DNA of 43,101 nt from Phycisphaera sp. GTDB lineage: Bacteria; Planctomycetota; Phycisphaerae; Phycisphaerales; Phycisphaeraceae. The translations under genes and the position numbers were made by a program. Shown here piece by piece: positions 1 through 43,101 of this stretch; position 1 is the stretch's first letter, and the number at the start of each line of letters is the position of its first letter. The notes below the pieces were generated by a model. That model worked only from the letters and a program-made list of their open reading frames with translations, had not been told where the DNA came from and ran no database searches. Location of the stretch: positions 1 through 43,101 of the forward strand of contig JANQPR010000056.1 of the NCBI GenBank assembly GCA_028285385.1, read 5' to 3'.

Positions 1-51
1 CGCCCGGAGCTTTCCGATGATCTGCTCCGGCGTGTGTCGCTTCCTGGCCAT
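1..51 (-). CDS. IS3-family transposase OrfA, N-terminal 17 residues
   Basis: This is the first 17 codons of a transposase subunit that continues beyond the left edge. OrfA of IS3 elements is a small helix-turn-helix protein that binds the element ends and is joined by programmed frameshifting to the DDE subunit OrfB. The start 'MARKRHTPEQII' is highly characteristic of this group. Nothing can be said about whether the rest is intact. Confidence 0.7.
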   Translation of the reverse strand, partial: MARKRHTPEQIIGKLRA

Positions 52-132
52 AACCAACCTGCCTTTCCTGAATGCGTCCTTGGCCCGGGAACCTTCCCAA
101 AAGTCTTGGACTGGTTTTCAGGGGGCAGGTCA
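1..132 (-). mobile_element. 5' end of an IS3-family insertion sequence (cut by window edge)
   Basis: The minus strand from 51 reads ATG GCC AGG AAG CGA CAC and gives MARKRHTPEQIIGKLRA, the typical N-terminus of an IS3-family OrfA (helix-turn-helix subunit). Upstream of it, ending at 132, the minus strand reads TGACCTGCCCCCTGAAAACC, which looks like an IS3-type terminal inverted repeat (TG start, C-run, then AAAACC). The element would therefore start at 132 and continue leftwards out of the window. The other terminus and the target duplication cannot be seen. The family call is from recognition of the OrfA start and the end style. Confidence 0.72.
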
Positions 133-164
133 ATCTCCTCGATCGGAGTACGCTGGATGTTCAT
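133..164 (-). pseudogene. 5' stub of a gene apparently interrupted by the IS3 element
   Basis: On the minus strand an ATG at 164 follows a good ribosome-binding site (AAGGA, with a nine-base spacer) and reads MNIQRTPIEEI before running into the IS terminus at 132. The short stub, a proper RBS and the abrupt junction suggest the element landed just inside a gene. The protein family is not recognisable from 11 residues. It could instead be a chance start. Confidence 0.35.
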
Positions 165-824
165 GGCGGATTCCTTGCTCGGTGCGCGTAGCGATCGCGC
201 GGGTGGTTCCCGGGCCGTACAGTTCGATGGCTTGTCGGCCGCCCGAAACAGGCAGACCGATCGCGCCTTCAGCCGGACCGGCCCGGGGAGCAAGTCCGCT
301 GAGTGTTTTCTCCGAGTATTGGGAGCCCGAGTCGCGGGAAGATCCCCATCCGCGGTCGGGTTGAGGCCCCGCCGCCTCAGAGGTGAACTGCTTTGCCGCC
401 CCCATGGGAAGCGCCGCCAGCCAACTCCGGTACGCAGTGTTCACGGCTCAATGCGGGGAGGCCGTGCACCGGATGGACACCGCAGTTTCCCTCCGTCCAC
501 AAGCCCATGCTTGCGTGGAGGGCGATACCCAGTTGGCCGCTTGAACCTGTTCGAGAGCACCCGGCCCATGCCGTCTGCGTCTGAACCAGTTCGCCTTCAC
601 GCCTCTGCCCTGCAGGGTGGAAAGGGTGCTGCGCAACATACTATTGTACCCAAAACAGCCTTCTCCGAATAGCGATTTGGACGTGTTTGGCCAAACTTTT
701 TTGCTCACCGGGCGTGCGATCAACGTCTTCTTAAGCGAAGATGTGAAGCTGGATAAATCTGGCAGACAAGCACAGGTTTAACCCATCGATCTCACGGATC
801 ATTACATACTTTCAGGGGCCGCCG
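165..824. other. Gene-poor stretch between the IS3 end and the GIY-YIG gene
   Basis: I find no recognisable gene. Long open frames on both strands are Arg/Pro/Ser-rich with no domain motifs and look like high-GC chance frames. The part near 165-200 should hold the promoter of the interrupted minus-strand gene, and 730-824 the leader of the GIY-YIG gene. An imperfect hairpin (CCCTCC ... GGAGGG) lies near 489-522. Confidence 0.5.
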
Positions 825-1544
825 ATGCTGCAATCCTTCCCTCCCGAAGTCGCGGAGAAACTCAAGACCTACGTCTACCGACTCATCGATCCGCGGAACG
901 GCGAGACGTTCTACGTCGGCAAGGGCGTGGACAATCGTGTCTTCGCGCACGTGCAAGCCGCGATCGACTCCGATGACCCCGGTGACAAGCTCAAACGCAT
1001 CCACGAGATCCGGGCGGCGGGTTTCGAAGTCGCCCACGTCATCCACCGGCACGGCCTGGACGACACCACGGCCTTCGAGGTCGAGGCCGCACTGATCGAC
1101 GCGTACCCGGGCCTGACCAACAGCGTCAGCGGCGCGGGCAGTGATTTCGGCGCGATGCACGCCCAGGAGATCATCAACCGTTATGGAGCCGAGCCCGCCG
1201 AGTTCCAGCACCGTGTGATGCTCATCAACATCAACCGCACCGCCGAGGAGACCACCCTTTATGAAGCCACGCGGTATTCGTGGAAGGTCAGCCCGGCCAA
1301 AGCGAAGAAGGCCGAGTACGTGCTGGCCGTGCGTCGCGGGCTAATCGTCGCGGTGTTTACCTCTCACGAGTGGCTGCCCGCTACCACCGAGAACTTCCCC
1401 GGCCGAGAGCCGGTACCGAAGCGATATGGATTCGTCGGTGAGGAGGCCCCAGAAGACATCCGAAAGCTCTACGTCGGCAAACGCATCCCCGACGAGTACC
1501 GCAAGCCCGGCGCCGCCAACCCCATCAAGTACAGCTACAAGTGA
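825..1544 (+). CDS. LEM-3-like GIY-YIG domain protein
   Basis: A 239-residue protein. An N-terminal GIY-YIG-type nuclease domain starts near residue 14 with 'YVYRLID', followed by 'FYVGKG' (residues about 29-34). This is the pair of strands that defines the family, here in the LEM-3-like form in which GIY/YIG are YVY/YVG. A later acidic segment with 'FEVEAALI' fits the metal-binding glutamate of the fold. The C-terminal half (about 120-239) is unassigned. Family knowledge suggests a metal-dependent DNA endonuclease acting in the cytoplasm, but the substrate is unknown. It stands alone between an IS element and a DUF1579 gene, in a setting typical of accessory genes. Confidence 0.75.
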   Translation: MLQSFPPEVAEKLKTYVYRLIDPRNGETFYVGKGVDNRVFAHVQAAIDSDDPGDKLKRIHEIRAAGFEVAHVIHRHGLDDTTAFEVEAALIDAYPGLTNSVSGAGSDFGAMHAQEIINRYGAEPAEFQHRVMLININRTAEETTLYEATRYSWKVSPAKAKKAEYVLAVRRGLIVAVFTSHEWLPATTENFPGREPVPKRYGFVGEEAPEDIRKLYVGKRIPDEYRKPGAANPIKYSYK

Positions 1545-1623
1545 TCCGTCCACAGCGCCAGGCACCCGGTCCAGTAACGCATACGCCGAGACACTTCGTA
1601 CAACGCATCAACGGAGACTAACG

Positions 1624-2097
1624 ATGTTTGCAAAACCTCAGGCTGAGCACCGGTGGCTTGAACAACTGATCGGTGACTGGAAGTTTGAGCACGACTGCCA
1701 AATGCCCGATGGAACAACATCCAAGACACCCGGCAGCATGTCCTGCAGATCCCTCGGCGGCCTGTGGGTCATTTGCGAGAGCAACGGCGAGTCGGCCGAA
1801 GGTGAATCGTGGTCATCGATCATGACGCTCGGCTTCGATCCGAAACAGAACCAATACGTCGGCACGTTTGTCGGCTCGATGATGGCCGACATCTGGCCTT
1901 ATCAGGGCGTCGTCGACGCAAGCGGCAAACGGCTTCCACTCGATTCTGAGGGCCCGAACTTCGACGGCAGCGGTCGTGGCAAGTATCGAGACACCATCGA
2001 GATCATCGACAAGGACAATTGGCTGTTTACCAGCGAACTGCAAGATGATGACGGGCAATGGGTGCGGTTCATGACCGGCAAGCACACCCGCGCCTAG
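1624..2097 (+). CDS. DUF1579 family protein
   Basis: A 157-residue protein with the DUF1579 pattern: 'WLEQLIGDWKFE' near the N-terminus, a central 'GLWVICESNGE', 'GFDPKQNQYVGTFVGSM' and a C-terminal strand 'WVRFMTGKHTR'. These form a predicted single beta-barrel domain of calycin-like type; the family has no established function. I chose the ATG at 1624 because GGAG precedes it and the family homology begins there, although the frame is open further upstream. It has no signal peptide, so it is probably cytoplasmic. It lies 79 bases after the GIY-YIG gene and ends in TAG. Confidence 0.8.
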   Translation: MFAKPQAEHRWLEQLIGDWKFEHDCQMPDGTTSKTPGSMSCRSLGGLWVICESNGESAEGESWSSIMTLGFDPKQNQYVGTFVGSMMADIWPYQGVVDASGKRLPLDSEGPNFDGSGRGKYRDTIEIIDKDNWLFTSELQDDDGQWVRFMTGKHTRA

Positions 2098-2276
2098 CCG
2101 AAGCAAAGACAACCCGAAGCCATCACTTGTCTTCGCTGAAGCGAAAATGATCTGATGAAACCCATACATGACCACGGGATTGACGCGAGCACGATGGGCG
2201 GTCTTAATACAGGCAAAATGAGCGAACCAGTTCTTGCGGTTCTCCTACCCAAGCATGAATAGACAATTTTCTGAGT

Positions 2277-2293
2277 ACAGACAATCTGTGTCC
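2277..2293 (+). repeat. ACAGACAATCTGTRTCC repeat, copy 1
   Basis: This 17-base string recurs at 13337-13353 with one difference (G for A at position 14). It contains the inverted repeat ACAGA-CAA-TCTGT. It lies in the intergenic region just beyond the DUF6503-like gene, next to the terminator hairpin. The function is unknown. Confidence 0.5.
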
Positions 2294-2304
2294 ATTTATG
2301 TTAA

Positions 2305-2335
2305 AGAGGCCGTGAACTTTAAGTCCACGGCCTCT
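2305..2335 (-). terminator. Rho-independent terminator of the minus-strand redox operon
   Basis: A hairpin with a perfect 10-bp stem (2305-2314 pairing with 2326-2335, AGAGGCCGTG/CACGGCCTCT) and an 11-base loop. It lies 17 bases past the stop codon of the DUF6503-like gene. On the minus strand the stem is followed by TTTAA, a weak U-tract. It may also serve the convergent plus-strand DUF1579 gene. Confidence 0.7.
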
Positions 2336-2352
2336 CTCGCGCGTCGGCTTCG

Positions 2353-3228
2353 TTAGCGAGGAGCTTCAAAGTCCTCGGGGCCGAATCCGTTTCCAAACTG
2401 GATATCTGTCATCTGCTGGTCGATCCAGACTGCCTTGGGGTCCACATCGCCGTCCCAGGACAAGGCGGGTGTGTACCGACGGGCAACGGGGAGCTGGATG
2501 TCGCCAAAGCGTTGGTAGCTGACTTCCATCAGGACCGGGTCGGTGATCCCAAAATCCACGACCGTGAAGAGGAATCGATCGACGCGGTGGGTCTCGGGGT
2601 GGATGTAGAGGTAGTAGGTGTCGGACTGGGCACCTTCGGGCATGTCAAAGGTCATCTCGACGACCTCGTAGGCCACGCCGTTGACTTCACGGGTGCCCTT
2701 GTACCGGTGGGTCGTGCCGGGGTCACTTAGCTTGTGCATCATCGAAAACCAGTAGAAGTTGGTTTTGCGGATGAACTGGGCCAAGCCCACCGCTTGCGGT
2801 TCCGCGACCACCTGGCCGTTGAGCGTGGTCCACGCGCTTTCACCATCCCAACCCTGGACGACGGCACCCTCTTGGTCGGGGAAGACGAACTTCTTGTGGT
2901 GATGCGGAGCGTAGCTGCCCCAGGACAGCTCGCCGTCGAAGAGATACCGCTCCGTCGAGATGTCCGACGTGAAGGTGTTGTTGTCGCGGAAGACGTAGGT
3001 GTACTGCACGTCGCCTTTGGCTTGGAGGTCGGCGTAGCTGCCCACGGCCGCGGCTACTTTGCCGATCAGCTCTGTAGCCTTAGCGTCCGAGGCGCGATCG
3101 GCCGCTTGGGCCTGCGGTCCGAGCGTGGCGACGAGCGCCGCCGCGAGCAAGGCCATTCGCACGATGAAGGCTTGTGGTGTGGTTTGGGTCCGGGTCAAAG
3201 CGATCCGTTGGGTCGATTCGTTAAACAT
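2353..3228 (-). CDS. Secreted DUF6503-like protein (LolA/LolB-like fold)
   Basis: A 291-residue protein with a signal peptide (hydrophobic 'MALLAAALVATLG' around residues 25-37, cleavage near 'AQAAD'), so probably periplasmic. The body alternates hydrophobic strands ('YTYVFRD', 'ERYLFDGELSWG', 'VVQGWDGESAWT', 'YYLYIHPETHRVDRFLFTV') as in beta-rich, lipoprotein-carrier-like domains. The segment 'HKLSDPGTTHRYKGTREVNG' resembles DUF6503. The family function is unknown. The ATG at 3228 has a strong AAGGAG nine bases upstream. It is the last gene of the presumed four-gene operon, 88 bases after the alpha/beta hydrolase, and is followed by a terminator. Confidence 0.7.
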   Translation of the reverse strand: MFNESTQRIALTRTQTTPQAFIVRMALLAAALVATLGPQAQAADRASDAKATELIGKVAAAVGSYADLQAKGDVQYTYVFRDNNTFTSDISTERYLFDGELSWGSYAPHHHKKFVFPDQEGAVVQGWDGESAWTTLNGQVVAEPQAVGLAQFIRKTNFYWFSMMHKLSDPGTTHRYKGTREVNGVAYEVVEMTFDMPEGAQSDTYYLYIHPETHRVDRFLFTVVDFGITDPVLMEVSYQRFGDIQLPVARRYTPALSWDGDVDPKAVWIDQQMTDIQFGNGFGPEDFEAPR

Positions 3229-3316
3229 GGCGGGGTCTCCTTGGGTTACAGGGGCTTCGAGTGTTCACCATCATTTGGAGGGGTGGGCGTGGTGAGTCGC
3301 CACAGGGCTTGGGGGT

Positions 3317-4195
3317 CTACCTGAGTTTTTGGAGGAAGCTACGGATCAGCGGAACGACCGCCGGGGCGTCTTCTTCCAGAACAAAATGACCGGTGTCGAA
3401 CAGGTGGAACTCGGGGCGATCGAGGTGCTGCCGATACGCCTCGGCTCCCGCTTCGATGAAGATGGGATCACGCTTGCCCCACGCGATCAGCGTCGGCGGC
3501 TGGTTGTCTTTCAGGAACGATTGCCATTGCGGATATAGGTCGACATTCGTCCGGTAGTCGTAGAACAGGTCGAGCTGCATCCGCGTCTGGCCGGGACGGG
3601 CAAGTCGAGCCAGGTCAAGGGCCCAGTTGTCCGGGTTGATGCCTTCGGGGTTGCGGGTCCCTTGGGTGTACTGCCACTTCACCCCTTCGGGGCTCATGAG
3701 CTGGTTGGCGATCGCCGTTTCCTTCTCGGCGGTGCGGTCCTCCCAGTAGCTGCGAACCGGGGCAGAGGCCTCGGGGTCGAAGCCCTCCTCGTAGGCATTG
3801 CCGTTCATCACGATCAGGCCCTTCACACGGTCGGGGTGCTGGGTCGCAAGCCGGAAGCCGACCGGAGCGCCGTAGTCCTGCATGCCCAGGACCCATTCGG
3901 TGATGCCCTTCTGTTCCAAGAGAGCACCGACAGTCTCGGCGAGGCGGTCGAAGGTGTACTCGTAGATCTCGGGGTCCGGGAAGTCGCTGTTGCCGAAGCC
4001 GGGGTAGTCGGGGGCGATCAGGTAGTGCTCGTCGCCGAGCTGATCGAGGACCGCCCGGTACATGTGGGAGGAGGCGGGGAAGCCGTGGAGCAACACGACG
4101 GCTTGCTTACCTGGCTTTCCGGCTTCGCGGAAGAAGACGTTGACGCCATCAACCTCTTCGGTGCCGTCTCTAACGCGTGTAAAGTCGATGGACAT
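3317..4195 (-). CDS. Alpha/beta hydrolase of the haloalkane dehalogenase / epoxide hydrolase group
   Basis: A 292-residue alpha/beta-hydrolase. The HGFP oxyanion motif is at residues 37-40. The nucleophile elbow 'GMQDYG' gives Asp107, not Ser. The acid is likely Asp243 in 'GKRDPIF' and the base His270 in 'DTGHF'. An Asp nucleophile is the mark of haloalkane dehalogenases and epoxide hydrolases, which act through an ester intermediate, rather than of esterases. A halide-binding pair cannot be assigned, so dehalogenase and epoxide hydrolase remain open. The ATG at 4195 is preceded by AAGGA. It is third in the CMD-peroxiredoxin-hydrolase-DUF6503 operon, suggesting removal of reactive electrophilic compounds in the cytoplasm. 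Confidence 0.85.
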   Translation of the reverse strand: MSIDFTRVRDGTEEVDGVNVFFREAGKPGKQAVVLLHGFPASSHMYRAVLDQLGDEHYLIAPDYPGFGNSDFPDPEIYEYTFDRLAETVGALLEQKGITEWVLGMQDYGAPVGFRLATQHPDRVKGLIVMNGNAYEEGFDPEASAPVRSYWEDRTAEKETAIANQLMSPEGVKWQYTQGTRNPEGINPDNWALDLARLARPGQTRMQLDLFYDYRTNVDLYPQWQSFLKDNQPPTLIAWGKRDPIFIEAGAEAYRQHLDRPEFHLFDTGHFVLEEDAPAVVPLIRSFLQKLR

Positions 4196-4304
4196 CGGAG
4201 TCTTCCTTTGCGATCAAGGGATGCTTGTGTTCATGGTGAAAGTCGCCTTCGCAGCGTGGGCGACTGCAATCCAGCTCGCCCACGCTGCGAAAACGCGTGT
4301 CGGC

Positions 4305-4973
4305 TTAGGCGTGTTGAGCCTCTGCCGGGGCAAGGTTCTGGACCACCGCCAGCACGTCTTCGGGGTTTGCACGCGTCGTGTAGTCGGGATCGACGTGCGA
4401 GAACGCGATCGTGCCGTCGGTGTCGATCACCAAGGTGGCCGGGATCGGCAGATCGAACTGGCCGGCACCGTTGAACTTCTCGAGGTCACCCCCCAGTTCG
4501 GCGTAGATCGGGCGGAGCTGTTCGGGAAGCGAGAACGCGAGGCCGAGTTGCTTGGCGTACTCGGCGCCGACATCGGAGAGTACCTCGAATTCAAGCTCGT
4601 TCTTCTCGATGGTGGACAGCGAGTTGTCGGGCAGTTCGGGAGTGATCGCGACCAACCGGGCCCCGGCGGCCGTGAGCTGCGGAAGCTGCTGTTGATAAGC
4701 CCTCAGTTCGAGGTTGCAGTAAGGGCACCAGCCACCGCGGTAGAAAACGATGACAACCGGTCCGGACGCGCGGAGGTCTTCGAGCCGTCGCTGCTGACCG
4801 GATGCGTTGGGCAGTGAGAAATCCTTGATCTGCTGATCGACCTTCGGGGCACCGTCAACGATCCCCGAGGCGTTGAGCTGCTCGATGGAGTCGGCGAATT
4901 GATCCGTCACCTCCTTGGGGAAGTTTTCGAGGACGTGGGCTTTGAGGTCGGCGAGTTCTTGAGTAAGTGACAT
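4305..4973 (-). CDS. Peroxiredoxin-like AhpC/TSA-family protein (PRX-like2 type)
   Basis: A 222-residue thioredoxin-fold protein. The active-site stretch 'FYRGGWCPYC' holds Cys83 and Cys86 at the end of a central strand, as in the PRX-like2 branch of the AhpC/TSA superfamily. It lacks the classic PxxxT/SxxC context of true AhpC. About 45 helical residues precede the domain. The role is probably reduction of peroxides or thiol-disulfide exchange, perhaps with the AhpD-like protein encoded upstream as reductant (inference). I chose the ATG at 4973, which has an AAGGAG nine bases upstream, over the longer open frame. It lies 59 bases after the AhpD-like gene. Confidence 0.85.
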   Translation of the reverse strand: MSLTQELADLKAHVLENFPKEVTDQFADSIEQLNASGIVDGAPKVDQQIKDFSLPNASGQQRRLEDLRASGPVVIVFYRGGWCPYCNLELRAYQQQLPQLTAAGARLVAITPELPDNSLSTIEKNELEFEVLSDVGAEYAKQLGLAFSLPEQLRPIYAELGGDLEKFNGAGQFDLPIPATLVIDTDGTIAFSHVDPDYTTRANPEDVLAVVQNLAPAEAQHA

Positions 4974-5032
4974 AGTGAGCTCCTTTTCGTGTCGTGGGGT
5001 TAACGAGGGTGAGGGTTGAGTGCTATGGACGA

Positions 5033-5596
5033 TCAGCTCGCCGCGTCTTCGGGGCTCCAAGCCATCGGCTGGAAGCCCTTGTCCAGGGGCGGGTTGACGA
5101 TGTGCGTCGTGTAGTTGGAGAGCACCTTGAGGCTCGTGCCCACGATCACTTCCAGAACCGTCTGCTTGGTGTAGCCGGCCGCAATGAACTCCTCGACCTG
5201 CTCTTCGGTGGCCCAGCCACGCGACTCGTTGACGATCTCGGCGAACTTGCGGAGGGCTTCGAGTTTGGGATCGGCGATAGGCGTGCCGGCACGCAACGCT
5301 TCGAGCACGTCTGCGTCCATGCCCTGCATCTTGGCCACGGTCGAGTGAGCGGCCATGCAGTAGGTGCAACCGTTCAGGCGGTTGTTCGTCATGAGAATGA
5401 TCTCACGCTCGGTCGGGCTGAGATCGGTCTTCTCGAACAGGCCCATCATGGTGAGGTAGGCCTCAACCTGAACGGGAGCTTCGGCCATGGTGGCCATGAG
5501 GTTGGGGACGAAACCCATCTTCTTCTGGACGGTTTCCAGGATGGGTTTCGAGGCTTCGGGGGCGGTTTCTACGGTGTATTGGATGTAAGTCGTCAT
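5033..5596 (-). CDS. Carboxymuconolactone decarboxylase / AhpD-like protein
   Basis: A 187-residue all-helical protein of the CMD/AhpD superfamily. The active-site motif is 'CTYCMAAH': Cys77 and Cys80 as a CxxC pair with His84, preceded by a conserved Glu64 in 'TEREIILM', as in AhpD, where this set drives peroxidase and thiol relay chemistry. The start at 5596 has AGAGG at a good distance. It is the first gene of the operon and directly downstream of a cluster of TetR-type operators. Likely role: alkylhydroperoxidase-type redox partner in the cytoplasm. True carboxymuconolactone decarboxylase activity is unlikely because the CxxC pair is present. Confidence 0.87.
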   Translation of the reverse strand: MTTYIQYTVETAPEASKPILETVQKKMGFVPNLMATMAEAPVQVEAYLTMMGLFEKTDLSPTEREIILMTNNRLNGCTYCMAAHSTVAKMQGMDADVLEALRAGTPIADPKLEALRKFAEIVNESRGWATEEQVEEFIAAGYTKQTVLEVIVGTSLKVLSNYTTHIVNPPLDKGFQPMAWSPEDAAS

Positions 5597-5653
5597 GGTT
5601 TCCTCTTTGGGGTTGGGGTTGAAGTTCCTGGCCGGCGAGATCACCTCGCAATT

Positions 5654-5671
5654 TTGTACCGATTGGTCAAA
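5654..5671 (+). promoter_or_regulatory. TetR-type operator O1
   Basis: TTGTACCGATTGGTCAAA, with a central ACCGATTGGT inverted repeat, lies 58 bases upstream of the AhpD-like start. Three further copies are near (5728-5746, 5757-5774, 6439-6458). This distribution around a TetR gene and its neighbour operon is the usual sign of an autoregulatory operator. Confidence 0.75.
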
Positions 5672-5727
5672 ACTTGATCGTAGTAATCAAGCAGTTTTCT
5701 CAGGATTCACCTTACCTTTCGCATTTA

Positions 5728-5746
5728 TTTGACCACTCGGTACAAA
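5728..5746 (-). promoter_or_regulatory. TetR-type operator O2
   Basis: On the minus strand this reads TTTGTACCGAGTGGTCAAA, matching O1 at 16 of 17 central bases but in the opposite orientation. It lies between the TetR stop codon and the AhpD-like gene. Confidence 0.72.
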
Positions 5747-5756
5747 CTATATCGTG

Positions 5757-5774
5757 TCTAAACCGGTCGGTCAA
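5757..5774 (+). promoter_or_regulatory. TetR-type operator O3
   Basis: Contains AAACCGGTCGGTCAAT, with ACCGGTCGGT at its centre. It is the weakest match in the flanks and lies 11 bases from O2, so two dimers could bind next to each other. Confidence 0.6.
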
Positions 5775-5811
5775 TACCATCTCAAAAAAATAACATGCCG
5801 CGCTGACCGGC

Positions 5812-6393
5812 TTACGCGACGAGACGGACAGCCTCCCGACCAATGACTTCGAGCTGTGACCGGTCGTACGCCCCGCGCCCCAGCAGGCGGATCGCCACCA
5901 TCAGACTGAACAGCGTCTTCGCCGTGGCCTGCGGCTCAACAGACGCGGGAATGTCACCACGCGCCTGCCCCACCTCGATGCAGCGGCGGAAAAACGCTTC
6001 CACGTGCTTCATGGAGTTCACCACAATACGCTTGACCTCGTCGCTGTGACCCCCGATATCCCCAGCGGTATTCACGATGAAACACCCGCGTTTTTCTGGA
6101 TCATCTGCCGACGACGCTACCAGATCTCCAAAAAACCGCTCGATAGCGGCCTTCGGGTCATCCATTGCCTCCAGCTCCGACAGATAAGCGCTGCGGGCTT
6201 GCGTGTCGTAGCGGACAAGGGCCTGGGTAAACAGGTCTTGCTTGCCCTTGAAGGCGTTGTACAGGCTCCCTTTGTTGATGCCCGTCGCCTCGATCAGGTC
6301 GGCAAGAGAAGTCGAGTCGTAACCCTTCTTCATGAAGACGGCCATTGCACTGTCGAGTACGTCGGCCTCATCAAATGATTTTTCCCAAGGCAT
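5812..6393 (-). CDS. TetR/AcrR-family transcriptional regulator
   Basis: A 193-residue repressor. The N-terminal HTH (about residues 8-54) reads 'VLDSAMAVFMKKGYDSTSLADLIEATGINKGSLYNAFKGKQDLF', the canonical TetR recognition region with the 'GINKGSLYNAF' recognition helix. The C-terminal helical domain has 'KRGCFIVNTAGDI', with a cysteine often seen in electrophile-sensing members (such as the NemR/AcrR type), but ligand sensing is inference. The ATG at 6393 has a perfect AAAGGAGG six bases upstream. It is transcribed toward the AhpD-peroxiredoxin-hydrolase operon, and shared ACCGATTGGT-type sites lie both upstream of it and in front of the operon. Confidence 0.9.
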   Translation of the reverse strand: MPWEKSFDEADVLDSAMAVFMKKGYDSTSLADLIEATGINKGSLYNAFKGKQDLFTQALVRYDTQARSAYLSELEAMDDPKAAIERFFGDLVASSADDPEKRGCFIVNTAGDIGGHSDEVKRIVVNSMKHVEAFFRRCIEVGQARGDIPASVEPQATAKTLFSLMVAIRLLGRGAYDRSQLEVIGREAVRLVA

Positions 6394-6438
6394 GCATGGC
6401 CTCCTTTCTCATAGCTTGTATCGGCATTATAGCACGTG

Positions 6439-6458
6439 TTTAAACCGATTGGTATAAA
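6439..6458 (+). promoter_or_regulatory. TetR-type operator O4 (tetR promoter)
   Basis: TTTAAACCGATTGGTATAAA, with the same ACCGATTGGT core as O1, lies 46 bases upstream of the TetR start within an AT-rich promoter-like region. This fits autorepression. Confidence 0.72.
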
Positions 6459-6609
6459 AAATATCCCACCTACAGATCTGAGATCCCGGCCAAACCCTAC
6501 AACAATCCGGCCCGATTCTTGGCTGCAAGCGCCGCAAAATATTTGATAAATATATTATTAACAAATGTTTATGGATTCAGTTTGCCAGCTAGCATGAAAC
6601 GCCCATGGC

Positions 6610-7830
6610 CTACTCCAACGCTCGGCATTCTCGCCGAAGCGGATTGGCCAAGCCGCCCCGTCGCTCGACGGTGATACCCGAAAGCCCCAGCCAATCGGCG
6701 AGTTTTCGTAGCTCCTTGGCCAATTCGATCGCCGTGTCGCTTGGCGCACTGTCTTCAAGATGCGCCGCCTTCACCCGAAGCGTGTCACCTTGGCGATCCG
6801 CCTTGAGGTCTACGCGGGCGACAAGTGCTTCATCCATCAGAAACGGCAAGACGTAGTAGCCATGGACACGCTTTGCGGCGGGCACATAGATCTCCAGCCG
6901 GAAACGCATCCCAAAGAGGCGTTCGGTACGGTCACGGGTCCAGATGAGCGGATCGAACGGGCAGAGCAAAGCGCGTGAAGCAACTTGACGCGGAACCCGT
7001 GTTTTCGGAGCGGTGTACGCATCGGGCCAACCCTCGATACAGATAGGCATGGCATCGCCGGATTCGATCAACTCGGCGAGGCGGGCTCGGGCATCTGCGA
7101 CAGGGAATCGGAGATAGTCGCGGAGGTCTTTTTCGGTAGCGATGCCCAAGGCAACCAACGCACGGCGGAGTAGTTCACGCTGCGCGTCCTCACGGCTCGG
7201 AGTAGATGATTGGGCGATGGTATCGGGCAGAACTCGCTCGGTGATGTCGTAGACGCGCTCAAAAGTACTACGACGAGTATGGGTGCTCACAAGACCCGCC
7301 CAGAAGAGCCATTCGATCGCACGCTTGCCTTCAGACCAGCCCCACCATGAACCTCGAGAACTTCCGCCATAAGTTAACTCACCCGCTGAGAGCGGACCAC
7401 ACTTCTCGATCTCAACCAGGACCGCGTCGATGAACTTCGCGTTCTCTTTGCGGAAGCGCACAAGGCCGCCATAGATGCCAGACCCGGCACGGGCATCCTC
7501 CATCCGCCACTGCCAGAGCGGGTAGGTTTCGACGGGTAGCAAAGATGCTTCATGCCCCCAGTACTCAAACAATCGACGACGCTGCCCATCGTACACCGCA
7601 CGATGCAGGGCTTTGGGGTCGTAGGCACCCAACCGCGTATATAGAGTCAAGAGATGCGCCCGCGCCAGGACATTCACCGAATCGATTTGCACGATACCCA
7701 ATTGCTGGACGACAGAGCCAATCTTACGAGCCGTGACTGAGCGTTGCGAGGGAGATGGCGGTTGCTGTAGACCTTGAGCGGTGATTGCGACACGGCGGGC
7801 TTCGGAGAGCGAAAGATGATTTCGCGGCAT
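6610..7830 (-). CDS. YcaQ/AlkZ-like winged-helix DNA glycosylase
   Basis: A 406-residue protein of the HTH_42 (YcaQ/AlkZ) superfamily, made of tandem winged helices that open crosslinked or alkylated DNA. The catalytic motif is seen as 'GIVQIDSVNVLARAH', giving Gln48-Ile-Asp50, i.e. the QxD form of the YcaQ branch rather than QxQ of AlkZ. Other family marks are 'LFEYWGHEASLLP' and 'CPFDPLIWTRDRTERLFGMRFRLEIYVPAAKRVHGYYVLPFL' (in part). Such enzymes excise bulky or crosslinked purine adducts, such as nitrogen-mustard lesions. The start at 7830 lacks a strong RBS. It sits between two redox/electrophile operons, which suits repair of alkylation damage. Confidence 0.88.
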   Translation of the reverse strand: MPRNHLSLSEARRVAITAQGLQQPPSPSQRSVTARKIGSVVQQLGIVQIDSVNVLARAHLLTLYTRLGAYDPKALHRAVYDGQRRRLFEYWGHEASLLPVETYPLWQWRMEDARAGSGIYGGLVRFRKENAKFIDAVLVEIEKCGPLSAGELTYGGSSRGSWWGWSEGKRAIEWLFWAGLVSTHTRRSTFERVYDITERVLPDTIAQSSTPSREDAQRELLRRALVALGIATEKDLRDYLRFPVADARARLAELIESGDAMPICIEGWPDAYTAPKTRVPRQVASRALLCPFDPLIWTRDRTERLFGMRFRLEIYVPAAKRVHGYYVLPFLMDEALVARVDLKADRQGDTLRVKAAHLEDSAPSDTAIELAKELRKLADWLGLSGITVERRGGLANPLRRECRALE

Positions 7831-7888
7831 GTGTATACATCATCCTCGTTCTTGTCCGTCGCGGTTCACGTGGTTGTGTTAACGCCCG

Positions 7889-8242
7889 CTATTGCTCAGA
7901 AGCAACCTCTTCGGCCTGCTTGCGTGCTTTGAATACGCTGCCCCATTGCTGCATCTGTTCAAGAATCTCTTTTAGCGAGCGCCCAAAATCCGTGAGTTCA
8001 TACTCGACCCGCGGGGGAACTTCGGGATAGACGTGGCGTGCAACCACACCATCGGCTTCGAGTTCACGGAGTTGTAGCGTGATCATCCGCTCGGTGGCGT
8101 TGGGGGTCAGGCGACGAAGTTCGCCAAAGCGCTTTCGTCCCCCCAACAAATGACACAGCAGCACCGGCTTCCACCGGCCACCCATCACGCTAAGGGTTGC
8201 TTCCACGTCGCAACCCGTCTTCCAGTTGTATTTCCGTGTCAT
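7889..8242 (-). CDS. HxlR-family (DUF24) transcriptional regulator
   Basis: A 117-residue winged-helix regulator: 'CDVEATLSVMGGRWKPVLLCHLLGGRKRFGELRRL' followed by 'ERMITLQLRELEADGVVARHVYPEVPPRVEYELTDFGRSL', the full HxlR/MarR-like wing. The N-terminal cysteine in 'TGCDVEATL' matches the single redox-sensing Cys of YodB/HypR/QorR-type members, so sensing of quinones, aldehydes or disulfide stress is likely (family inference). I chose the ATG at 8242 since homology starts there; an in-frame TTG at 8272 is an alternative. It diverges from a quinone-reductase-containing operon, its probable target. Confidence 0.88.
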   Translation of the reverse strand: MTRKYNWKTGCDVEATLSVMGGRWKPVLLCHLLGGRKRFGELRRLTPNATERMITLQLRELEADGVVARHVYPEVPPRVEYELTDFGRSLKEILEQMQQWGSVFKARKQAEEVASEQ

Positions 8243-8272
8243 GGGCTTGGTTCCCGGCGGGATAACTTCCAA

Positions 8273-8301
8273 TACTTACAAAAATGTGGGTACTTGTCAA
8301 A
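8273..8301 (+). promoter_or_regulatory. Possible HxlR operator (TACTT direct repeats)
   Basis: Two similar strings, TACTTACAAAA at 8273 and TACTTGTCAAAA at 8291, are spaced 18 bases apart in the short divergent region between the HxlR gene and the enoyl-CoA hydratase operon. DUF24 regulators such as YodB and QorR bind AT-rich sites containing TACTT/AAGTA elements. The position is right, but the symmetry is poor. Confidence 0.4.
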
Positions 8302-8355
8302 ATAAAATTATGACATAGTCTACTCAGCATTCAACCCCAAACACAAGGAACTCCT

Positions 8356-9201
8356 ATGAGTTACGACAACTTCACGACGTTCAAGACGCATATCGAAGAT
8401 TCGGTCATGTGGGTGACCTTCGATTTCCCGCCGGTCAATGTCCAGGGGCAGGAGATGCTGGCCGACCTCAACAGCCTCGCCTTAAGGCTCGAACGCGATG
8501 GCAACATCAAGGTCGTGGTTTTCCAGTCGGCCAACCCGGAGATCTGGGTCTGCCACTACGACACGAACCTCTTAAAGGACATGTCCACCGAAGCGGTGTC
8601 GCGTGACGAGGCGAAGCTGCTCGACCTCCAATCGGTGTGTGAACGCATCAGCAAGCTGCCCCAGGCCACAATTGCCAAGCTCGAAGGCTTTGCCCGGGGC
8701 GGCGGTCATGAACTCGCTTTGGCGCTAGACATGCGCTTTGCCGCTCGAGGAAAGTTCAAGTTCATGCAGATGGAAGTCGGCATGGGCATCCTGCCTTGCG
8801 GCGGCGGGGCTTCGCGCATGGCTCGGCAGGTTGGCCTGGGCCGGGCTTTGGAGATCATCCTCAGCGCCCGCGACTTCACCGCCGAGGAAGCCGAGGCCTA
8901 CGGCACGGTCAACAAGGTGCTTGAGCCTGATGAGATCGGTGAGTATGTCGACAACCTCGCCAAGCGGATCGCCAAGTTCCCCGCCGGGTCGATCAACGCC
9001 TGCAAGCAGATGGTCTACGAATCGATCGACAAGCCGATCGACGAAGCGCTCAAGGCCGAGGCGTATTGGCTCTACCAGGCCACCAGTAAGACTCCTGCTG
9101 TCAAGCGTTTCCAGATCGCCGATGACAAGGGCTTGGAGCACGATCTAGAGAACCAGCGCAACTGGAACGATCTGGTCATGGGCGTTCAAGAAATCCAGTA
9201 A
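8356..9201 (+). CDS. Enoyl-CoA hydratase/isomerase (crotonase) family protein
   Basis: A 281-residue crotonase-fold protein. The oxyanion-hole/active-site segment 'GFARGGGHELALALDMRFAA' contains Glu119, and 'FMQMEVGMGILPCGGGASRM' contains Glu140; the pair matches the two catalytic glutamates of enoyl-CoA hydratase. Residue 66 onward has 'CHYDTNLLKDM' where most family members have an acyl-CoA A-F/A-D loop, so the substrate may be unusual. The ATG at 8356 has AAGGA upstream. It is the first gene of a tight operon with an MDR, an LLM oxidoreductase and an SDR, with 32 bases to the next gene. A CoA-ester substrate is not proven, and a detoxification role is inferred from context. Confidence 0.85.
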   Translation: MSYDNFTTFKTHIEDSVMWVTFDFPPVNVQGQEMLADLNSLALRLERDGNIKVVVFQSANPEIWVCHYDTNLLKDMSTEAVSRDEAKLLDLQSVCERISKLPQATIAKLEGFARGGGHELALALDMRFAARGKFKFMQMEVGMGILPCGGGASRMARQVGLGRALEIILSARDFTAEEAEAYGTVNKVLEPDEIGEYVDNLAKRIAKFPAGSINACKQMVYESIDKPIDEALKAEAYWLYQATSKTPAVKRFQIADDKGLEHDLENQRNWNDLVMGVQEIQ

Positions 9202-9233
9202 ACGAAATCCTTAGTAATACAAGGGAATCAAAG

Positions 9234-10220
9234 ATGAAAGCCATGTTGATTAACAACTACGGCCCAGATGCTGTTTTCGAGGCCGCCGAGATTGAGAAGC
9301 CCAAGGCCGAGGCTGGCCAGGTGCTGGTTAAGATCGCCGCGTCGAGCGTGAACACGGTGGACACGATGATCCGCACCATGGGCAACGACCTGCCGCTGTC
9401 ACCCGACACCCCCGCAATCCTGGGGATGGATTTTGCGGGCACAGTCGAAGCCATCGGCGAAGGTGTCGAGGGCTACGCCGTGGGCGATGAGGTCTACGGC
9501 TGCGCCGGCGGCCTGGCCGACTTGCCTGGCACCTTGGCCGAGTACATCGCGGCAGACAGTAAGCTGATCGCGCCCAAACCCAAGAACCTGTCGATGGCCG
9601 AAGCCGCGGCGCTGCCGCTGGTGGTAATCACGGCCTACGAAGGGCTGAAGCGGGCGGGCATCGCCGCGGGTCAGAAGGTCTTGGTCCACGGCGGTTCAGG
9701 CGGCGTGGGCCACGTCGCGTTGCAGCTTGCCAAGCACTGGGGGGCCGACGTCTACGCCACGGGCGGCGGCGACAAGCAGCTCGCACTGATCGAGCAACTC
9801 GGCGCCACCCCCATCAACTACAAGACCGAGTCCGTCGAGGACTATGTCGCCCAGCACACTAGTGGCGCAGGCTTCGACATCGTGTACGACTCGGTGGGCG
9901 GGGCCAACATGGCCAACTCGTTCGAAGCCGCGGCCCTCAATGGCCAGGTCGCCTCGACCGTGTCGATGTGCGAACTCGACCTGACCACCGCCCACTTCAA
10001 GGGTATATCGCTGCACGTAGTCTTCATGCTGATCCCGATGCTGCACAATCACAAACGCGAGGAGCACGCCGCGATCCTGCGCGACGTGGCGAGTATCGCC
10101 GAGGCCGGTGGGCTCAAACCTGTGCTCGACGAACCAACGTTTTCGCTGGATCAGGCCGGCGAAGCCCACGCCCGACTCGAGAGCAAGAAGGGCATGGGCA
10201 AGGTCGTGATCGAGAACTGA
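9234..10220 (+). CDS. Zinc-free MDR: quinone oxidoreductase-like NADPH dehydrogenase
   Basis: A 328-residue medium-chain reductase. The N-terminal GroES-like domain ('AASSVNTVDTMIR', 'LGMDFAGTVEAIGEGVEG', 'VGDEVYG') leads to a Rossmann domain with 'VHGGSGGVGHVALQLAK' around residue 151; the GGxGGVG form suits NADPH. The structural and catalytic zinc ligands of alcohol dehydrogenases are absent, as in quinone oxidoreductases/zeta-crystallins. It probably reduces quinones or reactive enones in the cytoplasm. Its RBS is AGGGAA. It overlaps operonically with the next gene (3-base spacing) and lies under the presumed HxlR regulator, a pairing known for QorR/YodB systems. Confidence 0.9.
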   Translation: MKAMLINNYGPDAVFEAAEIEKPKAEAGQVLVKIAASSVNTVDTMIRTMGNDLPLSPDTPAILGMDFAGTVEAIGEGVEGYAVGDEVYGCAGGLADLPGTLAEYIAADSKLIAPKPKNLSMAEAAALPLVVITAYEGLKRAGIAAGQKVLVHGGSGGVGHVALQLAKHWGADVYATGGGDKQLALIEQLGATPINYKTESVEDYVAQHTSGAGFDIVYDSVGGANMANSFEAAALNGQVASTVSMCELDLTTAHFKGISLHVVFMLIPMLHNHKREEHAAILRDVASIAEAGGLKPVLDEPTFSLDQAGEAHARLESKKGMGKVVIEN

Positions 10221-10223
10221 ATC

Positions 10224-11195
10224 ATGACCACGACCGCCGCGTTGCCAACCCGCTTCCCCAGCCTCAATCAAGGCTACAACCGTGTGTTCCGCGCGGGGAA
10301 GCTGTCTCTCGGTTTGGTCGTGCCCGTCGTGGAGTACACCCAGTCGCGCGTGCCCGACATGCACGACCAGGTTCGGCGTATCCAACTCGCCGAGAGTTTG
10401 GGTTTCACGGCCGTCTGGCTGCGCGATGTGCCGTTTGATGTGCCGTCGTTCGGTGACGCGGGTCAGCTGTACGACCCGTTTGTCTACCTCGGCCTATTAG
10501 CGGGCCAGACCGAAACAATCTCGCTGGGCGTGGCGAGCATCATCCTGCCGCTGCGCCATCCGGCTCACGTCGCTAAGGCAGCAGCGAGCGTTGATGCTTT
10601 GTCAGGGGGTCGCCTCATCCTCGGCGTGGCGTCGGGCGACCGCCCGGACGAGTACCCCGCCCTCAACATCCCCTACGAGCAGCGTAGCCAACGCTTCCGT
10701 GAAAGCTTCGCGTACATCCGCAAGATGAGTGAAGCCGCCCCGGTGTTCGACAACGACTTCGGCAACTCGCTTAGCGGGATCGACATGCTGCCTAAGCCCA
10801 GCGCCGGCTCACTCCCACTTTTGGTCACCGGCGGTAGCCAGCAAGACCCCGGGTGGATCGCCAAGCACGGCGACGGCTGGATGATTTACCCGCGCGACCC
10901 CGATCCCCAAGCGTCAGTCATCCGTGATTGGCAACAACGCGTTCAAGACGCGGGCAGACCACCACAGCCTGTCATGCAGCCGGTCTACATCGATCTGGCG
11001 GATGATCCGGACACGCCGCCCGAGCCGATCCACCTCGGGATGCGGCTGGGCATGAAGTACCTGATCGATTACGCCCATAATTTGGAAGCCATCGGCGTGA
11101 ACCATCTGGCGTTGAACTTGCGGTTCAACCAGGCCGACATCGAGGCCACACTGAAGCGCCTTGCCGGCGAACTGCTTCCCCACTTCACCGACTGA
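10224..11195 (+). CDS. Luciferase-like (LLM class) flavin-dependent oxidoreductase
   Basis: A 323-residue TIM-barrel flavoenzyme: 'DQVRRIQLAESLGFTAVWLRDVPF', 'YDPFVYLGLLAGQTETISLGVASIILPLRHPAHVAKAAASVDALSGGRLILGVASGDRPDEY' (in part) and 'DGWMIYPRD' are the hallmark strands of bacterial LLM proteins. It binds FMN or F420; which one cannot be read from the sequence. The substrate is unknown. It begins three bases after the MDR stop, so the two are translationally linked. In this operon it would serve as an additional oxidoreductase for small electrophiles (inference). Confidence 0.88.
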   Translation: MTTTAALPTRFPSLNQGYNRVFRAGKLSLGLVVPVVEYTQSRVPDMHDQVRRIQLAESLGFTAVWLRDVPFDVPSFGDAGQLYDPFVYLGLLAGQTETISLGVASIILPLRHPAHVAKAAASVDALSGGRLILGVASGDRPDEYPALNIPYEQRSQRFRESFAYIRKMSEAAPVFDNDFGNSLSGIDMLPKPSAGSLPLLVTGGSQQDPGWIAKHGDGWMIYPRDPDPQASVIRDWQQRVQDAGRPPQPVMQPVYIDLADDPDTPPEPIHLGMRLGMKYLIDYAHNLEAIGVNHLALNLRFNQADIEATLKRLAGELLPHFTD

Positions 11196-11217
11196 ACTCT
11201 CAATCCAGAACTCCGCT

Positions 11218-12027
11218 ATGCCCAAGACCATCCTCCTCACCGGCGCAACCGACGGCATCGGCCTGGCCACCGCGAAGATGCTCGCGCCCCTGGGACACCA
11301 CCTGCTGCTCCATGGCCGAAGTGTCGCCAAGCTCGAACAAACCCAAGAGCAAGTCTCCGCGCTGCGTGGCGCAGGGAGCGTCGAAACCTACGCGGCCGAC
11401 CTGTCGGACATCAAGCAGGTCGATACGTTCGCGCAGACGATCACGGATAAGCATTCGTCGCTGGATGTACTGGTCAACAACGCGGGTGTGTTTATGGCCT
11501 CTACCACCGTCACTCCCGAGGGGCTGGATATCCGCTTCGCCGTGAACACAATCGCTCCGTATCGGCTCACCACACGACTGTCGTCTCTGATGGGCCCAGG
11601 CAGCCGTGTGATCAACCTATCGTCTGCCGCCCAGGCCAAGGTCGATCTCCGCGCCCTAGCGGGTCAGAACAGACGCCCGTTGTCAGACAACGAAGCCTAT
11701 GCCCAGAGCAAACTCGCGATCACCATGTGGTCCAACCACCTCGCTGCGCTCTATCAGGACGACGGGCCGATCGTTGTCGCGGTCAACCCCGGATCGCTGC
11801 TGGGCAGCAAAATGGTTCACGAAGCCTACGGCATGGCGGGCGGCGACCTCCAGATCGGAGCCGACATCCTGACCCGCGCCGCGCTGTCCGAAGAGTTCGC
11901 CCACGCCAACGGCAAGTACTTCGACAACGACTCGGGCCAATTCGCACGACCGCACCCTGATGCACTTGATCCGGAGAAATCTCAAGCACTTACTGATGTC
12001 ATTGAAAAGGTCTTGGCCGATCGGTAG
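11218..12027 (+). CDS. Short-chain dehydrogenase/reductase (SDR)
   Basis: A 269-residue classical-type SDR. The cofactor motif TGATDGIG is at residues 8-15, NNAG at 87-90, catalytic Ser135/136 in 'NLSSAAQ', and Tyr161-x3-Lys165 in 'YAQSKLA'. The Arg at 34 ('LHGRS') after strand 2 suggests NADP(H). It resembles the retinol dehydrogenase-like/oxidoreductase branch of SDRs. The ATG at 11218 was chosen because the Rossmann strand begins directly after it. It is the last gene of the four-gene operon, 22 bases after the LLM gene, and ends in TAG. Its probable role is carbonyl reduction. Confidence 0.9.
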   Translation: MPKTILLTGATDGIGLATAKMLAPLGHHLLLHGRSVAKLEQTQEQVSALRGAGSVETYAADLSDIKQVDTFAQTITDKHSSLDVLVNNAGVFMASTTVTPEGLDIRFAVNTIAPYRLTTRLSSLMGPGSRVINLSSAAQAKVDLRALAGQNRRPLSDNEAYAQSKLAITMWSNHLAALYQDDGPIVVAVNPGSLLGSKMVHEAYGMAGGDLQIGADILTRAALSEEFAHANGKYFDNDSGQFARPHPDALDPEKSQALTDVIEKVLADR

Positions 12028-12138
12028 ATCGATTCCAAATCATAGGGGCTAGGTGCCCGCTTCTATATTGGGAAGTCGGACTGCCTGAACTGGCCAAGGA
12101 TTTATGTAGAAATACGATCAAACAAGACTTACACCAGG

Positions 12139-13023
12139 CTACTCTGCCATCAGTTCAAGTGCTGCTTGTGCTCGAATGTATAAGACTGCGCCTGTTTTAG
12201 ACTTGAACGAAGCGCTACCCGATGTCTTGAGCGAAGTCCCGATATAGCTTCCGGCATCTAGTGAAACGAGTTGATCGCTCTTTTCGTGGTGATGGTTAAT
12301 TGTTCCATCGACGACGATTGCACGGAATGGACCGTTTTCATATCGAATGGAGCCGTTAAAGCCTTTTGGGACTTTCATCATCAACCCGTAAGGCTTGCCG
12401 TCATCGGGACTGCCCCAGAGGTATGCGATCTCGATTCCTAACTCCTGTTGGATCCAGACCAGGTTTGAATCCTTGATCCAGACCATATTCGAATCATGGA
12501 CATTGACCGGGCGTTCGCCTTGATCAAACGCCTGGTCCGGAGGGTGCACGAGGTAAGGGCCGCTATCGATCTCGATGTACGCGATATTGGTTTTGCCACG
12601 AGCCGAGGTGATGTGCACTTCGCCTGCCGGCTGAGTCCAGAACGACCTCTTGGGCATCCACATCGTGGCCGCGGTGGGATCATCATTATGCACCTCGCCT
12701 TCGAGGACGACCCCGCGGTAGGTCACGTTGTGGATGTGTGGTGGTGATGAGAAGCCGTCGACAAACTTCACAACAAATCCCGTCGCCCCGTCTTCCGCAC
12801 GGTCTCCCCAGAGATTCGCGGCCTGCGGGCTTCTGCCTCCACGAGCAGGATTCAACGCGGTCCACTCAACACCTTCGGCACGCAGAAAATCGCCCTCTGT
12901 GTCAGACGCGTGGTCATGATGCAGGCCGCAGATCGGGCAAGGTGACGAGGTGGTTGTGCAGCCCCAAGCGAAAAGGCAAATCAACCACAAGCAGAGGCAA
13001 ACTGCGTTCCGTGCTCGAAACAT
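12139..13023 (-). CDS. DUF4437 cupin lipoprotein
   Basis: A 294-residue protein. The N-terminus '[15 protein letters not shown]' is a lipoprotein signal with the lipobox cysteine at residue 22, so it is likely anchored in a membrane and exposed to the periplasm. Two cupin-like halves follow: '[22 protein letters not shown]' (His pair, metal site) and a second with '[25 protein letters not shown]' (in part). This fits DUF4437/ChrR-like bicupins, whose function is unknown. The start at 13023 has GGAG. It is convergent with the SDR operon. 'CPICGLHH' near residue 29 is an added Cys/His-rich patch. Confidence 0.78.
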
Positions 13024-13336
13024 TTTGGCCGCTCCAGGTCGTTGAGAAGTACTACATAGTTAGCCGCAACCATACAGCCAAGGTGAATACGGCTCAGATC
13101 GATCTCCAATGCCATCGTATGACTTTGCTATCATCGCGACAAGTACGCACAAAAATGTAAGTAACGAGTTTTTCAGACAGCTTAGGCCAGTGATGGCCGG
13201 CCTCTATTCCGTAGTGTTAGTGTTGAATATCTTCCTTCAAACAAACTGGACTAAAACACAGTCCATTCGTTTGAACGTGCACAGATAAGTACAACTTTCA
13301 GATTTATACAAATCGATCGCCCAGCCCAATAAGCTT

Positions 13337-13353
13337 ACAGACAATCTGTATCC
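13337..13353 (+). repeat. ACAGACAATCTGTRTCC repeat, copy 2
   Basis: It matches 2277-2293 at 16 of 17 bases. Its right part, ACAATCTGTATC, also occurs at 31085-31096 overlapping the AraR-like operator there, so this may be a half-site of the same regulator. Confidence 0.5.
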
Positions 13354-13411
13354 AACACGTCGACATCTCTACCCCCTGCAAAGCCGCATGGTCCGGTATG
13401 GTCTATTTATG

Positions 13412-13424
13412 TCTGTCATACAGA
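13412..13424. promoter_or_regulatory. Perfect inverted repeat TCTGT-CAT-ACAGA
   Basis: A 5-bp palindromic pair around CAT in the otherwise empty region upstream of the DUF4437 gene. It shares CATACA with the operators of the glycan locus, but its spacing differs from theirs. A regulator site is possible. Confidence 0.3.
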
Positions 13425-13636
13425 ACTGCGATGACTTTCCTTAAGTATCACTGAAAACAATAGATATGGTTCAAGCATCGGCCTCAGCCGGTGACACATG
13501 GGCCAACATTAAGGATATGTCGACACGACCAAAGCCGATTCGGGCTGAGGTATCCAGGGTCCCACACCGGTTCGTTCGCAAAGCGGGGCGTCGACGTATC
13601 CATAAGTACAACCGCTGCTGACGTTTTTCGATCGGG

Positions 13637-15076
13637 CTACGAACGGGTTTCGGCTTCAGAGACCCGGCGCTGGGTGATGGGGCGCAGGTCGGTCGGCTCG
13701 ACAATGGTGGCCGCAGGCTCGCCGAGTTTCTCGAGCCACTTGTGAAGCCGGCCGCGCATCACGTCCCGCACCGGGGTGTGCGAGGTCTCGGTGATCAGGT
13801 TGGTCAGCTCGTGCGGGTCGTACTTCAGGTCGTACAACTCGGCCTCGCGGTAACTATCAAAGACGCCCTCGTTGTCGGCCGCCCAGTCCTCGGCGTCGGC
13901 GCGGACGATGTATTTCCACCGTTTGGTACGGACCGCCCGACCCCAGCACATCTCTGCAACCTGCACGTATGTGTCGTCGGGCCAAGCCTCGGCCGCACCG
14001 GCGTTGCGTTCAATCAACGGCATCATGCTCCGGCCCTGCATGGAATCGGGGATCGGTGCGCCGGCGACCTCCAGCAGGGTCGGCGCCACATCAACGAGCG
14101 AAACAAACTGCGAGACGCGGCCGCCGCCGGTGAACGGGCCGCCGTGCAACATCATGGGGACCCGGATTGATGACTCGTGACCGCTGCGTTTGTACTCGCC
14201 GTTGCGGGTCTTGAAGTGGCAGCCGTGGTCGGACGTAAACAGGATCACCGTGTTCTCGAGCACCCCGAGCGACTTGAGCGCGTCGTAGACCCGACCGAGC
14301 GCTTCGTCAAGGCGTTTGACCATGCCGAAGTACCCGCCGAGGTGGTTGTGCGTCGTGCCGTTGAGCGTCGCGCCGGGGTCGGGGTTGGTGAAGCAGGCCT
14401 GCGGGTGCGAAGGCAGTGCCGCCAGGTCCGGCGGGATCCACCGACCGGCGTAACGCTCCCGGTACCCGTCGGGTGGTGGGTAATCGTCGACGTGGTTCTG
14501 GTGGTGCGGCTCGAGGTGGCTGAGCATCAGCATGAATGGTTGGTCGCCGTGGTTTCGAACACGGTCGTCCATATGTCGGATCGCGGCGTCGGTCACGGCG
14601 TCGATGCGGTAACCGGGCAGATCGACGGGCTGATCGTTCTCGTTGTACAGACGGGTGTGGTACTCGTCGGACACGCACTCCTGCGCGTTGGCGGCGAGCC
14701 AGGTCTGGTAGCCGCCGCGGTACTCAGCGGGCACGGGCCCCTCGTTGCCGCGACCGCCGAGCGCGAGGTGCCACTTGCCGAAGTAGGCCGTGTGGTAGCC
14801 GGCGTCGTTCAGGCCGGTGGCTAAGTTGGGCAGGTCGGCATTGAGCGCGATGCTGTTGCGGTGGCTGCCGTTGGTGGAGGCGTAGGTCCCGGTCTGGAGG
14901 CAGGCGCGCGCGGGCCCGCACACCGGGTTGGGTGTGAAGGCGTAGTGCACATCGGTACCGGACCGGGCGAGGCGGTCGAAGTTGGGCGTCAGGTCCAGCG
15001 GGCAGCCGTGCACGCCGGTGGTGTCGTGGCGCTGCTGGTCCGTGAAGAAGATGACGATGTTCGGGCGGTCGGCCAT
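13637..15076 (-). CDS. Sulfatase (formylglycine-dependent, secretion not evident)
   Basis: A 479-residue arylsulfatase-type enzyme. 'PNIVIFFTDQQRHD' carries the first metal ligand Asp13. The modification motif 'CGPAR' at 53-57 gives a Cys-type formylglycine precursor, with 'TGTYAS' completing the signature. 'FTSDHG' in the C-terminal half supplies the other metal Asp/His. It hydrolyses sulfate esters, probably on a polysaccharide. I chose the ATG at 15076, as homology starts directly there and no clear signal peptide is present; upstream frames are spurious. It follows the GH-A gene by 25 bases and is the last gene of that unit. It needs an anaerobic (anSME) or aerobic (FGE) maturase encoded elsewhere. 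Confidence 0.92.
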   Translation of the reverse strand: MADRPNIVIFFTDQQRHDTTGVHGCPLDLTPNFDRLARSGTDVHYAFTPNPVCGPARACLQTGTYASTNGSHRNSIALNADLPNLATGLNDAGYHTAYFGKWHLALGGRGNEGPVPAEYRGGYQTWLAANAQECVSDEYHTRLYNENDQPVDLPGYRIDAVTDAAIRHMDDRVRNHGDQPFMLMLSHLEPHHQNHVDDYPPPDGYRERYAGRWIPPDLAALPSHPQACFTNPDPGATLNGTTHNHLGGYFGMVKRLDEALGRVYDALKSLGVLENTVILFTSDHGCHFKTRNGEYKRSGHESSIRVPMMLHGGPFTGGGRVSQFVSLVDVAPTLLEVAGAPIPDSMQGRSMMPLIERNAGAAEAWPDDTYVQVAEMCWGRAVRTKRWKYIVRADAEDWAADNEGVFDSYREAELYDLKYDPHELTNLITETSHTPVRDVMRGRLHKWLEKLGEPAATIVEPTDLRPITQRRVSEAETRS

Positions 15077-15101
15077 GCGGGCAAGATACGGCAAGCCACG
15101 C

Positions 15102-16679
15102 TCAGTCGGTGTGGTAAGACAGCACAGCCAAACTGTAAGGAGGGAGCGTGATCGCGGCGGACGCGTCATCGTGGTCGGCGTGCGTCGGTTGCATCGGACC
15201 CTGGGCCCAGACGGGCTGGTCGCCGATGAGTTTGGCGCGCGACGTCTGCTGCACCGGTTCGGGCGTCGCGGCGGCCGTGTCGTAGATCGTGGAAGTGAGC
15301 TTGGCGTCATCATCGGCACCGGGCCAAACGAACTCGACCGCCTCTCGGCCACGGTTCATGACCAACAGCGTCGTCTGCCCGCCCTTCTGCAGCGCCGCAC
15401 CGTGCAAGGCGACCACATCCGCGACGTCCTCAATCTCGACGCCCAGCGACGGGTTGTGGTCGAACGACACGGCGTGCATGGTGTCGTGTGTTTTAGCGAG
15501 GTGGGCTAGGTGCACGAAGAGCTGCCCCTGCGCCGTAATGTCGATCTCGGTCTCGCTGACCGGCGCGGCCAGGCCCCAGCCGATGTCCACATTGGTCACG
15601 CTGTGGTGGTTAAGCACCTCGATAGCCTCGGGGTGTGACAGCGCGGTCAGCCAGAACCCGGCTTGGTACAACGCGGCCCAGGTCGTGTATTTGGTCTCGC
15701 GGATCCACTGGTCCGAGTCGCTGTTCCCGGCCATGGGCTCGTAATAGCAGATCACGTTGAACTCGGTGATCCACATCGGGTAGTCGCCGTAGCGGGTCTG
15801 GATCAGGTCAGCCGCGCGTTCGAGCGTCACCTGCGGAAGGGCGAGAAACGCTCGGGCGCGGTCGTCGTGGTTGTCGAAGCTGTCGAGTCGGCCCTTGCCC
15901 ATCACGTAGTGGTGCAGAATGAACGCGTCGTAGTACGGGTTCACGTCCTCCGACGTGATCATCTGGTTCCAGTACTTCCAGCGGTCGTCGCGTTTCTTGG
16001 TGTGGTGAGCGGTAAAGAAGTTGTCCTCGGACGCCACGATCCCGATACGGGCGTCGGGGTAGAGCGACTTGATGTGCGGCGCCAACTCGGCGACACGCTG
16101 CCCGTACCGCCGGCCCGACTCGGCGTCGATGCCGAATTCGTTACTCCAGAAATAGGTCTCGTTGTCCATCTCTACGTAGTCCACGCCGACGCCGTGCTCG
16201 TGCAGGTGATCGAAGAACGCAGCTTGGCTCTGTTCTCGGGTGGTGACATTGACGACCCACTGCAGGTCGATGCCGGTGTCCTTGGCAAACTTGTGATATG
16301 CCAACGGGCTGAGCGTGCCCTCGGGCAGCGCGTTGACGTCGTCGACCATCTTGAGCATCCAGTTCCCCTCGCCGGACCAGATCGCGGTGATCTCATCCTT
16401 GGGGACGTACTTGCCGGTCTGCCAATCCCAGAACGACGCAGTGCTGCCGCCGCCGTACCGCATTGAGGTGATACCCAAGCCGCGGACAAGCGCGCGGTAC
16501 GCCGGGTTACCCATCGGGTTGTGGGGCGTGAGGTGCGTGTTGTTCGCGGCGAACACGCCGGGGTTAACCGGGTGCCCTTCTTCGAGACGCGCAGCAACGG
16601 GCTCGGCGAGACTCGGGTTCATGGAAACGCCAGCGAGTAAAACAAATACGAACGCAAAACGTACAAAACAATGTTGCAT
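15102..16679 (-). CDS. Clan GH-A glycoside hydrolase (alpha-L-arabinofuranosidase-like), paralogue 1
   Basis: A 525-residue secreted protein: signal peptide 'MQHCFVRFAFVFVLLAGVSMNPSLAEP', then a TIM barrel beginning 'NPGVFAANNTHLTPHNPMG'. 'VEMDNETYFW' holds the acid/base pair Asn173-Glu174, and 'PMWITEFNVI' holds the probable nucleophile Glu306, which is the clan GH-A arrangement. A C-terminal beta-sandwich ends in 'ITLPPYSLAVLSY', as in GH51-like enzymes. The exact family is uncertain. It is a paralogue of the genes at 28960-31098 and 31265-33564. The ATG at 16679 was chosen because AGGA precedes it and the signal peptide starts there. It is followed in 25 bases by a sulfatase, suggesting paired attack on a sulfated glycan. 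Confidence 0.8.
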   Translation of the reverse strand: MQHCFVRFAFVFVLLAGVSMNPSLAEPVAARLEEGHPVNPGVFAANNTHLTPHNPMGNPAYRALVRGLGITSMRYGGGSTASFWDWQTGKYVPKDEITAIWSGEGNWMLKMVDDVNALPEGTLSPLAYHKFAKDTGIDLQWVVNVTTREQSQAAFFDHLHEHGVGVDYVEMDNETYFWSNEFGIDAESGRRYGQRVAELAPHIKSLYPDARIGIVASEDNFFTAHHTKKRDDRWKYWNQMITSEDVNPYYDAFILHHYVMGKGRLDSFDNHDDRARAFLALPQVTLERAADLIQTRYGDYPMWITEFNVICYYEPMAGNSDSDQWIRETKYTTWAALYQAGFWLTALSHPEAIEVLNHHSVTNVDIGWGLAAPVSETEIDITAQGQLFVHLAHLAKTHDTMHAVSFDHNPSLGVEIEDVADVVALHGAALQKGGQTTLLVMNRGREAVEFVWPGADDDAKLTSTIYDTAAATPEPVQQTSRAKLIGDQPVWAQGPMQPTHADHDDASAAITLPPYSLAVLSYHTD

Positions 16680-16781
16680 GAGGCGGGTCCTGAAACAGGA
16701 TGTTCGGAATCGACAACGATGGTCGATGACGGTAACGCTGGGCACCGGTGGTAATTGTGATCGAGGTTCTGGAGAAACGAG

Positions 16782-16803
16782 CGTTCGGCGTCTCCGCCAA
16801 ACG
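16782..16803 (-). terminator. Probable terminator after the PEP-CTERM/dockerin-like gene
   Basis: On the minus strand CGTTTGGCG-gaga-CGCCGAACG forms a 9-bp stem with one G-T pair, followed by ctcgTTTC. It lies just past the stop of the gene at 16832. The U-tract is short, so it may be only partly effective and allow read-through into the GH-A gene. Confidence 0.5.
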
Positions 16804-16831
16804 GCCCGTGGAGGAAGTGGTGTTGCGGCGC

Positions 16832-18001
16832 TCAGCCCCGCGCCCGCCGTGCGAAGAGCAGGCCAATGCCACCCATCAGGGCGAGGGTCGCGGGCTCGGG
16901 GACGGCGCTGCCGGCGAAGTCCGGGGCGCTGGTCGAGCCCCAGTTCTGCAGGACGCCGTCGAGCTCGTTCTGATCGACGGTGCCGTCGAACGGGCCGCCG
17001 CCGACGAGGTTCGACTCGTTGCCGGTGAAGGTGCCGGTGCCCCAGTTCTGGAGCACGATGTCCAGGTCGCCCTGCTCGACCTGGCCGGAGTCGTCGTAGT
17101 CGCCGTTGACGCCGCCGGTCGCGTTCTCGACCAAGCGGACCATGTCGACCCAGTGTTCAGAAGCGGCCGGCGAATCGGTGTCGTGCCACGACTCAACGCC
17201 GACATTGAGGTTGACGAATTCATCGGTCAGGTTGTCCTGGAAAAACTCGGCCGGCAGGCCGTGGGCAACCGGGCCGCCAAGCACGGAGACATCGTCTACG
17301 AGCAGATCGACCACGGATTCGGTGACGCGGTAAGTGATTTCTCGGTCGACCACGCTGCCGAAGTCACGCAGGGTCAGGGCTTCAGTGCCGTCCGCATCGG
17401 CGTCGGGGCCGTCGATGTCGAAGAAGATGGCTTCGGGGTTGTCGAACGCCAGGTTTCGGGTACCCAACGCGACCATCCAGTCGACCTCGCCCGGGTTCTG
17501 CCCCGGCATGTTGCCGGCAAACATGCGGACTTCTTGATCGGCACCGAAGAACGAGATGCTGAACATGCCGCTGGGCCGACCCGGCTGCGCGGGCGTGCTC
17601 TGCGCTCCGAACGCGCCGGATTCAAACGCGGTCCGGGTGAAAAGCACTTCCGCCTGGAAGTCGAAAGCCGTGCCGGTGGAGACCTGGTTCTGGCCTTCCA
17701 AGGCGCCGCCGCCTGCGATGGCGGCAAGGCCGAAGGCGACACCAACCGGGTTGGTGGCTGCGAACAACTGCGCGGTGCCGGTGCCGCCGGTGGGCCCGTT
17801 CTCGTCCAGCGAGGGGTCGAACGTGATCGAGCTGTTGGGGAACGCTCCCGGACCGTGGAAGACGTTGGAAGGCCAAGCGGTGCTGTCTACAATAAAGTTG
17901 AAGTCGTCTTCAAAAATGACGTTCTGAGCCGAGGCGGGCGCGGTGATGATGACCACGGGGGCAACCGCGAGGACCAGGCACAATGGGGACTGCAGACGCA
18001 T
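16832..18001 (-). CDS. PEP-CTERM surface protein with paired dockerin-like repeats
   Basis: A 389-residue exported protein. It has a signal peptide (about residues 1-25, 'LVLAVAPVVIITAPASAQN'), then a lectin/LamG-like beta-sandwich (residues about 27-275). Two dockerin-like EF-hand repeats follow ('GDYDDSGQVEQGDLDIVLQNWG' region in part, and 'DGTVDQNELDGVLQNWGS'), then the PEP-CTERM tail 'VPEPATLALMGGIGLLFARRARG': PEP motif, hydrophobic helix and Arg cluster. The tail would direct it to an exosortase-type sorting step; dockerin-like modules usually bind cohesins or calcium. The ATG at 18001 has GGAGG. The order suggests a carbohydrate-binding surface component of the glycan system. Confidence 0.85.
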   Translation of the reverse strand: MRLQSPLCLVLAVAPVVIITAPASAQNVIFEDDFNFIVDSTAWPSNVFHGPGAFPNSSITFDPSLDENGPTGGTGTAQLFAATNPVGVAFGLAAIAGGGALEGQNQVSTGTAFDFQAEVLFTRTAFESGAFGAQSTPAQPGRPSGMFSISFFGADQEVRMFAGNMPGQNPGEVDWMVALGTRNLAFDNPEAIFFDIDGPDADADGTEALTLRDFGSVVDREITYRVTESVVDLLVDDVSVLGGPVAHGLPAEFFQDNLTDEFVNLNVGVESWHDTDSPAASEHWVDMVRLVENATGGVNGDYDDSGQVEQGDLDIVLQNWGTGTFTGNESNLVGGGPFDGTVDQNELDGVLQNWGSTSAPDFAGSAVPEPATLALMGGIGLLFARRARG

Positions 18002-18072
18002 GGTTTCCTCCGAGCAAACTAAGGGGGGTGAAATCAGGACGGGTTCGACGTCTCGCCCGTGAACGGGACACC

Positions 18073-18106
18073 AGAAAATCGTCGGATAGGTGTCAACCTA
18101 TCCGAC
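18073..18106 (-). terminator. Rho-independent terminator of the PEP-CTERM gene at 18124
   Basis: A perfect 10-bp stem GTCGGATAGG/CCTATCCGAC (18081-18090 with 18097-18106) with a 6-base loop, followed on the minus strand by gaTTTT. It lies 17 bases past the stop. Confidence 0.8.
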
Positions 18107-18123
18107 GCGAGGGAGATTGAAGT

Positions 18124-18978
18124 TCAAGCATGGCGACGCAAAAGGGTCAGGCCGCCCAGGCCTAGCAACGCTAGCGAAGCCGGTTCGGGCACGCTGGTCA
18201 GGCTGAAGCTGTTGACGACCATCATCTTCCGGGCCAACTGCGGCTCGTCGACCGGGTCGGGCGAGCCGCCGACGCGAATCAGTTCGATCTTGCCGGCGAA
18301 CTCCTTAGACATCGCCAGCAGCGGATCGGCGCCCAGGCCGTGGGCCTGCGGGCCGCCGGTCAGTGACGTGTTCCCGAAAAACACCTCGTAGTTGGTGCCG
18401 TCCACTACGAGGCTGAAATCGTTCTGGCGGAGGTCGGTCCCCAAGATCACGGCCGGGAAGTTGGTATCCAGGATCGTCGCACCGCCCTCATCACGGAACT
18501 GAAGGCTACGGATCGCGAAACCATCGACATTGTTGCCGTCATAATCGAAATCAATCGGGTCGATCTCGGCAAAAATGCTGCCCGCGCCGTTACCGCTGTC
18601 GATCCCCGCGAGCGTGAGCTGAACACCCGTGAGGTTGTCGCCCTGGGCGAAGTCGCTGACGTTGACGCTGAGTTTCAGGCCGTTGCCCAAGGGGGTGTCG
18701 CTGCCGTTGCGGGTGATGTTGATCAGTGCGAACAGGCTGTGCTCGACGCTGAGCTTGACGTTGTCGTCGGCCGCGTTGAAGGCGACCTCAGTGAAGTCGG
18801 GGATGAATCCAAACTGTCCGTTGACACCGAAGAAGCCGGTGGTGTACTGCGCGTCGAAGGCGGCCTGGTCGGCGTAGCTCGAGAAGTCGTCGGCGAAATC
18901 CGCCGACACGGTTGCCGCGAAGGCGGTGGTCGCAAAAGCGGCCGTCAGGCAAAACAGACGTTGACGTCGTTCAAGCAT
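18124..18978 (-). CDS. PEP-CTERM surface protein
   Basis: A 284-residue exported protein with signal peptide 'RRQRLFCLTAAFATTAFAATVSA'. The body (about 30-260) is a beta-rich, Gly/Asp-rich lectin-like domain of the kind found in planctomycete surface proteins. It ends 'SVPEPASLALLGLGGLTLLRRHA', a PEP-CTERM sorting tail. The start at 18978 is placed at a usual distance from GGAGG; an in-frame ATG at 18987 lies directly on the Shine-Dalgarno sequence and is less likely. No catalytic motif was seen. It is cotranscribed with, or next to, the prepilin-like gene upstream. Confidence 0.82.
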   Translation of the reverse strand: MLERRQRLFCLTAAFATTAFAATVSADFADDFSSYADQAAFDAQYTTGFFGVNGQFGFIPDFTEVAFNAADDNVKLSVEHSLFALINITRNGSDTPLGNGLKLSVNVSDFAQGDNLTGVQLTLAGIDSGNGAGSIFAEIDPIDFDYDGNNVDGFAIRSLQFRDEGGATILDTNFPAVILGTDLRQNDFSLVVDGTNYEVFFGNTSLTGGPQAHGLGADPLLAMSKEFAGKIELIRVGGSPDPVDEPQLARKMMVVNSFSLTSVPEPASLALLGLGGLTLLRRHA

Positions 18979-19077
18979 GGTCTGCATCCTCCAAGAAGTG
19001 AAATAGGAACGGTCATTCAGGAAACGTGGTCGGGCCGTCCCCCCCCGCGCCGGCCCGAAAGCCTCGCGGGCAGGACA

Positions 19078-19905
19078 TCAGTCCGGCGTGTCGCCGGCGT
19101 ACCAGAAGGCGATGAACTCTTCGTTCGAGTAGTAGGCCAAGCCCTCCGTGCGGTGATTGGCGAACACGGGCAGCTCTTTCCAACTGGTGCTGTTGGCGTG
19201 GCCGTCCGCGAACATTGTGTTGATGTTGCCGTTGTGGCGTCCGGCCCAGCGTTCGATATTGCTCAGCCCGTCGGTGCCCACGGACGAGGCGCCGTCACCG
19301 TTGGTGACGTGGTTGTCCCAGACGTTGGGCCGGTCCGAGTCGATCAGCAGCATCGCCTCGGACAATCCGCCCTTGACCCACTCGGCCTTCTTGTAACGCG
19401 TCCAGTTCTGCGGACCGGTCGGCTCACGCGGGGGCAGGTCTACGTTCCAGGCGTAGCCTTTGCGAAGTAAGGGGTCGAAGCCGCCGGTCGCGGTTTCGTC
19501 GAACGTCTGTTCCCATTCGGGACACTCAAAGATGCTGCCCGCAAAGGCCTCTTCGCGGTCGTTGATCCAGTCGGTTAGCAACTGGAACGGCTTGTCCGCG
19601 GTAGGTACAGCGCCGCCGTAGAAGTTCTCGAGGAATATCGCCTCAGACCACCACTGCCCGAACCCGTTGCCCTGAGCCGGAGCGCCGTTCTGGCTTGAAG
19701 GCCATAACCCGCCATTGTCTTGCTGGTAGACCTCTATCACGATACCGAGCTGTTTAAGGTTCGATAGGCACTGGACCTGCCGGGCGGTCTTGCGGGCTGC
19801 CCCCAAGGCCGGGAGCAGGATGCCGATCAGCAGGGCGATGATCGAGATCACCACCAGCAGTTCGATCAACGTGAAGCCGCGGTTCGGGGACTGGGACTGA
19901 CGCAT
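19078..19905 (-). CDS. Prepilin-type pseudopilin (H-X9-DG motif)
   Basis: A 275-residue protein. The N-terminus '[25 protein letters not shown]' is the class III prepilin signal: cleaved after Gly, Phe methylated, and the helix kept in the membrane. Near the C-terminus '[15 protein letters not shown]' is the H-X9-DG signature of the large planctomycete DUF1559-like group. The role of this group is unknown; pseudopilins build type II secretion or pilus filaments, and the late domain may bind a ligand. The ATG at 19905 has AAGGA. The AraR-like operator at 20045-20055 lies 140 bases upstream, so it is probably the first gene of a unit with the two PEP-CTERM genes and possibly the GH-A and sulfatase genes. 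Confidence 0.85.
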
Positions 19906-20044
19906 GGCGGTCGTTCCTTCGTCGTTTTGGCGAACCGCCGTCCGCGAGGCCAAGACCTGAGCAAGGCGTGACGGCGAGGGAAGATTGAAGACCAACACCA
20001 AGGGGAGACAGGACAAATTGAATCAAAAACCTGCTGAAGCCATG

Positions 20045-20055
20045 TGTATAGTACA
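20045..20055 (-). promoter_or_regulatory. AraR-like operator, site A
   Basis: TGTATAGTACA (minus strand TGTACTATACA) matches the consensus TGTAYNATACA shared by four sites in the locus. It is in the 240-base region between the symporter stop and the pseudopilin start. Confidence 0.6.
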
Positions 20056-20145
20056 GAAGACCGGGGACGAGTCAAGGTGTTTTCGAGGTGTCTCGAAAAA
20101 AAAACTACGATTTTCCCGCAAAATCCTGTGTGATGGGGCTTTCCC

Positions 20146-22017
20146 TCAAGCCGCGGGCTCTTGCAGCGATTCTGGCGGGTAGAGTCGGCGAAGGGCTGCG
20201 CAATACAACACCCAGCCGATCCCGGCGACCCCCAGAGCCAAGCCTGCGAGCACCCACCAGGCCAACAACAAACCCATCATGGCAAATACTAAACCCAGGG
20301 TCGTGGCGATCATCGCGATCGAGATCGCCGTGAGCCACGGGATTGAATCCGACGCCTCGTTTTCAACGCCGGCCACTTCGCGCACCGGCCCCCACCAGCC
20401 GAACGGCCGAACCCGGCGGTAGAACTCCACCAACTTCTCCATCGGCTCGGCCGGCGTGACCAGCACGACCACTACCGACGCCACGGTGCTGATCCCAACC
20501 AGCGCCAGCGTGCGGAAGACGTAGTACGTGTCGTTGTCGACCTCCAACCCCATCGACGGGATCCACTGGCGGACCCACCCGTCGAATAACGGCCAGTCGT
20601 AGCCCAACTGCTTGCCGACCTGTTCGATCACAATCAAAGAGGTGATGGTCAGCGAGCAGACCATCGCCGCCAACTCGCCCCAGCCGTTGACCCGCCACCA
20701 CACAAACCGCAGCAGCTTGATCAGCCCGACCGACTGAAGCACGCCCAGCAGGAAGATGAACAGGTACAGGATGTCGTTGACAAACACCCCGACAACCGAC
20801 GCCATCAACGCGGCCACCACCATGTACCAGCGTGAAGCCCCGACGTAGTGCGCCTCACTCTTGCCGGGAACCAGGTACGGCTTGTACAGGTCGTTCGTGA
20901 AGATGGCCGCCGCGTTGTGGATGTTCGTGTCAAACGACGACATGAACGCGCTCAAAAACCCCGCAATCATCAGGCCGGTTAAACCGACCGGCAGGTACCG
21001 CTCCACCAGCGCGGGGAACACCATCTCGTGGTCCACTATCGGTTGGCCGTCGGCGCCCGTGCCTGACGCGAAGTTCTCCATCAGGTAGGCATCCGAGATC
21101 AGGAACATCCCAGCCAGCCCGCAGATGTAGTACGGCCAGGCCTTGAACACGAAGTTCAGCACCGTGGAATACAACGACGTGTGCATCACTTCCCGCTCGC
21201 TCTTGAGCGACAGCCACCGCTGCACGTGCGGGTTGAAGCCGCCCTGCTCGAGCACCGCGAAGATCACGTAGAACGCAAAAACCGCGCCCGCGGTGGGCAA
21301 CACGCTCAGCAGCTTCGCGGCGTCCTCGTGCGACGCGAGCTTTTCCCCCAGCCCCGTCGGCCCGCCGACCTGCCCCAGCACGATCACCATCAGCGCGTAG
21401 GTCGCTACGAGCGCGATCACCGACTCGATCAGATCGGTCCACACGACGCCATAGACGCCCGACGCCGCGGAGTAAACCAGCGTGATCGCCACCAGCGACA
21501 TTACGATCACCAAGTCGGTGTTCCACGTCACCCCCATCCACTCGTACGACGGCTCGAGCCCCAGCAGCACCGACGCCACCTTCTTCATCCCGACCAGCCC
21601 GATCGCCGCCCACATCGGTGACGAAATCAGCCCGTAGATGAAGGTGTCGTAGGTCCGCGCCGCGTCGGCCCGCCAGCCCGCGTACCGGCAGCGGTAGAAC
21701 TCCATCTGCGTGACAAAGCCCGCCCGCCGCCACAGCCGCAGGAAAAACGCCGCGCCGATCGACGCGGTGATGATGCTCCGCCAGGAGAACCACAGGCCGC
21801 CGATGCCGTCCTGCCTGACCTTCCGCGAATCCTGCAGCATCGACGACGCGTTCAGGTTCGCCGCCAGCAGCGACGCCCCCACCAGCCACCAAGGCATCTT
21901 CCGGCCGGCCACGATGAACGATTCGGTGTCCGTGCCCGCCCGCTTTGAAAGTGAAAACCCCAGCACCAGGAGCCCAGACATGAAGACGCCGACAATCGTG
22001 AAATCGATCCAGTGCAT
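20146..22017 (-). CDS. Sodium:solute symporter (SSS family)
   Basis: A 623-residue polytopic membrane protein with about 13-15 hydrophobic segments. 'FIVAGRKMPWWLVGASLLAANLNASSML' is the SSS signature at TM1-2. 'LIAGFLSAFMSSFDTNIHNAAAIFTNDLYKPYLVPG' (in part) is the sodium-binding TM8/9 core, with the adjacent Ser/Thr residues at 'AFMSSFD'. It takes up a small solute, probably a sugar or sugar acid, with Na+ across the inner membrane. A C-terminal extension with 'PAEPMEKLVEFYRRVRPFGWWGPV' is typical of planctomycete and Bacteroidetes SSS members in sugar loci. It lies 96 bases after the Asp-box gene. Confidence 0.88.
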   Translation of the reverse strand: MHWIDFTIVGVFMSGLLVLGFSLSKRAGTDTESFIVAGRKMPWWLVGASLLAANLNASSMLQDSRKVRQDGIGGLWFSWRSIITASIGAAFFLRLWRRAGFVTQMEFYRCRYAGWRADAARTYDTFIYGLISSPMWAAIGLVGMKKVASVLLGLEPSYEWMGVTWNTDLVIVMSLVAITLVYSAASGVYGVVWTDLIESVIALVATYALMVIVLGQVGGPTGLGEKLASHEDAAKLLSVLPTAGAVFAFYVIFAVLEQGGFNPHVQRWLSLKSEREVMHTSLYSTVLNFVFKAWPYYICGLAGMFLISDAYLMENFASGTGADGQPIVDHEMVFPALVERYLPVGLTGLMIAGFLSAFMSSFDTNIHNAAAIFTNDLYKPYLVPGKSEAHYVGASRWYMVVAALMASVVGVFVNDILYLFIFLLGVLQSVGLIKLLRFVWWRVNGWGELAAMVCSLTITSLIVIEQVGKQLGYDWPLFDGWVRQWIPSMGLEVDNDTYYVFRTLALVGISTVASVVVVLVTPAEPMEKLVEFYRRVRPFGWWGPVREVAGVENEASDSIPWLTAISIAMIATTLGLVFAMMGLLLAWWVLAGLALGVAGIGWVLYCAALRRLYPPESLQEPAA

Positions 22018-22113
22018 GTGAGAGGCCGCTGCTTTGCGTTTGTGAAAACAAAAGCCATCGACTCGGACACCCTTAGACGGGCGGCCGAAATCTCTAGTCC
22101 CGGACGTTTCAGA

Positions 22114-24639
22114 TCATGGAGTCGACGCCGACTTGCCGAGCGTCCGACGCCACAGCCCCGTGCCGCGGGTGGCTAGATACACCTCGTGCGCACCTGACTC
22201 TTGTTCGACCTGCCGTAGCGTGACCGGGTAAGGCCAGGGGTGATCCGCGGTCCAATCGGAAGTCGACACGACCGACCCGGCCTCATCGATCACCGCATGA
22301 AACAAGCCGTAGGTGCGCCGCCCCTCGGCGGCATCGGTCACGAAACTGAAGACCAACCTGTCGCCGAACCCCAGCAACCCCGCCGGTCGCAGGGTCAGGC
22401 CGTCGTGATACCAGGCGTTCTCGCGGAGCCCCACCACGTCGGAAAAATCCAGCAGCGGCTTCCAAGTTTGGCCGTCATCGGTGGAGATGCTCAGGCCGTA
22501 CCGGCCGGTGTCGTCGCGCTGTGGCGCGACGAGCATCACTGTGCCCGACGGGTGCTGCCAGACCGTGAAGCTGCCGTCCATGGTGTCGTCATTCACACGG
22601 GTCCAGGCGAAGCGACCGTCCAGCTGCCGTTCGCCGCGCCACAACGCACCGCCCCGCTCGTGGGGGTTGTCACACGACCACAGCACGTCCGGCGTCCGCG
22701 GGTCCACCGCAAACCCCTGCGACGTGTACCACACGTGCGTCGGGCCGCCCTGCGCCACCTGCCGAACCGCGGGCGGCTCGGTCCCGCGTTCGGCCGCCTC
22801 CATCAGCCCCTCCAGGTCATCGATCACATACACGCCGCGGCCAAACGTCGGCACATACACCTGCCCCGGCCGGTGGGGGTCGGCGGTGATCGCGTTGAAC
22901 TTCACGTTCGGCAGACCTGAGCGTTCTTCTTCGCCGCCTGCGATCGGGACCCACTCGTCGCGCGGCGAGAAGTGCTTCAGCCGTTTCGCCCATAGCGTGC
23001 CGGTCTGGGCGTTGGCACCCCAACCAATCGCGACGTGCGCCACCACGATCGGCCCCGACGCTGTCGGCACCACGCGCACCGAGTTACTCCGCGAGGTCGT
23101 GCGCCCGCCGGGCTTGGTCCGCATCGACCAGGAGTACCCCCCGTCGAAACTCTCAAGCAGGCAGTTGTCCGCCACCGCCTGCGCCACGTAGTCACCGTGC
23201 GCCGTGGCGTCGAAAACGAACACGCTCTGGAACCCCCTCGTGCGGTAGAGCGCCTCGCCCTCCAGCTCCCCCACCCTACGCGTGTAGATCGGGTTCCACT
23301 CGTCCTGGTAGTCCGGGTCGGTCGCCAACGCACGGTAGAGCGTCTGCCCACCTGTCGTGAACACATGTGGCTCGCCCCAGCCCGGTGGCGTGAAGTAGTA
23401 GTCCTCCGCGTTGATGCCCCAGATCTCCCAACCCCGGTCCCAAGGCAGCGTGTCGTCGACGTCCGTGTCGTCGTAGTCGTACCAGAGCACGGGCCGCCAG
23501 CGCGGCTCGGGCGTCTCGTCGGCCCAGTCCGTGCTGACTTCCCAGAGCCCGTGCTGCGGACGAAAGGTGCCGACCAGCAATCGATGGCTCAAGTCGGCGC
23601 TGCACGGGTCCAGACGCGGTCGCCAATACAGGGTTCGTCCACTCTTCTCGCTGTAAACAAATCCTTCGGCGGACTCGGATAGGTCGTGCCAGCGCAGCGC
23701 CGCCTTATCTACGTCAAGACGCGCGGCGAAGAGGTGGCTGTGCCCCTGGGCAGCGAGGGGCCTGATGTGGTCACTTGTCACGATCGCGGGCTGGCCGTTG
23801 CTGGGCACTCTAAACACGGCGTACAACGTCCGGCCGTCGGGCGTAACCGTCGCGCCCAAGCAGTCGCCGACGTTCGGCGGGTTGGGCACGGTCGTCCATG
23901 TGTGGGCCTGCTCGGTGCCGACGTAAACCCCGGTCAGCGTGCCGAGGTAGACCGCTGCCGAATCATCGGAACCGGGAGAAAGAAAAGCGGGAGCAGGTGC
24001 GAAGTCAGCTGAAAGGATGTCGCGTCGGCCCGGCTCCTTCTCGAAGACTAGCTCCGACCACGTCTCACCCCGGTCCCGCGAAACGTAGAGGTTGCGCTCA
24101 CCCCACGGGCCGTGACCGTCCTCTTCAAACCGTCTGCGGTCCCACGGCCGGACGCCCCAGCGGTGCCGTTCGCCGGGGAGCGCGAGAACCAGTGACGGGT
24201 TCTCCGGGTCGATGGCAATCTGTCCGATCGTGTCCCGCACGCCTACCGCTGCGCGCCAGTGCTCGCCGGCGTTGTCACTGATCTCCAACCCGGTGACCGT
24301 GCCGGAGTACACCCGCTCCGGTCGGCCGGGCTCCACAGCGATTGCGTTCACGTAGCTGTCGCGCAGGTCACGCCCCAGGTACCGCCACGACGCGCCGAAG
24401 TCATCCGAGCGGTAGCAGCCCTCCATGTCGGACGACAGGTACACCCGGCCGGGCGTGTTGGGGTCCAGATCGATACTCTGGATGTTCCCGCCGGCTCCGG
24501 GGTTGAGGTTCTGCCAGACGGCATCGTCCCACCCGGGTTCCCCGCCTGCGACAGTTAGAGGGAGCAGCGCGGCCACCAGAATCTGAACCATACAGAAAAC
24601 GGGGCGGCAAGACGTCAGCTTGAACGAGTGGTGACTCAT
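22114..24639 (-). CDS. Asp-box (BNR repeat) beta-propeller protein, VPS10/GH74-like
   Basis: An 841-residue exported protein, with a hydrophobic signal 'FCMVQILVAALLPLTVAGG'. At least five Asp boxes (S/T-x-D-x-G-x-x-W) are visible: 'SDDFGASW' (about 78-85), 'SDNAGEHW' (121-128), 'SRDRGETW' (187-194), 'SFDGGYSW' and 'STDDGQTW'. This is the repeat pattern of sortilin/VPS10 and GH74-type propellers. No GH74 catalytic Asp pair or sialidase arginine triad could be assigned, so binding rather than catalysis is equally possible. The ATG at 24639 begins a good signal peptide; the longer frame does not. It lies between the regulator and the symporter. Confidence 0.78.
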   Translation of the reverse strand: MSHHSFKLTSCRPVFCMVQILVAALLPLTVAGGEPGWDDAVWQNLNPGAGGNIQSIDLDPNTPGRVYLSSDMEGCYRSDDFGASWRYLGRDLRDSYVNAIAVEPGRPERVYSGTVTGLEISDNAGEHWRAAVGVRDTIGQIAIDPENPSLVLALPGERHRWGVRPWDRRRFEEDGHGPWGERNLYVSRDRGETWSELVFEKEPGRRDILSADFAPAPAFLSPGSDDSAAVYLGTLTGVYVGTEQAHTWTTVPNPPNVGDCLGATVTPDGRTLYAVFRVPSNGQPAIVTSDHIRPLAAQGHSHLFAARLDVDKAALRWHDLSESAEGFVYSEKSGRTLYWRPRLDPCSADLSHRLLVGTFRPQHGLWEVSTDWADETPEPRWRPVLWYDYDDTDVDDTLPWDRGWEIWGINAEDYYFTPPGWGEPHVFTTGGQTLYRALATDPDYQDEWNPIYTRRVGELEGEALYRTRGFQSVFVFDATAHGDYVAQAVADNCLLESFDGGYSWSMRTKPGGRTTSRSNSVRVVPTASGPIVVAHVAIGWGANAQTGTLWAKRLKHFSPRDEWVPIAGGEEERSGLPNVKFNAITADPHRPGQVYVPTFGRGVYVIDDLEGLMEAAERGTEPPAVRQVAQGGPTHVWYTSQGFAVDPRTPDVLWSCDNPHERGGALWRGERQLDGRFAWTRVNDDTMDGSFTVWQHPSGTVMLVAPQRDDTGRYGLSISTDDGQTWKPLLDFSDVVGLRENAWYHDGLTLRPAGLLGFGDRLVFSFVTDAAEGRRTYGLFHAVIDEAGSVVSTSDWTADHPWPYPVTLRQVEQESGAHEVYLATRGTGLWRRTLGKSASTP

Positions 24640-24735
24640 CGCGTGCTCGGTGGTGAGGAGGGTTGCGTCGCCTGCGTCGACGGTCGCAGAGAAGACAGAA
24701 TCACATCGCCCCACCAACAGGTGCAGCCGTCGGCA

Positions 24736-25845
24736 TTACAACGCCGCCGCAACGGCGCGGACGCTGGTCCCAACAACCCGCTCGGGCGTCAGGTGGATCG
24801 AACGCGGTGCCACGCCCGGGTCGTCTAAACGTTCGAGAAGACGACGTACCGCGCGCTCGCACACCTTCTCCAGCGGGTCGACGAACATCGTCAGCGCGGG
24901 CTCGAGCATCCGCAGGCTCGGTGTGTCCGCGCACATGCAGGCGACCGAAAGGTCGTCGGGGATCCGCAGCCCCAGCTCGGCGGCGGCGCGGTAGGTGGCG
25001 GTGGCGGTGTGATCGCCGGCGGCCAGCATCGCGCTCGTCTCGGGGTGCGCCTCGAGTGCCGGAGTCACCGCGCCCTGCGCGAGCCGCCACGGCTCGTCGG
25101 GGTTCAACGGCATCGACGGGACCTTCACCCAGTGCACCGAATCGGGCGCGACCCCGGCCTGCTCCATCGCCGCCTTCACGCCCGCCATGCGGTGCGTGTG
25201 GGTCTGCGATTGCTCGGAAAAACCAGCCATCATCACCCGGCGGTGCCCTTGGGAAAGCAGGCATGACATCGCCATCCGCCCCTGCTCGAACGCATCGACG
25301 ACAACCGTGTCGACCGCAAGGCCGCGCAACTCGTGGGTGGCCTGAACGCAGGCGATGCCGCCGGAGCGAAGGAACTTGGCGATGGGTTCGGCGTACTCGT
25401 CGCTGGTCGGTGGGCAGATCACCACGCCCGCCACATGCTTGCGGTGCAGGTACTCGAGCAGGTGGACCTGGCCCTCGAAGCTGTCGTCCGCGGCCTGCAC
25501 GACCATCTGCAGGTCGCTGCCCTTGATCCCGTTGCGGACGCCCCGGATCAGGTGGCCCATGGTCTCGTTGCGCAGCGACGGCAGCACCAGCACCAGGTCG
25601 TTCTGCTCTGTGCGGCGCTTGGCGACGTAGACGCCTTTACGCGGGGCCGAGCGCAGGTAACCCTCACCGGTGAGGCCGATGATCGCCTGCTGCACCACGC
25701 CGAGCGAGCAGCCGTACTCCTCGCTCATCTGACGCATGCTGGGCAGCTTCTGGCCCTCGACCAGGTCGTTGTTCTTGATCCGCTGACGCACGTCATCCCG
25801 GAGCCTCGCGGTAATCCCAGCATCATCTTGAGCAGGCGTGGTCAT
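24736..25845 (-). CDS. AraR-like transcriptional regulator (GntR HTH + LacI-type sensor)
   Basis: A 369-residue hybrid regulator. Residues about 13-75 form a GntR winged helix ('LPSMRQMSEEYGCSLGVVQQAI', 'GYLRSAPRKGVYVAK'). The remainder is a LacI/periplasmic-binding fold ('VVICPPTSDEY', 'VDAFEQGRMAMSCLLSQGHRRVMMAGF', 'LGLRIPDDLSVACM') for a sugar inducer. The same architecture is found in Bacillus AraR. The ATG at 25845 begins just downstream of the palindrome TGTATCATACA at 25861-25871, which fits autorepression; a TTG at 25872 is possible. It is probably the local regulator of the glycan genes. The inducer is unknown. Confidence 0.9.
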   Translation of the reverse strand: MTTPAQDDAGITARLRDDVRQRIKNNDLVEGQKLPSMRQMSEEYGCSLGVVQQAIIGLTGEGYLRSAPRKGVYVAKRRTEQNDLVLVLPSLRNETMGHLIRGVRNGIKGSDLQMVVQAADDSFEGQVHLLEYLHRKHVAGVVICPPTSDEYAEPIAKFLRSGGIACVQATHELRGLAVDTVVVDAFEQGRMAMSCLLSQGHRRVMMAGFSEQSQTHTHRMAGVKAAMEQAGVAPDSVHWVKVPSMPLNPDEPWRLAQGAVTPALEAHPETSAMLAAGDHTATATYRAAAELGLRIPDDLSVACMCADTPSLRMLEPALTMFVDPLEKVCERAVRRLLERLDDPGVAPRSIHLTPERVVGTSVRAVAAAL

Positions 25846-25860
25846 TCCAATGGGCACCCC

Positions 25861-25871
25861 TGTATCATACA
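25861..25871 (+). promoter_or_regulatory. AraR-like operator, site B (autoregulatory)
   Basis: TGTATCATACA, a perfect palindrome around a central C, ends 16 bases upstream of the regulator's ATG. It is identical to site C at 31091. Confidence 0.7.
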
Positions 25872-26092
25872 AGAAAAGCGAAGACGATCAACGGGAAATC
25901 ATCCGGTAGGGATCACATCCGCGTCCCTTGGACGACCAAGCCACTGATCTACGCATTATCGCAGTTCCGCACGCGCGGTGCGAATAGTTCATGCCGCGCG
26001 ACCCGAACCTAACTGGAGCGCGGCATCGCACGCCGTCTCCAAGACATGAGGAGAAGTCGGGGGATTCCAATCCGCTGGGTCAGCCGAATGCG

Positions 26093-28876
26093 TTAACGCG
26101 CGTCGTGAGAAACCTGCAGCGTGACGATCTGCTTGGGGGCAAGCGAGAGTGCGATCAAGCCAGCGCTTGCGTCGATCGGCTTGCCGAGCGGGGTGCTTTC
26201 GAAGTCAACACGTTGGGCCAACCAAGCCTGCTTGCTCGCCGGGGCGTTGGACGAGAGCCGGAGCTTGCAGTCCGCGTCGGTGGTCTGCGGGTTGAACAGC
26301 CGCACTTCCATCGCGTCGCCTTCGACGCGGATACTCGACACGACGACTGGGCCTTCGACCGCGAAATACCCATCGCGCGGCGGTAGCGCCACGGCCGGTG
26401 GAGGCTCGCCCAGGTCTGCCGGGTGGAGTTGGACGTACCGGCCGCAGGCGTTTAGATGCTGACCCAGCTCTGTGAGGAAAACCCGGTCGGGCTCACCCGT
26501 GAGCGGCACGATGCTGAAGTCGAAGTCGAGAGGGCCCTGCAGTTGCCCATCCGGCTCGCCATTGGTGAAGACGGTGCGCTGTGTCGCGCGGAGCAGCGTC
26601 AGCGCGATGGGCCGGTCGGGCAGGTCACGCACCGCGGACTCCATCAGGCCGGCGGCGACGACGGCAAGGCCACGCTGCCCGCGATGCACGCTACACCAAC
26701 TCTGCTGCGGCTTGGTCTCCAGCTCGCGATCGCGGTACTCGGCGTTGTTTTCCCGCAATGCGATCGCGCGCTCGACGACGTCGAACGGTGTGTCGGCGAG
26801 ATAGGTGTCGGCTTCACAACCGGTCGGGAACTGAACCCGCAGCCGATGATCCCGGACGTTGTTCTCGACGCGGCAACGGACGTCGACGCGTTCGGCGCCA
26901 GCGCGGAGCATGATCCGGGTGTCGATCACCAGTGTCTCCAGACGTTCGGAGCGCTGCTGCCGGTGACGATCAAACTCTGAGGGCACGGAGAACTCGGTGC
27001 GCAAACGGAGCGTGGCTTGGAGCGGGCCGTCTTCGACGAGCGAAACCTGGTGGCGGGAGCCGTTGGAGACGTAGGCTTGGTCGTTCACGGGGGGCTCGAA
27101 GGTCCAGCCGTCGCCGATGTCGCCGCGGTTCTCGAAGTTCAGCAGGTTGCGGTAGACCTGACCGGTCCGGTGGTCGGTTAGGCAGAGCGTGCCGTCGGTC
27201 TCGACGGTGACGGTGAGGAGTTCATTTCGCAGAGTCCGCACGTCCGTCGCCAGCGCGGGACCGCTGTGATCGCCTTGGGCGACGTCGGTTGATTTGGCCG
27301 GGGCGACGCGCAGCGTGGTGTAGCCAAGCGCCGGCAGGTCAGCGCGGACGGCGAGGCGTACGCGGTCGGTAAAGCCTTTGTCCGGCGAGTGGTTGCGCCG
27401 CTTGTCGACCCGCACGAGGCCGACGTGTTGCCCGAGGCGTTGGAACGGCAGCGCGTCGCCTTCTGCATCGAGCAGCCGCAGGTTCACGTAGGGCTCAGAC
27501 TTGTTGCCGAAGCGTTCGGGGCGCGGCCAGTTCGAGGGAACTTCGAGTTCCAGCTCGACCACGTCGTTGGTGCCCCGGGGCAGCGGGTTGAAGACGACCA
27601 CCCGGTGTTCTTCCGGTGCCTGCTCCAGCGAGATAGCGCGGGCGAAGCCATGGGTCGCGGTGTCAGTTACAACGCCGGCCAGGTCGAGGCACTGTCGGAA
27701 GCGGTACGCCATGTCACGGTGTACGGCGTCGATGCTGCAGCCGCAGATCGAGTCGTGCGGGTGGTTCTGCAGTAAGTACTTCCACGCTCGGTCAAGGAAG
27801 CCCGGCGCCGCGGTGCGGAGACCGATGCGCTGCGCCGCCCAGTTCCACGGCTCGGCCCAGTGGCACAGCGTTGCCTGCGCTCGGCAGTTCTCCTGCTTGA
27901 TCCAGATGCGGCTGGCGAGGGTGCCGCCCGTAAGCCACTGCTGCTCAATGTCGATCGACTCGCGCCCCGGTTCGATCAGTTCGCCTTCGACCACGGTCTT
28001 GATGCGGTTCTTTTGCGCTAGCATCGTGGTTTGGTAGTCGTCCAGCGAACCGTGCCGGAGCACAAAACGTTCGTCGTCGTGGTTGGTCAGGATTTCTCGC
28101 CAAGCGGCTTCGAACTCCGGGTTGATCTGGAGGTGATCGGGCCCGTGAAACAGAAGCACGTCTTCGATCTCGGTGCGTTCGGCTTCGTCAATCAGAAACT
28201 TGGTCAGCCGCTCCTCGATCGCATCGGGCGTGAGCTCCAGCTTGCCGGCGTGGTCGGTGAAGTTGGTGACGTGGACGGCGACCCCCCAGTAGCCATTGGT
28301 CCCGAAGCGGTAGCACGGCAGCTCGGTGCCATCGGCCCCCTGCCAGCGCACGTGCCGAACGGTGTGGGCGTTGACGCCGCGCCACAGGAACCCGCCCTTG
28401 ATGCCGAAGCCGCGGAACAGCTGCGGCATCTGGCTGTTGTGGCCAAACAGGTCGCAGAGGAAGCCGGTATTCGATGGCTCGGTCCCGAGCGAACGCACCA
28501 GGTCACGGCCGCGGCGGATGTTGCGGATCAATGACTCGCCCGAGACGAGAAACTCGTCGGGAAGGTTGTACCAGGGGCCGGCGACAATCGCGCCGTCCTG
28601 CAGCGCCTTGAGAAGCAGATCGCGACGTTCGGGGCGGACCTCCAAGTAGTCCTCGAGCACGATGGCCTGGCCATCGCAATAAAAAGGGCCGGTGGCGTCG
28701 CCGGACTCGTAAAGATCGAGCACGTCGTCGACGAGTTCGGCCAGTTGGGCGCGGAAAACCTGGAAGCTGCGGTACCACTCGCGGTCCCAGTGACTGCTGA
28801 GCACATACCACGCGACGCGCGTCTTGGGGACCGACGCGCGCTGAGCCGGGGTGGTCGCGTGTGAGGGGTACTGCAT
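26093..28876 (-). CDS. GH38 alpha-mannosidase-like glycoside hydrolase
   Basis: A 927-residue enzyme. 'SSHWDREWYRSF' supplies the zinc ligands His29 and Asp31. 'GFLCDLFGHNSQMPQLF' gives the GH38 nucleophile Asp142. 'LLQNHPHDSICGCS' supplies the further zinc ligand His and the acid-side Asp typical of the family. A long beta-sandwich domain follows. Its size and motif order fit bacterial GH38 alpha-mannosidases, which remove alpha-mannose; other alpha-glycosides are possible for distant members. No signal peptide is seen with the ATG at 28876, so it is probably cytoplasmic; longer starts (28942) are possible. It is downstream of the large GH-A gene. Confidence 0.85.
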   Translation of the reverse strand: MQYPSHATTPAQRASVPKTRVAWYVLSSHWDREWYRSFQVFRAQLAELVDDVLDLYESGDATGPFYCDGQAIVLEDYLEVRPERRDLLLKALQDGAIVAGPWYNLPDEFLVSGESLIRNIRRGRDLVRSLGTEPSNTGFLCDLFGHNSQMPQLFRGFGIKGGFLWRGVNAHTVRHVRWQGADGTELPCYRFGTNGYWGVAVHVTNFTDHAGKLELTPDAIEERLTKFLIDEAERTEIEDVLLFHGPDHLQINPEFEAAWREILTNHDDERFVLRHGSLDDYQTTMLAQKNRIKTVVEGELIEPGRESIDIEQQWLTGGTLASRIWIKQENCRAQATLCHWAEPWNWAAQRIGLRTAAPGFLDRAWKYLLQNHPHDSICGCSIDAVHRDMAYRFRQCLDLAGVVTDTATHGFARAISLEQAPEEHRVVVFNPLPRGTNDVVELELEVPSNWPRPERFGNKSEPYVNLRLLDAEGDALPFQRLGQHVGLVRVDKRRNHSPDKGFTDRVRLAVRADLPALGYTTLRVAPAKSTDVAQGDHSGPALATDVRTLRNELLTVTVETDGTLCLTDHRTGQVYRNLLNFENRGDIGDGWTFEPPVNDQAYVSNGSRHQVSLVEDGPLQATLRLRTEFSVPSEFDRHRQQRSERLETLVIDTRIMLRAGAERVDVRCRVENNVRDHRLRVQFPTGCEADTYLADTPFDVVERAIALRENNAEYRDRELETKPQQSWCSVHRGQRGLAVVAAGLMESAVRDLPDRPIALTLLRATQRTVFTNGEPDGQLQGPLDFDFSIVPLTGEPDRVFLTELGQHLNACGRYVQLHPADLGEPPPAVALPPRDGYFAVEGPVVVSSIRVEGDAMEVRLFNPQTTDADCKLRLSSNAPASKQAWLAQRVDFESTPLGKPIDASAGLIALSLAPKQIVTLQVSHDAR

Positions 28877-28959
28877 TCGTGTCACTGTGGCGATTCCTGG
28901 GATGCTTAGTTCGACGCGAACTCGAGAATGAGGTGGCGACATCAACGTATGGACATCGG

Positions 28960-31098
28960 CTACGAAAAGGTACGCGGGCATGAATCACAACTGCCGTGAA
29001 GAGTCAGGTCGTCATCCGTGGTCATCGACTTGATTGGGGATCGGCGACCATGCGTGAGGGCCAGCAAGCCCGCAAGCAGCGCGAACCCGGCCACCGGCTC
29101 GGGGATGGGATCGAGGGCCGACAGATCCGGAGCCGCCGAGCCGCCCCACTGCTGGAGCACGAGGTCCAAGTCGCCCTGGGCGACGAAGCGGTCACCGGTA
29201 TAGTCGCCGGTGCCCCAGGTCGCGTCGTTGCGGCCCCAGTTCTGCAGCACGGCGTCTAGGTCACTCTGGTCAATGAAGTTGTCGAGGTTCGCGTCGCCCC
29301 GGAGCACGCCCTTGAGGCTGAGCCATTCGTCCACATCGGTCTGATCAACGTCGGCACCATCGGCCGAACCGTCAAGGTCGAAAAGCGGGCTGGAGGGGTT
29401 GGATGCGTCGAGTTGTGAAATGAGCGCTTCGAGGTCATCGATATCGAGCGTCCCGTCATTGTCGAAGTCGCCGATGGGCGCTTCGTCAGACAGGGTGATG
29501 AACGAGATCGAGTACGCAGGAAGTGACAACGAAAGCCCCGAAACGGGAAATAGCGACGCGTTCTCTGTGATCGGCGTGAGCGGCGCGTTTGCCTGCTGCC
29601 AGACCGGTGTTTCGCCGGTGATGGAAACGGTCTCGTAACCGTTCGCTCCGCTGTCGTCGGCGTGATAGGTCACGCGGTCCGCGTTGCGATACCACCCGTA
29701 GTTGGCGAGTTCAAAGTCGCGGCTCCCGCCATCACGGTTGATCACGACGAGCACAAGCTCCTGATCGCTGCCGAAACCGGCGGCCTGAAAAACTTTTGCG
29801 CCGCTTTCGCCTTCGACCGTGACGCCCAAGAGCGGGTTGGAGTCCGGCTCAACAGGGTGCATGGTGTCGGAAGTGGTCGCGACGTCGGAGAGGTGTGCGA
29901 AGACCTGCCCCGAGGCGTTGATGCGGGCGAAGTTGTTGTCGATCGTCAGGCCCAGGCCCCAGCCGTTGCTGTTGCTGACGCTGTGGTGGTTGAGAACCGT
30001 GAAATCGTCTGGGGCGTTCACGGCGGTGAGGATGAAAGACGCCTGGTACAGCGCGTTCCATGCGGTGTTGGCAGTGGCCTGGATCCACTGGCCGTTGGGG
30101 CTGGTCGCCGGGGAGTGGCCGTAGGCGATGACGTTGTACTCGGTGATCCAGATCGGCAGGTCGCCGTACTGGGCTGCGGACACCCCAGCGGCCTTGTGCA
30201 TGGTGAGCTGCGGAAAGGCGAGAAAAGTCTTGGCGAGTTGGCTGGGGGCGACGCCGTCGAGACGGTCTTCCTCCATCGCGTAGTGGTGCAGGATCATTGC
30301 GTCGTAGACCGGGTCGGGGACGCCATTGGAAAAACGGGCGGCGTACACCTGATCGTTCCAGTCCTTGTTCCAGCCGGTCCCGGCCGAGTCGTTGGTGAAC
30401 ACCTCTTGCTCGCGGAACACCGCGCCGATCTTCGCGTCGGGGTCGAGAATACGGATTGCCTGGGAGGCGTTGTTGAACCGGGAGACGTAGTTGCCGCCGG
30501 CGTTGAAGCCGGCGAACTCGTTGCCCCAGAAGTACGTCTCGTTGTCGATCTCGACGCGGTCGAAGGCGTCGCCCTGGTTGTGCAGGTGGATGAACATGTT
30601 CTGCGCGTCGGCCTCGCGCGTCGTGACGTTGGCCGTCCACTGCACGCGATTCAGTTCGGCCGCGGCGGCGAAGTCCGCGAAGCTGTCGGTGTTAAACGTC
30701 CCAACCGGCTGGCTGTTTACCCAGTCATTCGCCCCGTTGTTGACAAACCACGGGTCCGGCCAGATGGCCAAGATTTCTGCTTCGGGGACGAACCGACCGG
30801 TGTCCCACTCCCAGAACGAGTCGGGGCTGCCCGAGATGTAGCGCATGTTCTGCACGCCCAGGGCTTTGATCAGGTTGCGGTACCTCGTCTGGCCCATGGG
30901 GTTGCCGTAGTTGGCGAAGTTGTCGTTGGCCCCAAACAGATCACGATTGACAGGCACCCCCGCGCCAACCCCGGCGGCCGAAGCCGGTGCCGTTGACGCA
31001 CCCACGGCCATGGCAACCCCCAACCCCGCACAAAACGCGAGAGGCAGAACAGGGACGCTCAGTTTTCGACGATCGAAGTGATGCACAATCTGTATCAT
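28960..31098 (-). CDS. Clan GH-A glycoside hydrolase with dockerin-like repeats and PEP-CTERM, paralogue 2
   Basis: A 712-residue secreted enzyme. Signal peptide 'VPVLPLAFCAGLGVAMAVGASTAPASA' (in part), then a TIM barrel with 'VEIDNETYFWGNEF' (acid/base Glu187) and 'PIWITEFNVIAYG' (nucleophile Glu). A beta-sandwich ends 'LSLPAYSISFITL', then EF-hand-type repeats with 'DFDNDGTLDIDDLEAL' and 'GDANLDNFIDQSDLDAVLQNWG', then a PEP-CTERM segment 'PIPEPVAGFALLAGLLALTHGRR'. About 27 further residues continue past the Arg cluster, which is unusual. The ATG at 31098 follows GGGAGG at nine bases and lies inside operator C. It is closely related to the gene at 15102. The product is probably surface-attached. 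Confidence 0.82.
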   Translation of the reverse strand: MIQIVHHFDRRKLSVPVLPLAFCAGLGVAMAVGASTAPASAAGVGAGVPVNRDLFGANDNFANYGNPMGQTRYRNLIKALGVQNMRYISGSPDSFWEWDTGRFVPEAEILAIWPDPWFVNNGANDWVNSQPVGTFNTDSFADFAAAAELNRVQWTANVTTREADAQNMFIHLHNQGDAFDRVEIDNETYFWGNEFAGFNAGGNYVSRFNNASQAIRILDPDAKIGAVFREQEVFTNDSAGTGWNKDWNDQVYAARFSNGVPDPVYDAMILHHYAMEEDRLDGVAPSQLAKTFLAFPQLTMHKAAGVSAAQYGDLPIWITEYNVIAYGHSPATSPNGQWIQATANTAWNALYQASFILTAVNAPDDFTVLNHHSVSNSNGWGLGLTIDNNFARINASGQVFAHLSDVATTSDTMHPVEPDSNPLLGVTVEGESGAKVFQAAGFGSDQELVLVVINRDGGSRDFELANYGWYRNADRVTYHADDSGANGYETVSITGETPVWQQANAPLTPITENASLFPVSGLSLSLPAYSISFITLSDEAPIGDFDNDGTLDIDDLEALISQLDASNPSSPLFDLDGSADGADVDQTDVDEWLSLKGVLRGDANLDNFIDQSDLDAVLQNWGRNDATWGTGDYTGDRFVAQGDLDLVLQQWGGSAAPDLSALDPIPEPVAGFALLAGLLALTHGRRSPIKSMTTDDDLTLHGSCDSCPRTFS

Positions 31099-31101
31099 AC
31101 A
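31091..31101 (+). promoter_or_regulatory. AraR-like operator, site C (overlaps start codon)
   Basis: TGTATCATACA, identical to site B. The minus-strand ATG at 31098 is made from the palindrome itself, so repressor bound here would block translation-initiation-region transcription. Confidence 0.68.
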
Positions 31102-31264
31102 TAAATTCCTCCCGTTTCCAACTACTGTTATTAACATCGTTAAAATGTTGCAAATAATATATTTATGAATCGTATTCACATGCCCCTCGTGGCTGCATAC
31201 AGACATGGCCGTCGTACACAGTGCCAGATGTCCAGCCATCGTGAGCGGGACCGGCCCGAGGGAG

Positions 31265-33564
31265 TCAGTCTGCGCCTGCTGTGATCAGGACTAACGAGTA
31301 TGGCGGCAGGTCGAAGGTGTCTCCGACCTTACCCAAGGTCCGAAGCGTCGAGGCGTCGCCGACGTACCGGCTCGGGTCGGTCGACCAGCGTTCATAACCG
31401 GACGCCGCCAAGTTCAGTGCGGCAAGGTCTGCCGACACGGCCGCCGGGGAGAGGTTGAACATCACGGCGTTGCGGCCGTCAATCCCATCGGCGCGAAAAA
31501 AGACCCAGCCGCCGACCAGTTCGACCATCGCGCCGCGGGGGGTCTCGAACGCAGCCTCGGGCCGAAAGTCGATCGCGGCGGCGCGCTTCATGCCGTTTGC
31601 GGCGCGGCCGAAGACGGCGGTCACCAGACCGATCGCGGTCGGGCTTTGTGGCTTCACGGATGGCGGCGACGCCGCGGTCACGCCGCGGAACGTGTCGCCG
31701 GCCTCGGGGTGCATCGCCGTGAACAAGACCCCGCCGGTGAGGTTGTGCAGGTTGAGCAGTTGCACCCCCGGCTCTTCCAGGAACGCGTGGTACTGGGAGA
31801 TCAACGCCAATCCTTGAGCCCAGGTGTGCCGGACGCCGCCGTGCCAGTCGTTGCAGTTGAACTCGGTGAGCCACAGCGCCAGCGGTCGGTCAAAGTCGGA
31901 GGCGTGCTTCGCGCGAAGGTGCGTAAAGTCGTCGGCAGGTACGCCGATCATGAACTGCACCGCCTTGGGGTCGGCGAGCAGCTCGCGTTGCCGCCGCTGG
32001 ACCGCCTCGTTGCCCCAGTGCGACTCACGCGGCGCGTCAACCAGCGCGACACCGGCGTAGGGGTGGTACGTCACCGCATCGATGTCGGAACCGACGTGAG
32101 GCGCGATCTGCGCATTCCAAGTGCGGCGACGCTCACTCACGCTTGGCGACTCGGACTCCGAGCCGATCACGGCCACGAGCGCTTCGGGGAACTTGGCCTT
32201 GATCGCCGCAGCCCACCGGTTCGCGTCCCGGATGTAGTCGATCGGCGTCGGGTAACGGTCGTGCACCAGCGGCTCGGCCCCGGGACCAAAGAAGTACTCG
32301 TTGCCCAACTCGACGTAACGCACCGGCATGCCCAGATCGCGCGCCCGCCGGAGTTGGCCGAGTTGATCGTCCAGGTCCTTCGTGATCATGTTCAGCATGT
32401 AGACCGGCTCGAACCCCAGCGCGGCGTGACCCTGCGCGAAGTTGTCGAGGGTATACCGGCCCTCTTGCCCCACCATCTCCTGCACCCAGTACATCATCCG
32501 TTCGGCCGGGGCGTGGCGATCGATCCAGCCGGTGTCCCAGTCCCAGTAGTTGCCCAGCGTTCCGGCTGGGTAGCGCAGGTTCCCGACGGACAGCGTCTTG
32601 GCCGCCTCGACAAACTTCGGGTCGTCCCAAGCCTGGCGGTGGCTGGTCAGGTTGGCGTTGTAGCCGAACAGATGCGGGGGATGGCGTGGGCGTCGCCGAG
32701 CGCGGCGGTCAGTTGCTCGGCCGGCAGGAAGAGTCCGGTGTCTTCGAGCGCCCGGCTGGCCAACTGGGAGTCCAACGCTACCGTGCCCGCGGCGGCCGCA
32801 TCGCCTTCTTCCTGCGGGTACTCGATCTCCAAGCCCGCCGCGACCAGACGCCGGGTCGTCTGGCCGAATGCCTTGCGGATTTCGAAGAACGGGTGCAGCG
32901 TCTGGCCGGCACCCGAAAGCTCACCGAGCGAAGCGAGCTCTTTTAGCAACTCACGGCGGCCGAGCGAAACCTGCGCCTCTCCATCAGCGATTGTCAGGGT
33001 CAACGGCTGGTGGTTCAGCCGCTTGATGTCACGCACCGTGCGTTCGGCGAGGGTGATTTCGTCGCTGCCGAAACAGGTCTTCATCGCGACGTGTAGCCCC
33101 CGCTTCCTGGCGTCTTCGGAATCCACGAAGCCGAGCTGCGCCCAAACCACCGACACGCCGCTGCCTTTAGGCATCCAGCCCAGCAGGACAGGCGCTCCGG
33201 CCTCTTCCTTGCCGCGGAAAGTCGGCGCCTCAGCCAGGTGCACGGTCAGCGTCGCGGTCGGCGGGTCTGCGAACACCACGCCAGGGCTGATCCGCACCGC
33301 CCGCGCCAGCGCGAAACCACCGTCAGGCTGACCGTCACTGGATGCGCTGGCCGTGAGCATCAGGCCTTCCCGTGTTTGCTCCAGAGAACCGTCGGCTTGC
33401 GAGCCGGGTCGGGCCCAGGTCTCGAGCTGGTAGAGGCCGCTCCACTCCGCCGCATCGAGGTCGGTGAAGTCGTCTTGCACCGACAACATATCCTCCGCCA
33501 CGACGGACGCCGCGAAGGCTTGCAAGCCGAGGAAAAGCAGCACGATCGGAAGCCAATGCGTCAT
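31265..33564 (-). pseudogene. Clan GH-A glycoside hydrolase, paralogue 3, interrupted by one frameshift
   Basis: Read as one gene, this encodes a secreted protein of about 766 residues: signal peptide 'MTHWLPIVLLFLGLQAFAASVVAED', a lectin-like beta-sandwich (30-230), then a TIM barrel with 'HLFGYNANLT', 'LRYPAGTLGNYWDWDTGW', 'VRYVELGNEYFF' (acid/base Glu) and 'LALWLTEFNC' (nucleophile Glu), and a beta-sandwich ending 'FDLPPYSLVLIT'. The frame breaks at 32676-32680: with one more G in this run (plus strand) the frame reads '...GDAHAIPPHLFGYNANL' without a stop. Total length 2300 bases is one short of a multiple of three. The shift may be a genuine mutation or a sequencing error. Confidence 0.8.
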
Positions 33565-33668
33565 CAAAGGCACCTGTCGAAAGAGGAGTAGATTGATGAG
33601 AATCTGAAGTTGCCCCGTCCAACGGTCAGCAAGATGACGCGACAGCCACCTAACACGCATGGCTCAAC

Positions 33669-35219
33669 TCAGCGCGCTGCCGCGGCTTGCCCCTGCCGAT
33701 GAAGCGCGTGCGGCAGCCACTGCATGGTTTTTCCATCGGCAAAATCGAAATTCCAGGTGACCGTGCCGCCGCGGCGCGACGGCGCGACGCCGGCACCGGG
33801 TCGCTTGAGGACCGCGACCAGTTTGTGCTTCCCGGCCGACAGGTCGAGGGTGGCGTAGGTGTTCGGCGGGGCCAGGTGCGGCGAGGCCATCATCCGCCCG
33901 CTCGCGTCGCGTCCAAAGAGGTACCTACCATCCAGCCAGACCGCGGTCTCCGCCTCGCTGCTGAAGCAGACCTTGCAGCGTTGCGGTGTATCGAGCGTGA
34001 AGGGGATCGTCAGGTGCATCAGGTCCATGCCGTCGGGGTACTGCTCGGGGAACAGCGGCATGTGCTGCCGCGGCATGCGTACCGTTTCGGCGTCGTCTGG
34101 TATCGGCGGCGCCTCGGCGAACGGGGACGGCATCCAGTTGAAGCCTAGGAAGTAGTGCTGGCCCCGCAGCGTGAAGTAACCGACCGTCGCGTCGTAGGCG
34201 AGCGCACCGGTATCTTGGGGCGGCGTGGTTGCTTCGGGCTCGCGGTAGTTCAGGCGTTCCCGCAGGTCGAGCACTAGGTCGGTGAAGCCGTCGAGCGTAG
34301 CCGGGGGCGTGATGTTGGTGATCTTGGGGTCGACGACAAGCGTCTTGCCGATCGGCTCGAGCCAGCGGTCCGGGATGCAGTCGGGGTCGAGGATGCCCAG
34401 CAGCGAGCCGACGGTAGCGGCGGTGCAGTCGGTGTCCTGCCCGCAGTTGGTGGCGATGCAGATGGTGTCGCCGAAGTCGCCCTTGCCCGCAAGCCAAGAC
34501 AGAACGATGAACGCAAGGTTCATCACCACATGCGTGAAGTCGGGGTCGTGGTAGTGTTCGAGAATCTGCTCGCGGACCTGCCGCCAGTCGCCCGACGCCG
34601 CCCACCACTTCCGCGTGTTCAGGATGGCTTGCTTGACATGGCTTTCCTCGGGCAGTTTGCAGAGCGCAACGTCGAGCAGGCGGTCCGGGTCGGATTCGAC
34701 GAACGCCGCGGCTTCGAGTCGGGCCAGAAACTGCTCGGCCCAAATGCCGTCACGCTCGTGGTCCACGCAAGCGTCTTCGTAGGCGTAACTGCCCGCTAGG
34801 TCCGGGTCGCCCGCGGCCAGGCAGGCCCACACCTCGCTGCGGATCGCGGCGCCCATGCCCTCGATCCACCAGTTGTCGAAGCTGCCTGTCACGGGCGGCT
34901 GCAGTCCCATCTCGAGGTTGCGCTTGCAGACGCCGTACTCGCCCCACGGGAAATCGACGCGGTGCTGCCACGCTTCGGCCAACACGTGCCGATCGACTCG
35001 CACGTCGTCGCCCATCTCGTCAAGCACGCACGCCCAGAGCACCTGCAGGTCCAGGTCGTCGTTGGCCACCATCTCGGTGGGCACCGGATCGTAGAACGTC
35101 AGGTCGTTGGGGCCGTCGAAGCCTTCCCATGGCATGCCAAGCGTGCCGCCCACCGCCTTGCCCAGCCAGCACGCGTGGACCTGACGACGGAGGCGTTGAG
35201 GATCGAGCGAGGTCGGCAT
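33669..35219 (-). CDS. ADP-ribosylglycohydrolase-fold protein with C-terminal extra domain
   Basis: A 516-residue protein. The N-terminal about 330 residues are an ADP-ribosylglycohydrolase (ARH) fold: 'GKAVGGTLGMPWEG', 'NDDLDLQVLW' (52-61; metal Asp residues) and 'NCGQDTDCTAATVGSLLG' (258-275; Asp262 and Asp264, the second metal site). The C-terminal about 180 residues ('GYFTLRGQHYFLGFN' to 'WNFDFADGKTMQWLP') form a predicted beta-sandwich resembling carbohydrate-binding modules. ARH proteins remove ADP-ribose from proteins, but ones found inside polysaccharide loci have no proven substrate; O-glycosidic cleavage of the local glycan is possible. It lies 105 bases before the GH-A gene and is its probable operon partner. 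Confidence 0.8.
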   Translation of the reverse strand: MPTSLDPQRLRRQVHACWLGKAVGGTLGMPWEGFDGPNDLTFYDPVPTEMVANDDLDLQVLWACVLDEMGDDVRVDRHVLAEAWQHRVDFPWGEYGVCKRNLEMGLQPPVTGSFDNWWIEGMGAAIRSEVWACLAAGDPDLAGSYAYEDACVDHERDGIWAEQFLARLEAAAFVESDPDRLLDVALCKLPEESHVKQAILNTRKWWAASGDWRQVREQILEHYHDPDFTHVVMNLAFIVLSWLAGKGDFGDTICIATNCGQDTDCTAATVGSLLGILDPDCIPDRWLEPIGKTLVVDPKITNITPPATLDGFTDLVLDLRERLNYREPEATTPPQDTGALAYDATVGYFTLRGQHYFLGFNWMPSPFAEAPPIPDDAETVRMPRQHMPLFPEQYPDGMDLMHLTIPFTLDTPQRCKVCFSSEAETAVWLDGRYLFGRDASGRMMASPHLAPPNTYATLDLSAGKHKLVAVLKRPGAGVAPSRRGGTVTWNFDFADGKTMQWLPHALHRQGQAAAAR

Positions 35220-35290
35220 GGGGATAGTTCCGTGGGCGCGGGGGAGGGCGTGTAAAACACGTCGTCATCAAACCTGAATCAGACCTTAAG

Positions 35291-35322
35291 AAAAAAGCCG
35301 GCGGGGCCATTAAGGACCGCCG
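35291..35322 (-). terminator. Rho-independent terminator of the PEP-CTERM gene at 35353
   Basis: On the minus strand CGGCGG ... CCGCCG (35317-35322 with 35299-35304) forms a stem, followed by GC and six Ts (35296-35291). It lies 31 bases past the stop and ahead of the ADP-ribosylglycohydrolase start. Confidence 0.8.
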
Positions 35323-35352
35323 TCGACGAGAGAGTGAGAACAAGCAAATCGT

Positions 35353-35958
35353 TCAAGGCCAGCGCCGGTTCAACAGAAGGCCGGCGGCGACCAGCGCCAG
35401 CGAGCCGGGCTCGGGCACCGGCGTAACCACGATCTCGACCAGGCCGGCCCGCGGGGCCCCGCCGGTCCCGCCGATGGTGAACGTAAGTGTTTCCGCCGCG
35501 GCCAACGACAGCGAGGCCGGCGTGTAGACGCTCAAACTCACGTCCGCCGAAGACTCAGAGATCACGATCGGCAAACCCGCGCTCGGTGTGAGCGTGACCT
35601 CTTCCGCCGGGGCAGAGCCCAGACCGAAGAAGGTGATGCTGTCCACCGCGACGCCCAGGTCGAAACTCATCGACAGCGACTCGCCGGGATCGATCTGGGT
35701 GTCGCTGCCGCCCGAAGCCCCCATCGCGCCCGAGTTCGCCTCGATCGTCCCCGCTCCGACTGAAACCGAGATCGTCAGATCCGAATTGGTGAAGCTGCCC
35801 GCCGCCAGCCCGTCGAGGTCTTCGCCCACGGTATTGTTACCGCTGCCCGGCGGGTTCGTCAGATCAAAAACCACCGCGGCATCGGCGGCGGCCACCCCGA
35901 AAACCAACAAGCCCAAAGCGGCCAGCCCGGCGGGACCAAGGGGGTGTTGAATATTCAT
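35353..35958 (-). CDS. Small PEP-CTERM surface protein
   Basis: A 201-residue exported protein. Signal 'GLAALGLLVFGVAAADAAVV', a Ser/Gly/Thr-rich beta-sandwich (30-175), then 'VTPVPEPGSLALVAAGLLLNRRWP', a PEP-CTERM tail. Low complexity and absence of catalytic motifs suggest a structural or binding role. The ATG at 35958 is preceded by GGAGG at a normal spacing. AraR-like site D lies 97 bases upstream and a terminator follows, so it may be a monocistron within the regulon. Confidence 0.82.
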   Translation of the reverse strand: MNIQHPLGPAGLAALGLLVFGVAAADAAVVFDLTNPPGSGNNTVGEDLDGLAAGSFTNSDLTISVSVGAGTIEANSGAMGASGGSDTQIDPGESLSMSFDLGVAVDSITFFGLGSAPAEEVTLTPSAGLPIVISESSADVSLSVYTPASLSLAAAETLTFTIGGTGGAPRAGLVEIVVTPVPEPGSLALVAAGLLLNRRWP

Positions 35959-36054
35959 GCGGTCATCCTCCAGAGATGAGTTCGGGTCGCTTTTTTTCAA
36001 CAAAAACTCGTAAAATCCCATGCCCGCGGAACCGTAGTCACAGGTGTATCTTTT

Positions 36055-36065
36055 TGTATGGTACA
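36055..36065 (-). promoter_or_regulatory. AraR-like operator, site D
   Basis: TGTATGGTACA (minus strand TGTACCATACA). Flanked by TTTT on the left, it resembles the AraR box of Bacillus more than the other sites. It lies between the decayed GH43 gene and the PEP-CTERM gene. Confidence 0.6.
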
Positions 36066-36136
36066 GATGATCGGCGTCTCGTCAAGCCCGAAATCCGGAC
36101 TCCGACTCATTCTCCGGGTAATGCTGGAGGCGCAGG

Positions 36137-37077
36137 TTACGGCGTGCCCTGTTCCCAACTCAGCACGGCAAATCGCGGTGATCGGTGGGTCATGGCGTCG
36201 TCCCCAGGCGTGGAACGTGTACCGCCAGGACCTGTCGGGGTGACGCCAGGGAAAACCGTGCCCGGGCCCGATCATGACGGGCCGGGCCGTGACCAGCAGG
36301 GGCTGCCCGGGGTCCGGCTCAACAAAAGGCCCGGTCGGCGCCTCAGCCACCGCCCAGCGCACGCAGTAGCGGTCGCTCTTCCATGAGTCGGTGCTGAAAA
36401 AGACGTGATACTTCCTCTCGTGTCGGACATTCGTCGCGCCTTCCTGCCAGCCGCACCCATCGATGATGGCCCGAGGCTAACCAGCGACGCGGGTCGGGGT
36501 CACGAGCCGGTCGATCAGAATCTGCCCTTGAGGGAACCCGTTTTGGCTGTTGACCTCGGTGGTGTAGCTGAGGTGTCGCGTGCCGTCTTCGTCGACGAAC
36601 ACGCTGCCGTCGATCGAGCCGTGCGGAACCAATACGCCCCGGTCTTCGTAGGGTCCGGCCGGATGGTCGGCCGCCGCAACGCCCACGCGGTTGCCCTCGT
36701 TGCCCGGCTTGTCGTCAGGCATCGCTGTAGTACACGTAGTAGCGCCCGTCGAGCACATGGATCTCCGGCGTCCAGAAGTTCCGCCGGTTCCACGCCCCCG
36801 CAGGCCCGGGTTTGACCGCGCCCCAAACGAAGGCCCACTCGCTCAAGTCCTCGGACCGATAGACCGGCAGGCCCCGACCGTCCGTCGCCTCGCCGGTGGC
36901 GATCAGAAAGAAGACGCCGCCTACTGAGATCACACATGGGTCGGCTAGGTGGCTCTTCAGGGTTTCGACCTCGGGGTACACCGGTTCGCTCCTCACATAA
37001 GCGGCCCAGCCCACCACAACCACCAACGAAGAACTCGCTAACTTCCACCGGCCAAACTGACCAACCCAACGCGACAT
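36137..37077 (-). pseudogene. Decayed GH43-type glycoside hydrolase
   Basis: Three pieces of one beta-propeller enzyme are visible. Piece 1 (37077 to about 36725) has a signal-like N-terminus and 'HLADPCVISVGGVFFLIATG', the GH43 catalytic base Asp context, and 'FWTPEIHVLDGRYYVYYS'. Piece 2 continues in another frame with 'SIDGSVFVDEDGTRHLSYTT' (pKa-modulating Asp) and meets an in-frame TAG at 36477-36479. The same frame then gives 'GWQEGATNVRHERKYHVFFS' with the catalytic acid Glu. A further frameshift near the C4 run at 36202-36205 restores an end 'LSWEQGTP' stop at 36137. With three lesions it is almost certainly nonfunctional. It lies 10 bases after the upstream sulfatase. Confidence 0.78.
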
Positions 37078-37087
37078 CGGTATGGAC

Positions 37088-38521
37088 TCACGCCTCCAGA
37101 AAATCTTGCGCCGGGAACACGCTCTCCGCCTCGACCAGCTTGCGCATCATTCGCAGGCGCTGGGACGACAACTCGTCCTCGTACGCCGGATCGCTTGCGA
37201 CATTGCATAGCTCGCCGGGGTCTTTCTCAATATCGTAGAGCTCTTCCCTGTCATCCAGCCGGTAGACGTACTTGAACCGGTGTCCGCGGATCATCTTCGC
37301 ACGAAGGTTCAGGGTCCGATCGGATTCCAGCGCCGTCTGCTTCATCAGGTACGCCTCGCAGGGCCGTGGCCGGTCGTGGGCGCCAACGGTCTTGGCCAGT
37401 AGTTCCCACTCCTGCCCGCCTTGGCAGAACACCACGTCACGCGGCCCCGGCTCTCCGCCGCACAACACGCCCCGGTAGCTGTGACCCTGCACCCCGCCCG
37501 GAACCGGCACGCCGACCAGGTCCAGCACGGTGGGCAGGATGTCGATCGTTTCGATGAAGTCATCGATGACCTTCGCCGGGATCACGTCCGGCGCGTGCAT
37601 GACGAGTGGCACGTTCACTAAACAGTCCGGGAAGGCCGTGTCCCACTTCTCGGGGAGCTGATAGTCACCCGCAAAGTCGCCGTGGTCGGACCAGAGCACC
37701 ACGAGCGTCTCGTCCGCGATTCCGAGCTGTTTGAGGTGGTCCATGACGCGGCCGACCTCGTGGTCTACAAACGCGCACATGTCCAGGTAGCAGCCGCGGA
37801 CTTCACGCCACTGAGCCACGGTCATATCAGCAATGCCATACGCGTCGGTCAGCCTGCGATGAAGTCTGTTTGACCACGACTCCGCCGGAGGCAATAGCGG
37901 CGGCATCTGGTCGCGGTCGGTCACGCCAAGGAAAGGTACGGGTGCACGGTAAGGCGGGTGGGGCGCATCCCAGTTGAGCCAGAGGAACTTGGGCCGGTCC
38001 GGGTCGCCGGCCTGAGTCTGAGAGAGCCAATCGAGCGCAACGGTGGTGGAGTTGTGGTCACCGACGTCCTCGAGCTCTCCGGGGTGTCGGCCCACATAGT
38101 AAGAGCCGGCGGGCATGCCCGTGTTCTCGTGCGGTTCCAGGTACCGGTCGCCGCCGTCGCCTCGTCGGTGGTAATCGAAGGTAAGCGGAAGCGTCTCGTC
38201 GTCCACGCAGTGGTTTTTGCCGACGAGCGCGGTAACGTAACCGGCGTCACGCAGCGACCGAACCAAGTTGACTTCACCCGCCCGAACCGGCAGATCAAGG
38301 GTCCGGTGCCCACCGACGTGCGGGTACTGCCCCGTCAGGAACGAGCTACGGGAGGGGGTACATTTTGTGTGCGTGACGTAGCTGCGTTCGAACCTGGCCC
38401 CGCTCGCAGCGAGCCGATCAATATTCGGGGTCACGGCGGCCGGGTGGCCATAACACCGCAATGCGTCTGCACGCATCTCATCGGGGCACAAAACGACGAT
38501 ATGGTTTGGCGATGGCTTCAT
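37088..38521 (-). CDS. Sulfatase
   Basis: A 477-residue arylsulfatase-family protein: 'NHIVVLCPDEMRADALRCYGH' (metal Asp14), 'CTPSRSSFLTG' with Cys54-TPSR58 as the formylglycine site, and 'VVLWSDHGDFAGD' as the second metal site. 'HRTLDLPVRAGE' and 'LVGKNHC' lie at the usual active-site lysine/histidine positions. The ATG at 38521 is chosen because the first strand follows directly; no signal peptide is seen. It diverges from a second sulfatase at 38693 across a 171-base region that should contain both promoters. It was presumably cotranscribed with the GH43 gene that has since decayed. Confidence 0.92.
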   Translation of the reverse strand: MKPSPNHIVVLCPDEMRADALRCYGHPAAVTPNIDRLAASGARFERSYVTHTKCTPSRSSFLTGQYPHVGGHRTLDLPVRAGEVNLVRSLRDAGYVTALVGKNHCVDDETLPLTFDYHRRGDGGDRYLEPHENTGMPAGSYYVGRHPGELEDVGDHNSTTVALDWLSQTQAGDPDRPKFLWLNWDAPHPPYRAPVPFLGVTDRDQMPPLLPPAESWSNRLHRRLTDAYGIADMTVAQWREVRGCYLDMCAFVDHEVGRVMDHLKQLGIADETLVVLWSDHGDFAGDYQLPEKWDTAFPDCLVNVPLVMHAPDVIPAKVIDDFIETIDILPTVLDLVGVPVPGGVQGHSYRGVLCGGEPGPRDVVFCQGGQEWELLAKTVGAHDRPRPCEAYLMKQTALESDRTLNLRAKMIRGHRFKYVYRLDDREELYDIEKDPGELCNVASDPAYEDELSSQRLRMMRKLVEAESVFPAQDFLEA

Positions 38522-38692
38522 GGATGTATCCCGACAGTCGACACAGAACAACAAGAAGTCACAAAATGAAAAACTTACTTATAACTCCTGCCGGCAATCC
38601 ATCGCACACCACTTCTCAGGTCACTTAAGTCCCGCGCTCTAACACCGAAGTGAGATTGCATTCAACCAGAACCCAAAAGAAGTGATGTCTAA

Positions 38693-40156
38693 TTGAAGAA
38701 CAACCATCCTGTGAACATCTTGTTCGTGATGTGCGACTCGCTGCCCGCGATGCATTGCGGTGTCAACGGCGACCCGACCGGGTCCACGCCAAACCTCGAC
38801 GCCTTGGCCAGTCAGGGCGTGAACTTCAAACGGGCCTATTGCAATAGCCCCCTGTGCACTCCGTCGCGTGCTTCGCTGCTCACGGGACGCTACGCCTCGG
38901 AACTCGGCTGCCTGGACAACGCGGGCTCGTTCTCATCGGAGTGGCCAACGATCGCGCACGTCCTCGACGCCGCCGGCTACGAATCCGTCATCATCGGGAA
39001 GATGCACCTGGTGGGCCACGACCAGTGGCACGGTTTCCACGACCGGCTCGCGCTGGACACCGATTACACGCACGGCTATGACCCCGACAACTTTCGACTG
39101 GCCTATGACTGGGACCAGCCCTCTTCGGGCAACCCCATCGGGCACGACTGGATGGGTCCCAGCTACGTCCGAGACCCCAAGTGGGACGACTTCCGCCTGC
39201 ACTACGACCGTGACGAACAGATACACCGCGCGGCGCTGGCGTACCTCGACCGCAAGTCCGAAGGCGGCGACCCGTTTTTCTGTTGCGTCTCGTATCACGC
39301 GCCGCACAACCCGTTCTGGATCCCCGAACGGATCCGAGAACGCTACCGCAGGATAGACCTCCCCCTGCCGAGCATCCCCGACGGCGCAGAGCCGGTGCAG
39401 GGCTTGATGGATCGGTGGCTATGCGACTTCCACTACATCGACGAGATCCAGGACCGCTTGCTCACTGAAGACAACCTCCGTTGGCTGTACGAGACCTACT
39501 ACGGCATGGTCAACGACCTTGACCATCGCCTCGGGGCGTTGTTGGACAAGCTCAAGAAACGCGGTCTTGCCGACAACACCGCAGTGGTCTTCGTGAGTGA
39601 TCACGGCGACATGATGGGGAACCGCGGCATGGTGCAGAAGCGATGCTTCTACGAGCCATCCGTCCGCGTGCCGTTGGTGGCCTGTTTGCCCGGCTCGAGC
39701 GCGAATGGGATCCACCTGAACACACCGGTCTCGTTGATCGACCTGTTGCCCACCTTCGCGGCGATGGCCGGCGTCTCAGTGCCGGCTGACCTGCCCGGCT
39801 GCAGCCTGCTTGAGTGCATCCGCGAAGGCGTGGAACCGCCGCAGCGTACGGTGTTTGCTGAGTATCACGGCGAAGGCGTGCACGCGCCGTGTTTCCTGGC
39901 CATCTGCGGCGACCAAAAATACTTTTATATCCCCAATTGCGACGAACGCCTTTTCGACCTGGCCGACGACCCCGGCGAGTGGACAAACCGCATCGACGAC
40001 CCGGGCTACGCCGAGAACGCAACAATGTTTCGCAAAGCGCTGAACCAACAATTCGACACTGCCGCCATCGAGGCCCAAGCCCGACGGAGCCAACGAAATC
40101 GTCGCTTCATACACAGTACCTCGCGTGGCAATTGCAGCGACAAGGGCGTTTCCTAA
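38693..40156 (+). CDS. Sulfatase, TTG start
   Basis: A 487-residue arylsulfatase-family protein: 'VNILFVMCDSLPAMHCG' (Asp15), 'LCTPSRASLLTGRYA' with Cys55-TPSR59 as the formylglycine precursor, 'IIGKMHLVG' (Lys/His of the active site) and 'VVFVSDHGDMMG' (second metal site). It resembles choline-sulfatase/heparan-type subgroups in length and motifs. No ATG fits; TTG at 38693 is the likely start, since the first strand follows within nine residues. An ATG-TCT-AAT-TGA minicistron at 38685 overlaps it. It is the only plus-strand gene of the glycan locus. Confidence 0.9.
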   Translation: MKNNHPVNILFVMCDSLPAMHCGVNGDPTGSTPNLDALASQGVNFKRAYCNSPLCTPSRASLLTGRYASELGCLDNAGSFSSEWPTIAHVLDAAGYESVIIGKMHLVGHDQWHGFHDRLALDTDYTHGYDPDNFRLAYDWDQPSSGNPIGHDWMGPSYVRDPKWDDFRLHYDRDEQIHRAALAYLDRKSEGGDPFFCCVSYHAPHNPFWIPERIRERYRRIDLPLPSIPDGAEPVQGLMDRWLCDFHYIDEIQDRLLTEDNLRWLYETYYGMVNDLDHRLGALLDKLKKRGLADNTAVVFVSDHGDMMGNRGMVQKRCFYEPSVRVPLVACLPGSSANGIHLNTPVSLIDLLPTFAAMAGVSVPADLPGCSLLECIREGVEPPQRTVFAEYHGEGVHAPCFLAICGDQKYFYIPNCDERLFDLADDPGEWTNRIDDPGYAENATMFRKALNQQFDTAAIEAQARRSQRNRRFIHSTSRGNCSDKGVS

Positions 40157-40415
40157 CTGGCTTTGGGGCGTCACGATTAACTACAGGAGTGAACTCAAAT
40201 CCGATCTATCCCGTAATGTTGGTGCGTCGCCTCGTTCTTCGTTTGCTCGCAACTCGTGCCCTCGATCTAACCGAAGTGCGCCACCAAGACAATCGCTCCG
40301 CCACATGAAGACGCCACCGACCCGCCGGTAACAGGAGATCGCGGACGTGCTCTCACGGCACGCATCGAGGTTCTTTGGCAAGTAAATCAGTTTCCCGATC
40401 GCAGCGCCGGATTTT

Positions 40416-41495
40416 TCAGGCCGCGCGCCGGTAGTAATGCTTCAACAAGCCGTCAAGTTCGGATTGGCAACCGATCGAGCCAACAGACTCTTGGCGTGAA
40501 TCGGTGGTCAACCGGAGTTGAGGCGACGGGTGTTGCAGTACTCGGTTGCCCCGGGTCTGGTGCGGCCGGTGCCGGTTGTAGTAGTCCATATAGGTCTGCA
40601 CCAGCTGGTCGAGGTGCCCAAGGCCGAAGCACCAGAAGTGATCCAGGCACTCCCGACGGATGGACGCGATCCACGACTCGGCGTACGCGTTGGCGTTTGG
40701 GGCCATGAACGGCGACTTCACGATCTGGATCCCCGTCGCTCCCAGCAGCCGGTCGAAGCCGCGGGTGAACTTCGTGTCCCGGTCGTGGATCAAGTGGTTC
40801 GCTTCAAGCCCCTGATCTTCCAAACACATCAAGAGATTTCGGGCTTGCTGTTTCACCCAGTCTTCGGTGGGATGGAATGTCGCGGGCGAGCACCAGACTT
40901 GACGGGTACCAACATGAACAATGGCGAGGACGTATCCCGGCCGTTTGCTCACCGGAGTCCGGACGTACTTCACGAAGAAGTCGTACGCCACCAGGGTGTT
41001 GAGGTGCAGCTTCAGGAACACGCCCCACGGCTGGAAGTCCGGCCGGTCGGATCGGTCCGGGCCTGGGCGAGGAAAGACGCCCTCCTCGCGCAGGACCCGC
41101 CGAACACTGGTCTTGCTTACCGGGCAGCGCAGCTTGATCGACTCGCCCACGATCCGTAAGTAGCCCCATCCCGGGTTCTCCTAGGCCAGCCGTGCGATGA
41201 GTTGCCGAAGTTGAGGGCCGATGCTTCGCGGCCGACCCACACGACTCGAACACCACCCTTCTCGCTGCTCCTTTACCCATCGCTGGTACGTGCGCGGCTG
41301 GACCGCCGTGATCAGTCCCCGGACCCGGCGACTAAACTCGGCCCCGATCTTCAGCAGCCGTGACCGCTCCTCGGGCGACAGGACCAGACGCTGTGTCTGG
41401 ATCCGTGACCGGAGGATCCGGTTCTCCTCCGTCAGGAACCGGATCTGGGCATCTCGGCGACTCGACACCGACTCCCACAGGAGGCTCAGCACCAC
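40416..41495 (-). pseudogene. IS3-like DDE transposase broken by an amber codon
   Basis: The reading frame encodes a coiled N-terminal segment ('LTEENRILRSRI', HTH near 'RTYQRWVKEQREG'), then after an in-frame TAG at 41181-41183 'ENPGWGYLRI' and an rve integrase core. Catalytic residues are Asp in 'LVAYDFF', Asp in 'HDRDTKF' and Glu in 'NAYAESW', the DDE triad of IS3/integrase-type transposases. Apart from the stop the frame is continuous, so one point mutation inactivated it. A GTG at 41495 is the likely start. Terminal inverted repeats were not found. Confidence 0.82.
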
Positions 41496-42222
41496 TTAGA
41501 ACGACCCATTCACCCGATACCCCCGATCAACGTAACTCCAGCGTCAGCAAGGCGCCAACAAATCGGAACACCCCAAGAAGCCCCTCGTCCCCGGCCGGAT
41601 TCTACTGATCACGCTCAGGCCCAAGGTTCTGGCTTACCAGGGCTGTCCCTAGCAACGAGACGCCCATGTCAGGGTCACTGGGCTTGACATTCGGCAACCC
41701 CTTATCCATCAACGAGTTGCCCGAATTCGGCCAGCTTGGCACCTGACACAACTGACATCACTAACCCGCCCTGGACGGATCTGAAAACCTGATCTCTGGC
41801 TACAGGAGATGCGTGTTCATAGCCTGAAGAACACTCCGGGGGTCGTGAGAAGGCTTGCCAATCGTCCCCGCAGTGCGTCCGTACCGCCACACAGGTCTGC
41901 CAACCCCCACGTCATGCGGCACGGTCCAGAAGAGTTGCCACGGGCCGCCCTCGATGTACGCCCCGCCCCATCCGAACTCGCCACACGGCTCCAGCCAACT
42001 CCCGCCGCCGGTCACCACGGTCCCATGACGAACCTCGAAACGCCATGTCAGGCCCAACCGCCTTGGCATGAAACAACTCCGTGCCGTGTAAGGGATTACG
42101 CTCGATCGCAGCCGCGATGAACTGACTTGGCTACGAGACGGGTTTCCATGTTCTGTACAACACTCCGGTTTGACCTGGTCTTGTGTGAACTGCATGGCCG
42201 TGGTGTAGCACGGCGGGCGGGT
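41496..42222. other. 727-base stretch without an intact gene
   Basis: Only a possible serine-hydrolase remnant (41895-42069) is visible. The part next to the transposase presumably includes its right terminus, but no inverted repeat matching the left side was found. Confidence 0.5.
41895..42069 (-). pseudogene. Possible remnant of a beta-lactamase-fold serine hydrolase
   Basis: A minus-strand frame from 42069 reads 'GLTWRFEVRHGTVVTGGGSW' and then 'GEFGWGGAYIEGGPWQLFW'. The 'GEFGWGGA ... FW' pattern resembles the C-terminal strand region of class C beta-lactamase-like serine hydrolases (PF00144). The rest of the family (SxxK, YxN) is absent. It could be coincidental. Confidence 0.28.
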
Positions 42223-43101
42223 TCAGGGGCGATTGAAACGACGGGTAAGCAGCAGTAGGCCCAGCGTGGTGAAGGCGGCGGGTTCGGGGACGTTGCTGGT
42301 GCCGAAGTCGGGGGCGCTCGTGCTACCCCAGTTCTGCAGCACGAGGTCTAGGTCGGCCTGCTCGACCTGCCCGTTGCCGGACATGTCGCCCCGGCCCCAC
42401 GAGGTGTTGGTCGTGCTGCCCCAGTTCTGTAGTACGGCGTCGAGGTCGGCCTGTTCTACTTGGCCCGACAGGTTGGCATCGCCGGGCAGGGCGCGGGTGA
42501 ACAGCACGGCGTCGACCGTGCCGGAGGTGTCGGCCCGGTAGGTGATCGCCCAGGCCTCGCCGACGCCGATGATCGGGTCGAACAACAGGTCGAACGTGCC
42601 GTTGACGTTGCGGCCGGAGGTGTCGAGGATCAGCTCGATGCTGGCGTAGAAGTCGGGCGTGAACCCGTTGCCGAGCACGATGTTCATGCCGCCGTCGAGG
42701 TTGAACGTGCCGGCACCGCGGATGGTGTCGAAGTCGACGCCGGGCGTATCGTCTTCGTTGATCTCGAAGGTGACCACGCCGTCAGCGGTGTTGGTGAACA
42801 CGCCGCTGCCGTTGACGTTGACGATCCCCGGGGAGGCGCCGGGGCTGTAGCCGTCGGCCTCGTTGATGAAGGTGCCGCCGGAGTTGATGTTGAATGCGCC
42901 GGCCTGGTCGAGCGTCGCGCCTTCGCGGTGGGTGAGGGTGCCGGAGAGGTTGAGCGTGGCGCCGGGGGCGATTTCGATCGTCCCGCCCGCGGCGTTCTCG
43001 AACCCGCCTCCTCCTGCGCCGCTGAGCAGCAGGGTGCCTCCGCTGACGGCCTGCATGGTGCCCTGGTTGGTGAACCCGTGGGTGACGCCGGGGTCAACCG
43101 T
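42223..43101 (-). CDS. Autotransporter-like surface protein with dockerin-like repeats and PEP-CTERM (3' part)
   Basis: The last 292 residues of a protein whose start lies beyond the right edge. The visible part begins with Gly/Thr/Asn-rich beta-helix repeats ('GGTIEIAPGATLNLSGTLTH', 'AGAFNINSGGTFIN', 'GSGVFTNTADGVVTF') like passenger domains or filamentous adhesins. It then has two dockerin-like repeats ('GDANLSGQVEQADLDAVLQNWG' in part, 'GDMSGNGQVEQADLDLVLQ') and the PEP-CTERM tail 'VPEPAAFTTLGLLLLTRRFNRP'. It is a large cell-surface protein. No catalytic motif is visible. Its C-terminal cassette is nearly the same as in the genes at 16832 and 28960. Confidence 0.82.
   Translation of the reverse strand, partial: TVDPGVTHGFTNQGTMQAVSGGTLLLSGAGGGGFENAAGGTIEIAPGATLNLSGTLTHREGATLDQAGAFNINSGGTFINEADGYSPGASPGIVNVNGSGVFTNTADGVVTFEINEDDTPGVDFDTIRGAGTFNLDGGMNIVLGNGFTPDFYASIELILDTSGRNVNGTFDLLFDPIIGVGEAWAITYRADTSGTVDAVLFTRALPGDANLSGQVEQADLDAVLQNWGSTTNTSWGRGDMSGNGQVEQADLDLVLQNWGSTSAPDFGTSNVPEPAAFTTLGLLLLTRRFNRP

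Follow-up and report, generated by a model that had tools for sequence, protein, structure and literature searches.

A candidate thiol-sensing TetR repressor and its palindromic operators at an ahpD-peroxiredoxin locus of Phycisphaera sp.

The tetR gene carried by the window, by which is meant the whole stretch of 43,101 nucleotides of Phycisphaera sp. DNA that was analysed, is accompanied by four copies of a 20-bp palindrome, and it is probable, judging from comparison with related loci, that its product is an autoregulated sensor of electrophiles or oxidants which works through a thiol and represses ahpD and a peroxiredoxin gene, perhaps with a hydrolase gene, by way of these palindromes. 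In the mechanism proposed, a TetR dimer resembling CifR and NemR would bind the 20-bp palindrome TTTagACCGATCGGTctAAA, with one dimer over the -35 region of the tetR promoter, beside an extended -10, giving autorepression. Two further dimers, 30 bp apart, would flank the -10 of the ahpD promoter, the first over the -35 and the second over the transcription start, with a third candidate site in the ahpD leader. An oxidant or electrophile would then react with Cys104, the dimers would leave the DNA, and AhpD and the peroxiredoxin (perhaps the hydrolase also) would be produced for as long as the agent persists. We favour modification of one thiol as the means of release because NemR and AltR work through such cysteines (PMC7464077, PMC13178969). 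The features concerned are listed in Table 1.

Table 1. Features of the tetR-ahpD locus, with positions in the window
Feature	Position	Strand	Basis or remark
tetR, 193 aa, TetR_N and TetR_C_13, Cys104 and Cys138	5812..6393	minus	Pfam, alignment, structure model
Extended -10 of tetR, TGCTATAAT	6426..6434	minus	read from sequence; partly conserved in L093 and L058
Putative operator in tetR promoter	6439..6458		24.0 bits, rank 2; overlaps expected -35 region
Putative operator O1, ahpD promoter	5757..5776		18.7 bits, rank 3; contains -35 TTGACC
-35 TTGACC of ahpD promoter	5769-5774	minus	outer arm of operator 5757-5776
-10 TATAGT of ahpD promoter	5746..5751	minus	promoter scan; between O1 and O2
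Putative operator O2, 30 bp from O1	5727..5746		18.4 bits, rank 4; over expected transcription start
Putative operator O3, ahpD leader	5653..5672		25.1 bits, rank 1; L093 counterpart 13.5 bits
ahpD-like CMD gene with CTYCMAAH	5033..5596	minus	Pfam, motif
AhpC/TSA peroxiredoxin-like gene with CPYC	4305..4973	minus	Pfam, motif
Perfect 16-bp inverted repeat, 12-nt loop	4248..4291	minus	separates the peroxiredoxin and hydrolase genes; not followed by a U-tract
alpha/beta hydrolase gene, like haloalkane dehalogenases/epoxide hydrolases (QDYG, HGFP)	3317..4195	minus	Pfam
Weakly DUF6503-like gene, possible last gene	2353..3228	minus	22.7 bits, cut-off 22.9

Four palindromes and the operator motif

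The operator motif was derived from relatives of the locus, the set of 42 loci consisting of the window, 37 loci from named genomes and four from genomes of the same class. An EM search with palindromic symmetry imposed was run from 60 random starts on the 170 bases preceding tetR, with 34 loci as the training set and the other eight (the window, L093, L094 and L129-L133) left out. The palindrome TTTagACCGATCGGTctAAA was returned in the eight best runs listed, with a log-likelihood of 273.7 compared with 34-38 in five shuffled controls, which were given 10 starts each against 60 for the real set. In 32 of the 34 training relatives the best site starts 58-73 bases before the tetR start codon. 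Sites of at least 13 bits are concentrated at these loci, with 98 in the 68.5 kb around tetR and 15 in the 407 kb farther off, training sites included.

All four of the sequences that an earlier note on this DNA had picked out by inspection are found in the window, as parts of the 20-mers of Table 1, and the matrix from the relatives, in which the window had no part, places them first to fourth in the 43-kb window at 25.1, 24.0, 18.7 and 18.4 bits. The next best score, with the hxlR and ech-qor genes included in the scan, is 5.7 bits, which is 12.6 bits under rank 4. The positions given in the earlier note hold, except that the sequence it quoted for the tetR promoter, AAACCGATTGG, begins at 6442 whilst the full 20-mer begins three bases before it, at 6439; its consensus ACCGRNYGGT fits as well, with the site at 5727-5746 fitting on the minus strand only. 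Conservation of the operator columns between the window and L093 is moderate, at 54 of 80 compared with 157 of 338 other columns, a few of which are coding.

How specific these sites are depends on how much of the palindrome is considered. The core ACCGRNYGGT occurs as 427 strand matches (221 forward, 206 reverse) in the 4.42-Mb draft genome, 1.8 times the 236 matches (108 + 128) of its reversed control, and within the window this core or the looser ACCGNNYGGT has 13 matches, counted by strand, where 5.4 would be expected. The 10-bp consensus is thus not specific on its own, and as a genome-wide marker it was rejected. An abundant core also lends some credit to the idea that copies of a frequent motif have simply come together here by chance, yet four core matches within 805 bp have a Poisson probability of about 1e-6 given the genome frequency of ACCGRNYGGT. 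As an independent matrix ranks the same four sites first, as the full operator is rare elsewhere and as the same layout is found at tetR relatives of other phyla, a chance cluster is hardly credible.

The pattern WACCGRNYGGTHWWW, which was built from the four sites, matches these four places alone in the genome with zero mismatches, and at one mismatch a further 64 places compared with 45 for the control. The relatives' matrix was used because this test is circular, the pattern having been drawn from the sites themselves. The palindrome TTTNNACCGATCGGTNNAAA, at up to 3 mismatches, occurs at 9 places in the genome (control 2), four of which are the sites described here; the other five all have 3 mismatches and all lie inside open reading frames of 90 aa or more. 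The earlier note had held a widespread motif to be the point that would tell against its proposal, and whilst the core is widespread, the full operator, with its 9 places, is not. The genome-wide scan for further targets that it recommended gave no further promoter site, and hence no wider regulon, with the mismatch patterns used. Among 397 genomes of the class, 15 have a match to the operator at up to 1 mismatch and 7 have one match to the reversed control. Two such places are found in this genome and G002 only, all at the tetR locus, the 13 others having one; G058 (with locus L093), G348 and G158 carry tetR and have no operator at up to 1 mismatch.

Promoter architecture and the paired operators

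The earlier note had proposed that the regulator controls the operon as well as its own gene, and the placement of the sites favours this, with one candidate operator at the -35 region of the tetR promoter and three between tetR and ahpD, a layout that recurs in relatives. A promoter scan of the region gave TTGACC-17-TATAGT at 5774-5746, the one promoter-like site found where 0.8 would be expected. A candidate intrinsic terminator between tetR and ahpD was not significant (z -1.1).

The two closest operators look like a functional pair, judging by how the arrangement is kept at other loci. When pairs of sites at 13 bits within 150 bp were collected from the 42 loci, 21 of 41 were spaced 28-30 bp apart, these coming from 18 loci, and four of the 21 lie 1.5-4.3 kb from tetR. 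The spacing is nearly constant, being 28-30 bp and once 32 (in L127, which is not among the 21). For 20 of the 21 pairs (overlapping L110 matches were dropped) the -35 and -10 were located by searching -35 offsets of 0-5 and spacers of 16-18. The best -35 falls at offset 2 of the first operator in all 20, reading TTGACC in 16, TTGACT in 3 and TTAACC in 1; in 17 of 20 a -10 agrees with the consensus at 4 or more of its 6 bases, although, given the ranges searched, this counts for less than the unvarying position of the -35. The inner arm of the first operator, by eye, reads TTGAC in none of the 20, and a Fisher test sets 19/20 outer arms against 0/20 inner arms, with counts made by eye and a p-value that ignores relatedness. 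That the outer arm is kept at the -35 consensus with the inner arm free is a sign of a double role.

The cooperative binding suggested by the earlier note does not follow from the spacing of 28-30 bp, because promoter geometry could also set it. Were geometry the whole explanation the dimers would bind independently, and we regard this as evenly balanced: in the pairs examined the -35 lies inside O1 and the -10 in the gap, and the sequences are related rather than independent, yet the TetRs of 17 of the 18 paired-site loci have a median identity of 59% and the spacing still stays at 28-30 bp, once 32.

The TetR protein and its cysteine

The product of tetR matches PF00440 at 56.2 bits (cut-off 24) and PF16925 at 54.1 bits (cut-off 27); in NCBIfam 15 models matched it below their cut-offs, none of them named NemR. 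The AF2 model has a mean pLDDT of 92, and its best Foldseek match is CifR on operator DNA, at 26-27% identity. In VIA-align CifR (Z 21.7), PA2196 (3rd3, 21.4) and NemR (20.9) are tied, and phmmer puts 2i10 above CifR. The earlier note had spoken of a TetR/NemR/AcrR type; by alignment and predicted fold, CifR and NemR appear to be closer to the protein, among known regulators, than AcrR is.

In the alignment all 42 proteins carry Cys104, which shares its column with NemR Cys106; with four distant proteins left out it is the sole cysteine in 22 of 38. From the aligned ranges we infer that it corresponds to CifR Cys107. The column of NemR Lys175, the partner of Cys106 in that protein, holds arginine in 39 of 42 proteins (Arg173 in the window TetR), and NemR Cys21 and Cys116 have no counterpart, those columns holding Phe20 and Gly114, so that the chemistry of NemR cannot simply be transferred.

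A different reading keeps the binding of the TetR to these operators but has a non-covalent ligand, such as an epoxide, a haloalkane or another hydrophobic compound, as inducer, with Cys104 being structural. Its appeal is that CifR, the best Foldseek match, is released by epoxides (PMC8244358), and that a hydrolase of the epoxide hydrolase/dehalogenase class is present in the cluster and in several relatives. It sits poorly with a cysteine that is invariant in 42 of 42 proteins and the only one in 22 of 38, and with linked genes that are mostly those of thiol or peroxide enzymes. The corresponding CifR cysteine has moreover been changed in a crystal structure, going by the title of the entry, and the two ideas are not exclusive. 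We consider induction by a ligand of this kind unlikely, and the thiol sensor is retained as the preferred reading.

Candidate target genes and the hairpin

The earlier note placed the hydrolase in the operon with ahpD and the peroxiredoxin gene; the ahpD-peroxiredoxin part of this stands, and the hydrolase gene, which a hairpin of great stability precedes, is perhaps not fully co-transcribed. The 16-bp hairpin has a predicted energy of -45 kcal/mol (z -6.2) and is unique in the genome, and because it precedes the hydrolase gene the membership of that gene is uncertain; it may be only partly in the operon.

Control may be divided in two, with the TetR governing only tetR, ahpD and the peroxiredoxin gene, the hairpin stopping or weakening transcription and the hydrolase and the downstream gene being expressed on their own. 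The strength and uniqueness of the hairpin speak for this, as does the matrix scan of the window, which gave no operator before the hydrolase gene. Set against it are the lack of a U-tract after the hairpin and the gaps of just 29 and 74 bp before the SDR and hydrolase genes of L093, and on balance we lean somewhat away from such a division, possible as it is.

Other features of the window

An AlkZ-like DNA glycosylase gene (6610-7830) lies directly upstream of tetR on the same strand, and an ORF on the plus strand at 825-1544 has a translation that by eye is GIY-YIG nuclease-like (YVYRLIDPRNGETFYVGKG), a putative assignment. At 7889-12027 a regulator of HxlR type, with an RrpB match below the cut-off, is divergent from a row of enoyl-CoA hydratase-, quinone-reductase-, luciferase- and SDR-like genes, which is possibly a second redox island, one without a site of this TetR. 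Alteromonadaceae M269 (L123) and Planctomycete K23_9 (L124) have relatives of this island too, no more than about 7 kb from the tetR of each, the identities for L123/L124 being SDR 56% and luciferase-like 63%; quinone-reductase-like 79%.

Relatives and probable spread of the locus

The closest arrangement is that of L093 (genome G058, from another family of the class), which has tetR-ahpD-prx-SDR-hydrolase with four sites in the same layout, the four genes that it has in common with the window being 84, 85, 79 and 70% identical. Its SDR gene occupies the place of the 4248-4291 hairpin of the window. L058 (G002, same family) has tetR-ahpD and three sites, again in the same layout, and in the one other genome of the genus searched there is no close tetR. 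A FastTree tree with NemR as its root places the TetRs of the window and L093 beside those of the gammaproteobacterial L100, L107 and L113 (support 0.80), apart from the proteins of Planctomycetes. This placement, together with the gap in the genus, suggests horizontal transfer, and the locus was probably acquired from Pseudomonadota.

Of the 41 relatives, 20 have an ahpD-like gene no farther than 1.6 kb from tetR; in the other 21 none was found at that distance, and one of these has such a gene at 2.3 kb. When 20 neighbour genes in relatives were scanned with Pfam, these included glutathione transferases (L118, L123, L127), SDRs (L093, L102, L103, L116), HAD hydrolases (L102, L114), AhpC-TSA proteins (L103, L123, L124), an alpha/beta hydrolase (L103) and a CMD protein (L104), as well as RND-type adaptors (L117, L120) and a DUF3500 protein and porin (L119), which are not detoxification enzymes; one L124 neighbour had no Pfam family. 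For the greater part the neighbours are thiol, electrophile or peroxide enzymes. By BLAST a hydrolase gene adjoins ahpD in L095, L125, L126 and L128, and L095 has one weak site only.

Paired operators also occur away from tetR, in L101 (2224-2273) directly before an ahpD-like gene and in L123 (4140-4478) between divergent peroxiredoxin and GST genes; judged by these sites, both distant pairs are candidate small regulons of their genomes. L103 has an additional operator pair. The distant relatives L059 and L061-L065 (28-34% identity) keep tetR-ahpD, and their scanned flanks contain no exact ACC[GA]NN[CT]GGT core; a palindrome like TGGAATA...TATTCCA can be seen by eye. A switch of operator in these relatives was considered and not sustained, as the relatives' matrix gives all six of them 13.3-20.5 bits in one flank. 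L066-L069 score low, under 10 bits.

A wider reading is that this is a distinct TetR subfamily, mostly with one or two cysteines, that has spread with its operators between Pseudomonadota and Planctomycetes and their relatives. Interchangeable AhpD, GST, SDR, HAD and peroxiredoxin genes would be under its control by way of a promoter cassette that is portable, in which the first operator includes the -35, the -10 occupies the gap and another operator, at a distance of 28-30 bp, lies over the start. The cassette would be a tight lock opened through one thiol, with a chemistry unlike that of NemR because arginine stands in place of the lysine. We put this forward tentatively, as marginally less probable than its contrary.

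Comparison with known systems

NemR of Escherichia coli (nemR-nemA-gloA) represses its own operon and responds to electrophiles and HOCl (PMC7464077). It shares with the window TetR the TetR fold (Z 20.9) and a cysteine in the Cys104 column, Cys106, and in its 5-kb locus the relatives' matrix scores best upstream of nemR, at ACTAGACCGACTGGTCTACT (12.5 bits, next 6.6). It differs in having 18% identity, other target genes and one site where there are four here; nemA and gloA are absent from the window locus, the genes being ahpD, peroxiredoxin and hydrolase. CifR of Pseudomonas aeruginosa governs an operon that includes an alpha/beta epoxide hydrolase gene, and is the best Foldseek and top tied VIA-align match, with the GC of the sensor region aligned. 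Its divergent cif operon includes morB and MFS genes (PMC8244358), whereas the window locus, with tetR on the same strand as the genes beside it, has neither, and AhpD and peroxiredoxin instead.

AltR of Pantoea ananatis, a TetR that regulates itself, has a single conserved cysteine, Cys100, which is essential, and it answers to thiosulfinates, not to NEM, diamide or H2O2 (PMC13178969), so that having this cysteine in common does not fix the inducer. Its operator, CAATCTAC-N6-GTAGATTG, and its genes differ from those here. In related allicin tolerance clusters of Pseudomonas ahpD is a main resistance gene (PMC7119367). DitR of Stenotrophomonas maltophilia is a thiol-sensing TetR with several boxes over the -35, -10 and start of its target promoter (PMC9342713), much as proposed here. 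Its boxes are CATACnnnnnGTATG, its cysteines two and its targets MFS genes, in which it differs.

TTHB023 (PfmR) of Thermus thermophilus is a TetR that presumably belongs to fatty acid or phenylacetate metabolism. It binds CTGACCGATCGGTCAG at about 2 nM (PMC7022988), a sequence with the same core as here and outer arms of CTG instead of TTT, and 3vpr is among the fold matches. A TetR-pqi locus of Acidovorax (PMC4204640) was rejected as a counterpart as its genes are others.

The kind of system is already known. Among the papers that the literature searches listed, none described this branch, with the close double site in its promoter, nor this TetR subfamily or this operator at a tetR-ahpD locus. 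The analysis offers an operator code that can be tested, and a residue that may be the sensor, for a group of TetRs found across phyla, and it connects enzymes of AhpD type, for which the natural trigger is in many cases unclear, with thiol-reactive stress. Being compact, the cassette of operators and promoter might be of use as a tight sensor part. In this the analysis adds to the picture gained from NemR, AltR, CifR and DitR, and overturns none of it.
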